From NCBI RefSeq assembly GCF_014697545.1, contig NZ_JACJSA010000010.1:186001-250000 (forward strand): 64,000 nt of DNA. Direction: 5' to 3'. Position 1 is the first letter of the stretch. Every line of letters begins with the position of its first letter. The position numbers and the translations under genes were made by a program. The notes below the pieces were generated by a model. It saw only the letters and a list, made by a program, of their open reading frames with translations, was not told the DNA's origin and ran no database searches. The DNA comes from Oscillatoria sp. FACHB-1407. GTDB lineage: Bacteria > Cyanobacteriota > Cyanobacteriia > Elainellales > Elainellaceae. This document shows, one piece after another, positions 1 through 64,000 of the stretch.

Positions 1-532
1 CACGTCCCCACAATCGCCGGACGTTATCGGTCAGCAAATAGAGGAACATCGCAGGCAGGGCAAATTGCAACCACCGTTCTGGGATTTGCAGTCCTACAAC
101 GGCTCCCAGGCAGGTGCCCAAAACCCAGGCAGACCAGCAACTCACATTCATGCCCAGGTAGTACAGAAACGATCGCGGTTCGTCGAGCATATTCAGGGCA
201 AAGGTTTCATCGATCAGACCATGCGCCAATAGCCAGCGTTTGCCCCAGGGAAACCGGTTATAAATTTTTTGAGCCGCTGCCAGACTCATGGGAATATGGC
301 GCAGGTTAATGATCAGCATGGTCAACACAATGCTGAACCAGGGCAACCCCTGACGCACCGCCTCCGCTGCGGCAAACTGGGATGCTCCGGCATAGACTCC
401 CATTGACATGCCAATCGTGGCGATCGCCGGAATACCTGCCTGCACCGAGACGGCTCCAAAACTAACGGCAATTGGAAAGAAACCAGCCACCACGCCAATG
501 ACGCGACTGGCACCCTTCAAGAAATCATTCAT
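1..532 (-). CDS. AzlC family branched-chain amino acid exporter subunit (3' end cut by window)
   Basis: The first 177 codons are visible, reading leftward from the ATG at 532; the rest lies beyond the left edge. The protein is strongly hydrophobic. VYAGASQFAA (about residues 47-56) and INLRHIPMS (about 75-83) match the conserved AzlC signatures FAGSAQF and NLRH. Known AzlC proteins form an inner-membrane exporter for branched-chain amino acids with the small subunit AzlD; an azlD gene would be expected just outside the window and is not seen here. The gene is divergent from the aminotransferase to its right, across a 245-bp spacer. The family call rests on the motifs and the hydrophobic pattern; the substrate is inferred from the family only. 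Confidence 0.8.
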   Translation of the reverse strand, partial: MNDFLKGASRVIGVVAGFFPIAVSFGAVSVQAGIPAIATIGMSMGVYAGASQFAAAEAVRQGLPWFSIVLTMLIINLRHIPMSLAAAQKIYNRFPWGKRWLLAHGLIDETFALNMLDEPRSFLYYLGMNVSCWSAWVLGTCLGAVVGLQIPERWLQFALPAMFLYLLTDNVRRLWGR

Positions 533-777
533 GTGAACCCCCGTGAACTCGAACCTTGTATCTCAGGTTACTGAAGGGCGATCGCTTGGGTCTTGAATGT
601 TATTGCTCTGTTTCAACCAAGAGAATGGGACAAGGGGGAATGGCTCCTTCGCACCTCCTGCCCCACTCTACCGCTGTGTCCATAACGTTCAACCATGAGG
701 AGAACGGGCTAAAATGTGGGAACTTAGACGCTTCAAACCCATTCACACGTCACTCTGCTCAACAGCGAGTTAAACCT

Positions 778-2124
778 ATGGTGCAAGAACTAACCCATCC
801 CACAACTGATCCAGGACTGCGACCCGAATTAGAAGCCTTTTGGATGCCCTTCACGGCAAATCGACAGTTTAAGTCCAAGCCTCGCATCTTTGTCTCCGCC
901 AAAGATATGCACTTCACCACGGAGGATGGACGACAGGTCTTAGACGGCACAGCAGGGTTATGGTGCGTGAATGCAGGACATTGCCGTACCCGAATTGTAG
1001 AAGCCGTTCACCAACAGGTTGCTACCTTAGATTTTGGTCCTACTTTCCAAATGGGGCATCCCGGCCCCTTCCAGTTAGCCGATCGCCTTGCCAAGATGTT
1101 ACCGGGCGATCTAGATCATGTTTTCTTTGCTAACTCTGGATCGGAAGCCGTAGACACAGCCCTCAAAATTGCGATCGCCTATCATCGGGCGCGAGGTCAG
1201 GGCACTCGTCAGCGGCTCATCGGACGCGAGCGCGGATATCACGGGGTCGGTTTTGGTGGTATCTCTGTCGGTGGCATTGGCCCCAACCGCAAGTTCTTTG
1301 GCAGTTTGCTCAACGGAGTTGACCATCTGCCCCACACCCACAATCTGGAACACAACGCCTTCAGCAAAGGGCAACCAGAGTGGGGTGCCCATCTGGCAGA
1401 TGAGCTAGAACGGCTTGTGGCACTGCATGATGCCTCCAACATTGCTGCTGTTATTGTGGAACCCGTCGCAGGCTCAACGGGTGTGCTGATACCACCTAAA
1501 GGCTATTTGCAGCGACTCCGCCAAATCTGCGATAAACACGGTATTTTGCTGATTTTTGATGAAGTCATTACCGGGTTTGGGCGACTCGGCAGTTCCTTTG
1601 CAGTCGAGCATTTTGATGTCATGCCTGATATGGTGACCGTCGCAAAAGGCATCACCAATGGCACGATTCCCATGGGAGCCGTGTTTGTCCGGAAGGGCAT
1701 TTATGAGGCGTTTATGGATGCACCTGACAACGCGATCGAACTGTTCCATGGATACACCTATTCGGGTCATCCAGTCGCTTGTGCCGCAGGACTGGCAACC
1801 TTGGACATTTACGAAGAAGAAGGTCTGTTCCAACGAGCACGGGATATATCGAGCTATTGGGAGAATGCCGTTCATTCATTGAAAGGCTTGCCCCATGTTA
1901 TTGATATTCGCAACCTGGGATTAGTTGCAGGGATTGAGCTAGAGTCTATTCCTGGAAAGCCGACGGCTCGTGCTTTTGACATCTTTTTGCGGTGTTACGA
2001 AAAAGGTTTATTGATTCGTACAACAGGCGATATCATTGCCCTCTCACCACCGCTCATTATCGAGAAGCATCACATCGACCAGTTAGTCGAAATGCTCTCT
2101 GAGGTAATACGCGAAACTGCGTAA
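778..2124 (+). CDS. omega-amino acid:pyruvate aminotransferase (class III, PLP)
   Basis: This is a 448-residue fold-type I, class III aminotransferase, the usual length for beta-alanine/omega-amino acid:pyruvate transaminases. VFFANSGSEA (phosphate-binding loop), LLIFDEVITGFGR (PLP-contacting Asp) and VAKGITNGTIPMGAV carry the family signatures, with the Schiff-base lysine at about K290. It should move an amino group from beta-alanine or another omega-amino acid to pyruvate in the cytoplasm. The open frame extends upstream to 556, but those 74 codons do not resemble the family, so the ATG at 778 is preferred. The exact donor cannot be read from sequence. A strong inverted repeat follows 33 bp after the stop. 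Confidence 0.85.
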   Translation: MVQELTHPTTDPGLRPELEAFWMPFTANRQFKSKPRIFVSAKDMHFTTEDGRQVLDGTAGLWCVNAGHCRTRIVEAVHQQVATLDFGPTFQMGHPGPFQLADRLAKMLPGDLDHVFFANSGSEAVDTALKIAIAYHRARGQGTRQRLIGRERGYHGVGFGGISVGGIGPNRKFFGSLLNGVDHLPHTHNLEHNAFSKGQPEWGAHLADELERLVALHDASNIAAVIVEPVAGSTGVLIPPKGYLQRLRQICDKHGILLIFDEVITGFGRLGSSFAVEHFDVMPDMVTVAKGITNGTIPMGAVFVRKGIYEAFMDAPDNAIELFHGYTYSGHPVACAAGLATLDIYEEEGLFQRARDISSYWENAVHSLKGLPHVIDIRNLGLVAGIELESIPGKPTARAFDIFLRCYEKGLLIRTTGDIIALSPPLIIEKHHIDQLVEMLSEVIRETA

Positions 2125-2156
2125 TACCTTTCCATTTGAGCTACACATTCACGCAT

Positions 2157-2188
2157 CTGTCAGGGCGGTTCGCGAACCACCCTGACAG
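2157..2188. repeat. palindrome with GGTTCGCGAACC core; possible terminator
   Basis: The arms CTGTCAGGG and CCCTGACAG flank the self-complementary core GGTTCGCGAACC, with one C/A mismatch on either side of the core. It lies 33 bp after the aminotransferase stop and could end transcription, although no T-run follows. The same TTCGCGAA-type core recurs at 44009-44036 and 56822-56849, so it belongs to a dispersed palindrome family and is not a gene-specific terminator. Confidence 0.7.
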
Positions 2189-2200
2189 CGTCTGTAGTTC

Positions 2201-2333
2201 AGCGTTACTGAATAGAGGGATGATTATTTTGATACAGACATGAGTGAGGCACTCACATTCCTTTCAGGTGAATCGTTTGAACCATTGCGAGCATCCTGCT
2301 TGCGACTCATTCATCCCCAAGATTAGCAACATC
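2201..2333 (+). mobile_element. family G MITE-like element, copy 1
   Basis: About 133 bp, closely matching 22694-22824 over its whole length. It shares a GAGGGATGATT stretch near the left end, GAGTGAG..CTCAC and GCGAGCATCCTGCTTGC palindromic blocks, and CTCATTCATCCCCAAGAT before the right end. The ends are inverted copies of each other (GCGTTACTG / TTAGCAAC). Flanks TGTAGTTC (2193-2200) and TGTTGTTC (2334-2341) look like an 8-bp target-site duplication with one change. It has no coding capacity and would need a transposase in trans. Confidence 0.65.
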
Positions 2334-2393
2334 TGTTGTTCTACTTTTTTCAGTCAACGAGTTGTTTTCATTGACTCATTCAACACTTTATTT

Positions 2394-3014
2394 CTACTTC
2401 TTTTTCTTCTTCTTACCTTTCTTTTTATCTCGTTTAGAAAACGGATCAGAATTGGCGGGTACTAATTCAGCTACTGTACTTTTAGCAGTACTCACTGCCT
2501 CCTGTACCGCTGTTTTTGCTGTATTGCCAATGTGACTGGCTGATTGTTGGACAGACCTCTTAGAATGTTTTGGAGTTGTTTTTAAGGTGTCCATGACATC
2601 TGTAAAACTGGGTGTGACATCTCCAACTGCTAACCGAATGGCATCGATCGCATCTCGCATGGATAACCTCACATCACTCAAATTATCTTGAACACCAAAC
2701 GCTGCACTTTGAATCGGATTGGTAGCTGTGTGATGCTGTGAAGCAGTCTCTTCTTTGGAGGAATCACGGCTCTCATTAGATGCATTTTGGTTTGATGCAT
2801 TAGACTCATCATCATTGTCAGCATGACGACCATTGCCATTTCCCGCTTTTTGAATGAGTCGCTCTACCGCCGCTTCAACAACTTCACCAATCAGCGCACC
2901 AACAATCGTTGCACCAATAGTTTTTGCATTTCCACCTAAAGCACCCATGACTCCTTGATTACCTTGCGCTTCATCAAGAAGATGGTTTTTTTTGGACTTC
3001 TTTTTTGCCATCAT
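2394..3014 (-). CDS. hypothetical protein with lysine-rich termini
   Basis: A 206-residue protein of no family I recognise. It opens with a basic cluster (MMAKKKSKK) and ends in a run of Lys/Gly-Lys residues (KKKGKKKKKK). Residues about 28-55 form a Gly/Ala/Val-rich stretch (GATIVGALIGEVVEAA) that could be an amphipathic or membrane-associating helix. Residues 60-100 are Asn/Ser/Asp-rich and probably disordered. The second half (IGNTAKTAVQEAVSTAKSTVAE) has heptad-like Ala/Val spacing. A second Met directly follows the first, so the start is ambiguous by one codon. A nucleic-acid or surface-binding role is only a guess. It lies downstream of the RHH-Mop gene on the same strand, 143 bp away. 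Confidence 0.55.
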   Translation of the reverse strand: MMAKKKSKKNHLLDEAQGNQGVMGALGGNAKTIGATIVGALIGEVVEAAVERLIQKAGNGNGRHADNDDESNASNQNASNESRDSSKEETASQHHTATNPIQSAAFGVQDNLSDVRLSMRDAIDAIRLAVGDVTPSFTDVMDTLKTTPKHSKRSVQQSASHIGNTAKTAVQEAVSTAKSTVAELVPANSDPFSKRDKKKGKKKKKK

Positions 3015-3157
3015 TATCCACTAAAAAGCATCAAGTCCTTAACTTTAACTTAACCACTTGAGCACTGTATCTACAGTAAGGACGAGCTTTAGGTGCGATC
3101 GCTCTACTTCAAGAAAGAGGATAAATAAGACTCAATTCAGATTGAGCCTCTGGCACA

Positions 3158-3622
3158 TCAATTTGCAGCAATCATCACACTATTGGATTTAATCACGGCA
3201 AAAACATCTTTTCCTTTCTTTAATCCCAGGTTATCTGCGGATGTTCGCGTCACAATCGACACCAACTCCACGCCTGGGGCAATCGCCAGAGTGACTTCTG
3301 CATTTACAGTCCCTTTGACAATCCGCTTCACTTTCGCTCTTAGAATATTGCGGGCACTAATCTGCACCGTTGGTAACGTTGCAGTACTGACTGTTTCAGC
3401 ACTACCTGTGAGCGGCATCTCATCTTCTTCCTCTAAATCCTCGGAGAATTCGATGGTGTTAACATCAATCGACTCAGAAGGGAGCGATCGCCCCATTTGC
3501 CGAATCATTTCCCGTAAAATCTCGGTTTTAGTCCGCTGCGTTTGCTGACAAATCTGCTCCAGAATTTGCCTTTCTTCATCCGACGATTGAAACGTAATCC
3601 AGCCTTGTTCCTTTCTTGGCAT
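3158..3622 (-). CDS. ribbon-helix-helix + Mop (molybdate-binding) domain protein, putative Mo-responsive regulator
   Basis: A 154-residue two-domain protein. Residues about 7-45 (GWITFQSSDEERQILEQI then RTKTEILREMIRQMG) have the strand-helix-helix pattern of ribbon-helix-helix DNA-binding proteins. An acidic linker (SEDLEEEDE) leads to residues about 88-154, a Mop/TOBE domain with SARNILRAKVKRIVKG, VNAEVTL and the ending VIKSNSVMIAA, as in molbindins and the C-terminus of ModE. Mop domains bind molybdate or tungstate oxyanions as oligomers. The gene is divergent from modA with a 135-bp shared promoter region, the usual arrangement for a regulator and its target. I infer a molybdate-sensing repressor or activator of the mod genes. 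A simple Mo-storage role for the Mop part is the main alternative. Confidence 0.75.
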   Translation of the reverse strand: MPRKEQGWITFQSSDEERQILEQICQQTQRTKTEILREMIRQMGRSLPSESIDVNTIEFSEDLEEEDEMPLTGSAETVSTATLPTVQISARNILRAKVKRIVKGTVNAEVTLAIAPGVELVSIVTRTSADNLGLKKGKDVFAVIKSNSVMIAAN

Positions 3623-3639
3623 CGTAGAATACTAAATAA

Positions 3640-3657
3640 GTTGGTATAAAGTTGGTA
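3640..3657. promoter_or_regulatory. direct GTTGGTA repeats between the RHH-Mop gene and modA
   Basis: GTTGGTA occurs at 3640-3646 and again at 3651-3657, so the copies start 11 bp apart, about one helical turn. This is a typical geometry for tandem binding of ribbon-helix-helix dimers. An inverted GTTGGTG copy (CACCAAC) lies at 3719-3725, closer to modA. The sites are just upstream of the RHH-Mop start codon. Binding is inferred from position and geometry only. Confidence 0.4.
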
Positions 3658-3757
3658 CTATTTGCTCATCAATTAATTCTAGCGACAGATTGCAGGTCTA
3701 ATCGTTCTGAATTAACAGCACCAACTCGGTTTCCCAATTCAATTCAAGTTTGGTCTT

Positions 3758-4555
3758 ATGAAACGAAGACGCGTTCTCGCTTTTCTCAGCGGATTGCTGG
3801 CGACACTCATGCTGGCGATCGGTGTTCGGTTTATCCTGCCCACTCCTGCTAAGGCCCAATCGGTAACCCTATTGATCGCTGCTGCTGCCAGTCTCCAAGA
3901 TGCCCTCGAAGAGCTCGATCCAATGTTTGAACGAGCCAACCGGGACATCACCATCAACTACAACTTTGCTGCGTCTGGACCGCTACAACAACAAATTGAA
4001 CAAGGTGCACCCGTTGACCTCTTCATTTCGGCGGCTGCCCGACAAATGAATACACTGCAAGAACGCAATCTCATCGTCTCCAACACCCGTCGCAATCTGC
4101 TGACGAACAACCTGGTTTTAGTTGTGCCACGTAACTCTACGTTGCAACTCAGTGGCTTCCGGCAGTTAACCAATCCCAGAGTCAGACACATTTCAATCGG
4201 AGAACCACGCAGCGTTCCTGCCGGACAATACGCTGAAGAATTATTTACTAACCTGGGAATTTTAGACCAACTACAATCCAAATTTGTACTCGGAAACTCA
4301 GTTCGTAATGTGTTGGCAAGCGTTGAAAGTGGCAACGCTGATGCAGGAGTAGTTTACACAACCGATGCTCGCATTGCAGATCAGGTGCAACAAGTGGCAA
4401 CTGCTCCCAGCAACTTACACTCACCCATCGTGTACCCGATGGCAGTAATTGCCACTAGCCGCAACCAAGAAGCCACTCGTACCTATGCTCGATTCCTGAG
4501 CAGTAGCCAGGCTCAGGCCGTATTCCGACGCTATGGCTTTGGCATTGCCTCCTAA
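3758..4555 (+). CDS. modA: molybdate ABC transporter, periplasmic binding protein ModA
   Basis: A 265-residue exported solute-binding protein. The basic N-terminus (MKRRR), the hydrophobic stretch to about residue 30 and AKAQ form a signal peptide. The mature part starts with LLIAAAASLQDALEEL, the ModA signature that places Ser/Ala residues around the oxyanion. FAASGPLQQQIEQGAPVDLF, VDLFISAAARQMN and NADAGVVYTTDA continue the family pattern. It captures molybdate (and probably tungstate) in the periplasm and delivers it to the ModBC membrane complex encoded next. The length is normal. The start at 3758 is the only Met before the signal peptide. It reads away from the RHH-Mop gene, consistent with joint control by molybdate. 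Confidence 0.92.
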   Translation: MKRRRVLAFLSGLLATLMLAIGVRFILPTPAKAQSVTLLIAAAASLQDALEELDPMFERANRDITINYNFAASGPLQQQIEQGAPVDLFISAAARQMNTLQERNLIVSNTRRNLLTNNLVLVVPRNSTLQLSGFRQLTNPRVRHISIGEPRSVPAGQYAEELFTNLGILDQLQSKFVLGNSVRNVLASVESGNADAGVVYTTDARIADQVQQVATAPSNLHSPIVYPMAVIATSRNQEATRTYARFLSSSQAQAVFRRYGFGIAS

Positions 4556-4662
4556 AGCAGGGCATGGGGTAGAGAGGTGATGGAGTGATAGGTAATGAAC
4601 GCTCCACCTCCCCCACTCCCCCACTCTTTTACTCTCCTACTCTCCCACTCCCTACTTTCCAC

Positions 4663-6513
4663 ATGACCCCCGAGCTTTCCCCGTTGTGGATTTCGCTTAA
4701 AACCGCAGGGCTTGCTACCCTTGCCACGTTTTTTACAGGTATTGCAGCAGCTTACTGGATGCTGGGTTATCGAGGACGATGGAAGTCCATTATTGAAGGG
4801 ATTTTCATTTCACCGTTGATCCTGCCGCCAACGGTAGTGGGCTTTTTGCTGTTGTTGCTGTTTGGCAGAAATGGTCTTTTTGGGCAGTTACTGGTGCAGT
4901 TTAATTTCACCATTGTCTTCACCTGGTATGCCGCTGTGATCACCGCTACCGTGGTGGCATTTCCCTTAATGTATAAAACCGCATTGGGGGCATTCGAGCA
5001 GGTTGATAGCAGTCTGCTCCAAGTAGCTCAAACGTTGGGTGCCTCCAGGGCACGGATTTTCTGGCGCATCCTCCTGCCTCTTTCGGTGCCGGGAATTTTA
5101 GCGGGAACCACACTTGCATTTGCGCGAGCGTTAGGGGAGTTTGGTGCAACCCTGATGCTGGCAGGAAACATTCCTGGGCAAACGCAAACCATTCCCATGG
5201 CGATTTACTTTGCGGTAGAAGCAGGGGCAATGAATGAGGCATGGCTATGGGTCAGTATCATCATGACGATCTCGCTGTCGGGCATCATTGCAGTAAATTT
5301 GTGGCAAAAGCAGTATGAGCGCAAGGTTCGGGGGCTTTCGTTTGGGGTGGTTGAAGCGAATGAACCTGTTACCAGTAGGGGTCAACGGGCTGAATCTCCT
5401 CAAATTGTGCCCCTGGTCAAGCCGACCTTCTCGGATACGCAGCAGGGATTGTTGGTTGATATTCAAAAACAACTCACCAACTTTACGCTGAATACAGCAT
5501 TTGCGGCTCAACAAGAGACGCTGGGATTGCTGGGGGGGTCAGGTTCTGGTAAAAGCATGACTCTCCGCTGCATTGCAGGTGTTGAAACACCTACTCAAGG
5601 TCGCATTGTCTTAAATGGTCAATTGTTGTTTGATTCGGAGCGGCGAATCAATGTTCCAAGTCATCAGCGTAAAGTCAGTCTGGTGTTTCAGAACTACGCT
5701 CTATTTCCTCACATGACCGTCGCCCAAAACATTGCCTTTGGGTTGCAGCATTTGCCCAAAACAGTCCGATCGCAACGGGTGAGCCAACAACTTGCATTAG
5801 TCCAGTTAGGGGGATTGGGCGATCGCTATCCCCATCAACTATCCGGCGGACAACAACAAAGGGTAGCCTTAGCACGAGCACTGGCAACAGAGCCAGAGGC
5901 ATTGTTGCTGGATGAGCCATTTTCGGCACTCGATACCTACCTGCGTGCTCAGGTCGAACGACAATTAATCGAGACGCTATCAACCTATTCAGGGGTGACA
6001 CTGTTTGTAACCCACAACCTGGAGGAAGCCTTTCGGGTCTGTGAAAAGCTCATGGTGATGTCAGGAGGAAGGGCGATCGCCTTTGATTCTAAGCACCGCA
6101 TTTTTGAACACCCCCAAACCGTGCGTGTGGCTCAGCTCACGGGATGTAAAAACTTTTCCCGTGCTGCGGCAGTTGAACCAGACGTCATAGAGGCGATCGA
6201 CTGGGGCGTTAAATTGCAAGTTGCAGAAGCGATCGCCGACCATTCCACCGATGTGGGAATTCGCGCTCATCAGATCAGCATTACACCAACCGATCTGGGT
6301 TTGCCGAATACCTTCCCCTGTTGGTTAGCCTCCACCAGCGAAACTCCACATCGTATGACCCTGTTTCTCAAGTTGAACGATCAACCGGACGGAGCACAGG
6401 ACTACCATGTGCAAGCCGAAGTATTTAAGGAAAAGTGGCAGGTGCTGAAGGATCATCCTCTTCCCTGGTATGTGCAGTTTGATCCCCTGCGTCTGATGCT
6501 GATGGCTGGTTAA
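4663..6513 (+). CDS. modBC: fused molybdate ABC transporter permease-ATPase (ModB-ModC)
   Basis: A 616-residue fusion. Residues about 1-225 form a ModB permease with several membrane segments and the EAA loop (TLGASRARIFWRILLP) that contacts the ATPase. After a linker, residues about 265-600 form the ModC ATPase: Walker A GGSGSGKS (about 291-298), signature LSGGQQQR (about 393-400), Walker B ALLLDEP and the switch-region His in FVTHN. The C-terminus has a divergent TOBE-like region (VGIRAHQISIT). It couples ATP hydrolysis to molybdate uptake from ModA. ModBC fusions are known from Anabaena. The frame is open from 4585, but the first 26 codons are a Ser/Thr/Pro-rich readout of a CT-rich heptad tract (4600-4655), so ATG 4663 is chosen. 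It follows modA by 107 bp, probably in one transcript. Confidence 0.9.
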   Translation: MTPELSPLWISLKTAGLATLATFFTGIAAAYWMLGYRGRWKSIIEGIFISPLILPPTVVGFLLLLLFGRNGLFGQLLVQFNFTIVFTWYAAVITATVVAFPLMYKTALGAFEQVDSSLLQVAQTLGASRARIFWRILLPLSVPGILAGTTLAFARALGEFGATLMLAGNIPGQTQTIPMAIYFAVEAGAMNEAWLWVSIIMTISLSGIIAVNLWQKQYERKVRGLSFGVVEANEPVTSRGQRAESPQIVPLVKPTFSDTQQGLLVDIQKQLTNFTLNTAFAAQQETLGLLGGSGSGKSMTLRCIAGVETPTQGRIVLNGQLLFDSERRINVPSHQRKVSLVFQNYALFPHMTVAQNIAFGLQHLPKTVRSQRVSQQLALVQLGGLGDRYPHQLSGGQQQRVALARALATEPEALLLDEPFSALDTYLRAQVERQLIETLSTYSGVTLFVTHNLEEAFRVCEKLMVMSGGRAIAFDSKHRIFEHPQTVRVAQLTGCKNFSRAAAVEPDVIEAIDWGVKLQVAEAIADHSTDVGIRAHQISITPTDLGLPNTFPCWLASTSETPHRMTLFLKLNDQPDGAQDYHVQAEVFKEKWQVLKDHPLPWYVQFDPLRLMLMAG

Positions 6514-6602
6514 CTAGCCTCAAGCAGTGATCACAACGGCACGATCATGGTGACCTCGGCTTGGAACCCAACCTTCCCAAACTCATACCTTTTGTCGCTG
6601 CT

Positions 6603-6917
6603 TCACGCACCAATTTCAACTTCAAAATAGATGTTTTTCCGATCGCCCGGAATCACCTCAATTCTGCTCATGCGTGTCACTCGTGACAAATATTCACTGA
6701 TGTTTCTGATGTTGCCTACGATACTCCAATAAGTTTCAGCGTTGGTACAGGTAATGGTTAGGATTGGCATATCCAGATTCACTGCGATTGACCACTGGCA
6801 GTGAGCCAGCAGTGCTTGTGTAATGCGATCGCATCCATCATAAAAGTGTTTGTTGACCGCCTCTTCAAGTTGTAAGAGCAAGGCGCGATCATCAGGAGGA
6901 AGTGCAGACGGTTGCAT
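6603..6917 (-). CDS. hypothetical protein
   Basis: A 104-residue soluble protein with no family I can name. It has an N-terminal helical part (DDRALLLQLEEAVNKHF) followed by a mixed alpha/beta part (WSIAVNLDMPILTITC, RIEVIPGDRKNIYFEVEIG). It contains three cysteines but no CxxC pair and no signal peptide or membrane segment. It converges on modBC, 89 bp between stop codons, and may simply be a neighbour. The inverted repeat at 7079-7095, about 160 bp upstream of its start, resembles the half-sites at the modA promoter, which makes a molybdate link possible but unproven. Confidence 0.55.
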   Translation of the reverse strand: MQPSALPPDDRALLLQLEEAVNKHFYDGCDRITQALLAHCQWSIAVNLDMPILTITCTNAETYWSIVGNIRNISEYLSRVTRMSRIEVIPGDRKNIYFEVEIGA

Positions 6918-7398
6918 AGGTCACTTGCGGGAGTAATAACGAAGGGTGAAGGGTTGGCTGTGTACAACGGTGAATTTATCCGCTGCATTGATGTGTAAGT
7001 TCTAACGAGATAACCGATTTGTAGAGCGATCGCTTCCTGCTGTTAGAGCGCACCAAAGACATACGAGCATTTTTTGATTACCAACTATATTGGTAGCATT
7101 TATGGGTGCGATAAGGGGGTCACCGTTAAGCCTGTACTCGCATTCCAAAAGCCGGTCGTGGTCAACGTTTCAAGATTCCTTGGGTTTGGGGTACGAGTAT
7201 TTCTAAGTTGAGTTCGAGATACAAGCTTCTAGCAGTTGCAGTTGGGCTAACCCTCGTTCCCTTTGGATGGAGAGGATAGCTTTGGTCAGAGAGCCAATAC
7301 CTTAATCAGTCAGCTATCGATTAACCGATACCCTCAAAAGACGAATTGCCAGAGGCTAGAACCCCTGGCAATGAAGCAAAACAACGGTAGGACGGACA
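6918..7398. other. spacer without a recognised gene
   Basis: This 481-bp stretch holds no convincing open frame. Its only clear structure is the TACCAA/TTGGTA inverted repeat at 7079-7095, listed separately. It presumably contains the promoter of the gene ending at 6603 and the 3' flank of the tRNA. Confidence 0.5.
7079..7095. promoter_or_regulatory. inverted repeat TACCAA-N5-TTGGTA, possible operator
   Basis: Perfect 6-bp arms (TACCAA and TTGGTA) flank the 5-bp spacer CTATA. The right arm matches six bases of the GTTGGTA repeats at the modA promoter. No hairpin-plus-T-run arrangement is present, so a protein-binding site is more likely than a terminator. Shared recognition by the RHH-Mop protein is speculative. 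Confidence 0.25.
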
Positions 7399-7471
7399 AG
7401 CTGGTGACAAGATTCGAACTTGCGACCTGCTGATTACAAGTCAGCTGCTCTACCAACTGAGCTACACCAGC
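7399..7471 (-). tRNA. trnT: tRNA-Thr (anticodon UGU)
   Basis: The minus strand folds into a full cloverleaf. The acceptor stem pairs GCTGGTG with CACCAGC. The D arm is GCTCAGTTGGTAGAGC. The anticodon stem GCTGA/TCAGC carries the loop CTTGTAA, giving anticodon TGT, which reads ACA-type threonine codons. The T arm contains GTTCGAAT. The discriminator base is T, and CCA is not encoded. Confidence 0.95.
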
Positions 7472-7681
7472 AATCAACAGATACTATAACACTATTTCGG
7501 ATCGTTCTTTTCCAAGTTTCCCCTGACTTATTTAGAATTACCTCCCAGGTAGAAACACGGAATCTTTATGAAAGCACGACTAACCAAGAAGATTAAGCAA
7601 AATCAGCGATTGAGACTATCACTTCCTCTTAAAAACATTTAAACCAGTAATATTACTACCGCTGTGTAGAGGGTTTGAGGT

Positions 7682-8014
7682 ATGGTTTCTCCGTATTTAG
7701 ATTCAGATTATTCCGCTTCAGGGTTAACGACTCCTGATCTGCTCAATCCTTCGCAAGCCATCGCCGACCTGATTGACGATAATCGTCTCATTCAAACCCA
7801 TATCCGCTTACAAATTCCTAAAAACTTTCATCGAGAGCCGATTATCTCTCGCCTCATTTCCGAGCATCGGATTGCAGTCAACGTCACTTCAGCACCTGCT
7901 GCAACTAATCTAAGGTGCGATCGCTGGTTTACTCTGGAGTTGCGAGGTAAGGTCAAGCAAGTTCGCAATGCGTTGGCTTACCTAAATGAAATCAACCATT
8001 CCGGACATCCGTAG
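7682..8014 (+). CDS. NIL-domain protein
   Basis: A 110-residue protein. The last about 70 residues (HIRLQIPKNFHREPIISRLIS, VNVTSAPA, WFTLELRGKVKQVRNALAYL) match the NIL domain, a ferredoxin-like ligand-binding fold first seen at the C-terminus of the methionine importer ATPase MetN. Free-standing NIL proteins are common in cyanobacteria and often sit near sulphur or amino acid genes; their function is not settled. The first about 37 residues are variable and probably flexible. There is no signal peptide. A STAS-domain gene follows 198 bp downstream on the same strand, and the two may act together, but no shared transcript can be proved from sequence. Confidence 0.75.
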   Translation: MVSPYLDSDYSASGLTTPDLLNPSQAIADLIDDNRLIQTHIRLQIPKNFHREPIISRLISEHRIAVNVTSAPAATNLRCDRWFTLELRGKVKQVRNALAYLNEINHSGHP

Positions 8015-8212
8015 TTCTAGTGATAAGACATTCAAAATAACCCTAAAGGGTACCAGCATTGGCAACCACAAAAGCCAAATTTTACGGATGCCAGTAACTG
8101 AGCAAGTTTGATTACATCGGAGATATAGCAATATCTAGCGATAGAAACAATGATTTGCTTCTATCGGACTGGATAGCAGCTACAGAAACCTTCGCACCCC
8201 TAGGATGGGTTT

Positions 8213-8500
8213 ATGAACGGCACTCCCGAAGTAATCACGGTTTATGCACCCAGACGTATTGACTGCTGTACTGCTCCTTTCCTGGCTAAGGATTTAGATG
8301 AAAAATTACAAGCAGGGGTGTCTCTCATCCTTGATTTGGGTCAAACTCGGTTTATTGATCCTCCCAGCGCAGATGTCTTGATTCAGGGAATTTTGAAGGC
8401 AAAACAACGCCGCGCCCGTTTATCGCTACAAAGAGTAGCCCCCCAAGTTAAGGTCGTTCTAGAGATGGCAGGGGTGCTGCAATTTTTCCGCCGCAAATAA
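8213..8500 (+). CDS. STAS-domain protein lacking the phosphorylatable serine
   Basis: A 95-residue single STAS domain, the fold of anti-sigma-factor antagonists such as SpoIIAA/RsbV. VSLILDLGQTRFIDPPSADVL aligns with the family core LDLSxVxFIDSSGLGxL. At the site normally phosphorylated by an anti-sigma kinase (Asp-Ser-Ser), this protein has Asp-Pro-Pro, so phospho-switching at that position looks lost. The rest of the domain is intact, including the C-terminal helix. It may act as a constitutive binder in a partner-switching network. The stop codon is only 4 bp from a repeat element. Confidence 0.75.
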   Translation: MNGTPEVITVYAPRRIDCCTAPFLAKDLDEKLQAGVSLILDLGQTRFIDPPSADVLIQGILKAKQRRARLSLQRVAPQVKVVLEMAGVLQFFRRK

Positions 8501-8504
8501 CCTC

Positions 8505-8645
8505 ATAGTCAAATTGAATTGTGATCAAGGCAGATGTCGGTAGGGACGGGTTTTGTAGATAGGTTCTTAGGTTTGCCGTTAGTAAACCGCTAAACCCGCC
8601 CTTACGAGCATCTGCATTTGCACGGGAAACCATCTAAATCGGTAT
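8505..8645 (-). repeat. family H palindromic element, copy 1
   Basis: A 141-bp element whose reverse complement aligns over its whole length with 22384-22523 (140 bp). On the minus strand it begins ATACCGATTTAGATGG and ends in an inverted, imperfect copy (CAATTTGACTAT). Inside is a second palindromic pair (GGGCGGGTTTAGC / GGGACGGGTTTTG). No coding content. It fills most of the 342-bp gap between the STAS gene and the next small gene. Confidence 0.7.
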
Positions 8646-8842
8646 CACCAGTCAGTCGCAGGCTTTAGCTCACAATTTTGGGGTCGTATCACTACCATTC
8701 AAAAATTGCATTTTGTTAATGCGTCAACTGCATAGAAGACTTTTCCCTGACCATATAAAAGGTTAGATTAGAATTACTTGTTAACTGGATTAAAAATACT
8801 TGTCATCGCTTGCCCTGATTCCTGTGCCCTAGTTTTAGATCA

Positions 8843-8998
8843 ATGCAGATTATGGATAAAAGAGCTGACAAAAAACATCAAGACCAAGTTGTTGCTACCT
8901 CTGGCAACACATCCGGTGCCGACTTCAATTTTGATTTGTGGGCAAGTGCGGTGAAGCGGCAGATGATTGCCTCACTGCGCAAGCGTGGTGATCAATAA
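8843..8998 (+). CDS. small hypothetical protein (51 aa)
   Basis: A 51-residue reading frame starting MQIMDKRADKK and ending LRKRGDQ. The C-terminal half (DFNFDLWASAVKRQMIASL) has the look of a conserved amphipathic helix, with alternating acidic/aromatic and basic residues. The first third is charged and likely disordered. A second Met at codon 4 is an alternative start. The stop lies 60 bp before the homogentisate phytyltransferase start on the same strand, so the two are probably co-transcribed. I recall similar short cyanobacterial proteins but cannot assign a function. Confidence 0.55.
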   Translation: MQIMDKRADKKHQDQVVATSGNTSGADFNFDLWASAVKRQMIASLRKRGDQ

Positions 8999-9058
8999 TT
9001 GATTCCTGAATGGGCAGAAATTGCTTAAAATCAAGCGGAAACTCTCATTCAGGCATTC

Positions 9059-10069
9059 ATGAGCCAGATTTCACCGCAAAAGCCCCCGATTACGTCTCAA
9101 CCCAGGGCTAAAACCAACGTTTTACAGCAGCACGCTCCCTGGCTCTACGCATTTTGGAAATTTTCTCGCCCCCATACCGTTGTTGGTACAACACTCAGTG
9201 TTTTGGGGTTGTATTGCATTGCTCTATCCCGTGTTGGAGTGTTGTCTTCTGCTGAAGGCTTCAATGCCTTGCTAACAGCGGGACAAGCAGCAATCATGGA
9301 TGCAGTATTGCCAACGTTGCTGGCGTGTCTCTGCGGCAATGTTTACATTGTGGGGCTTAACCAGTTAGAGGATGTAGCGATCGATCGGGTCAACAAACCT
9401 CACTTGCCACTTGCGTCAGGGGAATTTTCTCGGCGGGAGGCGCAAGTTATTGTCGTATTAACAGGTATTGTGGCGATCGCCCTTGCTGTTCTCCAGGGTC
9501 ATTTTTTACTGGCTACGATTGGCATTAGTTTGGCGATCGGCACTGCCTACTCACTCCCGCCTATTCGTTTAAAGCGATTCCCCGTATGGGCATCGTTTTG
9601 CATCTTCACTGTTCGTGGGGTTGTGGTGAATGTAGGCTTGTTTCTGCACTTTAACGATCGGTTGCAGCAAAACACAGCCATACCCATCACGGTATGGGTG
9701 CTGACAGCCTTTATTCTGGTGTTTACATTGGCGATCGCCCTGTTCAAGGACATTCCAGATATGGAAGGCGATCGACGCTACAACATTACGACGTTTACGA
9801 TTCGTCTGGGACAGCGAGCCGTATTTAACCTCTGCCGCTGGATTTTGACCAGTTGTTATGTGGGCATCATGATGGCTGCCCGATGGATGCCCCAGGTCAA
9901 TACAGCGTTGTTGATTGGGGTTCACAGCGTGATTTTAGCTTTGTTCTGGTGGTACAGCTTGCGCGTCGATCTACAAGATAAAGCCCAGATTGCTCGGTTC
10001 TACCAATTTATTTGGAAACTGTTTTTTCTGGAATATCTGCTGTTTCCGATTGCCTGTTTACTGGGGTAG
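9059..10069 (+). CDS. homogentisate phytyltransferase (tocopherol biosynthesis)
   Basis: A 336-residue integral-membrane UbiA-superfamily prenyltransferase with about eight to nine membrane segments. The first Asp-rich motif is NQLEDVAIDRVNKP (residues 101-114) and the second is FKDIPDMEGDRRYN (about 229-242); both coordinate Mg2+ and the prenyl diphosphate. KFSRPHTVVGT upstream matches the HPT family (slr1736/VTE2). It joins phytyl diphosphate to homogentisate, with decarboxylation, to give the precursor of tocopherol. The length fits cyanobacterial HPTs. Other UbiA members (chlorophyll synthase, menaquinone MenA) differ at these motifs. A 51-residue gene lies just upstream. Confidence 0.88.
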   Translation: MSQISPQKPPITSQPRAKTNVLQQHAPWLYAFWKFSRPHTVVGTTLSVLGLYCIALSRVGVLSSAEGFNALLTAGQAAIMDAVLPTLLACLCGNVYIVGLNQLEDVAIDRVNKPHLPLASGEFSRREAQVIVVLTGIVAIALAVLQGHFLLATIGISLAIGTAYSLPPIRLKRFPVWASFCIFTVRGVVVNVGLFLHFNDRLQQNTAIPITVWVLTAFILVFTLAIALFKDIPDMEGDRRYNITTFTIRLGQRAVFNLCRWILTSCYVGIMMAARWMPQVNTALLIGVHSVILALFWWYSLRVDLQDKAQIARFYQFIWKLFFLEYLLFPIACLLG

Positions 10070-10182
10070 CAGTCAGTCCTAATTTCAGGAACTATTTTGG
10101 GGATTTAGTCGTCTGCAAGCGTAGCGTACCGGGTTTTAGTATCGGACTTAACGTAAAGTTTAGTGGGCAAGATTAAACTTTC

Positions 10183-10479
10183 ATGACGGAAAACAACACC
10201 CCTTCTCCAACCTCTGGTAAGTTGAGCGACAAGCTAAAAACGCTAGCGATCCAGGGCTTACTTGGAACGATTTCTCTCACTGCCGCTGCTATAATCCCCA
10301 TTTTGGTGCAGCGATTTTTCACTCCTCCGACTTCTGTAGTGCCTGCTTCTACCGTGCCAGGTGCTGCTCCGGTTGAGATTCAATCTCAAACCAACCCTGA
10401 ACCTCAGTTAAATGTTCAGTCTGAAGGCAAACAACGAGGCAGGGAGCGGAATAGATCTCGGGAGGAAGATGACGATTAG
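10183..10479 (+). CDS. hypothetical single-pass membrane protein
   Basis: A 98-residue protein with one clear hydrophobic segment (GLLGTISLTAAAIIPILVQ, about residues 25-44). Before it is a polar N-terminus (MTENNTPSPTSGKL). After it is a Pro/Val/Gln-rich stretch ending in a basic-then-acidic tail (RGRERNRSREEDDD). There is no recognisable domain. It lies between the phytyltransferase and the glutamine-synthetase-like gene on the same strand, with a 44-bp gap to the latter. Topology and function are unknown. Confidence 0.6.
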   Translation: MTENNTPSPTSGKLSDKLKTLAIQGLLGTISLTAAAIIPILVQRFFTPPTSVVPASTVPGAAPVEIQSQTNPEPQLNVQSEGKQRGRERNRSREEDDD

Positions 10480-10523
10480 AGAGAGATGGGCGATCGCTCA
10501 GCATTCACCTCTAATGGGCATCT

Positions 10524-11861
10524 ATGGGGAGCAACCTCTCTCAAATTTTGCAATCGCAAGGGACACGCTTTGTCCGCATTCTCTGGTGTGATAATGCGAA
10601 TGTGATTCGGGGCAAAGCCTTTCACGTTGGGTTTTTGTCAGAGCATCAGACCCACGGCATCGGTATCTCGATCGCTCAACAAGCCATTCCCGTCATGTAT
10701 GACGCGGTTGCAGCGGAGAGTGGGTTGGGTCCGGTGGGTGAAGTGTGGTTAACCCCTGACTGGTCTACCCTCAACCCGTTGCCCTACGCAGTAGGTCATG
10801 CGCGGGTGATGGGAGACATGGTGCATCAGGGAAAACCGTGGGCATTATGTCCGCGATCGTTTCTCAAGCGGATGATTGCCCAGGCAGATGAAATGGGCTT
10901 GCAGATCAAAGCCGCCTTTGAGCATGAATTTTACTTGTTGCGATCGCCTACTTCACCCGATGAACTGACTCCAGCCGATCAAACTGTGTTTGCAGCGACA
11001 CTGGGCATGGACTTAAACCAGCCCGTCATTGATGACATTGCTGAAGCCCTGTTGTCTCAAGGTATTCCCGTCGAACGCTACTACCCAGAGTCGGGTCCGG
11101 GACAACACGAAATCTCCATCCGCTACACTGATGCACTGCGAGCGGCAGACTGGCAAATCGCCTTTCGAGAAACCGTCCGGGGGGTGGCATTGCGGCATGG
11201 GTTACGTGCCTCGTTTTTACCCAAGATTTTTGCTAACCATGCTGGCAGCGGCTGTCATCTGCATCTCAGTGTGTGGCAGGATGGGCAGAACATTTCTTCC
11301 GATCCCCATAGTGCCAGTGGCCTGTCTAAAACGGCGATCGCTTTCATCGCAGGCATTCTAGAGCACTTACCCGCTTTGATGGCGGTGACGACTCCCAGCG
11401 TCAACTCCTATCGTCGCCTGCAACCTCATTTTTGGAGTGGAGCGTTCCGCTGTTGGGGTCTAGACAATCGGGAAGCTGCGGTGCGCGTTCCCAGCAATCC
11501 CGTTGGTGCTCCCACACACATCGAACTCAAGACGGTGGATGCATCTGCTAATCCCTACCTGGCATTGGGGGCGGCGATCGCCGCTGGTTTAGACGGCATT
11601 CAACGAGGGCTTGAGCCGGGAGAACCTGTCAGCGTTGACCCAGGGTATATGCCTGAGCAGGAACGGGTGAACCAGGGAGTTGATCGGCTGCCCACCAACT
11701 TGGGAGAGGCGATCGCCCACTTGAGCCAAAACAACACGCTGTTGAATGCACTCAGTGCAGATTTAGCCAGAGCCTTTCTTGCGGTGCGTCGAGCCGAGTG
11801 GCAAGCCCTCAAGGAGATGAGCTTGGAGGACGAGGTCAAGTTGTTGTTGGAGCGGTATTGA
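10524..11861 (+). CDS. glutamine synthetase-like ligase (FluG/NodGS type)
   Basis: A 445-residue member of the glutamine synthetase superfamily. Visible active-site motifs are FEHEFYLL (metal-binding Glu), SGPGQHEISI (Glu), AGSGCHLHLSVW (metal His), NREAAVRVP (ATP/phosphate Arg) and KTVDASANPYLALGAAI. These place it with the GSI-like enzymes that gamma-glutamylate amines other than ammonia, rather than with housekeeping GlnA. It is followed 38 bp later by an amidohydrolase. In fungal FluG and plant NodGS these two domains are fused in one protein. A role in amine or gamma-glutamyl metabolism is inferred; the substrate is unknown. The start at 10524 has only a weak ribosome-binding site. Confidence 0.8.
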   Translation: MGSNLSQILQSQGTRFVRILWCDNANVIRGKAFHVGFLSEHQTHGIGISIAQQAIPVMYDAVAAESGLGPVGEVWLTPDWSTLNPLPYAVGHARVMGDMVHQGKPWALCPRSFLKRMIAQADEMGLQIKAAFEHEFYLLRSPTSPDELTPADQTVFAATLGMDLNQPVIDDIAEALLSQGIPVERYYPESGPGQHEISIRYTDALRAADWQIAFRETVRGVALRHGLRASFLPKIFANHAGSGCHLHLSVWQDGQNISSDPHSASGLSKTAIAFIAGILEHLPALMAVTTPSVNSYRRLQPHFWSGAFRCWGLDNREAAVRVPSNPVGAPTHIELKTVDASANPYLALGAAIAAGLDGIQRGLEPGEPVSVDPGYMPEQERVNQGVDRLPTNLGEAIAHLSQNNTLLNALSADLARAFLAVRRAEWQALKEMSLEDEVKLLLERY

Positions 11862-11899
11862 AAAAATGGGAAGTAGGAAGCGGGAGTAGGGGGCAGAGA

Positions 11900-13045
11900 A
11901 TGGATTTATCTCATATCAGCGCGATCGACCAGCACGCCCACAACCTGTTGCGACCAGAGGTCATGGCGAACACGCCATACACTGCCGCTTTTACAGAAGG
12001 ATACGCCCCGGCAATTGTGAACGGTCATGCCAACCATACATTGTGCTATCGCCGTAGCCTGCGGGAGATTGCGGAATTGCTCAATTGTGACTCTACGCAG
12101 GAGACAATCCTGAGACGACGGACTGAGTTGGGTTTAGAGGAACTGACTCGCCTCTGCTTTGGGGCGGCGAATTTGAAGGCGATCGTGTTGGATGATGGGT
12201 TTCTGCCAGACACGATCTTGCCAGTGGAATGGCACCAGCCCTTTGTCACGACTCATCGCCTGCTACGGTTGGAATGGTTAGCGGAGCAGATGATTCCCCA
12301 GGTAAATCGGTTTGAAATTTTTTTGGAATGGTTTCGCAGTGAGTTAGACCCACCCCCCAAAGGGGTGATCGGCTTCAAAAGCGTAGCTGCCTATCGCACT
12401 GGATTAGACATTCAATCGATTCCCTACGACATGGCAGCAGACTCGTTTTATGCCATTCAGCAAGGCTTTCCTGGACAACGCATTCGATTAGCAGATAAAC
12501 CTCTAATTGACTTTCTGTTGCATGAGGCACTGGCGATCGCCGCTCGTTATCAGCTACCCGTGCAATTTCACACAGGCTTTGGTGATCCTGACCTGGATCT
12601 GCGTCTGGCGAATCCGCTTCATCTGCGACCACTACTCGAAAATCCCCGCTATCAGACCGTTCCCATTGTGTTGTTGCACGCTGCCTATCCCTTTACCCGT
12701 GAAGCCGGATATTTGACAGCTGTTTATCCTCAGGTTTATCTGGATTGTGGTCTGGCGGTGCCATTTTTGAGTGTGGCAGGGATGCGACAGGCGATCGCCA
12801 TGATGCTTGAACTCAGCCCTACCAGCAAATTGATGTATTCTTCTGATGCCCATCTCATCCCAGAGTTGTACTATTTGGGAGCCAAATGGGGGCGAGAGGC
12901 ACTGGCACAGGTGTTAGAGCAAGCTATTCAAGATGGCGATCTAACCGCGTTAGAAGCGGAAGAAGTCGCTGTTGCGATTTTGGCTGGCAATGCTAGTGTT
13001 CTCTACCGAATCGGTGATAGAGCGACTACTGTTCCAGAAAGATGA
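11900..13045 (+). CDS. amidohydrolase-family TIM-barrel protein (FluG-type partner)
   Basis: A 381-residue metal-dependent hydrolase of the amidohydrolase-2 type. The HxH metal motif is near the N-terminus (AIDQHAHNLL). GVIGFKSVAAYR may supply a Lys, PVQFHTGFGD and VLLHAAYPF supply further His ligands, and YSSDAH supplies the catalytic Asp. The open frame begins at 11798, inside the upstream gene, but those codons are a frame-shadow; ATG 11900 directly precedes the first barrel strand. The short gap to the glutamine-synthetase-like gene implies one operon. Known bacterial pairs of this kind hydrolyse an amide that the ligase makes or recycles, which is an inference here. Confidence 0.8.
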   Translation: MDLSHISAIDQHAHNLLRPEVMANTPYTAAFTEGYAPAIVNGHANHTLCYRRSLREIAELLNCDSTQETILRRRTELGLEELTRLCFGAANLKAIVLDDGFLPDTILPVEWHQPFVTTHRLLRLEWLAEQMIPQVNRFEIFLEWFRSELDPPPKGVIGFKSVAAYRTGLDIQSIPYDMAADSFYAIQQGFPGQRIRLADKPLIDFLLHEALAIAARYQLPVQFHTGFGDPDLDLRLANPLHLRPLLENPRYQTVPIVLLHAAYPFTREAGYLTAVYPQVYLDCGLAVPFLSVAGMRQAIAMMLELSPTSKLMYSSDAHLIPELYYLGAKWGREALAQVLEQAIQDGDLTALEAEEVAVAILAGNASVLYRIGDRATTVPER

Positions 13046-13411
13046 ATTCTCGAATACAGCAAGCAAACTGAGGGTGGCGGTCAGGGCGATCGCTGTCAGA
13101 ATCGTGTCAACTCTTAAGTCTAAATTCAGTTTCATCATCTTCCTCTCCACCAATCAATCGAAACGGGGTAGTACAAGCGGGATCAATTTCCCAGAGGATA
13201 ACTGGATCCTACCCACGTTGACCGCCGTGAATTCACGATTGTTCTCCCTTTCACAGAATCATCACTTCTCCGTTGAATTCCGTAAAAACTTAATCAAATC
13301 TCAATTGGGGAAGGACTTACGCACTTGCAGCCTAAACCCATGACAAAGCTGCTCTACTCCTCGCGATAGAATTGAGTCTGGGGATCTTTAGAGGATTGGG
13401 CGATCGCACCT
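13046..13411. other. spacer without a recognised gene
   Basis: A 366-bp gap between the amidohydrolase and ccdA. A minus-strand frame starting near 13153 has one hydrophobic stretch but overlaps the amidohydrolase end and lacks support. No clear hairpin terminator or repeat was found. It presumably holds the ccdA promoter. Confidence 0.4.
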
Positions 13412-14152
13412 ATGCTGGAAACTTTCCGAACCTGGCTCTATGGGCTGGAGCAGTTTGCTAATGGGCAAGTGGCGGATCAATTGACTCATTTGACTCCGCT
13501 CAGTGTGGGGATCATTTTTGCGGCGGGGTTATTGACCAGCCTCACTCCTTGCATGTTGTCGATGCTACCGATCACGATTGGCTATATCGGGGGTTATGAG
13601 GCAACTAGTCGAGTCCGGGCGGCTGCCCAGTCTACCTGGTTTTCGTTGGGGTTAGCGACAACGCTTGCGATTTTGGGAATTGTGGCGGCGATCGCAGGCA
13701 AATTATACGGTCAAGTCGGGATCGGTCTGCCGATTGTGGTCAGTGTCGTTTCGATTCTCATGGGACTCAACCTGTTAGAGGCGTTGCCGTTGCAGTTGCC
13801 CTCCTTTACAGGGTTAGATTTCATTCCCAAGACCGCTCCCGAAGGCGTTCGAGCCTACCTGTTGGGGCTAACGTTTGGGCTGGTCGCGTCTCCCTGTAGC
13901 ACTCCCGTTCTAGCAACGTTGCTGGCATGGGTGTCTACCACTCATAATCCTGTGTTGGGTGGGGTGATGCTGTTGTCTTACACCGCAGGTTATGTCGCAC
14001 CGTTGATCCTGGCAGGAACCTTCACCGCATCGATTAGAAAGATTTTGGAGTTGCGTCGTTGGTCAGGTTGGATTACGCCCACCAGTGGCGCATTACTGGT
14101 TGGATTTGGCGTATTTTCGCTGCTGTTTCGACTGTTTCCTTCAGGCGTTTGA
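13412..14152 (+). CDS. ccdA: cytochrome c biogenesis thiol:disulfide transporter CcdA
   Basis: A 246-residue membrane protein with about six membrane segments. The two redox cysteines sit in the expected places, LTSLTPCMLSMLP (first segment) and LVASPCSTPVLAT (fourth segment). CcdA passes electrons from cytoplasmic thioredoxin across the membrane so that apocytochrome c haem-binding cysteines, in the thylakoid lumen or periplasm, stay reduced. The next gene is ccs1, so this is a system II cytochrome c maturation operon as in other cyanobacteria and plastids. The spacing to ccs1 is 99 bp. Confidence 0.9.
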   Translation: MLETFRTWLYGLEQFANGQVADQLTHLTPLSVGIIFAAGLLTSLTPCMLSMLPITIGYIGGYEATSRVRAAAQSTWFSLGLATTLAILGIVAAIAGKLYGQVGIGLPIVVSVVSILMGLNLLEALPLQLPSFTGLDFIPKTAPEGVRAYLLGLTFGLVASPCSTPVLATLLAWVSTTHNPVLGGVMLLSYTAGYVAPLILAGTFTASIRKILELRRWSGWITPTSGALLVGFGVFSLLFRLFPSGV

Positions 14153-14251
14153 AATCATTCAGATGCACAGACATGATTCATCGCTCCCTATGATTCAAAT
14201 GTACAGACGTGATTCATCGCGTCTCTCCTCACCTAAACCTTTTGATTTCCC

Positions 14252-15631
14252 ATGGCTTCAGAGACTCCTTCTAATTGGACAACCTTAAGTAAACTGCCTC
14301 AGCAGTATTTTCAAAAGGAATTGTTGCCCCTGCTGTCTGATTTGCGCTTGGCGATCGTGTTGTTGTTGGCGATCGCTATCTTTAGCATCTCTGGCACCGT
14401 GATCGAGCAGGGTGAAACGCTGGAGTTTTATCAAGCCAACTATCCGGAGCATCCGGCTCTGTTTGGCTTTCTCACCTGGAAGGTGATTTTGCAAGTCGGA
14501 CTCGATCACGTCTACCGCACCTGGTGGTTTCTGGCATTGCTGATTTTGTTCGGCTCTAGCCTGACGGCTTGTAGTTTTACCCGTCAACTGCCGACCCTCA
14601 AATCGGCGCAACGATGGAGCTACTACACCCAACCCCGACAATTTGAAAAGCTGGCGTTGAGTGCGGAAATGGATGCCATCTCAGCATCGGCGGTGTTGCC
14701 TCTGTTGCAAAGCAAACGCTATCGCACCTATCAGGATGGTGACACGATCTACGCTCGCAAGGGCATTGCTGGGCGAATTGGTCCCATCATCGTTCATGTC
14801 AGCATGTTGATTATTCTGGCAGGGTCGATTTTTGGGGCAATGACGGGTTTCTTTGCTCAGGAGATGGTTCCCAGCTACGAAACCTTTAAGGTAGAACACG
14901 TCTTTGATGCAGGTCCCTGGGCAGCTTCGCAGATTCCCAAAGATTGGTCAGCTAAGGTAAATCGCTTCTGGATTGACTACACCCCCAACGGCACGATCGA
15001 CCAGTTTTATTCCGACCTGTCGATCCTCGACGCTCAGGGCAACGAGGTAAAGCGCAAAACGATTCATGTGAATGAGCCGTTGCGTTATCACGGAGTGACG
15101 ATGTATCAGGCCGACTGGGCGATCGCCGCGGTGCGAGTCCGCTTCAACAATAGCCCGGTGCTGCAACTGCCAATGGCAAAACTGGCGGTTCCCAATGGGC
15201 GTGTCTGGGGCACCTGGATCCCCACCAAGCCTGACCTGAGTGAGGGCGTTTCCCTCGTCGCAAAGGACTTACAGGGTACAGTCTTGATCTACGACAACGA
15301 CGGTAACTTGCTCTCCACGACGCGACAGGGGATGGAGATTGAGGTCAACGGGGTGAGGCTCTCAGTGGTCGAGTTGATTGGTAGCACCGGATTGCAAATC
15401 AAAGCCGATCCCGGCATTCCCATTGTTTATCTGGGCTTTGGGCTGCTGATGGTGGGTGTGGCGATGAGCTACTTTTCCCATTCCCAGGTTTGGGCACTGC
15501 AATCGGGCGATCGCCTCTATATTGGGGGCAGAACGAACCGGGCACAGGTTGCGTTTGAGCGCGAAATGCTAGACATTCTAAATCAGTTAGAGAAGCCTTT
15601 GAATTCCCCCCAACCCTCTCAACCATCATGA
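14252..15631 (+). CDS. ccs1: cytochrome c biogenesis protein Ccs1 (ResB family)
   Basis: A 459-residue ResB-like protein. Three membrane segments lie in the first about 200 residues ([58 protein letters not shown]) and one lies near the C-terminus ([17 protein letters not shown]). A large lumenal/periplasmic loop occupies the middle, with [13 protein letters not shown] as a typical motif. Together with CcsA it moves haem across the membrane and attaches it to apocytochromes c such as cytochromes f and c6. Its last codons overlap the next start (ATGA at 15628-15631), so the two are translationally coupled. The only ATG before the first segment is at 14252. Confidence 0.9.
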
Positions 15632-16236
15632 CAAACCCTGATTCTGAGATTCGCCGTTTAATCGAGTTGATGCCTGCATCAGGGCGAATGTATTGCAAGC
15701 TGGTCAGTAAGCCAGAGCAAGCCAGCGTCATCACAACCGAGTTTCCGGTGCCCTGGAAACAGGCTCGCCCCATCGTGATTAACTTTGACCTGTGGCGCGA
15801 GATGCCCCGTCCGCAGCGGGATATGGTGTTGCTGCGAACGGTTAGTTGGTTGATGTCGGTGAAGTGGCTGAAACCAACTCCCGCCACGGGTTTGGTCGCC
15901 GCTGGAGTGGTGGGCACAATTGTGGAACTGGCGCAAATTGATATGGTGGGGGCGATCGCCGCTGGAGCCTTGACCACCCTGGCAGGGTTGCAGATTTGGC
16001 GCAGCAATCGCAGCACTCAACGGGAACTGGAAGCGGATGAAGCCGCGATTCAAACCGCCGTACGACGGGGCTACACCGAGACAGAAGCGGCTCGTAACTT
16101 GGTCAGCGCGATCGAATCGCTGGCTCGGATTGAAGAACGTCCGAATACCTTCACTGAATTGCTACGTAGCCAAAATTTGAAGGCGATCGCGGGTCTGTCT
16201 CCTGTAGGTGTGCCGCAGTCCATGCGAAGCGAGTAA
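15628..16236 (+). CDS. DUF3318-type cyanobacterial protein
   Basis: A 202-residue protein of the cyanobacterial DUF3318 type. [20 protein letters not shown] opens the family, and [18 protein letters not shown] and LLRTVSWL follow. Residues about 95-125 hold two hydrophobic stretches ([36 protein letters not shown]) that may form a membrane hairpin. A charged C-terminal helix ([20 protein letters not shown]) follows. It overlaps ccs1 by 4 bp (ATGA), pointing to co-translation and perhaps a role around cytochrome c maturation or membrane protein quality control. Its function is not known. Confidence 0.7.
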
Positions 16237-16292
16237 AGAGTGAGCGGGCGTGCTAAGCACACCCGCTCACTCTACCTAGATGACCTGTTTTT
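16237..16292 (+). terminator. hairpin after the ccdA-ccs1-DUF3318 operon
   Basis: Arms AGAGTGAGCGGG (from 16237) and CCCGCTCACTCT (to 16272) pair exactly, with GTG/CAC adding an inner stem. The right arm is followed at short distance by GTTTTTATG. The hairpin begins right at the stop codon, as expected for an operon end. Confidence 0.7.
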
Positions 16293-16410
16293 ATGCTTAA
16301 AAGAGCAGTCAAGACGTTACATTTGATGCGATAAATAAGCCAAGGCTCGACAGCATCACCCCATCGACAAAGGTAAAAAGGGAGTTGCATCCTTTGGAGT
16401 GTGGTCATTC

Positions 16411-19400
16411 ATGGTTCTCAGTTCCGACCGATCTAACCTCCTGCGAGGAGTCGCCCAGGCTACCAGTCAACTTTTGACCAGCCGCGACTTTGACAGTGCC
16501 ATTCACAATGCTCTAACAACGCTGGGGCAAGTGACACAGGTCGATCGCGTCTACATTTGCGATATTCATCCCCATCCTCTCACTGGAGAACCTGCATCCA
16601 GTCAGCGGTTTGAGTGGGTGCATGAGTCGGTTCCACCGTTGAGTGACAACCCCGACTTAGATGATTGGACATTTGATGTTGGCAGGTTTGTAGACTGGCT
16701 AGAGACGTTGCAGGCAGGGCAAGCGATCAGTTGCATCCTGCGGGAATTGTCGCCAGACGAGATAGACCATATGCCCGTTCAGGATGTCTATGCCATTCTG
16801 ATTGTGCCAATTTTTGTCAACGACAGTCTGTGGGGCTTTATTGGCTTTGATGATTGCAAACGGGAACGGCAATGGTCAAAGGATGAAGAAGCTGTCTTGC
16901 AAACGATGGCAGCCAGTCTTGGGGGAGCGATCGCCCGTCAACAGGCTGAAATGGCTCTGCGTCAGAGTGAAGCGAAACTGCAACGGATCACCGCCAATAT
17001 TCCCGGCATGATCTACCAGTTTCTCTTGAAGCCAGATGGAACGCGCCAGGTGTTGTTTGCCAGTTCGGGATGCCAGGAATTATTGGAACTGTCGCCAGAG
17101 TTTGTCCAGGCTGATTTTTGTCACCTCTCCCACCTGTGCCATCCCGACGATCGCGCCAATTTTGAACAATCCGTCAGGAATTCTAGCGTCACCATGCAAC
17201 CCTGGAATTGGGAAGGGCGCATTATTACCGCTTCAGGGCAGGTAAAGTGGCTCCAGGGATTTTCGCGACCAGAGCGGTTGCCCGATGGCAGTCTTTTGTG
17301 GGATGGGGTACTGGTGGATATCACCGAGCGCAAGCGCGTGGAGGAAGCTTCTCGGCACAGTGAGTCGCGTTATCGTGCGATGCTGGATGCCACTCCAGAT
17401 TTGATGTTTCGGCTCAGTCTCAATGGTCGCTATCTCGACTTTAAAGGTAGCCCTGAAACGGATATGCCGCGTGAGGCGATCGTCGGGCAATACCTCCACG
17501 ATGTATTGCCGCCAGAGGTGGCGGAGTTGTCCTTGCAAACGATTCGTAAAACGCTGGAAACGGGAGAATTACAGATTTGCGAATATCAATTGCTGAATGA
17601 CAAGGGCTTGCGAGATTATGAAGCCCGGTTGGTCGTCAGCGGCAAAGATGAAGTGCTGGCAATCGTGCGCGATGTCACCGATCGCAAACGGGTTGAGGCG
17701 GAGTTGCGTGCCAGCGAAGAACGACTACAAAGCTTTTTTGAGGCGACCTCTGAGGCGGTTATCATTCACGATTTCAACCAGATCCTGGATGTGAATCCTT
17801 CAGCAGAGGGGATGCTGGGCTACAGTTGCCAGGAGATGATTGGTATGCCTGTGCTCGATCTGGTGGCTCCGGATCATCGAGCGGCAGTGGTGAAAGAGTG
17901 GCGATCGCTCACCTCTCCCGATCAATCCTATGAGTATGAGAGCGTCGGACTTCGCAAGGATGGCTCGACCTTTATGGCTTCAGTCTGTGCCAAACCGTTG
18001 TCTTATCGGGGTCAACGAGTTCGAGTAGCGGGCATTCGAGACATCACCGAGCGCAAACAAGCGGAAGCCGCTATTCTACAAAGTGAGGCTCGCAACCGCG
18101 CCCTGGTAAATGCGATTCCCGACTTGATGTTTCTAATTCACCGGGATGGCACCTATCTCGATTGCAAAGTAGACGACGACAATACCTCACTGTTGCCTGC
18201 CCATGAACTGATTGGTCGAAACATCCGGGATGTCTTGCCATCGGATCTGGCCCAGCAACGCCTGTTCTACATTGAGCAAGCGTTGAAGACGGGGACGATG
18301 CAACGGTTTGAATATCAGTTGCAACTCAACGGACGCGATCGCGCCAGTTCGCTCTATCGCTCCATTAGCCCCAACCTGCCACCTGTTGCCGCAGATGAGC
18401 CAAATATCCGCGATTATGAGGCGCGAGTGGTCGTCAGCGGAGAGGATGAAGCACTGGCGATCGTGCGCGATATCACCGATCGCAAACGCTCTGAAGTGGC
18501 ACTGCGAACCTCTGAAGAAAAGTTCTCAAAGGCGTTTCGCTCTAGCCCGAACCCGATGACGATCGCCACTTTACAAGAAGGTCGCTTTATCGAGGTCAAT
18601 GACAGCTATGTCGAGACCTCTGGCTATTCACGGGAGGAGTCACTGGGGAGAACCTCTCGCGATTTGCAGATTTGGGTCAACCAGCGCGACCGCGAAACCG
18701 TCGTAAAACTTCTAACTGAGCATGGGTCGGTACGCGGGTTAGAGTTTCCCTTTCGGATCAAATCGGGCGACATTCGTGTTGGGCTATTCTCTGCCGAAAT
18801 TATTCAAATCGGCGATGAGATGTGTCTGATCGATTCCATTATCGACATCACCGAACGCAAACGCTCTGAAGAACGCGATCGCCTCTTAGCCGAGATTGCC
18901 CTGCGGATTCGCCAATCTCTGAACTTGCAACAGATTTTCAACACCACCGTGGCGGAAGTGCGGCAGTTTTTGCAAGCCGATCGCGTGTTTATCGGTCAAT
19001 TTGATGCCGCTGGCAACGGTCAAATTGTTTCTGAGTCGGGGAATCCTGCTTTTCCCTCGGTGTCCGATTGGGTGATTGACCAGACGGCCTACGAAGAGAT
19101 GAAAACGGTCTATCAGCAAGGCAGTCTCATCATTAATGATGTCAATCAGATTGACCTCCCCCCGCGCGCAAAAACCGCCTTTGAACGCTATCAGACGCGC
19201 GCTACCTTGGGCATCCCCATCGTGTCTGAGGGGCGATTGTTTGGTGCATTAGTCGCGCACCAGTGCGAGGCTCCCCGTGAGTGGCATGCCTTTGAGGTGA
19301 ACCTGATGGAACAGTTGGCAACCCAAGTGGCGATCGCGGTTCAACAGGCACAACTTTACAATCAGGTGCAAACTCTCAACGCCGGACTGGAACGCCAGGT

Positions 19401-20169
19401 TGCCGAACGCACCGCCCAGTTGCAGCAAAAAATGGAGGAACTGCAAGACCTCAATGACCTGAAGGACGAATTTCTCAATGCCTTCTCCCATGACCTCAAA
19501 ACGCCCGTCATGGGTATCTCCTTGGTGCTCAAAAACCTGCTCAATCAAGCGGGTGATCCCATGCCGATTTCACGCTCCATTCTGGAACGGATGATGCATA
19601 GCAGCGATCATCAATTGCATTTGATCACCTCACTGTTGCAGGCTCATTCCAGTGAAACCAGGGGCGTGACACTGCACTATGAACTGGTGCAACTGAGCCT
19701 GCTGACTCAGGTGATTGTGGAAGATCTCGAACCCCTGATCGTCAAAAACCAAGCCACCTTTGACAATCAAGTGCCGCCTAACCTACCCCTGGTGAATGCC
19801 GATCCGGTGCAGTTGCGTCGTGTCTTTGAAAACCTGATTACCAACGCCCTACACCACAACCCTCCCGGCATTCACATCACCCTCAACGCAACCTTAGGGG
19901 AGGAAATGGTGCGCTTTACCCTCAATGACACTGGCATGGGGATGTCAAAAGAAGTGTGCGATCGCCTCTTCCAACGCTACACCCGTGGGCCGAAGTCGCG
20001 GCACTCTACAGGTATCGGCTTGGGCTTGTATCTCTGTCGTCAGATCATCACTGCCCACGGTGGCGAAATTGGGGTCTATAGCATTCCGGGCGAGGGTTCA
20101 ACCTTCTGGCTGACGCTGCCACTGGCGATTCCCTCGGTGGCACAGCCCAATGCTGGGAATGGGGAGTAG
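16411..20169 (+). CDS. multi-sensor (GAF, five PAS, GAF) histidine kinase
   Basis: A 1252-residue soluble kinase. An N-terminal GAF (about 15-175) is followed by five PAS/PAC units, each closing with a DITERK- or DVTDRK-type motif (about 190-310, 320-430, 435-550, 560-700, 705-830), a second GAF (about 840-990), a coiled coil, and the kinase core. The phosphoacceptor is about H1027 in AFSHDLKTPVMG; the ATP domain shows NLITNALHHNP, LNDTGMGMS and GIGLGLYLCRQI. PAS units 2 and 4 are recent duplicates (ATPDLMFRLSLNGRYLD against AIPDLMFLIHRDGTYLD). The second GAF lacks bilin-binding Cys. No response regulator is adjacent. The frame opens with GTG at 16399; ATG 16411 is 12 bp after a GGAG and preferred. 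Confidence 0.88.
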   Translation: MVLSSDRSNLLRGVAQATSQLLTSRDFDSAIHNALTTLGQVTQVDRVYICDIHPHPLTGEPASSQRFEWVHESVPPLSDNPDLDDWTFDVGRFVDWLETLQAGQAISCILRELSPDEIDHMPVQDVYAILIVPIFVNDSLWGFIGFDDCKRERQWSKDEEAVLQTMAASLGGAIARQQAEMALRQSEAKLQRITANIPGMIYQFLLKPDGTRQVLFASSGCQELLELSPEFVQADFCHLSHLCHPDDRANFEQSVRNSSVTMQPWNWEGRIITASGQVKWLQGFSRPERLPDGSLLWDGVLVDITERKRVEEASRHSESRYRAMLDATPDLMFRLSLNGRYLDFKGSPETDMPREAIVGQYLHDVLPPEVAELSLQTIRKTLETGELQICEYQLLNDKGLRDYEARLVVSGKDEVLAIVRDVTDRKRVEAELRASEERLQSFFEATSEAVIIHDFNQILDVNPSAEGMLGYSCQEMIGMPVLDLVAPDHRAAVVKEWRSLTSPDQSYEYESVGLRKDGSTFMASVCAKPLSYRGQRVRVAGIRDITERKQAEAAILQSEARNRALVNAIPDLMFLIHRDGTYLDCKVDDDNTSLLPAHELIGRNIRDVLPSDLAQQRLFYIEQALKTGTMQRFEYQLQLNGRDRASSLYRSISPNLPPVAADEPNIRDYEARVVVSGEDEALAIVRDITDRKRSEVALRTSEEKFSKAFRSSPNPMTIATLQEGRFIEVNDSYVETSGYSREESLGRTSRDLQIWVNQRDRETVVKLLTEHGSVRGLEFPFRIKSGDIRVGLFSAEIIQIGDEMCLIDSIIDITERKRSEERDRLLAEIALRIRQSLNLQQIFNTTVAEVRQFLQADRVFIGQFDAAGNGQIVSESGNPAFPSVSDWVIDQTAYEEMKTVYQQGSLIINDVNQIDLPPRAKTAFERYQTRATLGIPIVSEGRLFGALVAHQCEAPREWHAFEVNLMEQLATQVAIAVQQAQLYNQVQTLNAGLERQVAERTAQLQQKMEELQDLNDLKDEFLNAFSHDLKTPVMGISLVLKNLLNQAGDPMPISRSILERMMHSSDHQLHLITSLLQAHSSETRGVTLHYELVQLSLLTQVIVEDLEPLIVKNQATFDNQVPPNLPLVNADPVQLRRVFENLITNALHHNPPGIHITLNATLGEEMVRFTLNDTGMGMSKEVCDRLFQRYTRGPKSRHSTGIGLGLYLCRQIITAHGGEIGVYSIPGEGSTFWLTLPLAIPSVAQPNAGNGE

Positions 20170-20309
20170 AGAGTAGGGAATGGGGAAGGGAATAGGGGTA
20201 CCCCATCACTCCCTCACCTCTCTACCCAGTTGTTATCCTCATTTGCCGAAATTGTGGTTCCTCTGGTGGATCAACTGGTAAAGCGTTAGCGATTACCCAG
20301 CAGACGTGT

Positions 20310-20978
20310 ATGTTGAACGTTCACATTCGGCGATCGCAACCCAGTGATTTAGACAAGATTCTTGAAGTCCAAGCGACTGCCCTGAGAAAACTGTCAATCA
20401 CCTACAATTCAACGCAGGTAGAGTCTCTGGTGCAGAGCCAAGCCAATGCTCGATCCGCCGGAGATGAGATTGGCGTGGTCGCTGAATATGAGGGAGAAAT
20501 CATTGGATTCGCAGCAATTATGACATCGAAACCCAGCATCGCTGGCGTATACGTTGATCCGAAGCACATCCGGCAGGGAGTCGGAACCCAACTGCTAGAG
20601 GCGATCGAACAAATCGGCATGGGGCGGGGGGACAAAACATTTGACGTTATGTCGTCTCTAGCAACCGTGGATTTTTATCAAGCCAGAGGCTATCAAATCC
20701 TTTGGAAAACGGGCTTCTACTCGGAAGGGAAACACTGGATACGCTGCGTCAATCTAGAGAAAAAACTCACTGGAACGCCCAAGGTTAACGAGAAGCAACG
20801 GGTTGATGCCCCCAATCTTGAACGAGAGCGGCGGTTTGGCATCTCAACTCAACGGCGATCGAAGCAGTTCTATCCCGCAATGCATGTGATCAAAACCGTA
20901 GGGGCTTGGGTTTTCATCCTGGCACTCGCTGCTTTTCTGCTCTACGTTGTCCTTACGCTTATCAGTCGGTTGTTATAG
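20310..20978 (+). CDS. GNAT acetyltransferase with a C-terminal membrane anchor
   Basis: A 222-residue protein. Residues 1-150 are a GNAT domain: IRRSQPSDLDKILEVQA (strand/helix 1), GVYVDPKHIRQGVGTQLLE (acetyl-CoA loop, R/Q-x-x-G-x-G/A form) and FYQARGYQI at the end. A basic, low-complexity linker (about 155-190) leads to a single hydrophobic segment (VGAWVFILALAAFLLYVVLTL) ending four residues before the C-terminus. The topology is that of a tail-anchored protein with the enzyme in the cytoplasm. The acetyl acceptor is unknown. It stands alone between the kinase and a TPR membrane protein. Confidence 0.75.
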   Translation: MLNVHIRRSQPSDLDKILEVQATALRKLSITYNSTQVESLVQSQANARSAGDEIGVVAEYEGEIIGFAAIMTSKPSIAGVYVDPKHIRQGVGTQLLEAIEQIGMGRGDKTFDVMSSLATVDFYQARGYQILWKTGFYSEGKHWIRCVNLEKKLTGTPKVNEKQRVDAPNLERERRFGISTQRRSKQFYPAMHVIKTVGAWVFILALAAFLLYVVLTLISRLL

Positions 20979-21014
20979 CCATCAATAGCGTCAGTTCGGC
21001 AAAGTACCTGGTGC

Positions 21015-21082
21015 ATGAATTCGCGGCTACTGGAGCCCAGTCTGCCTTCGCCTCCGCCCCACCGAATGTGGCTACGGCTATA
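21015..21082. repeat. fragments of repeat families B and A
   Basis: GAATTCGCGGCTACTGGAGC (from 21018) matches one end of family B. It runs straight into GCCTCCGCCCCACCGAATGT and GGCTACGGCTATA, the right end of family A, ending at 21082. Both pieces are truncated, so the spacer between the GNAT and TPR genes holds decayed repeat remnants. Confidence 0.6.
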
Positions 21083-21174
21083 AAATTTCATGAAAATTAT
21101 CTGGTTTTTGTTTAACGCAATCGGTAGTACGGGCAAGGTAAACCCATAAACACCCTCCCCTGCTGGAGCCATGC

Positions 21175-22221
21175 ATGAAGATTTTAGAGCAAACCCCTGA
21201 TCGGTTAGTTCTGCGCCACCGCCCATTTGGATTCTGGACATTGGGTGGTCTTTTTGTGCTGGCAGGTTTCCTTCTAGCTTTATCTGGAAAAAACGTCACA
21301 TTACAGTGCGATCGCCTCCAACCTCCTCAAGGCACTTGCAACCTCACCACCACTCAATGGTTCCAATCCTCCTCCCGTTCGCTTGCTCTGGAGACGGTTA
21401 ACCGTGCAACGATATGGGCCAGCCGCATTCAAAAGGTTAATTATTACTCCCTCATCCTCCAAACCCCAACTGAGAACATCGCATTCGCTGGGTCGTCAAG
21501 CGATCGCACCCAGGTAGAGGCGATCGCGGCTCAAATTAATACCTTTCTTGAGAATCCTGGTCAGTCCACCCTGATGGTGCAACGGGATGAACGCCTCAAC
21601 CGATTTCTCTTGGGAGCTTTGATGGGAGCCATAGGGGGTAGCATCCTCATGTTTGCTAACACAACAACCTGTGTGTTTGACAAGCAGCAGGGGACTGTCT
21701 GGCTCAATCACCAAAGCCTGGCAAGAACCAAAGCCATCACTCATCCTCTGGAGCAAATCGAGAGGGTTAGACTGTCAAAACACAAGGCTCGGAGTAAAGG
21801 TAAAACCACTTATCAATATCGCGTTGTGTTGGTGCTCAAGTCTTATGAGGTCTTGCCATTAACCTTGATCTATACTCCTCATCTCAAAAGTCAGGAACGC
21901 CTTCTAGAGGAAATTATGGCGTTTCTGGCAACGGTTCAACCCCAGGACTCATTAGTCGCAGATCTGATGAGCCATCTACCCAACCCCTCAGCCCTTAAAG
22001 AACAAAAGGCGATCGCTCAATTACAAGCGGTAGCAAAGCACCACCCCGATGATGCCGATGCCCACTATCGCCTGGGAATGGCACTATATCGCAACCAGCA
22101 ACCACAGGCTGCTAGCGAAAGCTTGAATAGAGCAAAAGTTCTGTTTGCAGCTCAAAACAATTCTCAAAAAGTGATGGAAGTGCAAGAGGTGTTGTGGGAT
22201 TTGCAGCTAGACGTTCCCTAA
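21175..22221 (+). CDS. membrane protein with C-terminal TPR-like repeats
   Basis: A 348-residue protein of unknown family. Two hydrophobic segments (LGGLFVLAGFLLALSG, about 22-38, and LLGALMGAIGGSILMF, about 143-160) flank a beta-rich extramembrane part resembling small bacterial PH-like domains. A second beta-rich part follows (LEQIERVRLSKHKA). Residues about 275-345 form two TPR-like helices pairs (AVAKHHPDDADAHYRLGMAL; QPQAASESLNRAKVLF). A scaffold or assembly role on the membrane is plausible; nothing shows a catalytic site. It is a single-gene unit between repeat clusters. Confidence 0.6.
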   Translation: MKILEQTPDRLVLRHRPFGFWTLGGLFVLAGFLLALSGKNVTLQCDRLQPPQGTCNLTTTQWFQSSSRSLALETVNRATIWASRIQKVNYYSLILQTPTENIAFAGSSSDRTQVEAIAAQINTFLENPGQSTLMVQRDERLNRFLLGALMGAIGGSILMFANTTTCVFDKQQGTVWLNHQSLARTKAITHPLEQIERVRLSKHKARSKGKTTYQYRVVLVLKSYEVLPLTLIYTPHLKSQERLLEEIMAFLATVQPQDSLVADLMSHLPNPSALKEQKAIAQLQAVAKHHPDDADAHYRLGMALYRNQQPQAASESLNRAKVLFAAQNNSQKVMEVQEVLWDLQLDVP

Positions 22222-22229
22222 AGTAACGT

Positions 22230-22383
22230 GAATTCGGGATAAGGATTTCGGCGGTTAAAACCGCCGCTATCGCAGCAAAACCGACCTGCGTCAGTTCGTC
22301 AAACCTTGATTTTCCGGAGTCCGCATCGGCAAACTTCGCTCTAGTAGCCGCGAATTCATTCGCCGGGCTCTTAAACCAAACTG
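22230..22383 (+). repeat. family B repeat, copy 1
   Basis: About 154 bp, starting GAATTCGGGATAAGG just after the TPR gene. It shares long blocks (GCGGTTAAAACCGC, AAAACCGACCTGCGTCAGTT, AAACCTTGATTTT, AGCCGCGAATT) with 30529-30675 and, reversed, with 27467-27606. No coding content. It abuts the family H element that begins at 22384. Confidence 0.7.
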
Positions 22384-22523
22384 ATACCGCTTTAAATGGT
22401 TTCCAGTGCAAATGCGGACGCTTGTAGGGGCGGGTTTAGCTGTTTACTAACGGCAAACCCAAGCACTTATCTGCAAAACCTGCCCCTACCGATATCTGTC
22501 TTGAACACCATTTGATTTGGTAT
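22384..22523 (+). repeat. family H palindromic element, copy 2
   Basis: A 140-bp element with imperfect inverted ends (ATACCGCTTTAAATGGT / ACCATTTGATTTGGTAT). The inner pair GTAGGGGCGGGTTT / AAACCTGCCCCTAC can extend the hairpin. It aligns end to end with the reverse complement of 8505-8645. It could fold as one long cruciform or RNA hairpin. Confidence 0.75.
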
Positions 22524-22534
22524 GACGTTAAAGT

Positions 22535-22562
22535 AAAAGGGCTTGGTGTACCAAGCCCTTTT
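22535..22562. terminator. perfect hairpin, probable bidirectional terminator
   Basis: AAAAGGGCTTGGT and ACCAAGCCCTTTT pair perfectly around a 2-nt loop. A-run and T-run flanks make it a bidirectional intrinsic terminator for both the TPR gene (from the left) and the porin gene (from the right). Confidence 0.6.
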
Positions 22563-22618
22563 AGTAGTTATCGCTCTACACATCAGCGTTAGAGGATGTC
22601 TGAGAAGTTTTCGGTGGT

Positions 22619-22862
22619 TATAGCCGTAGCTGCCTTCGATGCGGCGGAGGTGAGTCAGAAAGCTTCCCCAGCATCCGGGGTTGAGCCATTGCCGTCGTTG
22701 CTAAAAGAGGGATGATTGTCTTGACATGGGCGTGAGTGAGACGCTCACACTCCCTTGAGGCAAATCGCTTAAGCCAATGCGAGCATCCTGCTCGCAACTC
22801 ATTCATCCCCAAGATAGCAACGCCCCATTGCCTTTGGCTTGAGCTTCCTGACCAGAGCTATA
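22619..22862 (-). mobile_element. family A MITE-like element interrupted by a family G element
   Basis: The ends TATAGCCGTAGC (from 22619) and CCAGAGCTATA (to 22862) match the family A termini. The body matches other copies up to GAGCCATTGCC (22693), then resumes at CCATTGCCTTTGGCTTGAG (22825). The 131 bp between are a family G element, flanked by the direct repeat CCATTGCC. Without the insertion and one duplicate the element would be about 105 bp, the family's usual length. Confidence 0.8.
22694..22824 (+). mobile_element. family G MITE-like element, copy 2, with 8-bp target duplication
   Basis: A 131-bp element with inverted ends GTCGTTGCTA and TAGCAACGCC (nine of ten bases complementary). 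It is flanked by CCATTGCC at 22686-22693 and 22825-22832, an exact 8-bp duplication of family A sequence. Internal palindromes (GTGAGTGAGACGCTCAC; GCGAGCATCCTGCTCGC) are conserved with copy 1 at 2201-2333. It has no ORF, so movement would need a transposase in trans. Confidence 0.8.
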
Positions 22863-22880
22863 TATCCAGAACCTCAGGTT

Positions 22881-24743
22881 CTAGAAACTAAATTGCGTTC
22901 TCAAGTTGCCCACGTAAATCGTCGGATTGCTATCAAAGTTATTGGCATTACCAATCACATAGAAAGCAGGAACCAGAGCAATGTTGTCCGTTAAAGGATA
23001 GAAATAGGTGAGTTCAAACTCATACTGAACTCCACCGTCACCTCCTCCTGACACCAGGAATTCATGTCCATCCAACACAGAGAAAGGAATCATGTAGGAT
23101 AACGTCAACTGTGACCCTTCCTTTAGAAAATCGAGGAACGCAATACCCGCTTGAACCGCTTGAGCATCGACGTCTCCGGGTTCAATATGGGTGATGCCAT
23201 AGGTATAACGACCAAAGATACCAATTGTGGGAGTAATCAACCAGTCAAAGTTGGCACTAAAGGTATCTGCGGTTGCATCGTTTAGAGGTCCGCCAGCACC
23301 GTCGTCCAATAACCCATAAATTGGTTCTCCAGGCGCACCCCCAACCTGCCCAAACACAGCATTGAGGTTGGAGCGGTTATACAGCAACCTCAAATTGAAG
23401 TCGCTGCTGGGAGAAAATGTAACTTCAGCTGTGATGGTATTCGTTCCACCAAACAACCCTTCATCCGGGTTGGACGAGGTGTTAAACAAACCACTTGGCA
23501 AAAACTCATCACTTTCGCCCAAATACGCTACATTGAGTCGAAATTGCTCATTAATCTGCCAGAGCAGAGCCGCACCTGACCCCCGATCAATCGTGTTGAG
23601 CAAGGTACTGCCACCCGAATTAAAGCTGCTCGCTCCAGTTAAGAAGAAGGTGAAGCGATTGTTGTCAAAGTAGCGATACCAGTTGATCCGGGGACCAACC
23701 ACCGCCTGCAAAGAATCGTTGATTGGAAACGAGTAGAAAAGCTCCCGGATAATTACATCGTTTGAGCCAATGTCTACCTGAGCCGTTTGATCGGTGAAAG
23801 GAACCCCAAAGGTGTTGTAAAGACCTGCGGACACAAAAGCGTTGGCAGGCGAATCTCCGTTGCCGACTGCCAGTTGAGTCACCAGGTTATCTTCTCCATT
23901 GAAGGATGTAGACAAGGTTAACCAGGTCAAATAGCTGAAGGTAATCTCTGGGTCATCCTCCACTGTCGCAACTAAGGGACGCCCAGTGACAGGATCACGC
24001 CCAGCAGGTCGGATGACTGGTGGAGCCGACAGATCGGAGGTTTCAACTAAAACGTCGCCATCTGCAAAAGCTCCAGTCAAGTTAAACCAGGTTAATCCAC
24101 GCAACACAGTGGTTGTCGAAAACTGGTTAGCTTCCAACTCCGCAGTCCGTGCCTCCAGGGCATCAATGCGACCACGCAGGCTAGCTAGCTCAGCCGAAAA
24201 TTCCTCCTGCAAGCGTTGGATGGTTTCTAGATCCTCAGCTGTTACGGCATCCGTTAGACCAGTGGAAATCAATTCATTAACCCGATCAAGGCAGGCGTTT
24301 AGACCCGCAGCAAACTCATAACGAGTCAGGGTGCGATCGCCCCGATAGGTGCCATCAGGGTATCCGGCAATACAACCATACCGCTCAACCAGGCTTTGGA
24401 GAGCCTGAAACGCCCAATCCGTCGGCTCAACATCAGACAACTGAGAAACAGACGTGACTTGTGCGATGTCTGCCTCTTCAACCGCTTCCAGAGGATCAGC
24501 CACACTCAAAGTCTCTACAGGCTCAATTGAGGCAACGTTAGCAATCTCGTCAACCGTAGCACCAACGGCTTGAGAACCCTCCAATGATGATTGGATTGGC
24601 TCAGATATGACATTTAGCTCAACTGCCGCAACTACAGAGGTATCGTTCGTTACTTCTTCGGCAAAAGCCGGAGCCACATTCATCGAATGCAAAACGGCCA
24701 CTGCTGAGCTAATCAACAGGAAATACCACGAATACTTATGCAT
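22881..24743 (-). CDS. SLH-OprB type outer-membrane porin
   Basis: A 620-residue outer-membrane protein. A signal peptide covers residues 1-28 (ending APAFAEE). After an acidic spacer, residues about 95-160 form one S-layer homology domain (DWAFQALQSLVERYGCIAGY, YRGDRTLTRYEFAAGL), which holds the protein to the pyruvylated peptidoglycan-linked polymer. A coiled coil (SAELASLRGRIDALEARTAE) follows, then an OprB-like beta-barrel ending in LRTQFSF, with the terminal Phe needed for barrel assembly. Cyanobacterial relatives (SomA/SomB and 'iron uptake porins') pass small ions and solutes; iron specificity is not visible here. It has its own 337-bp upstream region, shared divergently with cysK. Confidence 0.88.
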   Translation of the reverse strand: MHKYSWYFLLISSAVAVLHSMNVAPAFAEEVTNDTSVVAAVELNVISEPIQSSLEGSQAVGATVDEIANVASIEPVETLSVADPLEAVEEADIAQVTSVSQLSDVEPTDWAFQALQSLVERYGCIAGYPDGTYRGDRTLTRYEFAAGLNACLDRVNELISTGLTDAVTAEDLETIQRLQEEFSAELASLRGRIDALEARTAELEANQFSTTTVLRGLTWFNLTGAFADGDVLVETSDLSAPPVIRPAGRDPVTGRPLVATVEDDPEITFSYLTWLTLSTSFNGEDNLVTQLAVGNGDSPANAFVSAGLYNTFGVPFTDQTAQVDIGSNDVIIRELFYSFPINDSLQAVVGPRINWYRYFDNNRFTFFLTGASSFNSGGSTLLNTIDRGSGAALLWQINEQFRLNVAYLGESDEFLPSGLFNTSSNPDEGLFGGTNTITAEVTFSPSSDFNLRLLYNRSNLNAVFGQVGGAPGEPIYGLLDDGAGGPLNDATADTFSANFDWLITPTIGIFGRYTYGITHIEPGDVDAQAVQAGIAFLDFLKEGSQLTLSYMIPFSVLDGHEFLVSGGGDGGVQYEFELTYFYPLTDNIALVPAFYVIGNANNFDSNPTIYVGNLRTQFSF

Positions 24744-25080
24744 TTCTCCTCACACCAAACGTTAAAACGATCACACGTAGCTAGACCGTATCAAAGCCAA
24801 TTGAGCAAATATGTGATCTGGACTACATAGAGAAGAAATGTACGGAGAATCTCATGGGGATCAGATACAAGCAAGACTCAGTATCGTGAGTGACAGTTTT
24901 ACAGAGAATAATGTGTGCATGATGCGCAACTAAGTGCAACCAACGCAGTTCTTAAATCCTTATTAACTCCTTATTGCCCATCGGATTACCGTACTATACT
25001 GAAGTAAGTAGAGGTTCTGGGGAACGCGGATTCAGAGGGTATTACAGATCCTGTCTCCCCCACAGTAAGGAGTTTCAGTT
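24744..25080. other. divergent promoter region, porin/cysK
   Basis: This 337-bp stretch contains no gene. It must hold the promoters of the porin (leftward) and cysK (rightward). A probable cysK promoter is listed separately. The cysK ribosome-binding site AAGGAG is at 25067-25072, 8 bp from the start codon. Confidence 0.5.
24971..25000 (+). promoter_or_regulatory. probable sigma-70-type promoter of cysK
   Basis: TATACT at 24995-25000 is a strong -10 element, and TTATTG at 24971-24976 is a fair -35, with an 18-bp gap. This predicts a start near 25007 and a leader of about 74 nt. No operator is obvious. Confidence 0.4.
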
Positions 25081-26070
25081 ATGCGAATTGCAGATGATAT
25101 TACAGGATTAATCGGCAGAACGCCCCTGGTGCGGTTAAATCGAATTCCCCAGGCGGAAGGGGCTGTGGCGCAAGTTGTCGCCAAACTAGAGGGCATGAAT
25201 CCTGCCGCTTCGGTCAAAGATCGAATTGGGGTCAGCATGGTGCAGGTTGCAGAAGATGCTGGGTTAATCTCTCCCGGTAAAACGATTTTGGTTGAACCAA
25301 CCTCTGGCAACACAGGTATCGCTCTAGCCATGGTTGCCGCAGCAAAGGGGTACCAACTGATTTTGACGATGCCTGAAACCATGAGCTTAGAGCGGCGAGC
25401 CATGTTGAAGGCATATGGGGCACAGCTAGAGCTGACACCCGGTTCTCAGGGTATGAAAGGTGCATTGGCAAGAGCGACCGAAATTGTGAATGAGTTGCCC
25501 AATGCCTACATGTTGCAGCAGTTTGCTAATCCGGCCAACCCTAAAATTCACCGCGAAACCACTGCGGAAGAACTGTGGGAAGACACGGATGGTCAGATTG
25601 ATATTCTGATCTCTGGAGTTGGCACGGGTGGCACGATTACGGGCATTGCAGAGATGCTGAAACAGCGGAAACCCGATTTCAAGGCGATCGCCGTTGAACC
25701 CAAAGAAAGCCCCGTGCTATCGGGTGGTGCCCCCGGTCCTCACAAGATTCAGGGCATCGGTGCGGGTTTTGTTCCCCAGGTTTTGAGAACTGACCTGATT
25801 GATGAGGTGATCCAGGTGAGCAGTGAGGAGGCGATCGCCTATAGCCGTCGTCTGGCACGCGAAGAAGGCTTGCTATCAGGGATTTCGGCAGGCGCGGCAT
25901 TGTTTGCTGCGATCGAAGTCGCAAAACGTCCCGAAAATGCTGGTAAGTTGGTCGTCTTTGTACAACCCAGCTTTGGCGAACGCTACCTCAGCACAGTGCT
26001 ATTCCAGGATTTGCCAGCCGTGGAAGTTGCTCATTTTAACGGCGATCGCGTCGCTGCAACCGTCAATTGA
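25081..26070 (+). CDS. cysK: cysteine synthase A (O-acetylserine sulfhydrylase)
   Basis: A 329-residue fold-type II PLP enzyme. The Schiff-base lysine is K46 in [24 protein letters not shown] binds substrate, [13 protein letters not shown] holds the PLP phosphate, and a Ser/Gly loop (SAGAALFAA) lies near the C-terminus. It condenses O-acetylserine with sulfide to give cysteine. The length and motifs match CysK rather than CysM or cystathionine beta-synthase, which has extra domains. The start is fixed by an AAGGAG 8 bp upstream. It converges on a threonine dehydratase gene, with only 17 bp between stop codons. Confidence 0.93.
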
Positions 26071-26087
26071 TGCCCTCCTCCGGTCAA

Positions 26088-27074
26088 TCAAACAAAAAAT
26101 TGGCTTAATCTCCGCAAATCCACATTCCCCCCGGTAATCACAATCCCAACACGAGAACCTGGGGGAGGGGTAACAATTTTCTCTAACAAAGCGGTGGTTG
26201 CCAATGCTCCGGTGGGTTCCACGACGAGCTTGAGGCGTTCCCACAGGAAAGCCATTGTTCGTAGCAAAGCCTCATCCGAGACAGTCACAATGTCATCGAC
26301 GTAATGCAATACCAGCGGAAACGTGAGCTTCCCTAACGACGGAGTTCTAGCTCCATCGGCGATCGTCTCTGGATTATGGATAGTGTGTAGGGTTTTCGTG
26401 TGGAACGACTGCGCTGCATCATCTGCTGCCGCAGGTTCTACTCCAATGATCTGGCAATTGGGAGAGAGGGTACGGGTGGCGATCGCACACCCCGACAGCA
26501 ACCCCCCTCCACCACAGCAAACAAAGAGAAAATCGAGTTCTCCCACTTCATCAATCAGCTCTTTTGCCGTGGTGCCCTGTCCAGCAACCACATGGGGGTG
26601 GTCATAAGGGGGAATGATGGTCAAGCCTCGTTCCTGGGAAAGTTGTTGACACAGTTCTTCTCGCCTTGACTCCGCCCGGTCATACAAAATCACGTCTGCG
26701 CCATAGCCTCGCGTTGCTTCCTGCTTGACCAAAGGAGCATCCCGTGGCATGACGATGGTAGTGGGAATGCCTAACACCTGACCAGCCAACGCGATTCCCT
26801 GAGCATGGTTGCCAGAGGAATAGGTGATCACCCCCTGTTGTTTTTGCTCCGGTGTGAGTTGAGAAAGCGCATTGTAAGCTCCCCGAAACTTAAACGATCC
26901 AGTCCGTTGAAAGTTTTCGCATTTAAAGAAAACCTGACACTGGGTGCGATCGCTCACAGTGCGAGAGGTCATCACAGGCGTACGATTTGCCACACCTGAC
27001 AGGCGATTAGCAGCGGCAGCAACATCTGCGTAACTAACAGAATGGGCAATTTCGGGGGGTAGAGTGCTCGTCAT
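26088..27074 (-). CDS. threonine/serine dehydratase-like PLP enzyme
   Basis: A 328-residue fold-type II PLP enzyme of the threonine/serine dehydratase-serine racemase group. The PLP lysine is K62 in TGSFKFRGA, the phosphate loop is CCGGGGLLSGCA, and SSGNHAQGIALA binds the substrate. There is no C-terminal ACT regulatory domain, so it is not the full-length biosynthetic IlvA; a catabolic deaminase or racemase activity is more likely. The open frame starts at 27188, but the first 38 codons do not align; ATG 27074 leads into the family start. It lies tail to tail with cysK, which is in the same fold superfamily but not a close duplicate. Confidence 0.85.
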   Translation of the reverse strand: MTSTLPPEIAHSVSYADVAAAANRLSGVANRTPVMTSRTVSDRTQCQVFFKCENFQRTGSFKFRGAYNALSQLTPEQKQQGVITYSSGNHAQGIALAGQVLGIPTTIVMPRDAPLVKQEATRGYGADVILYDRAESRREELCQQLSQERGLTIIPPYDHPHVVAGQGTTAKELIDEVGELDFLFVCCGGGGLLSGCAIATRTLSPNCQIIGVEPAAADDAAQSFHTKTLHTIHNPETIADGARTPSLGKLTFPLVLHYVDDIVTVSDEALLRTMAFLWERLKLVVEPTGALATTALLEKIVTPPPGSRVGIVITGGNVDLRRLSQFFV

Positions 27075-27264
27075 GGGAGTGGAGAATAGGAGTGGAGGTA
27101 ACAGGTAAAAATAGTAATGGTTGAGGATTCGGGTAGATTCAGGATTTTGTGTAAAGACAGGCTTTGCCTTCGCTCTACCCCCACCCACAATTAAAGTGCG
27201 GAGTAGTCACATAAAGTCTGCTAAAGCAAACTAGGAGAGGGTTTTAGTTCATTTCAATAGACTT

Positions 27265-27370
27265 CATAGCTTTGGTCAAAAAGCTTAAGGCAAAGGCAAT
27301 GGCTCAAACCCGGATGCTGGGAAAGCTTCCTGGCTTGCCTCCGCCCGATTGAATGTGGCTATGGCTACAT
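27265..27370 (+). mobile_element. family A MITE-like element
   Basis: About 106 bp from CATAGCTTTGGTC to GGCTATGGCTACATA. The body (AAGGCAAAGGCAATGGCTCA, GATGCTGGGAAAGCTTCCTG) is nearly identical to the copies at 34220-34324 (reversed) and 42438-42536. It lies 190 bp upstream of the dehydratase start. The ends are slightly decayed. Confidence 0.7.
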
Positions 27371-27466
27371 AAACCAGACCACTTTGAGAATGCTCAACAA
27401 GAAACCGAGGATCTAAACCACTGACTACTAACCATTAACTATTGACTATATAACTAGAGCCTGACG

Positions 27467-27606
27467 AATGAATTCGCGGCTATCAGAGCTAAGTCCGCCG
27501 ACGCAGACTCCGGAAGATGCAGGTTTTGACGAACCGGCACAAGGTTGGTTTTGTTCCAATAGTGGCGGTTTTAACTGCCTAAATCCTTATCCCAAATTTA
27601 CGTTGA
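27467..27606 (-). repeat. family B repeat, copy 2
   Basis: The reverse complement of this 140-bp stretch aligns with 22230-22383 and 30529-30675. Conserved blocks are GAATGAATTCGCGGCTA at its left end and AAATCCTTATCCCAAATTTA at its right end. No coding content. Confidence 0.7.
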
Positions 27607-27607
27607 C

Positions 27608-27813
27608 GATTAACCATTGACTATTGACTACTGACCACTGATTACTGACTATTGACTATTGACTATTGACCACTGACCACTGACTATTGACCACTGACCA
27701 CTGACTATTGACTATTGACTACTGACCACTGACCACTGACCACTGACTATTGACTATTGACCACTGACTATTGACCACTGACCACTGACTACTGACCACT
27801 GACCACTGACCAC
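27608..27813 (+). repeat. heptanucleotide tandem repeat (STRR type)
   Basis: About 29 consecutive 7-base units of the form GACTATT, GACCACT or GACTACT, without spacers. This matches the short tandemly repeated repetitive sequences known from filamentous cyanobacteria. Units vary at two or three positions only. It follows repeat B copy 2 directly, and no gene lies between 27074 and 27892. Confidence 0.9.
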
Positions 27814-27891
27814 CTTCCGCTACAAATGTAGCTTACGTTAGAGGTTAACTTCATTTCAGAGATCTACTGTGGGGGTCGTCAACCCAACCCC

Positions 27892-28086
27892 ATGAGAACC
27901 ATGCTCAATAATCCCGTCATCAAAGGTTTATTTGTATTTCTAGCCATATTGTTTGTCATTGCCCCATTCGCAGGGCTAGTGCCACTGATGCTGTTGTTGC
28001 TGTTTGCTGGGGTATTTTACGCGATCGCTTCTATTTTTAATGTTCCTACGCACGACGAAGAATCAGAACCACACTCCAACCCCTAA
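27892..28086 (+). CDS. small hypothetical membrane protein
   Basis: A 64-residue protein with two closely spaced hydrophobic segments (GLFVFLAILFVIAPFAGL and VPLMLLLLFAGVFYAIASI) and an acidic, His-containing C-terminal tail (THDEESEPHSNP). It is a typical two-helix hairpin with both ends on the same side. A second Met at codon 4 is an alternative start. It has no recognisable family. It stands alone between a tandem repeat array and a double-hairpin repeat. Confidence 0.55.
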   Translation: MRTMLNNPVIKGLFVFLAILFVIAPFAGLVPLMLLLLFAGVFYAIASIFNVPTHDEESEPHSNP

Positions 28087-28141
28087 CCAAAGCTCTCGTC
28101 CTACACTAAGTACAACTCGTCGTAAATAGGGGTGGGAATTT

Positions 28142-28192
28142 GGGGTGCAGGGGTGGAACCCCTGGCTAGGGGCGCAGCCCCCACACCCCCTT
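28142..28192. repeat. family E double-hairpin repeat, copy 1
   Basis: Two adjacent hairpins (GGGGTGGAACCCC at 28150-28162 and GGGGCGCAGCCCC at 28169-28181) sit inside an outer inverted pair (GGGGTG / CACCCC). The same design appears at 42633-42663, 49435-49480 and 50786-50834. It lies between two convergent genes and could end transcription from either side; TTGTTTTATTT follows. Confidence 0.7.
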
Positions 28193-28227
28193 GTTTTATT
28201 TCCGAACCCTATCTGTAAATAGCAGTA

Positions 28228-29931
28228 CTAAGCGGATGGCATCGGAGACGACTCACGATGAAGCGGTAGAGTCACTGTAAAGGTTGTCCCGATCCCTTCT
28301 TGGCTCGTAAAGGTGATATGTCCTTGATGGTGCAGGACACACTCCCGCACGATCGCCAACCCTAACCCTGTCCCTCGAATCGTGCTAACGTTGCTGGCAC
28401 GATGAAACAACTCAAACAGCCGTGGCTGGTCATCTGGAGGAATGCCAATTCCCTCATCCTGAATCACAAAGGTTGCATTGTACTCATCACACCGCAAATT
28501 AAACGTCACCTTACTTTTTAGCGGCGAGTATTTGATGGCGTTGGAGAGCAAATTGGTTAAAATCGAACGCAGCAGTTTGGGATCAACCTCTGCCTCGGTG
28601 CAGTCTCCCTCAATCGTAAAGGCGATCGCATAATTACTACCCACTCCCATTTGCATCTCTTCGACAATCTCATAGCAAAACTGCTTGAGATCAAGCGCAA
28701 TAGGGTTAAACTCCAGTCGTCCTGCCTCAGCGGTGCCAATCGTCAAAACATCCTCTAACAATTGAGTCATGTTTTGCACCGCCATCTGGCTCCGCTGAAA
28801 ATACTCTCGTTTCTTAGATTCACTCACAACATCGTGATAGCGTTCCAACAACTCCAGCGATGTCCGAATCACCGTCAACGGGGTGCGTAGCTCGTGAGAC
28901 ACCATAGAGACAAAGCGAGATTTCAACTCATTTAATTCTCGCTCCTCCTGAAGTGCCAGTTGCATCTCGTACTCTGCCTGTTTGCCCTGACGAATCATGT
29001 GTTCGCGAGTGCGGATGCTATCTACCATCGTTTCAAATACTTGAGCCAACGTATGCATCTCATCGGGGAAAGGAGTTTTCGTCAACGACGACAAGTCCAA
29101 ACTATAAGCTCCATCTCCAATGCGTTCGGCAGATTCCGTTAACTCAGTCAGCTGCCGTGTCAGGATTCCAGACAAAAGGTAGATCAAGATAAACAGAACT
29201 GCATAAGCAATGGCGAATGAAATAAGCACGAGGCTACGAATCTCAGCCTGCACTTGACGTACATAATCTGCTTGAATATCTAATCCCAAAATGGCTACGA
29301 TTTCGCCGCGATCGTTCTTCAAAGGCGCAAATGCTGATAGCCACGTACCCCATTGATCAGTGTAAATTTTAGGCGTTTCGACAATCCCCCCCGTCCGTAA
29401 GACTTGCCGAGTGACTGGGCTAGGAACATCTGCCTGCAAAAAGCGAGCCGCTTTAGAAGGGTCATACACTGACCACAAATCGACTAAATAAACAATTTCT
29501 AATTGATCCGGCTTAACGGCAGGTTCTCCAATTCGGCGGTTTTCACTGGCTGGACCTACCGCATAGGAGTAAAGCCAAACTCGCGGTTCAACCGAATGAA
29601 CGGTTTGAAACCAGCGCAACTGGTTGTTATACCGATAGTCACTAGAAAAACCAGCCGCACTGCGTTCACCCTCTGCATAGAGGGTCATCAATTCTTCAAC
29701 ATCCACCCCAGCCGCTGCACCAGCCAACGTTGTTCTCATATCGGCTTTGAGCCGCGCCATGGTTTTGGTGGTTGCAAAAGTATAAAACCAATAGAAAGCA
29801 CCCGCAAAAACAACACTAAATACAATACTAAAACCGATTAGTAACTTGGTTCTTAAGCTAATAGGTTGACTGTATTTTTTGCGCTGCTTTGAGGCTACTG
29901 GTCGCTCTACTGGGCTTGGGGGCTGCTGCAA
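28228..29931 (-). CDS. membrane sensor histidine kinase with extracytoplasmic sensor and HAMP
   Basis: A 567-residue kinase. A basic N-terminal tail leads to a first membrane helix (LLIGFSIVFSVVFAGAFYWF, about 31-51), an extracytoplasmic dCache/PAS-like sensor (about 55-235) and a second helix (SFAIAYAVLFILIYLLSG). A HAMP domain, a coiled coil and the kinase core follow. The phosphoacceptor is H346 in VSMVSHELRTPLT. The ATP domain shows LLSNAIKYSP, IQDEGIGIP and GTGLGLAIVREC. It senses an unknown external signal and phosphorylates an unknown regulator, since no response regulator is adjacent. The long spacer upstream (29932-31564) contains its promoter. Confidence 0.9.
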   Translation of the reverse strand: MQQPPSPVERPVASKQRKKYSQPISLRTKLLIGFSIVFSVVFAGAFYWFYTFATTKTMARLKADMRTTLAGAAAGVDVEELMTLYAEGERSAAGFSSDYRYNNQLRWFQTVHSVEPRVWLYSYAVGPASENRRIGEPAVKPDQLEIVYLVDLWSVYDPSKAARFLQADVPSPVTRQVLRTGGIVETPKIYTDQWGTWLSAFAPLKNDRGEIVAILGLDIQADYVRQVQAEIRSLVLISFAIAYAVLFILIYLLSGILTRQLTELTESAERIGDGAYSLDLSSLTKTPFPDEMHTLAQVFETMVDSIRTREHMIRQGKQAEYEMQLALQEERELNELKSRFVSMVSHELRTPLTVIRTSLELLERYHDVVSESKKREYFQRSQMAVQNMTQLLEDVLTIGTAEAGRLEFNPIALDLKQFCYEIVEEMQMGVGSNYAIAFTIEGDCTEAEVDPKLLRSILTNLLSNAIKYSPLKSKVTFNLRCDEYNATFVIQDEGIGIPPDDQPRLFELFHRASNVSTIRGTGLGLAIVRECVLHHQGHITFTSQEGIGTTFTVTLPLHRESSPMPSA

Positions 29932-30528
29932 TTTGACCTCATCAAAGGCGTAAAAAAGTATTGAAGTATCGCTGCCAAGGGATAGTCTACTTGCATCTTA
30001 AACGAAAGCCACTGCTTCTATCAGCGCAATGCAAAGCAGCTACCCAACCGGGTAATCGCCCATTAAGAAGGTGACTCAGCATCACTCCTACTGTTCCCTA
30101 CTGTTCTCTTCAGCTAAAACCGAGAACATCCTGATACTTTTATAACAACAGCAAGATTGCTTGGGGCAGGGTGTGAAGCTGGAAGCTTTGATAGGGAGAG
30201 CTTTTACACCCTTTTCTAAAATCTCTTATGTGGATTACAAACAGGCATAACCCGTCTAAGCACAAAGTAGTGCAAAGCTGAGCTTGGCACCAGTCTATAC
30301 ACCATGCTTTTGTGAGATAAGGAGCTTAAACCCCTTGCTCGCCATACCTGCAACGATGACCGTCCAAATTAAGCCTGTACACTAATTTTTGTTGCACAAG
30401 CAAAATGAGAATGCTTGAAAGAGGGTAGAACAGGGCTTTGCTCCTAGCTGAGGGTGACGCTGCACCCCTGAGCATCTAATCAATTTCTGTACTGCAATTA
30501 TTTCTTTGAAAATCTGAGTTCGGGATTG

Positions 30529-30675
30529 AGTTCGGGATAAGGATCTTGGCGATTAAAACCGCAGCTACAAGAACAAAACCGACCTGCGTCAGTTCAGCAA
30601 ACCTTGATTTTTCGTAGTCTGCGCAGGCGGACTTAGCTCCTATAGCCGCGAATTGATTCTCCAGGTGTTTAACCC
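30529..30675 (+). repeat. family B repeat, copy 3
   Basis: Begins GTTCGGGATAAGGATC and shares AAAACCGACCTGCGTCAGTT, AAACCTTGATTTTTCG and AGCCGCGAATTGATTC with copy 1. It ends about 20 bp before a family A element, an A-B pairing also seen near 21 kb, 22 kb and 27 kb. Confidence 0.7.
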
Positions 30676-30693
30676 GAATTGACGTTTTGAAGG

Positions 30694-30796
30694 TATAGCT
30701 TTGGTCAGCCAGTTTAGGACAAAGGCAATGGGTCAAACACTGATTCTGGGGAGCTTTCCGACTCGCTTCCGCCTCGTGAATGTGACTACGGCTATA
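30694..30796 (+). mobile_element. family A MITE-like element
   Basis: A 103-bp element with intact ends TATAGCTTTGGTC and GACTACGGCTATA, which are imperfect inverted copies. The body (GACAAAGGCAATGGGTCAAAC) matches the other copies. A TATA tetramer at both borders would fit TA-target insertion, as in IS630/mariner-type MITEs. Confidence 0.7.
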
Positions 30797-31564
30797 TCAG
30801 GCAACCACACAACACGCTGTAATACGGGGCTATTAACGGTTGTGGGCAGCAGAATCAAAAACCTAATACCTAGATGCTCTACGGCATGGAGTGTTTATAA
30901 AACTCAATCTATCGCAACAAACTGGGTAAACCAGTTGGGGCATAACAATAGATTGACGCTAGGCACAATATTGAACATCCATCTCTAACATTTATAGGGG
31001 TTATGCTATGCAAACCCGTCTCACCCATTCCACCAACACCTGTCTTGTTAAGGGTAGTTAATTACAATCTGAATAAATCGCTGGATCGCAAGGTGGATTT
31101 TTACTTTGAAAGTCAACCAATACCTTTGAATTGATTGAGGTATTCATTAAAGAGGTCAGAAGCAGGACGATTGCAAGAATAATTTCCATAACTCTATGGG
31201 AGATTTAAGGTAACTGCACCTGCCTAACATCATGTCTGATAGTGACTCCATTCGCGATCCGAGCATTTAACTATTCTTTTTATGATGAATGTATGAGCCT
31301 CGTAAATTTACGGGATCTTAAGGTTGTTTTTTAAATGCGTAAGAATTGTGTCGAGACTTTAGGATGCATGAATAGCAAGGAGCAGAGCCTGGAGACACTG
31401 GGTTTAACTCGGCATCTGCTAGCTTCAGACAAGACCTCTTGTTACAAGTTTTGTATTCTTCCATAAAGCAATTTTTAAGGTTACACACTGCGGTAAGCTT
31501 GAATGAGTGGCTAATCGCCTGTTGGTTTAACATCTCACCGTATTTCTAAATATCGCTTCACAAA

Positions 31565-32524
31565 ATGGTTGCAAGTCTCCCTCGCACGATTCGGATTGGT
31601 TCCCGCAAAAGTCAACTGGCCCTGGTTCAAACACATTGGGTGCAGGAGCAGTTGCAAAAGGCATTTCCCAATCGGGTATTTGATGTCCACACCATGAGCA
31701 CGCATGGTGACAAGATTTTAGACGTGGCACTTGCCAAGATTGGTGACAAGGGGCTGTTCACCAAAGAGTTAGAAATTGGCATGACCAATGGCGATATTGA
31801 TTTTGCAGTTCACTCGCTCAAAGATCTGCCAACTCGCTTGCCCGAAGGGTTGGTTTTGGGTTGCGTGACTGAGCGCGAAAATCCAGCCGATGCTCTGGTG
31901 GTTCATGCCAAGCATCAAGATAAACAGCTTGATACCCTCCCAGAGGGAGCCGTGATTGGAACTTCTTCGCTGCGGCGATTGGCTCAACTGCGTCACTATT
32001 ATCCTCACTTGACCTTTAAAGATGTGCGGGGCAACCTCAATACCCGACTTCAGAAGTTGGATGCGGGGGAATATGATGCTCTGATTTTGGCGTTTGCTGG
32101 ATTGCATCGGTTAGGGATGGGCGATCGCATTCACCAGGTGATTCCACCAGAGGTGTCACTGCACGCGGTTGGTCAGGGTGCGTTAGGGATTGAATGTCGC
32201 GCTGATGATACCGAAATCTTGACCCTGCTGAAGGAACTGGAGCATTTGCCCACAGCGCAACGGTGCTACGCTGAGCGGTCTTTCTTGCGCGAGTTGGAGG
32301 GGGGCTGTCAGGTGCCAATTGGAGTCAACACCGAGTTAGACGGAGATAATCTGACTTTGACAGGTTTGGTTGCCAGCTTAGATGGACAACGGTTGATCAA
32401 AGACAGTGTGACTGGCGCAGCGGATCAAGCCGAGCAACTTGGTATTGATCTGGCAAATCGACTGAAGCAACAGGGCGCACAGGAAATTTTGGATGAAATT
32501 TTTGCCACGATTCAGCGGAGCTAA
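31565..32524 (+). CDS. hemC: porphobilinogen deaminase (hydroxymethylbilane synthase)
   Basis: A 319-residue enzyme that links four porphobilinogen units into hydroxymethylbilane, the linear precursor of haem, chlorophyll and bilins. The dipyrromethane cofactor cysteine is C248 in [11 protein letters not shown]. Other signatures are [15 protein letters not shown] at the start, [22 protein letters not shown] and [12 protein letters not shown]. The length is normal. The gene is monocistronic, with a hairpin terminator 34 bp after the stop. ATG 31565 is the first in-frame start before the conserved IRIGSR strand. Confidence 0.95.
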
Positions 32525-32557
32525 TCGCTGAGCGAGTGACATCCATTCATCTTTGTA

Positions 32558-32590
32558 GGGGGTTTGGCAGTGCTGAACCCCTTATTTTGA
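32558..32590 (+). terminator. terminator after hemC
   Basis: GGGGTT and AACCCC pair around an 11-nt loop and are followed by TTATTTTGATTT. The position, 34 bp after the hemC stop, fits an intrinsic terminator. The hairpin resembles the GGGTTTGGCAATGCCAAACCC palindromes at 34380 and 42557. Confidence 0.6.
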
Positions 32591-32685
32591 TTTGAGTTAC
32601 GAAAAGGTTACAAAAAGTTGATAGGGTTTTAGATAGCTGAGCGATCGCTACAGTCAACACCACCAATTTGGGGATTTAGACAGCA

Positions 32686-34110
32686 ATGCGAATTTTGTTT
32701 GTTGCAGCAGAAGCGGCTCCTGTGGCGAAGGTTGGAGGCATGGGAGATGTCGTCGGTGCGTTACCCAAAGTCTTAAGAAGCATGGGGCACGATGTCCGCA
32801 TCTTTTTGCCTTACTACGGGTTTATGCCCGACAAGGTTGATATCCCCAAAGAGCCCGTTTGGTATGGCTCAGCCATGTTTCAAAATTTCCAGGTCTATCA
32901 AACCACGTTGCCTGGGTCAGATGTGCCGCTCTATCTCTTCCAACATCCAGCGTTCAACGCTCGCCGCATTTACTCTGGCGAAGATGAGGATTGGCGGTTC
33001 ACACTGTTTGCCAATGGAGCAGCCGAGTTTTGTTGGAATTATTGGAAGCCAGAAGTTGTCCACTGTCACGATTGGCATACGGGCATGATTCCGGTGTGGA
33101 TGCACCAATCGCCCGACATCACCTCTGTCTTCACAATTCACAACCTGGCATACCAGGGTCCGTGGCGTTGGAAGTTGGAGCAGATGACGTGGTGTCCCTG
33201 GTACATGCAGGGGCATAACACGATGGCAGCGGCAGTACAGTTTGCTGACATGGTGACCACAGTCTCACCGACCTATGCTCAACAGATTCAGACAGCAGAA
33301 TATGGGGAAACTATTGAGGGGCTGTTGTCCTTCATCAGTGGCAAGTTGAGGGGCATTCTCAATGGCATTGATATGGATTTGTTCGACCCAACTGCCGATA
33401 AACAAATTGCCCAACCCTTCACGATCGAGACAATTGACAAACGAGCCGCTAACAAGATTGCGCTGCAAGAGGAAGTGGGCTTGGAAGTCAACTCGAAAGC
33501 CTTTTTGTTGGGGATGGTGTCACGTCTGGTCGAGCAAAAGGGCTTGGATCTGATCTTGCAGATTCTCGATCGCTTCATGTCTTACAGTGATGCTCAATTT
33601 GTCGTGCTAGGGTCAGGCGATCGCTACTATGAAACTCAACTCTGGCAACTCTCGTCTCGCTTTCCCGGTCGCATTGCAGCCTATTTCTTGCAGAGTGATG
33701 GGTTAGCCCGTCGTATCTATGCCGGATGTGATGCATTTCTTATGCCGTCACGCTTTGAGCCGTGTGGCATCAGTCAAATGTTGTCGATGCGATATGGCTG
33801 CATCCCGATTGTGCGCCGGACGGGAGGATTGGTCGATACGGTGCAGCACCATGATCCCGCTACGGGCACAGGCACGGGCTACTGTTTCGATCGCTATGAG
33901 CCACTGGATCTCTACACCGGAATTGTTAGAGCGTGGGAAGGCTTCCACTACAAGCCTGAATGGCAGGCACTGCAAAAACGAGGCATGGCAACCGACTTTG
34001 GCTGGCACAACTCCGCCAAAGAGTATGTCAAGGTCTATCACCACATTTTGGGACTGCCGGAGGAAGAACCTGAGACGCCTGAGAGTGAACCTGAGTTGGT
34101 GAGTTCTTAA
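32686..34110 (+). CDS. glgA: glycogen synthase (ADP-glucose)
   Basis: A 474-residue GT5 glycosyltransferase that extends alpha-1,4-glucan from ADP-glucose. The ADP-glucose lysine is in KVGGMGDVVGALP (from residue 15); VHCHDWHTGMIP and FTIHNLAYQG are N-domain signatures; the C-domain shows MPSRFEPCGISQM and RRTGGLVDTV. The length matches the shorter cyanobacterial GlgA isoform. The acidic C-terminal tail (EEEPETPESEPE) is a strain-specific extension. It is transcribed alone, and its 3' flank is filled by repeats. Confidence 0.93.
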   Translation: MRILFVAAEAAPVAKVGGMGDVVGALPKVLRSMGHDVRIFLPYYGFMPDKVDIPKEPVWYGSAMFQNFQVYQTTLPGSDVPLYLFQHPAFNARRIYSGEDEDWRFTLFANGAAEFCWNYWKPEVVHCHDWHTGMIPVWMHQSPDITSVFTIHNLAYQGPWRWKLEQMTWCPWYMQGHNTMAAAVQFADMVTTVSPTYAQQIQTAEYGETIEGLLSFISGKLRGILNGIDMDLFDPTADKQIAQPFTIETIDKRAANKIALQEEVGLEVNSKAFLLGMVSRLVEQKGLDLILQILDRFMSYSDAQFVVLGSGDRYYETQLWQLSSRFPGRIAAYFLQSDGLARRIYAGCDAFLMPSRFEPCGISQMLSMRYGCIPIVRRTGGLVDTVQHHDPATGTGTGYCFDRYEPLDLYTGIVRAWEGFHYKPEWQALQKRGMATDFGWHNSAKEYVKVYHHILGLPEEEPETPESEPELVSS

Positions 34111-34118
34111 ACCTAAGT

Positions 34119-34190
34119 GAATGGTCAGTAGTAAATGGTCAATAGTCAGTAGCCAGTAGTTAATAGTTGATGGTCAATAGTTGATGGTTC
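34119..34190 (+). repeat. short heptanucleotide repeat tract, reverse sense
   Basis: About ten units of the type AATGGTC, AGTAGTC or AATAGTC directly follow the glgA stop. They are the complement-type of the GACTATT units at 27608-27813, so the same STRR family is present in both orientations. Confidence 0.75.
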
Positions 34191-34219
34191 ATGCTCTCGC
34201 GTTCGACCCATTGACGTGA

Positions 34220-34324
34220 TATAGCCGTAGCCACATTTGATGGGGCGGAGGCGAGTCAGGAAGCTTTCCCAGTGCCAGGGTTTGAGCCATTGTCTTTGCC
34301 TTAAGTTTTCTGACCAAAGCTATA
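34220..34324 (-). mobile_element. family A MITE-like element
   Basis: A 105-bp full-length copy, with TATAGCCGTAGCCACATT at one end and CTGACCAAAGCTATA at the other. It is the best-preserved uninterrupted copy and was used here to define the family. It lies between a heptamer tract and a family H element. Confidence 0.75.
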
Positions 34325-34337
34325 TACAGCTTTTCTG

Positions 34338-34439
34338 ATACCGACTTAAACGGGTCTTTAGACAAATCAAGGTTTAGGAGGGGTTTGGCAATGCCAAACC
34401 CGTACAGGGTTCCGTCGCGGTTTCAATTCAAATTGGTAT
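34338..34439 (+). repeat. family H palindromic element, copy 3 (short core)
   Basis: A 102-bp element with ends ATACCGACTTAAAC and CAATTCAAATTGGTAT. The core palindrome is GGGTTTGGCAATGCCAAACCC, different from the cores of copies 1 and 2. A decayed relative of this core occurs at 42553-42590 without the ATACC ends. Confidence 0.65.
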
Positions 34440-34511
34440 GAAAACCCTATAAACTCTGCATTCTTCAGGGGAAGGGAGAAGAGTGAGGGCGAGAAAAGCA
34501 TACATCGTGTC

Positions 34512-34661
34512 ATTAACCATTGACCATTGACAACTAACCATTGACTATTAACAACTGGGCTGCTGACAACTAACCATTGACAACTGACCATTGACCATTG
34601 ACTGCTGACAACTAACCATTGACCATTGACTGCTGACGACTGACCATTGACCATTGACAAC
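34512..34661 (+). repeat. heptanucleotide tandem repeat (STRR type)
   Basis: About 20 units of the type AACCATTG, GACCATT or GACTGCT with 7-base periodicity. It directly precedes the stop codon of the leftward gene at 34665. An apparent minus-strand frame through it (rich in Val-Asn-Gly-Gln-Trp) is only the repeat read in one frame. Confidence 0.85.
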
Positions 34662-34664
34662 TTT

Positions 34665-35039
34665 CTACGAGGTCTTGACCGTCAAAACCGTCAACCGATA
34701 AGTGGTTTCTCCGGCTCCACGGGGAACTACTTTCAGATAATAGACTCCACGGGGAGCAATGCCTGTGGTGAATTCGGAGGCTGTTCCCGCTCGATTTAAC
34801 AGGTTAACTCGACGACGATTTTGGTCGTAGACCTCAACATCTACATTCGAGCGCAATCCCGTCAAGGCGATCGTCCCGGTGCAGCGTCGTGCTACGGTAA
34901 AGCGATAAAAATCAGCCCGGTCGTTGACACCAACGGCATCATCCACAATGACGCTGTTGTCGCGAAATAAACCGAGATTACGAGCATTACCAAAGGTATT
35001 TCCAGCGAGATCCGCCTGGGTCGTTCTAATTCTTGCCAT
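34665..35039 (-). CDS. stand-alone PPC (pre-peptidase C-terminal) domain-like protein
   Basis: A 124-residue single-domain protein. DRADFYRFTVARRCTGTIAL, VDVEVYDQNRRRVNLLNRA and GVYYLKVVPRGAGETTYRLT match the PPC beta-sandwich normally found as a C-terminal domain of secreted peptidases. Here it stands alone and has no signal peptide (start MARIRTTQADLAG), so either it is cytoplasmic or it leaves the cell by a leaderless route such as type I secretion. Such stand-alone PPC proteins occur in cyanobacteria, and their role is not known. A heptamer repeat array begins three bases after its stop. Confidence 0.65.
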   Translation of the reverse strand: MARIRTTQADLAGNTFGNARNLGLFRDNSVIVDDAVGVNDRADFYRFTVARRCTGTIALTGLRSNVDVEVYDQNRRRVNLLNRAGTASEFTTGIAPRGVYYLKVVPRGAGETTYRLTVLTVKTS

Positions 35040-35138
35040 AAATGCAAACCTGTAGACACAAGAATTGTGTCAGCTTAAGCCCTCGGCGCGATCGCTGGCA
35101 ACCCCGCTAATGGGGGAAGCGACGGTTAAAATAAGAGC

Positions 35139-35855
35139 ATGACGGACTCTACTCATTACGACACGCTCGATATTCATGCGGCGGCGAGTCAGGCGGAGAT
35201 CAAGCAAGCCTATCGTCGTCTGGTGAAACAGTATCACCCCGATGTCAATCAAGGCGTTGACAATCACGATCGCATTGCCAGCATCAATGCGGCTTATGAG
35301 GTCTTAGGCGATCCACAGCGTCGCCACAGATACGATCAACATCTCAGCTATCAGGCTCAGGATGGGGTTGATTATGAGGCAATTCGGCGCGATCGCCAGG
35401 AGCGCACAACTGCCGCTCAAAATAGCCATCGCCGACGCAAAACAGGACAAGACAGTGATGAGCAACTGCAACTCTGGCTCAATCGGGTCTATCAACCTGT
35501 TAATCGTCTGCTCAATCAGATTTTGAATCCTTTGCAAGACCAGATTGATGATCTGGCAGCCGACCCCTTTGATGATGAATTGCTAGAAGAATTTTTAGCG
35601 TATTTAGACGATTGCCGCGAAGACCTGCAAAAGGCTCAAGTGACCTTTCGCTCTATGCCAAACCCCTCCAATGTGGCGGGCGTGGCGGCTCACCTCTATT
35701 ACTGCTTGAATCAGGTCAGCGACGGCATTGATGAACTGGAGCGGTTTACCTCCAGTTACGATGAGCATTACTTGCATACAGGGCAGGAGCTATTTCGCAT
35801 TGCTAAAGGGTTGCGACGAGAGGCACAAGCGGCACTCCGAGAGATTCCCGTGTGA
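35139..35855 (+). CDS. J-domain (DnaJ-like) protein
   Basis: A 238-residue protein. Residues 5-68 are a J domain with the HPD tripeptide in KQYHPDVNQG and the terminal motif YEVLGDPQRRHRYDQ. There is no Gly/Phe region, zinc centre or client-binding domain of a full DnaJ. The remainder is helical and acidic (LNRLLNQILNPLQDQIDDLA, DDELLEEFLAYLDDCREDL). It would stimulate the ATPase of a DnaK for specific clients that I cannot identify. It lies 108 bp upstream of der on the same strand. Confidence 0.85.
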   Translation: MTDSTHYDTLDIHAAASQAEIKQAYRRLVKQYHPDVNQGVDNHDRIASINAAYEVLGDPQRRHRYDQHLSYQAQDGVDYEAIRRDRQERTTAAQNSHRRRKTGQDSDEQLQLWLNRVYQPVNRLLNQILNPLQDQIDDLAADPFDDELLEEFLAYLDDCREDLQKAQVTFRSMPNPSNVAGVAAHLYYCLNQVSDGIDELERFTSSYDEHYLHTGQELFRIAKGLRREAQAALREIPV

Positions 35856-35963
35856 TCAGGTACGCTTAACCCGACCAATTTTTGCAAGCCGTTAGCAGAA
35901 ATCTAAGCAACAATGGAAGAAGTGCCTGAATGGGCACACAAGTTTTTTATTTTCCGTGCTGCT

Positions 35964-37325
35964 ATGCCACTCCCTGTTGTTGCTATTATTGGTCGCCCGA
36001 ATGTCGGCAAATCAACCCTGGTCAATCGCCTGGCGGGTGTAAACGAGGCGATCGTCCACGACGAAGCAGGGGTGACGCGCGATCGCACCTATAAAGAGGC
36101 ATTTTGGGGCGATCGCGAGTTCTTGGTGGTTGATACAGGTGGGTTAGTGTTCGACGACGACACCGAGTTTTTGCCACTGATTCGGCAGCAAGCGATGGCA
36201 GCCTTAGCTGAGGCGAGTGTCGCGATCATGGTCGTGGATGGACAGGTTGGACCCACCGCCGCCGATGAGACGATCGCCACCTGGTTGCGGCAACAGTCGG
36301 TACCTGTGCTTTTAGCGGTTAACAAGTGTGAATCGGTAGAACAGGGCTTAGTGCAAGCGGCTGAATTTTGGAGTTTGGGCTTGGGTGAACCCCACGCTGT
36401 ATCAGGTATTCACGGCAACGGCACCGGAGATTTGCTGGATCAACTGATTACCTATCTGCCATCGACTGATCAACTGGAAGAAACGAGTGAGATTCGGGTG
36501 GCCATTATTGGACGACCCAATGTTGGCAAGTCGAGTTTGCTGAATGCCTTTGTGGGAGAAAACCGGGCGATCGTTAGCCCGATTTCGGGAACGACACGAG
36601 ATGCGATTGACACAGTTGTAGAGCGTCAGGGACAACGCTATCGCCTGATTGACACAGCTGGAATTCGCAAAAAGAAGCAGGTGGAATACGGCACCGAATT
36701 CTTCAGCATTAACCGCTCTTTTAAGGCGATTCGTCGTTCTGATGTCGTCCTGTTCGTGATCGATGCGCTGGATGGCGTCACAGAGCAAGACCAAAAACTG
36801 GCGGGTCGGATCGCCGAAGAAGGCCGAGCTTGCGTCATTGTCGTCAACAAGTGGGATGCGATCGAGAAGAACTCTCACACGATTTACGAGTTTGACAAGG
36901 CAGTGCGCGATCGCCTCAACTTCATGGACTGGGCAGAAACCATTTACATCAGTGCTCAGACTGGACAGCGAGTTGAGAAGATCATCGACCTGATCAATAC
37001 AGCCGCTGAGCAACACAAGCGTCGGGTCAGCACCTCGGTCATCAACGAAGTGTTAGAAGATGCGGCTCGCTGGCACTCTCCTCCAGTGACGCGCCAGGGA
37101 CGGCAGGGCAAAATCTACTACGGCACTCAAGTCTCTAGCCAACCCCCAACGATCGCCCTCTTTACCAATGAAGCCAAGCTGTTTAACGAAAACTATCGCC
37201 GTTATATCGAGCGACAGTTCCGCCAGAGTTTAGGCTTTACAGGTACTCCGATGCGGTTGTTGTGGCGCAGCAAGAAACTCCGTGAGGTCGAGCGCAACAC
37301 GGCAAATAGAGCCACGAAGGTGTAG
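35964..37325 (+). CDS. der: ribosome assembly GTPase Der (EngA)
   Basis: A 453-residue protein with two tandem GTPase domains and a C-terminal KH-like domain, the mark of Der. G1 motifs are GRPNVGKST (residues 10-18) and GRPNVGKSS (about 182-190). G3 motifs are DTGG and DTAGI. The G4 motifs NKCE and NKWD complete each domain. It acts in late 50S ribosome assembly. The frame opens at 35913, but ATG 35964 starts directly at the first domain ([10 protein letters not shown]). A frequently repeated heptad tract follows the stop. Confidence 0.95.
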
Positions 37326-37330
37326 GGAAA

Positions 37331-37535
37331 GGATGAGGAAAGAGGGATGAAGGCTAAAGGATAAAGGATGAAAGATTAAGAATGAAAAATAAAAGGTGGA
37401 CAATAGAGCTTGTACTATCATTGATCGGCTGTCGTTATCCTAACTTTTAGCCTTTATCCTTCATCGTTCAGGTTTATCTCTGCTTTTTATCCTTCAGCCT
37501 TCATCCTTTATCCCTTATCCCTTTATCCTTCCTCT
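37331..37535. repeat. AAGGATGA/TTTATCC heptad tract with inverted halves
   Basis: The left half has repeated AAGGATGA and AAAGGATA units; the right half has the complementary TTTATCC and TTCATCC units. The halves can pair imperfectly around about 60 bp (37400-37440). This is a second STRR sequence type, filling the gap between der and ecfT. Confidence 0.7.
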
Positions 37536-37543
37536 CCTAACTC

Positions 37544-38485
37544 ATGGATCTGCTGCGATCGCTCCCCATTGGGCTTTATTTAGAACAACCCGTCAGTTGG
37601 CTGCATCGGCTTGATCCCCGCGTGAAGTTGGTCTGGCTCCTGACGTTTCTATTAACCCCGATCGCAGCAAACCCCTACTGGCGTTTATCCCTGGTCGGTT
37701 GGTTGTTATTGCTCACGCTCACCACTTTGATTCCCTTCCGGGTTTGGCGCAACCAGATGGGGTTGGTGATCCTTTTCAGTCTGCTCATCTTTTTCGCGAC
37801 GCTGTTGGCTCCGGACGGGCTGAACATTGGGCATCAACCCCGATTGCCCACAGACGAACTGTTGTTTAGCTCACCTGGCACAGTACAGGACACCACGTCA
37901 TCGATCAACGTTCAAAAGCCAGCATCCCTGACTGACCTCCTCACCTCCTATCACTACGTCTTGTTTCAGCAGGGCTTTTTGCGGATCACGCGGCGATCGG
38001 TCGAGTTAGCCGTGCGAATCAGTACGCTGCTTTTTACCCTGATCTACAGCACCAATCTCTATCTTTTAACAACTGCCCCAGAGGAGATCACCGCCGGGTT
38101 AGATAACCTGTTGCAGCCTCTGCGTCGCTTCAAAATTCCGGTTACAGAGATTGTGTTAACGCTGACGTTGTCGCTGCGATTCATTCCTCTGGTGTTAGAA
38201 GAAGTGCAAAATTTGGTGCGATCGGTACGAACGCGAGCTATTAACTGGAAGAAACTTGGGTTAAGAGGTAGCACTCAGGTCTGGTTGATGGTTGCCGAAA
38301 GGCTCCTGGACAACTTATTGGTTAGGGCTGACCAAATCGCCAGTGCGATGCAGGTAAGGGGTTTTACCTCACCTGATCAACATCAGGTCAAATGGCATAT
38401 TTTTCGACTATCGCGGGCAGATGGCTTAGCACTTTTGGGAGTGTTGCTGTTTTGGAGTGCCCGTTTTATCTGGGGTGGGCGATAG
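37544..38485 (+). CDS. energy-coupling factor transporter transmembrane protein EcfT
   Basis: A 313-residue membrane protein of the CbiQ/EcfT family. It opens with a cytoplasmic strand (SWLHRLDPRVKLVWLL) typical of EcfT, has about five to six membrane segments, and carries the two coupling-helix motifs (TRAINW and MQVRGF, in place of the usual ARG) that contact the ATPases. EcfT docks substrate-binding S components for vitamins or metal ions; neither the ATPases nor an S component is encoded nearby, so the substrate is unknown. An insertion of about 40 polar residues (about 92-135) lies between two membrane segments. Confidence 0.85.
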   Translation: MDLLRSLPIGLYLEQPVSWLHRLDPRVKLVWLLTFLLTPIAANPYWRLSLVGWLLLLTLTTLIPFRVWRNQMGLVILFSLLIFFATLLAPDGLNIGHQPRLPTDELLFSSPGTVQDTTSSINVQKPASLTDLLTSYHYVLFQQGFLRITRRSVELAVRISTLLFTLIYSTNLYLLTTAPEEITAGLDNLLQPLRRFKIPVTEIVLTLTLSLRFIPLVLEEVQNLVRSVRTRAINWKKLGLRGSTQVWLMVAERLLDNLLVRADQIASAMQVRGFTSPDQHQVKWHIFRLSRADGLALLGVLLFWSARFIWGGR

Positions 38486-38930
38486 GGCTTTTTCCAAAAC
38501 ACTTCATTTTTGGGGCCTGTCAACCCTCCTAGAGGGTGATAAAGATGTTTAAAGTTAGGAATTTGGTAGCGTAGTGACACAATTTCCCATACAGTATTGA
38601 GATAAGTGTGCAATGGCTCTTTTTAAGCTTGCTTTGAAGAAAAACCATTGTCCATCGTTCATTGTTTCGGTGGAAATTGCTCCCGTTCTCTAACACTCGG
38701 TTCTGCTACGCAGGGCAGAGTGGCTCAATCAAAGCTCGTCGTCACACCATGAGGTGATTGCCCCCTGCTCTACCACGCTGATCAAGCCCTTTTCAAATCT
38801 CAGCATATTCCTCACAGGTTTCCTGAACTTTGCACATTTAAGAACTCATATTCCTCAACCCTCTGAATAGGAAAGCTCTATGTCTCCCGTTCCCTCGCTG
38901 GCACAGCAGTCCTCGGCACAATCAAAATCC
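38486..38930. other. spacer upstream of pipX
   Basis: A 445-bp stretch without a convincing gene. It contains a small hairpin (ACCCTCCTAGAGGGT near 38524) without a T-run, so it may not terminate ecfT. I looked for an NtcA site (GTA-N8-TAC) before pipX and found no good match. Confidence 0.4.
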
Positions 38931-39200
38931 ATGAGCACGGAAACCTATCTCAACCATCCAACGTTTGGTTTGTTGTATAGGGTTTGTCTGGTGGAGGAAT
39001 CTCAGGAACTTTTTGCGACACTGTATGCCCAACGGCTATTTTTTCTGGTGACTCACACGCCAGCAGGTTTCCAGTTTGACCCTGTGAGCCGCACTGATGC
39101 GCGGGTACTTCTGGAAAATCGTCTTCGCAACCTGCGTCGTCAGGGATTAAGCACCGAGTATGAACAGTTGCAGAAGGTGCATCGTCAGACGTTTCAATAG
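38931..39200 (+). CDS. pipX: PII-interacting protein X (NtcA co-activator)
   Basis: An 89-residue protein identical in length to Synechococcus PipX. It starts ETYLNHPTFGLLYRVC and shows the conserved LYAQRLFFLVT and DARVLLENRLRNLRRQG. PipX has a Tudor-like N-terminal body that binds either PII or the global nitrogen regulator NtcA, so it links the 2-oxoglutarate/ATP state to transcription. The frame extends upstream to 38880; the 17 extra codons do not belong to the family, so the internal Met (MSTETYL) is used. The next gene, 267 bp downstream, is pipY, as in most cyanobacteria. Confidence 0.95.
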   Translation: MSTETYLNHPTFGLLYRVCLVEESQELFATLYAQRLFFLVTHTPAGFQFDPVSRTDARVLLENRLRNLRRQGLSTEYEQLQKVHRQTFQ

Positions 39201-39467
39201 TTCGTCTTGTGAGTTGCTCAGTCACACAAAGTAGGACTTGAGATTCCCTTTAAACCTGCCTACACTAGTACTGCACTATGGTGAATCTGACAGAGAAGGT
39301 GTAGAGGGATGGCTGAGGGATGATTCGGTAGCTCCTCCACTCTTCTACAACGTGCTGTCATTATTCCGATGGTCAACCACTTATAGTCCCTGGTTGAAAT
39401 TTGCCAATCATTCGGGGTTAACTGAGTGGGAATCCTGCTCCACTGTCTTGTTTTGTCGCTAACCTCA

Positions 39468-40151
39468 ATGAGTGTGCCTGAATTAAAGGAAGCTATTGGC
39501 GATCGCCTCGATCACATTCGTCAAGCGGTTCCTGAATCCGTTCGCTTAATCGCCGTTAGCAAGCAAGTCTCGGTTGAGGCGATGCGAGTAGCCTACGAGG
39601 CAGGAGTGCGAGACTTTGCAGAGAGCCGCATTCAAGAAGCAACGGTCAAGCAAGAGCAACTGCAAGACCTGACAGATATTACCTGGCATTTCATCGGACA
39701 TCTGCAAAGCAACAAAGCCGCCAAGGCGATCGCTCAGTTTCAATGGATTCACTCGGTTGACAACTTGAAGCTAGCACAGCGACTCGATCGACTTGCAGCA
39801 GAGCTAAACCAATCCCCTCAGATCTGCCTGCAAGTCAAAATTGTGCCCGATGCCAACAAATCCGGGTGGGCTGTCCCAGCGTTATTAGCTGATCTGCCTG
39901 CTCTGGATGCTTGCCAGCATCTCAAGATTGTTGGGTTGATGACGATTCCTCCCTATGGATTAGCCCCTTCCGACACTCTGTCTATTTTTCAGCGAACCCA
40001 TGATCTCGCGGATCAAATTCGGCAGCAAACCTGGTCAAATTTGCAGATTGATCAGCTTTCAATGGGAATGTCAGATGATTACCCGTTAGCTATTCAAGCC
40101 GGATCAACAATGATTCGGTTGGGACGCATCCTATTTGGTGAACGGTCGTGA
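39468..40151 (+). CDS. pipY: YggS-family pyridoxal phosphate homeostasis protein (PipY)
   Basis: A 227-residue single-domain PLP-binding protein of the YggS/PROSC (PLPBP) family. The PLP lysine lies in RLIAVSKQVS; HFIGHLQSNKAAKAI and LSMGMSDDYPLAIQAG are signatures, the last binding the PLP phosphate. It has no known catalytic reaction and maintains PLP and amino acid balance. Cyanobacterial pipY is usually downstream of pipX, as here. The frame opens at 39426; ATG 39468 matches the family start. The last two bases of the stop begin a cluster of GATC sites. Confidence 0.9.
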   Translation: MSVPELKEAIGDRLDHIRQAVPESVRLIAVSKQVSVEAMRVAYEAGVRDFAESRIQEATVKQEQLQDLTDITWHFIGHLQSNKAAKAIAQFQWIHSVDNLKLAQRLDRLAAELNQSPQICLQVKIVPDANKSGWAVPALLADLPALDACQHLKIVGLMTIPPYGLAPSDTLSIFQRTHDLADQIRQQTWSNLQIDQLSMGMSDDYPLAIQAGSTMIRLGRILFGERS

Positions 40152-40493
40152 TCAAGCAGTGAATCCCTGGAAAATAGATCGCGATCGCACCTCCTTTCAA
40201 GCATTAATTGGTGGTCGCGATCATTTTGATGATTAGTGGAATAAGAAAGACTTTTACCAACTGTTTAGAATTGTGAGACAAAACTTGTAAACCTTGATCT
40301 TTTCAGATCAATCTGGGAAAGATAGAGGGTTTATCACAAGCTCTACTAGAATGCGATCGCCATGCTGGTGCTGGCGGTTGCCCTGATCATGGGTAGATCA
40401 TTTGTTAGAAGATCTGAAGCGATCGCTCACTCTATCTCAACACCATGATCGCTCGATCAAAGTGGCTCCAAAAAATAGTTTTCGACAGCGATC
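40150..40493. other. spacer with a dense cluster of GATC sites
   Basis: GATC occurs 14 times in 344 bp, against about one expected by chance. It appears both inside GCGATCGC palindromes and alone (TGATCA, AGATCT, CGATCA). No gene is visible in the 674 bp between pipY and sepF. Such density is seen at Dam-regulated origins, but nothing else here resembles an origin. Confidence 0.6.
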
Positions 40494-40602
40494 ATGAGGC
40501 AATGAGTTGAAAAATTGTAGAAGAAAAGTAATATTCAATTAGTATCCGCACAAAAAAAGTCGGTTTTAGGGGAAATGTGGTGGTCAATTTATAAAATTGA
40601 TG

Positions 40603-40608
40603 TATACT
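40603..40608 (+). promoter_or_regulatory. possible -10 element of the sepF promoter
   Basis: TATACT lies within TGTATACTGTTGAC, about 218 bp before the sepF start. The -35 region is not clear. A long leader would result, so a promoter closer to the gene is also possible. Confidence 0.3.
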
Positions 40609-40825
40609 GTTGACTCAAACCAGACGCATCTTCAGAGGGTGTTCACGAATCGATGTCTTAGGCTTAAATTAGGACTCATGAACATTATTTTTTTGTTAAG
40701 TCCCCTTTGACCGCCTGAGCTAACAGGCAAGTTTTAACAAACCTGAATTCGGTCTACCTTTGCGTTTACTCTGCGTGGAGACTCAATTCCCAGCCAATCT
40801 ACCTAGTCATGATGGAGCGTGAACA

Positions 40826-41419
40826 GTGAATAATATCTTCAGCAAGTTACGAGATTTTGTAGGGTTAAATGACCCTTCAGAATATGAATATGAGTATGAA
40901 GAAGTGGACGGGCAAGAATATCAAAACCTTTATCAGGAAGAGCATACTCAGCCCGTGCAAGAAGAAGAACCTCGTCGTCGCCGAATGCGGGAACGAGTCC
41001 TTACAACCGAATCAGGAGTTACTATGAACAGTGGTATGAGCAATGTCATTGGTATGCCTGGAGCAATCAATGGCATGTCTGAAGTGGTCGTGATGGAACC
41101 CCGCACCTTTGAGGAAATGCCTCAAGCTATTCGGGCATTGCGCGAGCGTAAGTCCGTTGTTTTGAATCTGACCATTATGGACCCTGATCAGGCGCAACGA
41201 GCTGTTGACTTTGTTGCAGGGGGCACCTACGCGATCGATGGTCATCAAGAAAGAATTGGGGAAAGCATCTTCTTATTTACACCTAACTGTGTTCAAGTCA
41301 GCACTCAACTGGGCGCGATGAATGAAGTGCCAATGCAGCAACAACCTCCAGCGGCGCGTCCTTCTCGACCCATGGCTCCGACCCCCGCATGGACAGGTGA
41401 TCAGGCTCGGATGGCTTAA
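40826..41419 (+). CDS. sepF: cell division protein SepF (Cdv2)
   Basis: A 197-residue FtsZ-binding protein. The N-terminal helix ([13 protein letters not shown]) is the membrane-targeting amphipathic helix. An acidic, Tyr-rich linker follows, then the SepF core (about 85-175): [38 protein letters not shown] and the final [11 protein letters not shown]. The C-terminus is Pro-rich. It tethers FtsZ to the membrane and shapes the septum. Translation starts at a GTG, with GGAG 9 bp upstream. proC follows 126 bp later, a common cyanobacterial pairing. Confidence 0.93.
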
Positions 41420-41545
41420 GTTTGCCATTCCAGTCACTTTAACGTTTGCATTGACGAGCATTGAGTCTCGTTCCCTGTTGATCAATCGGTCTAGTAACAG
41501 ATTCAGGTTGCATTTGTAGTATTTCCTGAGGAGACGGCAATTCTG

Positions 41546-42346
41546 TTGTCAACAAAATTTGGTGTAATTGGTGGCGGGGTAATGGGAGAAGCTCTCTTAT
41601 CCCGCCTCGTCGCGCAACAAATTTATGCACCGGGCGAGGTGCTCGTGAGCGACCCACAGGCACAACGACGGAACTGGTTGGCGCAACAGTACGGGGTGCA
41701 GGTTACAGACGATAATCACGCGATCGCATCAACCGCAGAGGTAGTGCTGCTGGCGATCAAACCACAGGTGTTTGATGCGGTGGTTTCTGGGCTAACTCCA
41801 TCCAACCCAGGGCAACTGGTGGTGTCTATTCTGGCAGGAGTACCCCTCAGTAAGCTAGAGGCGGCTTTTCCGGGGCAACCTGTGATTCGAGCGATGCCCA
41901 ATACCCCAGCCACTATAGGGGCAGGAATGACCGCGATCGCCCCAGGTCAACACGTTACCGCAGACCACATTAAGACAGCAGAAACGCTCTTTCAAGCCGT
42001 GGGAGACGTGGCGCAGGTGCCGGAGTCTTTGATGGATGCGGTGACAGGGTTATCGGGTTCGGGACCCGCCTATGTCGCGATCTTGATTGAGGCACTGGCA
42101 GATGGTGGCGTGGCAGCAGGTCTACCCAGGGCGATCGCCCTGCAACTGGCAATTCAGACGGTGCGGGGCACAGCGGAACTCGTTCAGCAATCCGACCTAC
42201 ACCCAGCCGTCTTAAAAGATCGGGTTACGAGTCCAGGGGGCACGACTATTGCAGGGGTCACGCAACTGGAAGAACATGGCTTTCGGGCAGGGTTGATTGC
42301 AGCGGTGAAAGCAGCAGCGCAACGCTCAAAGGAATTAGGGAGTTAA
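41546..42346 (+). CDS. proC: pyrroline-5-carboxylate reductase
   Basis: A 266-residue NAD(P)H-dependent reductase that makes proline in the last biosynthetic step. The dinucleotide loop is GVIGGGVMGEAL; VIRAMPNTPATIGAG and VTGLSGSGPAYV are the family signature regions; VTSPGGTTIAGV lies near the C-terminus. The start is a TTG at 41546, with GAGGAG 12 bp upstream; no ATG fits before the Rossmann strand. It lies directly downstream of sepF on the same strand and may be co-transcribed with it. Confidence 0.93.
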   Translation: MSTKFGVIGGGVMGEALLSRLVAQQIYAPGEVLVSDPQAQRRNWLAQQYGVQVTDDNHAIASTAEVVLLAIKPQVFDAVVSGLTPSNPGQLVVSILAGVPLSKLEAAFPGQPVIRAMPNTPATIGAGMTAIAPGQHVTADHIKTAETLFQAVGDVAQVPESLMDAVTGLSGSGPAYVAILIEALADGGVAAGLPRAIALQLAIQTVRGTAELVQQSDLHPAVLKDRVTSPGGTTIAGVTQLEEHGFRAGLIAAVKAAAQRSKELGS

Positions 42347-42437
42347 TTTAATTTACTGGCTATTTAAGCTAGAAGTGACTGATGGCATAGTTAAACCATT
42401 GGAAGTGATAGAAATCGTCATCGGATTATGAATTAAA

Positions 42438-42536
42438 TACAGCTTTGGTCAGAAAGCTTAAGACAAAGGCAATGGCTCAAACCCCGATGCTGGGAAAGCT
42501 TCCTGACTCGCCCCATCGAATGTGACTACGGCTATA
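42438..42536 (+). mobile_element. family A MITE-like element
   Basis: A 99-bp copy from TACAGCTTTGGTC to GACTACGGCTATA, with a slightly shortened right half (CTGACTCGCCCCATCGAATG). It is followed by a decayed GGGGTTTGAATGCCAAACC palindrome (about 42556) and a family E repeat, which together fill the gap upstream of the next gene. Confidence 0.7.
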
Positions 42537-42632
42537 AAATGCGGTTTTTGTGGAGGGGTTTGAATGCCAAACCTGTACAACACGGAATTTGCCCATGTTA
42601 TTTATAGCTACCGCCACTTCATCTAGGGCAGA

Positions 42633-42663
42633 GTGGGTGTGGGGGCTGCGCCCCCAGCCAGGG
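42633..42663. repeat. family E double-hairpin repeat, partial copy
   Basis: GTGGGTGTGGGGGCTGCGCC leads into the arm CCCCCAGCC. Only one of the two family E hairpins (GGGGGCTGCGCCCCC) remains. It is in the opposite sense to the copy at 28142-28192. Confidence 0.6.
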
Positions 42664-42738
42664 AGCCAACCTCAGCAACCGTTCTGGTGAGTGACTGTAA
42701 CTATCAAAACAGTGCGATCGCTTCCTCTGGAGAATGAG

Positions 42739-43035
42739 ATGGATGTACCTCAGCTATTGGTGCAAGTCGTGATTGCCATTATTTGCGCCGGGATCGCTAG
42801 TATTTTGGTGCCGCGCCGCATTCCTGGTCAGTTGACTGGATTGATTTTAATCGGATTAGCCGGAGTCTGGTTTGGTGAATGGGCGTACGGGTTGCTGCGC
42901 CGACAGTATGGGCTAGATCACCCGGTGTTGCGCTTGAGTTTTGAGGGCGTGTTGATTGTGCCCGCGATCGTGGGGTCAGTCGTGGTTCTTTACCTGGTGA
43001 CAACATTTCTGAAGTGGGGCAAGTATGGCGATTAG
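42739..43035 (+). CDS. GlsB/YeaQ/YmgE-type small membrane protein
   Basis: A 98-residue protein with three membrane helices. VVIAIICAGIASILVPRRIP, GLILIGLAGVWFGEWA and GVLIVPAIVGSVVVLYLVT correspond to the GlsB (transglycosylase-associated) family, which has the small Gly-rich pattern GlxGxxxG. Family members are stress-induced in enterobacteria, but their biochemical function is not established. The frame opens with a GTG at 42691; ATG 42739 has GGAGA 6 bp upstream and is preferred. It converges on the M28 peptidase gene with 50 bp between stops. Confidence 0.65.
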   Translation: MDVPQLLVQVVIAIICAGIASILVPRRIPGQLTGLILIGLAGVWFGEWAYGLLRRQYGLDHPVLRLSFEGVLIVPAIVGSVVVLYLVTTFLKWGKYGD

Positions 43036-43085
43036 CAGCATGTGTGGAGACGGGATTAACCGGGTCTCTACCCATTCCTAAGCCT

Positions 43086-43943
43086 CTATAGCGATCGCAG
43101 TCCATGGGCTAATCCCTCACAAATACCCACTATAAAGTCGAGGTCGAGGGTTTCCAGGCGATCGCTGCTTTTGTGATAGTGAGGGTTTCGCATAAAGGCA
43201 GTATCCGTCACCATCAACGCTCGATAGCCCTGATCCCAAAAAGCGGCGTGGTCGCTCTGGCGAGTTTCAGGAACCAGAACCCCTCGCTGTCCAGCGGGTA
43301 ACCATTCGCAGGGCACCTTTCCCACTCGATGCAGACTGCGTCGCAGGTGTAGCAAATCGGGAATCGTTGGTAGGTTGCCCACCAGCGCAATAAAGTCGCC
43401 GCGATTGGGATAGAAATACCGCAATCCAGTTGGGTAGCATTGGGAATTGGGAGTGCGATCGCGATAGCCCAACATTTCCAGTGAGAGCATGAGCCGCAAC
43501 GTTTGCCCCTGTTGCTTTAACTGCATCGCATAGGCACGACTGCCAATCAAACCGAGTTCCTCCAAATCAAACGCTACAAGCTGAATCGGGTGGCGGGCTG
43601 GCTCCGCTGCAAACAAACGTGCCAGTTCCAGCAGTGCTGCGACTCCACTGGCATTATCATCGGCTCCGGGGGAGCCAGGAACAGCATCGTAATGTGCGCC
43701 GATGAGAATCAGGGGTAGCGATCGCCTGCTCTGATGCGCTTGTCCTGGCAGGTTCAAAACCCAATTGCGATGCACGCGCCCTGCCCGTGTAAACTCATGC
43801 GTTGTTACCTCGCCCCACTGCTCAAATTGTTGCTGAATATAGCTCTGCACGTAAAAGTGCCCTTCCGTTGCCAGATAGGGGTCGCGATCGCGCACCAGAT
43901 GCGTCAGGTGAGTGTGCAGATTGTCTCGCAGAGCCATAAGCAT
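43086..43943 (-). CDS. M28-family metallopeptidase
   Basis: A 285-residue zinc-dependent aminopeptidase of the M28 type. The metal ligands are visible: GAHYDAV (H84), GADDNASG (D95), DLEELGL (catalytic and ligand Glu 128-129), and later YHKSSD with its His. No signal peptide is present, so the enzyme is probably cytoplasmic; most relatives release N-terminal residues from peptides. Two Met codons close together (codons 1 and 3) make the start ambiguous by two residues. It is followed on its other side by repeat DNA and a bilin-lyase gene. Confidence 0.85.
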   Translation of the reverse strand: MLMALRDNLHTHLTHLVRDRDPYLATEGHFYVQSYIQQQFEQWGEVTTHEFTRAGRVHRNWVLNLPGQAHQSRRSLPLILIGAHYDAVPGSPGADDNASGVAALLELARLFAAEPARHPIQLVAFDLEELGLIGSRAYAMQLKQQGQTLRLMLSLEMLGYRDRTPNSQCYPTGLRYFYPNRGDFIALVGNLPTIPDLLHLRRSLHRVGKVPCEWLPAGQRGVLVPETRQSDHAAFWDQGYRALMVTDTAFMRNPHYHKSSDRLETLDLDFIVGICEGLAHGLRSL

Positions 43944-43972
43944 TTGGATTGTGATTTTAGATTTTGGATTTT

Positions 43973-44072
43973 ATACCGATTTAATGTTTGATTGTGGCAG
44001 ATCACGGGGTAGGGGCGTTTCGCGAAACGTCCTTACGGAATCATGTGCAGCGAAGCCAATTCAAATTGGTAT
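43973..44072 (+). repeat. family H palindromic element, copy 4, with TTCGCGAA core
   Basis: A 100-bp element with ends ATACCGATTTAATG and CAATTCAAATTGGTAT. The core is GTAGGGGCGTTTCGCGAAAC, continuing to GTCCTTAC (44009-44036), a relative of the palindromes at 2157 and 56822. It lies in TTTGGAT heptad DNA (43950-44110) that fills the gap before cpcT. Confidence 0.65.
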
Positions 44073-44251
44073 TAGATTTTGGATTGTGGATTTTGGATTT
44101 TAGGGTTTTAGAGTTTGGATTGTGGATTGCACAATGGGATCAGAAATAGGAGCGTTGTATGAAATATCCCTGCTGAATTTGCTGCCTGATTTGGGCATCT
44201 GGATAAGACACTTTTCAGCCAAAATCTAAAATCGTAAATCCAAAATTCTAT

Positions 44252-44842
44252 ATGGCTGATTCCCCACTGCTGATTACCCTGGCACAATGGCTCGCCGGAG
44301 AGTTTGACAATCAACTCCAGGCGCGAGAGCGACCCGTCTGGTTTGTGCATCTGAGAATGTGGCAACGTCCCCTAGCGCAACGCATCCAAGGGAAGCTGGC
44401 TTTGTTTGCCGAACAAGCCAATGTCCTCTCCCTCGATCGCCCCTATCGGCAGCGAGTGCTGACATTGCAAGAGACATCCGACGGTCTACAAGGGCAATAT
44501 TGGGCACTCAAAGAACCGGGTCGCTTTCAAGGAGCCGGAGCTAATGTAGACCTGCTCAAACAGTTAAGTCATGAAGATTTGGAGAGCCTACCCGGATGTG
44601 TACTGAGGGTTCGGCAAGAGGGTCATCGCTTTGCAGCCCAACCTCCCGCCGATGCGCGTTGCTACTTTCAATATGAAGGACAAACTCGGCAAGTGGTTTT
44701 GGGGTTTCAGGTCAGTGCTGAGCAGTTTTGGAGCTATGACAAGGGAGTTGATCCAGAGACAGGGCAGGGACTCTGGGGAGCCTTGATAGGACCGTATGAG
44801 TATCACAAATGTCAGAGTTTTGCAGCGGAATTGCCGATTTAG
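44252..44842 (+). CDS. CpcT/CpeT-type phycobiliprotein lyase
   Basis: A 196-residue protein of the CpcT/CpeT (DUF1001) family. LAQWLAGEFDNQLQA opens the family, WFVHLRMWQRPL follows, and RPYRQRVLTL and GCVLRVRQEGHRF are characteristic strands. CpcT attaches phycocyanobilin to Cys-153 of the phycocyanin beta subunit, and CpeT-type members act on phycoerythrin or as chaperones. The sequence does not show which one this is. It points to a phycobilisome-bearing organism, in line with the bilin-type sensor at 58.7 kb. It converges on the receiver-kinase gene with a hairpin between. Confidence 0.9.
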   Translation: MADSPLLITLAQWLAGEFDNQLQARERPVWFVHLRMWQRPLAQRIQGKLALFAEQANVLSLDRPYRQRVLTLQETSDGLQGQYWALKEPGRFQGAGANVDLLKQLSHEDLESLPGCVLRVRQEGHRFAAQPPADARCYFQYEGQTRQVVLGFQVSAEQFWSYDKGVDPETGQGLWGALIGPYEYHKCQSFAAELPI

Positions 44843-44856
44843 ACAACGATATTGAG

Positions 44857-44886
44857 TGGCAGAGGTGACTAATCGCGTCTCTGCCA
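44857..44886. terminator. hairpin between convergent cpcT-like and kinase genes
   Basis: TGGCAGAG and CTCTGCCA pair exactly around a 14-nt loop, 14 bp after the lyase stop and 34 bp from the kinase stop. No strong T-run follows, so it is a probable rather than certain bidirectional terminator. Confidence 0.5.
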
Positions 44887-44920
44887 TCAAAATCGTCATT
44901 AGCCATTGAACCGCCCCCTA

Positions 44921-46081
44921 TTATCGGGGTTGTTGCATGGGCAATTGCACAACGAAGATGCTGCCGTTACCGACTTCGGATTGAATGTTGATCTTGCCGT
45001 GGTGTGCTTTGACGATTTGGCTCGACAGGTGCAAGCCTAAACCACTGCCCGATCGCTTGTGGTTGCCATGCCGGAATGGCTCAAATAGGAAGGATCGATA
45101 TTCTGGGGCAACACCGGGACCAGAATCCTGGACTTCAATTTTGACCCATTGAGAGCCGTTGTTGGAAGCATTGCTAGTTGGGGCAGATGTCGTGCCAAGC
45201 CGGACTTCGACAAAGCCAGTATCGGTAAACTTAATGGCGTTGCCCACCAGATTCATAAACACGCGCCGCAACTCTAAGCGATCGCCCATGATCTCAACTT
45301 CTCCAACGGTATTGAGATTGCTGCGGAGTTCTAACCCCTTGTCGATCGCCAGAGGTGTCAGAGATTGCAGGACTTCCAGCAATAGCTCTTGCATATTGAT
45401 CGGGGTAAACGCCAGCGTCTTTTTCCCGGCTTCGTAGCAATAGACCTCCAGGAGCGCATTCACCATCTCCAAAAGGTTTTGGTTGCTGCGACTCATGATC
45501 ACCATGGCTTCGCTCAACTCAGGTGACAGTTCACCGAGAACCCCCTGCTGAATTAGAGACAACATGCGATCGGCAGCGACAAGGGGAGTCCGCAAATCGT
45601 GAGTCAGGCGGGAGACAAAGTCTTCACGTTGACGAGCAATCTGGTCGCGCTCATCGACGCTGTGTTTGAGTTTGAGGAGCGATCGCACCCGTGCCAGCAA
45701 TTCTTCAAATTCAATTGGTTTGCGAATAAAATCCTCGGCTCCGGTATCCAACCCCTGGGCAGCTCTAGGCTTGTCGTGCGCTGTGATTAACAGAATTGGA
45801 ATGAACGGTAGATTTTGATTTTCGCGAATCCGGCGAGTCACCTCAAATCCATCCATCCCAGGCATCATCACGTCTAAAAGCACCAGATCGGGAGGGGATG
45901 TTTCAACAAAGGCTAATGCATCTCTGCCGTTGTCTACAATATCAATTCGATAGCCCTCTTCTTTTAAGATTGCCTGAATTAAATATGAATTATCGGGAGC
46001 ATCATCCACGACTAGAATGCGATCAGGTCTTTTTGAAGGGTTTAACGGAAAAGATTGATTTGTAAAACTGAGCGTTTGCAT
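44921..46081 (-). CDS. receiver-histidine kinase hybrid (REC-HisKA-HATPase)
   Basis: A 386-residue protein (from ATG 46081) with an N-terminal receiver and a kinase core. The receiver shows acidic D26/D27 (VVDDAPDN), the phosphoacceptor D70 (VLLDVMMPGMDG) and the lysine in DFIRKPIEF. The kinase has H161 in LTHDLRTPLV, then MNLVGNAIKFT, VQDSGPGVAP and GSGLGLHLS. The receiver at the N-terminus probably controls the kinase after phosphotransfer from another kinase. There is no membrane segment. The frame runs open to a GTG at 46144; the start at 46081 agrees with the family but has a weak ribosome-binding site. Confidence 0.88.
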   Translation of the reverse strand: MQTLSFTNQSFPLNPSKRPDRILVVDDAPDNSYLIQAILKEEGYRIDIVDNGRDALAFVETSPPDLVLLDVMMPGMDGFEVTRRIRENQNLPFIPILLITAHDKPRAAQGLDTGAEDFIRKPIEFEELLARVRSLLKLKHSVDERDQIARQREDFVSRLTHDLRTPLVAADRMLSLIQQGVLGELSPELSEAMVIMSRSNQNLLEMVNALLEVYCYEAGKKTLAFTPINMQELLLEVLQSLTPLAIDKGLELRSNLNTVGEVEIMGDRLELRRVFMNLVGNAIKFTDTGFVEVRLGTTSAPTSNASNNGSQWVKIEVQDSGPGVAPEYRSFLFEPFRHGNHKRSGSGLGLHLSSQIVKAHHGKINIQSEVGNGSIFVVQLPMQQPR

Positions 46082-46204
46082 AAATAATGGGAGGTTTTTA
46101 AGGAGCTTTTTTGTAAGAGCAGGATTTGAAAGCGATTGTCTCACTCTAGAGACGTTTTATACCTCAACCAAATGAGAGATTTTCACGCAGGGCGCAACAG
46201 AGGA

Positions 46205-47272
46205 ATGAACTGGATTAAAACTGCCCCTCGATGGTTAGTGTGGGGATTGGCTTTCCCTATCTTGGTTCTGAATGGCTGGCTGATGCTGCTAGTGATGGAC
46301 TATTTTCGATCGCCTGTCACCATTTTTATCAGTGCCACTATTCTCTCCTTTATTCTCGACTACCCGGTGCGTTGGCTACAACGTCGGCGTGTACCCCGCT
46401 TGCAAGCCGTTTTTTGGGTTGTGTTGTTGGTGCTGTCGATTGTGTTTATTCTGGCAATTACGATTGTGCCGATTGTGATCGAGCAGTTGGATGAGCTGAT
46501 TAACCGCCTGCCTAGCTGGTTAGAAACTGGAAGCCAACGGCTAGAAGCGATGCAAAGCTGGGCGATCGCCCGTCGTTTGCCTGTGGATCTGAGTTGGGTG
46601 ATGCTGCGGTTGCAGGATGAACTGTCAAATCAGCTGCAAGTCTTTAGTAGTCGCATTCTAACCTTTGGGTTGGGTCTGTTGGGAAGTGCCTTTGAGCTAA
46701 CCCTGACCATGGTGGTGACATTTTACCTGTTGCTGTATGGCGATCGCTTCTGGCAAGGTTGGTTTCAATGGTTGCCGCCTCCCTTTAACGTCAGACTACG
46801 CCGTTCCCTGCGCTTACATTTCCATAACTACTTCATCGGTCAGGCAACGCTAGCTTCATTAATGGCAATCTTTATTACTGTTGCCTTTTTAGTGCTTCAG
46901 GTGCCCTTTGGGCTGTTGTTTGGGTTGGCGATCGGCGTGATGACTCTGTTGCCCTTTGGGGCGGTGTTTAGTATCTGGATCATCAGTTTTTTGATTGGGT
47001 TAAACAGTCTATGGCTGGGTGTGAAGGTGCTGTTTGTCGCATTACTGATCGATCAGAGTATCGAAAGTGGTATCGCTCCTCGCTTGTTGGGGCGGTTTAC
47101 CGGGCTAAACCCAGTTTGGGTTCTGATTGCCCTGCTCCTGGGAGTCAGAATCGGCGGTCTATTGGGCTTATTGATTGCTGTCCCCACTGCCAGCTTTATT
47201 AAAAGCATCATTGATATGCTAAAAATCTCAGCCTCTGAGTCCACCGTTGAAGACATCGAACTTGCTCCTTAA
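46205..47272 (+). CDS. AI-2E family transporter (membrane permease)
   Basis: A 355-residue integral membrane protein with about seven to eight helices. Family features are the N-terminal hairpin (ISATILSFILDYPVRWLQRR), the central helix (LTLTMVVTFYLLLYGDRFW), the charged loop RRSLRLHFHNYFIGQA and the C-terminal GVRIGGLLGLLIAVPTASF. Characterised members (YdgG/TqsA) export autoinducer-2 or other compounds; others are Na+/H+ antiporters, so the substrate is unknown. Open frame begins at 46136, and ATG 46172 is an alternative start; ATG 46205 gives a normal N-terminus. The next gene starts 14 bp later, so the two form an operon. Confidence 0.8.
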   Translation: MNWIKTAPRWLVWGLAFPILVLNGWLMLLVMDYFRSPVTIFISATILSFILDYPVRWLQRRRVPRLQAVFWVVLLVLSIVFILAITIVPIVIEQLDELINRLPSWLETGSQRLEAMQSWAIARRLPVDLSWVMLRLQDELSNQLQVFSSRILTFGLGLLGSAFELTLTMVVTFYLLLYGDRFWQGWFQWLPPPFNVRLRRSLRLHFHNYFIGQATLASLMAIFITVAFLVLQVPFGLLFGLAIGVMTLLPFGAVFSIWIISFLIGLNSLWLGVKVLFVALLIDQSIESGIAPRLLGRFTGLNPVWVLIALLLGVRIGGLLGLLIAVPTASFIKSIIDMLKISASESTVEDIELAP

Positions 47273-47286
47273 ATTCTCCTCTTCCT

Positions 47287-48681
47287 ATGATTCAATCTGT
47301 CTCTCCGTCCGTTAGCGATCGCCTACCCACGCTCATCCAGAGCCAGCGACAGTTCTTTGCAACTGGGGCAACCAAAGACGTTGAGTTTCGGATTGCCCAA
47401 CTCAAAGCCCTGCGACAGGCGATTCAAGCCCATAAAGATGCCATTTTGGAGGCACTCAAAGCGGATCTGCACAAGTCCGTGTTTGAGGCGTATGCTGCCG
47501 AGATTGGGGTGATTCGAGATATCGATCATGCGTTGAAACACATTCGCGCCTGGGTGAAGCCAAAGTCAGTGCCCGTGGGGTTGATGCAAGCACCGGGTCG
47601 TGCCCGCATTCAGGCAGAACCCCTGGGGTCGGTGTTGATCATTGGTCCCTGGAACTACCCGATTCAACTCATGATTTCGCCATTGGTGGGGGCGATCGCC
47701 GCTGGTAACTGTGTCGTGTTAAAGCCCTCAGAACTGGCACCCCGCAGTTCTGAAGTCATCGCTGATATCATTCGCAAAACCTTTGAACCACACTACATTG
47801 CCGTTGTGGAAGGTGGCATCGAAACCAGTCAGGCTGTTTTAGCACAGAAATTTGATCACATCTTTTTCACCGGGGGTACGGCGATCGGCAAAATCGTCAT
47901 GGCAGCCGCCGCCCAAACCCTCACCCCCGTTACCCTCGAACTGGGCGGCAAAAGCCCCTGCATTGTCGATGCCGACATTGATGTGGAGATGACGGCTCGA
48001 CGCATTGCCTGGGGCAAATTTATGAACGCTGGGCAATCCTGCATTGCTCCCGACTATCTGCTCGTGCAGCGGCGGATCAAACCTCTCCTGCTACAGGCGA
48101 TCGAAGCCGCGATTTACGAGTTTTATGGCGATGATCCGGCTCAAACCGAAGACTACGGCAGAATTATCAGCGACAGACACACGCAGCGATTGACATCCCT
48201 GCTGTCCAGCGGACGCATTCTATTGGGCGGACAAACGAACCTGGGCGATCGCTACATTGCCCCCACCGTGATGGATCAGGTGCCCCCCGATAGCCCAATC
48301 ATGCAGGATGAGATTTTTGGTCCCATTCTGCCTGTGCTGGAGTATGACGAGTTAGAAGAGGCGATCGCTTTCGTCAACGACCGACCCAAGCCTTTGGCTC
48401 TCTACATCTTCTCTAGAAACAAAGACATTCAGCAACGGGTGCTCAACGCCACATCATCGGGGGGAGCCTGCGTCAACGATACTTTCCTGCAAGTCGGGGT
48501 AGTTGACCTCCCCTTTGGCGGAGTGGGTGACAGCGGTATCGGCAGCTACCACGGCAAAGCCAGTTTTGATACCTTCTCTCACTTCAAAAGCATTCTCTAC
48601 AAACCCTTTTGGCTCGACTTCAAAATGCGCTATGCCCCGTACAAGGACAAGATCGAGACACTAAAGAAATTTATTCGATGA
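47287..48681 (+). CDS. aldehyde dehydrogenase (fatty aldehyde type)
   Basis: A 464-residue NAD(P)-dependent aldehyde dehydrogenase. The catalytic Cys is C252 in NAGQSCIAPD, the general-base Glu is in TLELGGKSP, and FFTGGTAIGK binds the cofactor. It resembles the class-3-like, membrane-linked cyanobacterial enzyme (slr0091 type) that oxidises long-chain aldehydes and apocarotenals; the C-terminal hydrophobic tail is short here. It is co-transcribed with the AI-2E transporter, 14 bp upstream. The gene ends before a long hairpin. Confidence 0.9.
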   Translation: MIQSVSPSVSDRLPTLIQSQRQFFATGATKDVEFRIAQLKALRQAIQAHKDAILEALKADLHKSVFEAYAAEIGVIRDIDHALKHIRAWVKPKSVPVGLMQAPGRARIQAEPLGSVLIIGPWNYPIQLMISPLVGAIAAGNCVVLKPSELAPRSSEVIADIIRKTFEPHYIAVVEGGIETSQAVLAQKFDHIFFTGGTAIGKIVMAAAAQTLTPVTLELGGKSPCIVDADIDVEMTARRIAWGKFMNAGQSCIAPDYLLVQRRIKPLLLQAIEAAIYEFYGDDPAQTEDYGRIISDRHTQRLTSLLSSGRILLGGQTNLGDRYIAPTVMDQVPPDSPIMQDEIFGPILPVLEYDELEEAIAFVNDRPKPLALYIFSRNKDIQQRVLNATSSGGACVNDTFLQVGVVDLPFGGVGDSGIGSYHGKASFDTFSHFKSILYKPFWLDFKMRYAPYKDKIETLKKFIR

Positions 48682-48690
48682 ATTATTAAA

Positions 48691-48738
48691 GTGAAGTAGA
48701 GAAGAGACGCAATTAATCGCGTCTCTTCTCTACTTCAC
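48691..48738. terminator. 20-bp stem hairpin between convergent genes
   Basis: GTGAAGTAGAGAAGAGACGC and its exact reverse complement flank an 8-nt loop. It lies 9 bp after the aldehyde dehydrogenase stop and 10 bp before the end of the convergent oxidoreductase gene. It should stop transcription in both directions. Confidence 0.75.
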
Positions 48739-48748
48739 CCTTCAACCC

Positions 48749-49342
48749 CTATCGGCTATACCGCTCCTCTGCCCAGGGTTCACCCCGGTGATGATAGCCA
48801 TTGCGCTCCCAAAACCCTAACTCTGTATGGTCGAGAAACTCTAACCCATTAATCCACTTGGCACTCTTCCAGGCATAGAGGTGGGGCACCACAAGACGCA
48901 TGGGTCCACCATGCTCGATAGGCAACGGCTCACCAAACAGGGTATGGGCAAAAAAGTTTTCTTCTCGCAAAAAGTCATCTATCGCGATGTTCGTGGTGTA
49001 CCCCCCGTAGCAGTGCTCCATGATGTGAACAGCCTTGGGGTCAACATCGATGTACTTCATGAAGTCGGTTACTTTTACACCTGTCCACTGGACATCGAGT
49101 TTTGACCAGGTTGTGACACAGTGAAAATCAGCCGTGAAGTTACTCTGCGGCATCGCCATAAAATCTGACCAGCTAAAGGTCTTGTTCTGAGCAAGCCCCC
49201 ACACTTTAAACTGCCAGTTTTCGGTACTAACCGTTGGGGTTTGCCCATAGGTCAACACGGGAAAGCCTTTGGCGAGGTGTTGTCCTGGGGGAACGCGATT
49301 TTGCTCGTCTGCGGTTGGTTTATGAAAGAATTTTCCGAGCAT
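48749..49342 (-). CDS. sulfite oxidase-like molybdopterin-binding protein
   Basis: A 197-residue single-domain member of the sulfite oxidase/MsrP (YedY) superfamily. The molybdenum-binding cysteine is C75 in DFHCVTTWSKLD. VTDFMKYIDVDPKAVHIMEH, GGYTTNIAIDDFL and GGPMRLVVPHLYAWKSAKW follow the family fold. There is no signal peptide, haem or dimerisation domain, so it is a minimal cytoplasmic Moco enzyme whose substrate is unknown. Moco use links it to the molybdate importer 42 kb away. No upstream gene shares its strand closely. Confidence 0.85.
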   Translation of the reverse strand: MLGKFFHKPTADEQNRVPPGQHLAKGFPVLTYGQTPTVSTENWQFKVWGLAQNKTFSWSDFMAMPQSNFTADFHCVTTWSKLDVQWTGVKVTDFMKYIDVDPKAVHIMEHCYGGYTTNIAIDDFLREENFFAHTLFGEPLPIEHGGPMRLVVPHLYAWKSAKWINGLEFLDHTELGFWERNGYHHRGEPWAEERYSR

Positions 49343-49434
49343 AACGTAAAGGGGTGAGGGATAGAGTTGGCGTAGATATCACAGAGCCATCCGGTTGCTG
49401 CGAACTGTCAGCTGTCGCCATCAAGGTTAGAACG

Positions 49435-49480
49435 GGGTGCAGGGATGGAATCCTTGGATGGGAGAAGCTCCACACCCTCT
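49435..49480. repeat. family E double-hairpin repeat, decayed copy
   Basis: GGGGTGCAGGGATGGAATCC and GGGAGAAGCTCCACACCC keep the family E layout with several mismatches. It is part of a 298-bp spacer between the oxidoreductase and rpmF. Confidence 0.5.
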
Positions 49481-49553
49481 TTCTTCTCTGTTTTGACAGT
49501 TGCTCTATCTACTGTGTAGCAGAGATTTGAGCAACCCAAATTAAATAGGAATT

Positions 49554-49580
49554 AAAAAACAGGACACGAGGTGCCCTGTT
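49554..49580 (-). terminator. intrinsic terminator of rpmF
   Basis: Read on the minus strand, AACAGGGCA and TGTCCTGTT pair (one G-T wobble) around a 5-nt loop and are followed by TTTTTT. It lies 60 bp downstream of the rpmF stop. Confidence 0.75.
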
Positions 49581-49640
49581 GGTGGAGTTGATATGACGAG
49601 AGGGGTTGGAAATAAAGGATGACAACTGCATCCCAAAAAG

Positions 49641-49811
49641 TTACTCTTCCTCATCCTCCTCTTGGGGATAGATAAAGCTGCTGGAACGCCCCGTCAATAC
49701 GGACTTGCCCAAAGACAGTGCTCTCTGGGCTTGTAGAGCTGCCTTACGACGCCAGGTTGCTCTGCGCTTATCTCGCTTTGAGTTGGATGTTTTCTTCTTA
49801 GGAACCGCCAT
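49641..49811 (-). CDS. rpmF: 50S ribosomal protein L32
   Basis: A 56-residue basic protein with the L32 signature ([21 protein letters not shown]). It ends in an unusual acidic tail (PQEEDEEE), as often seen in cyanobacterial L32. It lacks the four zinc cysteines of C+ forms. The frame opens upstream at 49826; the ATG at 49811 gives the standard MAVPKKK start. It is a component of the large subunit near the peptidyl-transferase site. An intrinsic terminator follows. Confidence 0.93.
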
Positions 49812-49960
49812 GACCGCACACGCCAATTTTTTACAACCTTTCCATATTAATCGATCTAGGAGGTGAGTGGAAACATCAGGAAGAGATCTTACGGGAGGTC
49901 AAGGGTCTATTGACGGACAACGCCCATTGGCGATCGCCCATCCATTAATCAACGCTAACC

Positions 49961-50620
49961 CTAACGCAAAATCGATCGCGGCAATCCCAATTGCCCAGCA
50001 GGGGCAGCGGGCAGGTCAATGCGAACAGGGTTGCCTTCAGGAGTTTGCGGAATAGTTGTCACAGGGACATTGGTTGTGGTCGCAGGGGCATTGGCAGGGG
50101 CAGTTTGGGTGGGTTGCGGTACACCGGGAGCAGCGGGTTGAGACGCGGGAGGCACAGCCGTTGCCGTTGGCGGAATCGCATCCACAGGAACGGTTTCGTC
50201 GAGGCGCAACAACGATCTCGCACTGACAAAGTAGGTCGCCCAACGCCGTGCATCAGGACGGCTATTCCACTGAGCCCGGTTGACGTCTAACGATAGCAGG
50301 GGAGCGATCGCCCCTCCACTTTGACCCATCACGGTAATGGATACCTCTGTCACTCCCCGATTGCCACTGAAACTGCGCTGAGCAACAGTTCGAGCGGCGG
50401 CTTCTGCCCTGCGAATCATCGTGTCATAGCTTTCTCCCGCTTCTCGCTCAAGCGCAACTGCGACGCGATAGGGATAGGCTTGAGCCATGCTTGGAAACAC
50501 GGCTTCGATCGCAACCCACAGTCCTAACATGCTGCCGCAGAGGGTCAGACCAAGCGACGTGAATCGATTAAAACGCGATCGTTGATTTGAGGTAGGTTTA
50601 GCATCCTTGGCAAGTGTCAT
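49961..50620 (-). CDS. hypothetical secreted, proline/threonine-rich protein
   Basis: A 219-residue protein. A basic N-terminus and hydrophobic segment (LGLTLCGSMLGLWVAIEAV) ending SMAQA form a signal peptide. The mature N-terminal half has a helix (ESYDTMIRRAEAAARTVAQ) and beta strands (EVSITVMGQSGGAIAPLLSL). The second half is low-complexity Pro/Ala/Thr (about 155-205). I do not recognise the family; it may be anchored to or exported across the envelope. The frame opens at 50824, but ATG 50620 has a GGAGG seven bases upstream and starts the signal peptide, so it is preferred. Confidence 0.65.
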   Translation of the reverse strand: MTLAKDAKPTSNQRSRFNRFTSLGLTLCGSMLGLWVAIEAVFPSMAQAYPYRVAVALEREAGESYDTMIRRAEAAARTVAQRSFSGNRGVTEVSITVMGQSGGAIAPLLSLDVNRAQWNSRPDARRWATYFVSARSLLRLDETVPVDAIPPTATAVPPASQPAAPGVPQPTQTAPANAPATTTNVPVTTIPQTPEGNPVRIDLPAAPAGQLGLPRSILR

Positions 50621-51178
50621 GATTGACCTCCGATAGACGTTGCTCGTGATGATTAAAAAAGCAGGCTTACAGCAGATCAGGATTACAAAGGTGGGCAACT
50701 CTCGAGTTTGCTTTTTGAACTCATTGAATAGCTCCAGATAGACGGGTTCGCGCTTTGTACAGCAACTGTCGAGACAGTTGAGACAAGGGGATGTGGAGGT
50801 TGCGCCTCCAGCCAGGGGTTCCACCCCTACACTCCGTCCTTACCAACCTTTCGGTTGCTATAGATGTATTGTCTAGTCAACCCAAAAATGACTCTAATCT
50901 TTATTCTCTAGCGATCGCCCAATATAAAAATACCGAAATTGAAACCAGTCTATAGCAGTCTTCCATAATTTATGAGGCAGGTTGACGTTGAATCTATTTA
51001 CTCGACCAGCAGAGATGTGATGTTTGGCGTGATTTGAGATGAAATCCGTTATGAAAATATTGCTGATCACAATTAATTAAGAGATACTATTTGGTTGAGC
51101 TATTTACTTTAGAAGTGGGTGATTGATGAAACTCTCTGGGCACCCTACTGACATAATCCTGATTTTGGGGCATCTGGA
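50621..51178. other. spacer between divergent secreted-protein and caspase-like genes
   Basis: A 558-bp stretch with a family E repeat (50786-50834) and an otherwise AT-rich right half (50860-51178). No gene is supported. It should hold the promoters of both flanking genes. Confidence 0.45.
50786..50834. repeat. family E double-hairpin repeat, copy 4
   Basis: GGGGATGTGGAGGTTGCGCC, the arm CTCCAGCC and AGGGGTTCCACCCCTAC give two hairpins in the opposite sense to 28142-28192. Flanking pairs GACAGTT/AACTGTC (from 50766) extend the structure upstream. Confidence 0.6.
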
Positions 51179-53086
51179 ATGACAACTTACTGGGCGATCG
51201 CGATTGGTATCAATCAGTATCGATGCTTCCAACCGTTAATGTATGCTCAACGGGACGCTCAGGCGTTGTGGAGTTACTGGGCAAGTGAAGGGCATTTTTT
51301 ATCAGAACACTGTTTGTTATTAACAGATGCTTCCGCTGCCATTGATCAACCCACCAGCGCACCCGATCGCGACACCATTGAAAACACCATTGAATCAGTT
51401 TGTCAGCGACTCCAACCGGATGATGTGTTGTGGTGTTTCTTTAGCGGTTATGGAGTGCGGTTTCAAGGGCGCGATTATTTAATGCCGATTGATGGCGATC
51501 CGCGTCAGGTTCCTGCAACGGGAATCCCGGTTGAGTCGTTGTTTGCGACGTTGCGGGCTGCCTCCAGCAAAAATATTGTACTGGCGTTGGATATCAACCG
51601 TAGCCAGGGGCTTTTAGATGGAGAGGGAGTCGGGCAGGAAACCATCGCTCTTGCCAACCAGTTTGGTATTCCGACTCTGCTCTCATGTCCGCCACACCAG
51701 TTTTCGCACGAGACACTGGCGTTACGTCAGGGCTTATTTACTGCCGCTCTGTTAGAGGGATTGCGCTTCCATGGCTGTGCCACAGTGGGTCAGTTAGGGC
51801 ATTACCTGAGCGATCGCCTCCCTGAATTGAGCGACCACCACTGCCGTCCTCGACAAGATGCCGTGGCGATCGTTCCCCCCGCACAACAACATTTGCTACT
51901 TGTGCCAGAGCAAGCCCTGGTGATGGCAGGGGTTCCCTATGCTCAAGTATCTACCCCTAATGCTCCCGCCCCCGTTTCGGCAGGTATTGGCATCCCCAGT
52001 GCTAGACCAGTTGAGCATAAAACCTACCCCAACGGCAGTCACCCCGACACCAGACCGCCCCTCATCAACACACCCCACATCAACGGGAATGGTGCTGCGG
52101 TGAATAGCAATTCGACAGCGACATCTCCGGTATCCAACGGGGCTACCGATCATGCAGCGGGTGACGAATCGGACAGTTTATTTTGGAAACGCTGGCGACC
52201 CTGGCTGATTGGAGCGATCGCTTTTCTCATTGTGGCGGTGTTGCTACAAAACCGCGATACCTTTAGCAACGAACCATTGCCCCAACCTTCCCCTACAACA
52301 GGAGCAGCCCCTGGTTCCAGCACAACCAGTCCAGCGACCACCAATCCGGCTACACCTAATCCAGTCACAACCAATCCAGTGCTGCCCACTGGTTCCAACC
52401 TGACCGCTCAAACCTTTAACCCACCGGATACCACCTCTGATGCGGCTGCACCTACAGAGGATGGTGACTCAACCCCGCTTGGAGAATCTCCTCAGCCCGA
52501 CCCAACCACCGGAGAGGTCGTTGCTCCCAGCCCTGAGCCACTGATTGATCCTCCTAATCCAACTACAACGGTCACTCCAGGTCAAAACAGTGCTTTGCAA
52601 CAGACGAATCAGGCGTTGTTGCTGCAAGCCCGTGCCTCTTTGAGCCGTCCCAGAGCCTTGAGTGCAACCAATCAAGCTTCAGACTTTAGCACGGCGATTC
52701 AAATTGCCAGTCGCATTAAAGCTGGGGAACCCTATTATGCCGAAGCACAGCAAGATATCGATCGCTGGAGCCAGATCATTCTAGAGCTAGCCCGTAGCAG
52801 AGCCAGTCAACCCAACCAGGGGTCTGCTCTGGTGGCGGCTCAAAATTATAGTGCTGCCATTCGTGCCGCAGGGCTGGTGCCTACTAATCGCACTCAACTG
52901 CGTGCCACAGCTGAGCAATACGCCACTCAGTGGAGTCAGATGATTTTGAATCTGGCAAATGCTCGCGCCAGAGAAGGACGGTTGGATGTCGCCATTCGCA
53001 CGGCTCAACTAGTGCCCCGCAATACGCCGAGCTATGCCGCTGCCGAACAGGCGATCGCGCAGTGGGAGTCGCAGTTGTATTACTAA
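51179..53086 (+). CDS. caspase-fold protein with degenerate catalytic dyad, membrane-anchored
   Basis: A 635-residue protein. Residues 1-245 have the caspase/p20 fold (WAIAIGINQY, LRAASSKNIVLALDIN). The catalytic His of the usual SGHG is Tyr (FFSGYG, Y91), and the Cys of the DxCxSG motif is Asn (DINRSQG, N140), so peptidase activity by the standard dyad is not possible. A Pro/Asn/Thr-rich linker, one membrane segment (WLIGAIAFLIVAVLL, about 342-356), a second low-complexity stretch and a helical repeat domain (about 470-635, three TPR/SEL1-like units with a W-x-x-x-I-L pattern) follow. The C-terminal part would lie outside the cytoplasm. It converges on a NACHT gene. Confidence 0.8.
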   Translation: MTTYWAIAIGINQYRCFQPLMYAQRDAQALWSYWASEGHFLSEHCLLLTDASAAIDQPTSAPDRDTIENTIESVCQRLQPDDVLWCFFSGYGVRFQGRDYLMPIDGDPRQVPATGIPVESLFATLRAASSKNIVLALDINRSQGLLDGEGVGQETIALANQFGIPTLLSCPPHQFSHETLALRQGLFTAALLEGLRFHGCATVGQLGHYLSDRLPELSDHHCRPRQDAVAIVPPAQQHLLLVPEQALVMAGVPYAQVSTPNAPAPVSAGIGIPSARPVEHKTYPNGSHPDTRPPLINTPHINGNGAAVNSNSTATSPVSNGATDHAAGDESDSLFWKRWRPWLIGAIAFLIVAVLLQNRDTFSNEPLPQPSPTTGAAPGSSTTSPATTNPATPNPVTTNPVLPTGSNLTAQTFNPPDTTSDAAAPTEDGDSTPLGESPQPDPTTGEVVAPSPEPLIDPPNPTTTVTPGQNSALQQTNQALLLQARASLSRPRALSATNQASDFSTAIQIASRIKAGEPYYAEAQQDIDRWSQIILELARSRASQPNQGSALVAAQNYSAAIRAAGLVPTNRTQLRATAEQYATQWSQMILNLANARAREGRLDVAIRTAQLVPRNTPSYAAAEQAIAQWESQLYY

Positions 53087-53187
53087 CAGAGTAGAGGTTG
53101 GCATACTCACCCACTTGTGAGGCGGTAAGCGATCGCCTCATTTCGGCTCTGGGAAGGTAGATTTTAGGCTCTAGTCGAGATTTTTTT

Positions 53188-53220
53188 AGACATCGGAGGT
53201 TTTCAAAACCTCCGATGTCT
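53188..53220. terminator. bidirectional hairpin between caspase-like and NACHT genes
   Basis: AGACATCGGAGGTTTT and its exact reverse complement flank one C. TTTTTTT precedes the left arm, which would act as the T-run for the leftward NACHT transcript. It lies 13 bp from the NACHT stop and about 100 bp after the caspase-like stop. Confidence 0.75.
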
Positions 53221-53233
53221 TGAGGAGCACTTC

Positions 53234-56200
53234 CTACTGGTCAATACCTGCCTCCTTTCTTAACTCCGCTAGCACCTCAGCCGTAAACGGATTTTGACCA
53301 GCTTGCAACGCCTCTAACCATGTCTGCTGCTGTTGTTTTCTCTTATCTGAGGAGTAGTTTCTATCAGACTCCACAACTGCCTGAAAATCCTCTGCGGCTC
53401 CCGCAATATTACCCGTTAAAGCTCTGGCTAATCCACGCGATTCTCGATAGCTCCACCAGTTGTCTAAACCCACTGCTTTGTCACCTGCAAACAACACAGT
53501 TGCTGCCTGACCGTGCAAACTACCAAACTGGCAAAGCTCATTCCAAATCCAGTCATCAATCTCCAATCCAGGGTCGATCGCTTGAGCCTCGTGATAAGCC
53601 TGCACTGCCTCTGTCACTCTGCCCTGTTTCACCCAATCCATGCCCTGGCTCAACAACACAGCCGCTTGAAATCGGGGGGATTGGGCTAAAGCCTCTGGTA
53701 CATTTAAGGCTTGATGTAGCCCTTGAGCACCTGCCCAGCGTGTAGCTCCATCCCAACGGATCTCACTCAAGTTAGTATCTTGAAGGTAGGCTCTGATGAG
53801 GTTGGCACTGCTGAGGTTGGCGCTGCTGAGGTCGGCACTGCTGAGGTCGGCGTTGACGAGGTCGGCGCTGAGGTTGGCGTTGCGGAGGTTGGCGTTTCTG
53901 AGGTAAGTGCTATTAAGGTTGGTACTGTTAAGGTTGGCGTCACTGAGGCTGGTGTTGAAGAGGTTGGCGCTGAAGAGGTCAGCGTTTCTGAGGTCAGCGT
54001 TTCTGAGGTTAGCGTTGCTGAGGTTAGTACCGCTGAGGATAGTATTACTGAGGTAGGCGCTGTTAAGGTCAGCATTACTGAGGTTGGTGCTGCTGAGGTA
54101 GGCGCTACTAAGGTCAGCATTACTGAGGTTGGCGTCACTGAGGTTGGCGCTGAAGAGGTCGGCGTTTCTTAGGTTGACGTTGCTAAGGTTAGTGTTGCGG
54201 AGAAGTGTTCTAACGGTCTTGTTAAAGATATCCAACTTCACACAATCACTGTAGTGCATGATCTGGAGCAATCGCTCTGGCTGATGCGACTCCGTGTCGG
54301 GTTGTCCACAGGGGTAAAACTGGATTTGCTCCTTCAAGGACGCTTGAGACTGAGCATGTCGATGGATCTCCAATAACAGAATCAAGGTGTTAAGACCTGT
54401 ATAAACATCTACCGAGCGTTGCCCAGCCTGGATCTGATACTTGTACAATTGTTTTGCTTTACGCTGTGGCAGGGTTTCTCCGGTGTCATCGATAAATTCG
54501 CCATCACACCAGCGCAGATAGAAGTCTTCTAGCCGTTCAAAAAGAACGACCCAATCAAAACTGTCCTTTTGCTTTAACAAGCCCATCAGATATTCCACAA
54601 TCTCCTGGGTGAGTGCTCCAAACCCAAACAGGTCATAAATCTCCCAGGGCAAATTTTGATTTGAAATCGTGTAATTTTTGCGGCGACTGCCACTTTTCTC
54701 AGTCCAGTTTTCCAGGCTTTCACACAGCCGTTCCGCACACAAAAATTCGCCAAAGCTCTTATGAAAAAACTCGACCTGGTTGTCACGTCCCTCGACTGAT
54801 TTCAAATAAAACGCAGCCAGAGCATTTTTAAGTGGGTTTTGCTCTGCTTGCTGCCGCGCACTGTCGAGCAGGGCTTTGGCTCCTTCATCTTCCTTGCGCT
54901 TGAGTCGCTCTTCAATCAAAGCAATGGCGGCAGACTCGCCCCCCGATTGCACGACACATAGCCCTGCCTCTGCCAAAATGCTCCGCAGATCCTCTGGGTC
55001 AAGCCCGGTAATTTTAGGGTTGAGATCGCGTCCATTGTCGCTGCGTTGTTTGGTCAATACCCAGTCCAGTGCCGCCTCATAAATTTGGATGCGGACTGCT
55101 ACAGGGTCATCCCCCTCAAATTGAGATTCCTGGAGTTTGCCATCGCGATGCAGTGCCGCTAACAGATACAGCAACAGCGGTTCAGTGGCTAGTGTTTTAA
55201 CTTGTTTTGGGCATCGCTGATTATTCAAAAATGCCTGAAACTGTTGTGCTTTCTCTGCATCCGCTAAAACAATACTCCACCGCTGTAGCCACCCCTGCTG
55301 AATCTGGTCGGCCATCGGTTGAATCTCGACCCGCTCTAGATTGGGGGGCATGAGCCGCTCAATGCCATACAGAGCCAGGGGTCTACCTGTGATCAATACG
55401 CGATGACTCCGTTCACTGTTTTGAGAGCAGCGAGTTTGAAAGAGCGATACCTGATCGAGAAATTGTTGAAGCCCAACGGTTGCTCCCCGCTCTAGCAACA
55501 GTTCATCAAAGCCATCCAGGAAGAACAAAAAGCGAGTATTGGGGTCAGTCAACCAGCCTGGATCTTTAGTAAAGTCAGTGCCAATGGCATCTGCCAGGGT
55601 TTTGTCAAAGTCCTGGGCAAAGTTTCGCACATCGCGCAAACGAATCAGAATCGGAATCCAGATGGGATACAGATCGCGGCGTACTTTGTCAGCAAACATG
55701 CGACAAAAGACGCTCTTGCCTCGTCCTGGCCCTCCCTGAATGAATAGGATCTGTCCTTTTTTGTCAGGGTTGAGCAATAGGGCTTCCGCCCATGTTTCAA
55801 TGTTTTCCGGCTCTGCCTCATCGTTGACTCGACCTTCGCCATCCACGGGTTTTATCTCTAGCGGCACATACAGATCGGCAAAACAAAAGTCTTCATCAAA
55901 AATCTTCTCCTGCGGCTTCTGGGCAATCCACTCTTTCAAATACCGATCAATGCTGATGTAGCTCTCCTGGTCTTGCAGCCAGCCTTCGCCATACACGGCG
56001 GCTAACCGCTTGACCTGGTCTTGCACCTCCGCCACGATCGTTTTCATGTAGCGGTGTGTACTTCGGGAGATCCGCTCCGTGACACAGGCGGCTTCTTGTG
56101 GAGGCAATCCTGCCTCCTGTAATCGGCTACTGAGTAAGCTGTTAAAGATCTTTGCCAGATCGGAGTCATGGAAACAGATCAGCGTTTCCCGTGCTTTTTG

Positions 56201-56689
56201 CTCCGTGAGTTCAACGGCTCTGCCCTCCAGTTCGAGCTTGTCCCCCAACTGTCGGATACGCTTTGCCAGAGCATCTGACGCCGGTTGGTCTGAGAGCCGT
56301 TGAGCAATGTCGGGATGCTCTGTCAGAAACACTTCCAGGCTTTTGAGGTAGGCACTCTGGCTGGCGATCGCCACTCCCACTTCTAGCGATGGCTCTTGAC
56401 GAGTCTGCTCATAGATATACTTCAGCAAACTGGTCGCCAGTGGCACAAAGGGCAATCCGGCTCCGGCCACCTGTGCCAGGGGCGAGTTCAACACATCCAA
56501 CAGTGAGGAGATATTGCTGCTGCTGATTAACCGTGCAACTTCTGGAGCAGAGCTATTTTCTTGCAGTGCTTTTGCCAGTTCCAGAATTGATTTGCTGGTG
56601 TCTACCGCACCGCTGACCGTGTCACTGAGGGAGAAGGTAATGTCTGTGTTGAGAGTCTGCCAGATATCGCGCCAGAGTTGCTTAACCAT
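53234..56689 (-). CDS. NACHT NTPase with pentapeptide repeats and TPR-like C-terminus
   Basis: A 1151-residue STAND-class protein. Residues about 1-270 are a helical N-terminal region without a recognised effector domain. The NACHT has Walker A GGPGRGKS (319-326), Walker B FLFFLDGFDEL (387-397) and a sensor region (VLITGRPLALYGI). A winged-helix/helical part follows, then about 28 pentapeptide repeats (A[DN]LS[SN] type, about 836-975) and a C-terminal TPR-like region (WVKQGRVTEAVQAYHEAQAI). STAND ATPases oligomerise on ligand binding; several bacterial NACHT proteins defend against phages. The sensor is presumably the pentapeptide/TPR part. No toxin, nuclease or TIR domain is seen, and the gene is a single unit. 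Confidence 0.85.
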   Translation of the reverse strand: MVKQLWRDIWQTLNTDITFSLSDTVSGAVDTSKSILELAKALQENSSAPEVARLISSSNISSLLDVLNSPLAQVAGAGLPFVPLATSLLKYIYEQTRQEPSLEVGVAIASQSAYLKSLEVFLTEHPDIAQRLSDQPASDALAKRIRQLGDKLELEGRAVELTEQKARETLICFHDSDLAKIFNSLLSSRLQEAGLPPQEAACVTERISRSTHRYMKTIVAEVQDQVKRLAAVYGEGWLQDQESYISIDRYLKEWIAQKPQEKIFDEDFCFADLYVPLEIKPVDGEGRVNDEAEPENIETWAEALLLNPDKKGQILFIQGGPGRGKSVFCRMFADKVRRDLYPIWIPILIRLRDVRNFAQDFDKTLADAIGTDFTKDPGWLTDPNTRFLFFLDGFDELLLERGATVGLQQFLDQVSLFQTRCSQNSERSHRVLITGRPLALYGIERLMPPNLERVEIQPMADQIQQGWLQRWSIVLADAEKAQQFQAFLNNQRCPKQVKTLATEPLLLYLLAALHRDGKLQESQFEGDDPVAVRIQIYEAALDWVLTKQRSDNGRDLNPKITGLDPEDLRSILAEAGLCVVQSGGESAAIALIEERLKRKEDEGAKALLDSARQQAEQNPLKNALAAFYLKSVEGRDNQVEFFHKSFGEFLCAERLCESLENWTEKSGSRRKNYTISNQNLPWEIYDLFGFGALTQEIVEYLMGLLKQKDSFDWVVLFERLEDFYLRWCDGEFIDDTGETLPQRKAKQLYKYQIQAGQRSVDVYTGLNTLILLLEIHRHAQSQASLKEQIQFYPCGQPDTESHQPERLLQIMHYSDCVKLDIFNKTVRTLLRNTNLSNVNLRNADLFSANLSDANLSNADLSSAYLSSTNLSNADLNSAYLSNTILSGTNLSNANLRNADLRNADLFSANLFNTSLSDANLNSTNLNSTYLRNANLRNANLSADLVNADLSSADLSSANLSSANLIRAYLQDTNLSEIRWDGATRWAGAQGLHQALNVPEALAQSPRFQAAVLLSQGMDWVKQGRVTEAVQAYHEAQAIDPGLEIDDWIWNELCQFGSLHGQAATVLFAGDKAVGLDNWWSYRESRGLARALTGNIAGAAEDFQAVVESDRNYSSDKRKQQQQTWLEALQAGQNPFTAEVLAELRKEAGIDQ

Positions 56690-56821
56690 GTGTGGGGAAA
56701 CGCGGAGATTAAGGGTTGCTCAGGAATTTGCTCCTAAACTAACCGATTCTTGTGTCTTTTATGATGAAATCCGCTGTTCTATGCAATTCGCAATCCCACC
56801 TGATGGGGCGTTGATACCTCG

Positions 56822-56849
56822 GTAGGGGCGGTTCGCGAACCGCCCCTAC
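56822..56849. repeat. palindrome with GGTTCGCGAACC core
   Basis: A perfect 28-bp palindrome, GTAGGGGCGGTTCG followed by its reverse complement. Same family as 2157-2188 and 44009-44036. Confidence 0.75.
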
Positions 56850-56876
56850 GCTGATGATGATTCACTTTTTCAAGTT

Positions 56877-56950
56877 AGGGCGTAGCATTCGGGCGAGAAT
56901 CTTTCGGCTTAACCGACAGCGACCTACCGAATGCTGCGCCCCTACGCCCT
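56877..56950. repeat. GCGTAGCATTCGG inverted repeat
   Basis: AGGGCGTAGCATTCGG (from 56877) and CCGAATGCTGCGCC followed by CCTACGCCCT (to 56950) pair across a middle that has its own short stem (TCGGCTTAACCGA). ATTCCCC heptads follow to 56990. The block lies between two genes reading the same way. Confidence 0.6.
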
Positions 56951-56992
56951 ATTCCCCATTCCCCATTCCCCACTCACTACTCCCCACTCACT

Positions 56993-58060
56993 TTACTGTT
57001 GTCGCAACCGGATTTCGGTCGGTTCACTGGTCACATTGTCCAGGCGAGCGGTGGCTCTGACGGTGTACTCCGTTCCAGGGACGGGAATACGCGGACGAGG
57101 CACCTGAACCCGGAACTCACCCTGGCTGTTGGCTCGAATGTCGCGATCGACCAAAGTGTCGCTGCCGATATTGCCCAAATCAACGCCTAACACTGAAACG
57201 CGTGCAACGACATTGACGCGCACACTGGCATTGGGGCGGGTTTGTCCCACTAAGGTAAATCCTTGATTAACGCGATCGCCATCTTGATGACTGGTGAATC
57301 GAGGTTTGAGATCGGTAACCGTTGAGCTACCTGTGTTGCCTGTGTTGCCTGTGTTTCCGGTGGAAGGAGTTTGCCCAGTAGTAGGAGTATCACCCCAGGC
57401 AAAGGGTTGAGAGGCCACCGCATAGGTGGTTTGATTTTGTCGCCGCAGACGACCGACAACCGCACCTTCAGAAACGCGCTCACCCGATCGCACTGAGATG
57501 TTGGCAACATAAACACCGCTCGATCGCTCCTGAGCCGCGACTTCTCGCACCGTTCGACCGTCTTGAATCAGTAACACTGATGCTTCCGATCCGGGTGTGC
57601 CGTTGATGGTGACGGTCAGCGTTGATCCAGCAGCTTGAGTCGTGCCAACGGCGTTGTGAGTCACTGAGGTAATCCGTACCAGTTGCGGCTGTTGCACGTT
57701 AAACGCCCAGTTTGCCGTGCGTTGCTCGCCTCGGACATTGCGATATTGCACCTGCACCTGTACCTGACCGACGGGTAGGGGTTGATCAGGGCGGTAGGTA
57801 AAAAAGCTGCGGGTAATCGTGCTGCGGCTAGTAACATCCTGCCCGTTAACAAAAATCCGCACCGAACTTGGATCAACGGCTGGATTGCTCTCAAATTCGC
57901 CAGCGATCGATGTATCAGGTGAAACATTTTGACTATTAACCGCAGGGGTTTGCTCGACCACCTGTTGCGCCAACACCGAATTTGATGAAGTGTTTGATAA
58001 AGCACCAGATGCAATAAGCAATCCTGTAGCGGTTAATCCCATCCAAAATTTTGTTTTCAT
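56993..58060 (-). CDS. hypothetical secreted protein with Ig-like repeats
   Basis: A 355-residue protein. The signal peptide ends near SNSVLAQQ (about residue 32). The mature protein is beta-rich, with three probable Ig-like/Big-type modules: about 40-125 (VDPSSVRIFVNGQDVT, VGQVQVQVQYRNV), about 130-215 and, after a Gly-Asn-Thr spacer (TGNTGNTGNTGS), about 255-355 (VGQTRPNASVRVNVVARV, YTVRATARLDN). It may be a cell-surface or envelope-spanning protein. The frame begins upstream at 58138; ATG 58060 puts the signal peptide at the N-terminus. No enzyme motif was found. Confidence 0.65.
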   Translation of the reverse strand: MKTKFWMGLTATGLLIASGALSNTSSNSVLAQQVVEQTPAVNSQNVSPDTSIAGEFESNPAVDPSSVRIFVNGQDVTSRSTITRSFFTYRPDQPLPVGQVQVQVQYRNVRGEQRTANWAFNVQQPQLVRITSVTHNAVGTTQAAGSTLTVTINGTPGSEASVLLIQDGRTVREVAAQERSSGVYVANISVRSGERVSEGAVVGRLRRQNQTTYAVASQPFAWGDTPTTGQTPSTGNTGNTGNTGSSTVTDLKPRFTSHQDGDRVNQGFTLVGQTRPNASVRVNVVARVSVLGVDLGNIGSDTLVDRDIRANSQGEFRVQVPRPRIPVPGTEYTVRATARLDNVTSEPTEIRLRQQ

Positions 58061-58685
58061 AGTAAGCCAGATTTTAAGCATTCCCGCTCTTTTATGAAGA
58101 AACTTTGGAGGATCAAGTTCCAGTCTTTTAAATTTCACATCGCCTCTAAAAGGTTAAGTATAAATACCTTCTTATTTACTTAAATACATATCATTATTGA
58201 CTTCTATAAAGCTTCTTTAGGAATTAATGCACTCCTGGGTTATTCTTATGTTGATAAATGATTTCTCGAAAAAGAAATGTAGTATTTCTATTCATACTTG
58301 ATTTCTTTTACGAAAAAATTTTCAGGGTACGCATCAAGACTCATTAGAACTAGGCTTTTGCCAATATTTAGACGTTTCTCAAACTTTTTTAGAGTAACTT
58401 TTCAGGGTTTAAATGTAATTCAAAATTCTGCTCACTTAGAAAACAAAGAGTTGCAAAACTCATACCAGGCTTCAAAGAGTTCAGAGTTTTAACGAGTTAC
58501 ATTTTTTAATGTTTCTACCTATACTTCAAGGCAATTAAGAGGGTTTCGTTTGTTTCAGAACGTTAAGTTTTATGATTAGCTCCTGAAACAAATAGTGGAA
58601 ATCCTTGAATAAGAGTTAAACGCCAAAAAGCGATAGGGGATCTACTGAAATTTATCTCAAAACTCCTTTTAAACGCCTTCTGGTC
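58061..58685. other. AT-rich divergent spacer upstream of the bilin-sensor kinase
   Basis: A 625-bp AT-rich stretch between two divergent genes. A 64-codon plus-strand frame (58298-58492) lacks a ribosome-binding site and protein-like composition. No repeat family of the window is present. It should carry the promoters of both genes. Confidence 0.45.
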
Positions 58686-60794
58686 ATGGATTCAAAACAG
58701 TTAGAACAATTGCGGCAGTGTTGTCGCGATCGGGCAGCGTTTGAGCAGATGCAACAGATCCTCTCAGCCGAACTAGAGCAAGTCCAGTTTGAGCATCAAC
58801 GCGCTTTGTTTCGAGTCATTGCCAAGATTCGCGAGTCTCTAGATTTAGAAACTATCTTTAAAACAACGGTGACCGAGCTACGGCAACTGCTAAATGCCGA
58901 CCGAGTTGCTGTGTTTAAGTTTTATCGCAACTCTGGCTACAACGATGGTACGTTTGTGTCGGAGGATGTGTTGCCCCGGTTTCCGTCTACCTTGTCAGAA
59001 CATGTGCATGATCACTGCTTTGGGCAGCAGTATGCCATTCATTATTTGGGGGGACGGATTCAAGCGATCGCCGATATTCAGAATGCAGGTTTGCAACCTT
59101 GCCATGTGGATGTGTTGGCAAAGTTTCAGGTGCGTGCCAATCTGATTGTGCCGTTGTTGCAGAGCGATCGCCTCTGGGGGTTGCTGTGCGTGCATCAGTG
59201 CTCAGGTCCTCGACTCTGGAAAACGACTGAAATTGAATTCACGAAACAAATTGCCGATCACCTGGGTGTAGCGTTGCAACAGGCAAAGTTGGTTGAGCAG
59301 ATCACGACCCAAGCCAACCAGCAAAAGGCGTTGTTGTCAGTGGTTAGCAAAATTCGCGAATCGCTGGATCTGGAAACCATCTTTAAGTCAACGGCACGAG
59401 AGGTGCGGCGTCTGCTGGATGCTGATCGCGTTGGTGTGTTTTGGTTTGATCCCGATTCGGGCTATGACGCAGGTCAGTTTGTATCAGAGGATGTCTTGTC
59501 GGGTTTTGATTCGGTGTTAGCCGCCAAAGTCGAGGATCACTGCTTTGGTGAAAACTATTCCCTGCACTATCGCCATGGGCGCATTCAGGCGATCGATGAC
59601 GTCCATAACTCTAGCTTGAAGGCTTGCCATGTTGAGGTTTTACGGCGATTTCAGGTGCGTGCCAATCTAGTAGTGCCCTTGCTTCAGGGCGATATGCTCT
59701 GGGGTTTGCTGTGTATTCATCAGTGCGCTCACCCCCGACGCTGGCAGGCACAGGAGATCGAGTTTGTCATGCAGATTGCCAATCACCTGGGCATTGCGTT
59801 GCAACAGGCAGAACTATTGGCACAGACCCGCACCCAATCCGCCGAACTGGCGCAGACTCTATCAGAGCTACAAGCAGCTCAAACTCGGCTCATCCATCAG
59901 GAGAAGATGTCGAGTCTGGGGCAGTTGGTGGCAGGAGTTGCCCACGAGATCAACAATCCCGTGAACTTTATCTATGGCAATTTGAACTACGCCAATCAAT
60001 ATGCCAAGGATCTGTTAGGGTTGCTGATGCTGTATCAACAACACTATCCCAACCCACACGGAGAACTGGGCGATCGCGCAGAGCAAATCGACCTGGAATT
60101 CATCATGGAAGACTTTCCGCGGATGTTGAACTCCATGCAGATTGGAGCCGATCGCATTCGCCAGATTGTGCTGTCATTGCGAACCTTTTCGCGGCTCGAC
60201 GAAGCCGATATGAAATTTGTTGATATTCACGACGGGCTGGACAGCACGCTGATGATCTTGCAGCATCGGCTCAACCCCAAAACAAGCCAGATCAGTATTG
60301 AAGTCATCAAAGACTATGGAAATCTGCCCCTAATTGAGTGCTATCCCAGTCAGCTCAATCAGGTGTTTATGAATATTCTGACGAATGCGATCGACGCTCT
60401 GACAAGGGATGAGGAGTCTGAGAAGCACTCCCTAAGCCCAAAACCGATCCACAAAGCCAAGCAGATTACCATTCGGACAGAACTGCTGACCGATGCTCAG
60501 GGTACAAACTCTCGTGCAATCATCCGGATCGCAGACAATGGTTCTGGTGTGCCTGAAGCCATTCAATCGCAGCTATTCAATCCCTTCTTTACAACAAAAC
60601 CTATCGGCAAAGGAACGGGCTTGGGACTGTCGATCAGCCATCAGATCGTGGTTGAACGGCACGGCGGTCTGTTGAAGTACGTTTCACAACCGGGTCAGGG
60701 AACTGAATTTTGGATTGAGATTCCAACACATCAGGTATCTCATCAGATCAGCTCTGATCAAGCTCTAAACTTCTCGGCGCAGTTGCCGCTCTAA
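58686..60794 (+). CDS. histidine kinase with two DXCF-type cyanobacteriochrome GAF domains
   Basis: A 702-residue soluble kinase. Two tandem GAF domains (about 45-200 and 220-375) are closely similar. Each has the DXCF motif (DHCF with C111; DHCF with C286) and a canonical bilin Cys followed by His (PCH with C139; ACH with C314), both 28 residues apart as in DXCF cyanobacteriochromes such as TePixJ. RVRANL-type and LLCVHQC motifs follow. A coiled coil leads to the kinase with H420 in AGVAHEINNPVNF, then MNILTNAIDAL, IADNGSGVP and GTGLGLSISHQI. It probably senses blue/green-range light through two bilins and relays it to an unknown regulator. No membrane segment; no adjacent response regulator. 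Confidence 0.88.
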   Translation: MDSKQLEQLRQCCRDRAAFEQMQQILSAELEQVQFEHQRALFRVIAKIRESLDLETIFKTTVTELRQLLNADRVAVFKFYRNSGYNDGTFVSEDVLPRFPSTLSEHVHDHCFGQQYAIHYLGGRIQAIADIQNAGLQPCHVDVLAKFQVRANLIVPLLQSDRLWGLLCVHQCSGPRLWKTTEIEFTKQIADHLGVALQQAKLVEQITTQANQQKALLSVVSKIRESLDLETIFKSTAREVRRLLDADRVGVFWFDPDSGYDAGQFVSEDVLSGFDSVLAAKVEDHCFGENYSLHYRHGRIQAIDDVHNSSLKACHVEVLRRFQVRANLVVPLLQGDMLWGLLCIHQCAHPRRWQAQEIEFVMQIANHLGIALQQAELLAQTRTQSAELAQTLSELQAAQTRLIHQEKMSSLGQLVAGVAHEINNPVNFIYGNLNYANQYAKDLLGLLMLYQQHYPNPHGELGDRAEQIDLEFIMEDFPRMLNSMQIGADRIRQIVLSLRTFSRLDEADMKFVDIHDGLDSTLMILQHRLNPKTSQISIEVIKDYGNLPLIECYPSQLNQVFMNILTNAIDALTRDEESEKHSLSPKPIHKAKQITIRTELLTDAQGTNSRAIIRIADNGSGVPEAIQSQLFNPFFTTKPIGKGTGLGLSISHQIVVERHGGLLKYVSQPGQGTEFWIEIPTHQVSHQISSDQALNFSAQLPL

Positions 60795-60988
60795 TCTCCC
60801 TGCAATTCTGGAGAGTTATCAACCATCGGTTGCTCTGTCGGGGCATCGGCTAAAAAAGGGTCAGCCTCTTTTGCAAAAAGCGGTTGAGGGTCGATCGCAG
60901 CATTGGCAACCAGATCGCGCTGAGCCTCAACTTCTGGATCAAGATTTCCCTCAAGGTCTTTTTTATCGGCATTGCTTCCAATTGACAT
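60791..60988 (-). CDS. small acidic hypothetical protein
   Basis: A 65-residue acidic protein (MSIGSNADKKDLEGN to NSPELQGD) with no domain I recognise. It overlaps the kinase stop by four bases on the opposite strand. ATG 60988 has GAGG eight bases upstream, while a GTG at 61033 extends the frame without a ribosome-binding site. Composition suggests disorder. The upstream 61034-61287 stretch holds only CT-rich heptads and palindromes. Confidence 0.45.
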   Translation of the reverse strand: MSIGSNADKKDLEGNLDPEVEAQRDLVANAAIDPQPLFAKEADPFLADAPTEQPMVDNSPELQGD

Positions 60989-61287
60989 ACATTGATCCTC
61001 ATCAATGAACCCTTTCAGCTTAGGGTGAGCCACCAGTAGAAGACCCTACCCCTGGGCTTATCGCTCCTCCCACTTTTGGTGGGACCTGTTGACAGCGATT
61101 TTGGATTTTAGATTTACGATTTTGGATGAGGGGTGTCCTGCGAATTGAACTCAATGATAGGGGCGATCGCTGCCACTGGCTCTTGACCAGACAAAACCTG
61201 AAAACCGGGTCAACCCCTTTTCCCTGTCCCCTGGTTCCCCCTCCTCTCGTCATTTTTTCCCTACCATACCCCATCCCCCTTCGACCC

Positions 61288-62100
61288 ATGCCCCTCACTG
61301 ATTCACTGACGATCGCCTCTTACCTCGCCCCAAACATGTTGTGGTTTTATGAGGCGGTAGGGGCATATCTGGCGCGATCGCTCTCCATTGCCGTGCAGGT
61401 GATCCCCAGCCGAGTTGACCCGCTAGAGGATGCGATGTTGTTGCAAGACCAGTGCGATCTGGCGTTTATCTGCGGGCTACCTCTGGTGCGCTATCAGGCG
61501 ATCGCTCCTCAGCAATTGCAAGCCCTGGTTGCTCCGGTGATGCAGGCTGAACGGTATGGCGATCGCCCCGTGTATTTTTCAGACATGATTGTGAACGCTA
61601 TCAGCGATATCACAACCTTTGAACAACTGGCAGGAACTGTCTTTTCCTACAATGATTTGGGATCGAATAGTGGTTACAACCTGATGCGCCACCGTTTGAT
61701 GCAGGGTGGCTATCCGGCTAACTTTTTTGGTCAGGTAGTGGAATCGGGATCACATCAAGCCTCAATGCAATGGGTGGCGGAGGGCAAAGCGACCTGTGCC
61801 GCGATTGACAGCACAGTACTGGAGCAGGAATATCGCAGAATGCCTGATCTGGCGCGATCGCTGCGGGTGATTGAGTCCATTGGTCCCTGCCCTATCCCTC
61901 CACTGGTCGGCGCACAACGGCTCGGTGCAGAAACGCTGACTCAATTGCAAACCGTATTGCTAGACCCCGACGCTGAACTGCGATCGCAGATGCAACGAGC
62001 AGGCATTCGGCGGTTTGCGGCTGTGCAATCTCAAGACTATGAGGCGATCGCTCAGATTTACACCACAACTTTGAGCAATGGCTATGCGACGATTTTGTGA
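61288..62100 (+). CDS. PhnD/SsuA-type substrate-binding-like protein without signal peptide
   Basis: A 270-residue periplasmic-binding-protein fold of the phosphate/phosphonate (PhnD) type. IASYLAPNMLWFYEAVGAYL, CDLAFICGLPLVRY and VESGSHQASMQWVAEGKATC match the family. The N-terminus (MPLTDSLT) has no signal peptide or lipobox, unlike typical transporter-bound members. No permease or ATPase lies next to it. It may be a cytoplasmic ligand-binding protein or the solitary remnant of a transporter; the frame opens at 61126, but those codons read a CT-rich heptad tract. Ligand unknown. Confidence 0.7.
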   Translation: MPLTDSLTIASYLAPNMLWFYEAVGAYLARSLSIAVQVIPSRVDPLEDAMLLQDQCDLAFICGLPLVRYQAIAPQQLQALVAPVMQAERYGDRPVYFSDMIVNAISDITTFEQLAGTVFSYNDLGSNSGYNLMRHRLMQGGYPANFFGQVVESGSHQASMQWVAEGKATCAAIDSTVLEQEYRRMPDLARSLRVIESIGPCPIPPLVGAQRLGAETLTQLQTVLLDPDAELRSQMQRAGIRRFAAVQSQDYEAIAQIYTTTLSNGYATIL

Positions 62101-62168
62101 ACTGAGTGACTTGTCCATTGTTAATCGCAATTGTCAATTGCAACTTGACGCCTTCCTCCCTGTCCCCT

Positions 62169-62860
62169 CTATGCAGACCAGTCGAGCCGCAGTGGGTAAA
62201 CGGTGCGATGAGTAGGGGTCGTGCGCTCAGCTTGCACCTGGGCATCGCGATAAATCTGCCGAAACAGTTGCCGTTGGGCGTGGCTACCACCGACATTCCA
62301 CAAGTGGGGCAGAACGGGTTTGAGATGGGCGATCGCCTTGTCCCATTGTCCTGCTGCGTGGGCGATCAGTCGGTGGGCAGTGGGAACTGTAATCTCGTTC
62401 CAGACCCGTCTTTGAGCAGAGGGTAGGGTTTGGGCATGAGCTTTCATGCTGGTTAACATCGCTTCTGCGAGATGTCGTTCAGCAGCACGAGTGAAAGCGT
62501 AGATGTAATACAGGTCCTGAAAGGGTAGTGCGTGTTCATGCAGACGAGGCAACAGATGGGGGCTAGTTGTTGCCAATAGGGTTGGACATCGGCTCCTTTC
62601 AATTCCAGGCGCAATAACAGTGAGATGGCTCCTACTTGATCTTTGGCGGAGTGACGTCGTGCCCTGCCCCACACATGCTGGTCATACAGGGCTAACGCCT
62701 GTTGCAAGTCTCCTTCCGGCATATAAAACAACGCCACATGCCACCAGTTGTGGGTGTAAAGCATGGAGTTGCAGTCCTCCCACAAGGGAGCAAACGTCTC
62801 CATCCAGGTCATCCCGTCTTGCGATCGCCCCTGCATCTCCATTACATGAGCTACAGCGTG
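62169..62860 (-). pseudogene. TPR-38-like protein, truncated and frameshifted
   Basis: Two minus-strand frames together make one protein of the tetratricopeptide repeat 38 type. The first part (HAVAHVMEMQGRSQDGMTW, WWHVALFYMPEGDLQQALAL) spans 62860 to about 62560 and the second (PHLLPRLHEHALPFQDLYYI to the C-terminus) about 62560 to 62169. They meet at the run of five G (62559-62563), where one more base restores the frame. The 5' half of the gene, normally about 180-200 codons, is missing; upstream DNA is a family A repeat fragment (62863-62884) with an in-frame stop. The gene is therefore non-functional unless the run is a sequencing error and a start exists elsewhere. Confidence 0.75.
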
Positions 62861-62862
62861 TC

Positions 62863-62884
62863 ATCGGATGTGGCTACAGCTATA
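62863..62884 (+). repeat. family A end fragment
   Basis: ATCGGATGTGGCTACAGCTA TA matches the right end of family A elements. It abuts the broken end of the TPR-38-like pseudogene. Confidence 0.55.
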
Positions 62885-63079
62885 GAACAAAACCGATAAA
62901 GCTTGTCTCCACAAAAACAGGACTGGGAGAAACATTCGGGTTCTCAAACTATCCCCTCTCCCAGTCCTAATTTCTTTGCTAAAGCTCAAAACGTGAATTG
63001 TCGCTGCGATCGCCCAACTCAGGACACTGACACCAAGAACTGCATCGCACTGCTCCAACAGGACGATCGCTATACCCCA

Positions 63080-64000
63080 CTAAAATGCTGATGTATAGAT
63101 GCCACGAATATCATCGGCGGTACAGGGACGAGGATTTAACGGATGACACCCATCGGCAAAGGCGATCGCCACCAGTTGATCGAGGCGATCGACAGCAACT
63201 CCGGCTTCTGTCAAGGTATTGGGAATCCCGACTTCGGCTTTAAGGGCATTCAACCATGCAATGAAGCCTGCTCCCGTTGGCTCGTCTGCCCCTACGACCG
63301 TGGCGAGTCGCGCTAATCGTTCAGGCACAGCCTGTAGGTTGAACTGCATTGCATAGGGAATCATCAACGCATTGGCGAGTCCGTGATGCAGGTCATACAC
63401 CGTTGACAGCGCATGAGCACAGGAATGGGTCACACCTAATCCTTTCTGAAAGGCAACGGCTCCCATCATCGCCGCCATCAACATGTTGCTACGGGCTTCT
63501 AGGTCGCTACCATCTGCCACACTCTTTGCCAGGTTTTCTGCCACGAGTCGGACTCCCTCAATGGCGATGCCATCACACATAGGGTGATAGCCTTTTGCTA
63601 AATAAGCCTCAACGCAGTGAGTCAGAGCGTCCATCCCGGTAGCAGCAGTAATTTTGGGCGGCAGATCCAGCAACAATTCGGGGTCAGCAAACACCCGTTG
63701 CGGCAGCAACCGAGGCGAGAAAATAATCTTTTTAGCGTGGGTTTCATCGTCAGAAATCACACTGCTACGCCCGACTTCGCTGCCTGTGCCTGCGGTCGTG
63801 GGAATGGCAACCACATAGGGAATAGGCTGGTCGATCGCCCGACCATCGGGTTTGCCATCTTCGTAATCAAACAGATCACCGGGGTGATGCACCATCAGAG
63901 CGATCGCCTTGGCTACGTCGAGTGCGGCTCCGCCCCCCAATGCCACGATCGCATCGGCAGACTGTTGTCTAAAGGCTTCTACCCCGGCTGTTACCTGGGA
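63080..64000 (-). CDS. iron-containing alcohol dehydrogenase (5' end cut by window)
   Basis: The last 306 codons are visible; the start lies beyond the right edge. GGGAALDVAKAIAL (NAD-binding Gly-rich loop), PTTAGTGSEVGRSSVI and the metal ligands in GMDALTHCVEAYLAKG and GVTHSCAHALSTVYDLHHGLANA fix it as a group III Fe-dependent alcohol dehydrogenase. It interconverts an alcohol and an aldehyde with NAD(P)H; the substrate is not clear from sequence. The reading frame is intact as far as the edge. It ends at TAG-type stop near 63080. Confidence 0.9.
   Translation of the reverse strand, partial: SQVTAGVEAFRQQSADAIVALGGGAALDVAKAIALMVHHPGDLFDYEDGKPDGRAIDQPIPYVVAIPTTAGTGSEVGRSSVISDDETHAKKIIFSPRLLPQRVFADPELLLDLPPKITAATGMDALTHCVEAYLAKGYHPMCDGIAIEGVRLVAENLAKSVADGSDLEARSNMLMAAMMGAVAFQKGLGVTHSCAHALSTVYDLHHGLANALMIPYAMQFNLQAVPERLARLATVVGADEPTGAGFIAWLNALKAEVGIPNTLTEAGVAVDRLDQLVAIAFADGCHPLNPRPCTADDIRGIYTSAF

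Follow-up and report, generated by a model that had tools for sequence, protein, structure and literature searches.

To our knowledge, there is no settled explanation for the presence of several bilin sensors in series in many cyanobacterial kinases. The dual-input kinase of PDB entry 6oap reportedly follows OR logic; the titles of entries 6oap, 6oaq and 6ob8 name a green-absorbing and a BeF3-bound state. Linker lengths that depend on heptads and regularly spaced cyanobacteriochrome (CBCR) GAF domains are described in sections of a review (PMC6798134), which also set out the principle of coupling through one helical spine in tandem sensor kinases. Typical DXCF GAFs are given as blue/green in parts of PMC11284453, and sections of PMC5240096 link a Phe in β2 and a Phe in helix α4 to red/green and Teal-DXCF photocycles.

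The kinase and its two GAF domains

The window is a stretch of 64,000 nucleotides from Oscillatoria sp. FACHB-1407, whose genome comprises 8.1 Mb in 66 contigs. We read the product of one of its genes, with a probability of about 0.78, as a soluble cyanobacteriochrome histidine kinase with two DXCF sensors of the same type in series, giving two inputs of the same colour. Its features, and the neighbouring divergent gene, are as follows.

58686–60794, + strand: putative histidine kinase with tandem DXCF cyanobacteriochrome GAFs, 702 aa, an uninterrupted frame from ATG to stop
58698–58766, + strand: N-terminal leader of the LEQLRxCCRDxAAFE type, recognized by eye
58767–59300, + strand: GAF1, residues 28–205
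58953–58955, + strand: β2 Phe F90 of GAF1 at a trapped-twist position, from the alignment to NpR6012g4 (6bhn)
59010–59021, + strand: DHCF of GAF1 (D109–F112) with the second Cys, C111
59100–59105, + strand: canonical Cys-His of GAF1, C139–H140
59124–59126, + strand: helix α4 Phe F147 of GAF1 at a trapped-twist position, from the alignment to NpR6012g4
59187–59189, + strand: C168 of GAF1, a lineage-typical Cys at the ring-D position (A350 of AnPixJg2), placed by arithmetic
59217–59429, + strand: linker from W178 (GAF1) to R248 (GAF2), a distance of 70 residues; the model shows an unbroken helix through its middle
59298–59831, + strand: GAF2, residues 205–382
59478–59480, + strand: β2 Phe F265 of GAF2
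59535–59546, + strand: DHCF of GAF2 (D284–F287) with the second Cys, C286
59625–59630, + strand: canonical Cys-His of GAF2, C314–H315
59649–59651, + strand: helix α4 Phe F322 of GAF2
59712–59714, + strand: C343 of GAF2, counterpart of the lineage-typical C168
59916–59987, + strand: HisKA match, residues 411–434, with phospho-acceptor His H420 (59943–59945)
60345–60728, + strand: HATPase_c, residues 554–681, with N, G1, F and G2 boxes
56993–58138, − strand: divergent neighbour gene with no Pfam match, which recurs beside one tandem and one single-GAF homologue

Pfam identifies GAF (7.3e-49, in two stretches), HATPase_c (1.2e-23) and a fragment of HisKA (8e-7) in the 702-residue product. HisKA is matched over 24 residues only; the H, N, G1, F and G2 boxes are all found. 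The sequence-only reading had placed DHCF and Cys-His motifs at C111/C139 and C286/C314, with the two bilin cysteines of each GAF 28 residues apart, and a check of the residue index agrees on both counts. Its description of the domains as near-identical is wrong: GAF1 and GAF2 share 109 of 172 aligned residues in a gap-free alignment, nucleotide identity is 67% over the 165-codon core and 67% of the synonymous sites differ (pS 0.67).

In a sequence search of the PDB both GAFs match cyanobacteriochromes, and CBCR GAFs lead the matches. The best is the dual-sensor kinase 6oap (8e-45 for GAF1, 4.1e-44 for GAF2), and both domains also match TePixJ (3vv4) and NpR6012g4 (6bhn). Alignment of GAF2 with TePixJ places DHCF on DPCF and Cys-His on Cys-His and is ungapped across the stretch; GAF1 is linked through its own gap-free alignment with GAF2. 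The AlphaFold model of GAF2 (eight sequences, apo) has a mean pLDDT of 73, with values below 50 for residues 78–99, which include the DHCF loop. Foldseek with this model returns structures that are also found by sequence (the CBCR set), 6oap being on top. A second look with VIA-align gives many phytochromes at Z ∼16–18, as high as the cyanobacteriochromes, so the fold alone cannot separate the subfamilies. At the level of sequence, assignment to the DXCF cyanobacteriochrome GAFs follows from the relation to CBCR GAFs, the Cys of the Asp-X-Cys-Phe motif, the canonical Cys-His and a host capable of phycocyanobilin synthesis. The extended red/green (XRG) type was considered and rejected: the WXDXXL motif is broken by V107 and V282 in place of Trp, and the DXCF Cys is present.

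Two heme oxygenase genes were identified in the host genome, together with a single gene for a ferredoxin-dependent bilin reductase, which scores above the cutoff as PcyA (phycocyanobilin:ferredoxin oxidoreductase); no second bilin reductase was found at E ≤ 0.001. With two heme oxygenases and PcyA the host can make phycocyanobilin, and since PcyA is the single bilin reductase found, phycocyanobilin is the expected precursor. Sequence, conservation and the bilin genes of the host give good support to the earlier proposal of a bilin photoreceptor kinase, as a prediction, and point to two usable dual-Cys pockets.

Homologues, family history and gene neighbourhood

At E ≤ 1e-120, matches occur in 32 of the family's 36 genomes, most of them to single-GAF or other architectures; six genomes, the window's included, have the same tandem (L001, L031–L035). 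The order-level search covers the same 36 genomes. The class search (388 genomes) was scored with two and then with eight candidates per genome; with two it adds one more tandem, L079, and adjacent DHCF pairs occur in at least seven of the 388 genomes. Six more genomes (G347, G023, G016, G312, G009 and G107) have two DHCF domains further apart in one ORF. A scan of genome contigs gave three relatives with 43–47% identity, and plasmid records gave 19 matches, all below 60% identity.

The seven tandem proteins contribute 14 domains, in which 54 of 183 positions are invariant. Conserved in all 14 (GAF1 numbering) are D109, H110, C111, F112, C139, H140, F90, F147, C168, H170 and C172, and because all these residues are kept the motif pattern is not a product of chance. 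Pairwise dN/dS among L034, L035 and L079, which are each other's closest homologues, is 0.07–0.18 for GAF1 and 0.05–0.10 for GAF2; both GAFs are under purifying selection in these three. In the wider lineage several GAFs are without one or both of the DXCF and canonical cysteines, which means that not every member uses the pocket.

The window gene gives no support for a recent duplication or for gene conversion, with a pS of 0.67 and a longest identical run of ordinary length (permutation p 0.16). L031 differs less in the GAF core (pS 0.60) than in the flanks (pS 0.81), the longest identical run has p 0.17, and its own GAF1 and GAF2 are sisters in the tree (95/94). The corresponding run has p 0.024 in L033 and 0.042 in L079, values uncorrected for seven tests; conversion may have acted in some homologues. 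Within the L034/L035/L079 clade the GAF1s and the GAF2s each group separately with support.

A survey of the host's own genome yielded 29 ORFs with CBCR-like GAFs and 43 domain hits, the ORFs coming from 38 of 41 places. Seven ORFs have two or more near-full CBCR-like GAFs. The window ORF is the only one of them with two dual-Cys GAFs; the other six have at most one. The claim that in the majority of multi-GAF kinases one or both cysteines are gone is compatible with this count (six of seven), which is one of ORFs that are not all established as kinases. The homologue set was assembled by similarity to the window protein; on our reading, two dual-Cys GAFs occur in 13 of its 32 multi-GAF proteins: the tandem seven, L060, L080–L083 (L082 with Glu for the motif Asp) and L093. 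Two dual-Cys GAFs in one protein are thus uncommon but not unique. L080 (G059), L081 (G073) and L093 (G086) carry a DECF-CH and then a DHCF-CH GAF in series with a linker of 84 residues, and the region N-terminal of this pair looks phytochrome-like by its motif.

Single-GAF relatives share the kinase with the tandem form, and the N-terminal leader is seen by eye in six of seven tandem kinases and eight of ten printed single-GAF relatives. In a kinase tree of 56 rows the two forms are mixed, with four changes, at least two of them forced by starred branches. Repeated gain of a second GAF is nevertheless not established, since a single tandem clade remains acceptable in an AU test of 21 kinases (p 0.121). 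The single-GAF L039 and L040, with no H-box match, were left out. The number of GAFs has probably changed within one orthologous family.

The neighbour at 56993–58138 encodes 381 residues with a signal-peptide-like start. Homologues, likewise divergent, stand beside a tandem kinase (L067) and a single-GAF kinase (L078), and among 13 homologous loci compared, at some of which the contig ends near the gene, it is the only gene that recurs in place (2 of 13); no operon partner is claimed. In ten neighbouring ORFs scanned the only receiver domain lies in a separate kinase, a receiver-HisKA-HATPase protein with the response regulator domain first (44921–46144, − strand), ∼12.5 kb from the CBCR kinase. 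Directly downstream of the latter is a phosphonate-type periplasmic binding protein (PF12974; 61126–62100, + strand). Further off, a large NACHT protein (53234–56689, − strand) combines an NNH3 helical domain at the N terminus with pentapeptide repeats and, at the C terminus, a weak TPR match, and its gene is convergent with that of a 635-residue caspase-domain (Peptidase_C14) protein (51179–53086, + strand). These two genes could form a stress, cell-death or defence cluster.

Predicted photocycle and chromophore

The β2 Phe of NpR6012g4 aligns to F90 and F265, and its helix α4 Phe to F147 and F322. We take these trapped-twist residues to be F634 and F695 of NpR6012g4, which fits by counting. 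Both window GAFs accordingly carry the pair of Phe that serves as the Teal-DXCF criterion. A survey of GAFs gathered by similarity to the window protein gave 172 hits, of which 55 with more than 20 gap columns were dropped and 117 kept. The D/E/N-X-C-F motif is present in 58 of these, 47 with a three-residue loop insertion and 11 without. Insertion-bearing motif GAFs have the β2 Phe in 44 of 47 cases and the α4 Phe in all 47, whereas the insertion-free ones have them in none and in six of 11 respectively. The photocycle predicted from sequence for both GAFs is blue/teal rather than blue/green, because both trapped-twist Phe are present where TePixJ has Val and Leu. Of the colours proposed earlier, the violet/blue state is kept in the prediction; the loosely worded green/teal photoproduct is narrowed, the two Phe favouring teal. 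A green, TePixJ-like photoproduct is possible within the same photoreceptor reading, although we would not expect it: the DXCF and Cys-His motifs do resemble those of TePixJ, and blue/green is typical of DXCF GAFs in the relevant parts of PMC11284453, but TePixJ does not have the two Phe that the consulted sections of PMC5240096 tie to Teal-DXCF.

The pocket positions checked are identical in GAF1 and GAF2. Across all tandem domains five columns (31, 32, 206, 212 and 213) strictly separate GAF1 from GAF2, all in the end helices, and six more (33, 174, 177, 181, 208 and 211) nearly do so. With all pocket positions alike and the strict separating columns in the end helices, no difference in colour between the two domains is predicted.

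The bilin bound is expected to be phycocyanobilin, possibly isomerized to phycoviolobilin, and a third cysteine may bear on this. C168 is present in 47 of 47 insertion-bearing DXCF-type domains vs one of 11 other DXCF GAFs. By a count on the alignment its position is that of A350 in AnPixJg2 and I1076 in MCC3606390g2. Sections of PMC11284453 name I1076 as one of three residues that support phycoviolobilin formation and give little effect for I1076A alone (99.4% PVB). TePixJ and another phycoviolobilin-forming GAF have Ile at this ring-D position and the window GAFs have Cys; with this replacement the chromophore, and hence the colour, could differ. The counts are suggestive of a role of C168 in bilin chemistry. 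The cysteine may also be structural, since L055, L092 and L097, whose GAFs are without the canonical and DXCF cysteines in the alignment, still keep it; these are DHCF-lineage GAFs that retain the cysteines of LLC[IV]HQC or LMCIHQC. In the literature covered, a search found no paper on a cyanobacteriochrome with DHCF or with a third Cys. A bolder proposal sets the DHCF lineage apart as its own type of DXCF sensor: C168/C343 would be a third pocket thiol, placed at the ring-D position that elsewhere helps to determine whether phycoviolobilin forms. Two copies held in heptad register on one helix would respond cooperatively to one colour, their light response being steeper than that of the single-GAF sisters; we regard this combination as speculative and unlikely.

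Proposed coupling of the GAFs and comparison with known systems

The spacing from GAF to GAF is 175 residues in all seven tandem proteins, and also in L085, though its first GAF is without both cysteines. From the canonical Cys of the last GAF to the phospho-acceptor His there are 106 residues in 42 of the 47 related kinases where the pattern found both; the other five distances are 107, 112 (three) and 113. Between fixed anchors, 35 GAF pairs were caught, with linkers of 70 (seven pairs), 77 (15), 84 (four) and 91 residues (one) making up 27 of the 35, pairs that share ancestry and are not 27 independent cases. The seven pairs of the 70-residue class all belong to the tandem family, and this class is one heptad shorter than the commonest class (77). 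Eight pairs do not fit the heptad series: 57 (an anchor mis-hit), 66, 81, 81, 85, 92, 92 and 92. A model of the tandem (mean pLDDT 66, pTM 0.47) has one helix across the GAF junction (model residues 153–198). The heptad linker illustrates well a principle that is already known, and its fixed, heptad-spaced length favours coupling of both GAFs through one helical spine.

From motifs, conservation, fold family, host bilin genes, spacing and kinase boxes, all observed or computed, we infer a mechanism that extends to bilin attachment, colours, dimer, twist, coupling and kinase output. Each GAF would attach phycocyanobilin (possibly isomerized to phycoviolobilin) via its canonical Cys, C139 or C314, and the DXCF Cys (C111, C286) would reversibly form a second bond, to C10 of the bilin, upon 15Z/15E switching. 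The second bond would give a violet/blue dark state, and the trapped-twist Phe probably a teal photoproduct. In a presumed parallel dimer, a single long signalling helix would carry both GAFs. As they are 175 residues apart with a fixed distance to the phospho-acceptor His, both would twist the same spine and so set autophosphorylation at H420.

A different division of labour is conceivable, with one GAF binding bilin or signalling and the other kept as a structural spacer whose motif persists by descent. The 106-residue link to the kinase involves GAF2 alone, there are single-GAF relatives that share leader and kinase, and some members of the lineage have lost cysteines; yet all 14 tandem domains keep every pocket residue checked despite positional differences of up to 42%, and dN/dS is low in both GAFs, which makes a spacer improbable. 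The limited identity between the domains (109 of 172 residues) and the supported grouping of GAF1 and GAF2 in the L034/L035/L079 clade would suit functionally different inputs instead, differing in colour, bilin or dark reversion and giving a two-channel or logic-gate kinase, and dual-input tandem sensor kinases are known (6oap, by title). We consider such a kinase unlikely, though a serious candidate, as the checked pocket positions are the same in both GAFs and the strict separating columns are confined to the end helices.

Each GAF has four invariant cysteines (C111, C139, C168 and C172 in GAF1), two of which, C168 and C172, persist in relatives without the bilin cysteines, a pattern that thiol or redox sensors binding no bilin could also produce. 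This we find hardly credible: DXCF and Cys-His of GAF2 fall exactly on the bilin-cysteine positions of TePixJ, the best PDB sequence matches are bilin-binding GAFs and the host makes the bilin. The reading as a two-input, same-colour kinase places sensors of the same type, with conserved pockets and fixed spacing, beside one-sensor sister kinases whose leader and kinase are the same. With this pairing, the contribution of a second same-colour sensor, be it gain, threshold or redundancy, could be measured in a natural system, and the extra ring-D Cys gives the lineage a specific pocket feature open to testing.

DpxA of Fremyella, presumably of the DXCF class, is likened to the window kinase by description. 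It is a yellow/teal cyanobacteriochrome for which parts of PMC4937213 give a teal state and measured kinase activity. The GAF of TePixJ (3vv4, 4glq; blue/green DXCF) also has DXCF and Cys-His at a spacing of 28 residues and is 39–40% identical to the window GAF2 model in the structural match. However, TePixJ is a chemotaxis receptor, has Val and Leu at the two Phe positions and Ile at that of C168, and its β1–β2 stretch is three residues shorter than in GAF2. NpR6012g4 (6bhn, red/green) shares both trapped-twist Phe at equivalent positions, but is of the WXDXXL type and without the DXCF Cys. The kinase of 6oap, 6oaq and 6ob8 is by title a tandem-input sensor kinase like the window protein; in contrast, a single domain of it matches the window GAFs, and its CBCR GAF has D-Q-Y-F with no DXCF Cys. 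The single-GAF DHCF kinases (L036, L038, L041, L043, L048, L052 and L054) have the leader, the GAF type and the 106-residue link to the His of the window kinase, and differ in having one GAF where it has two.
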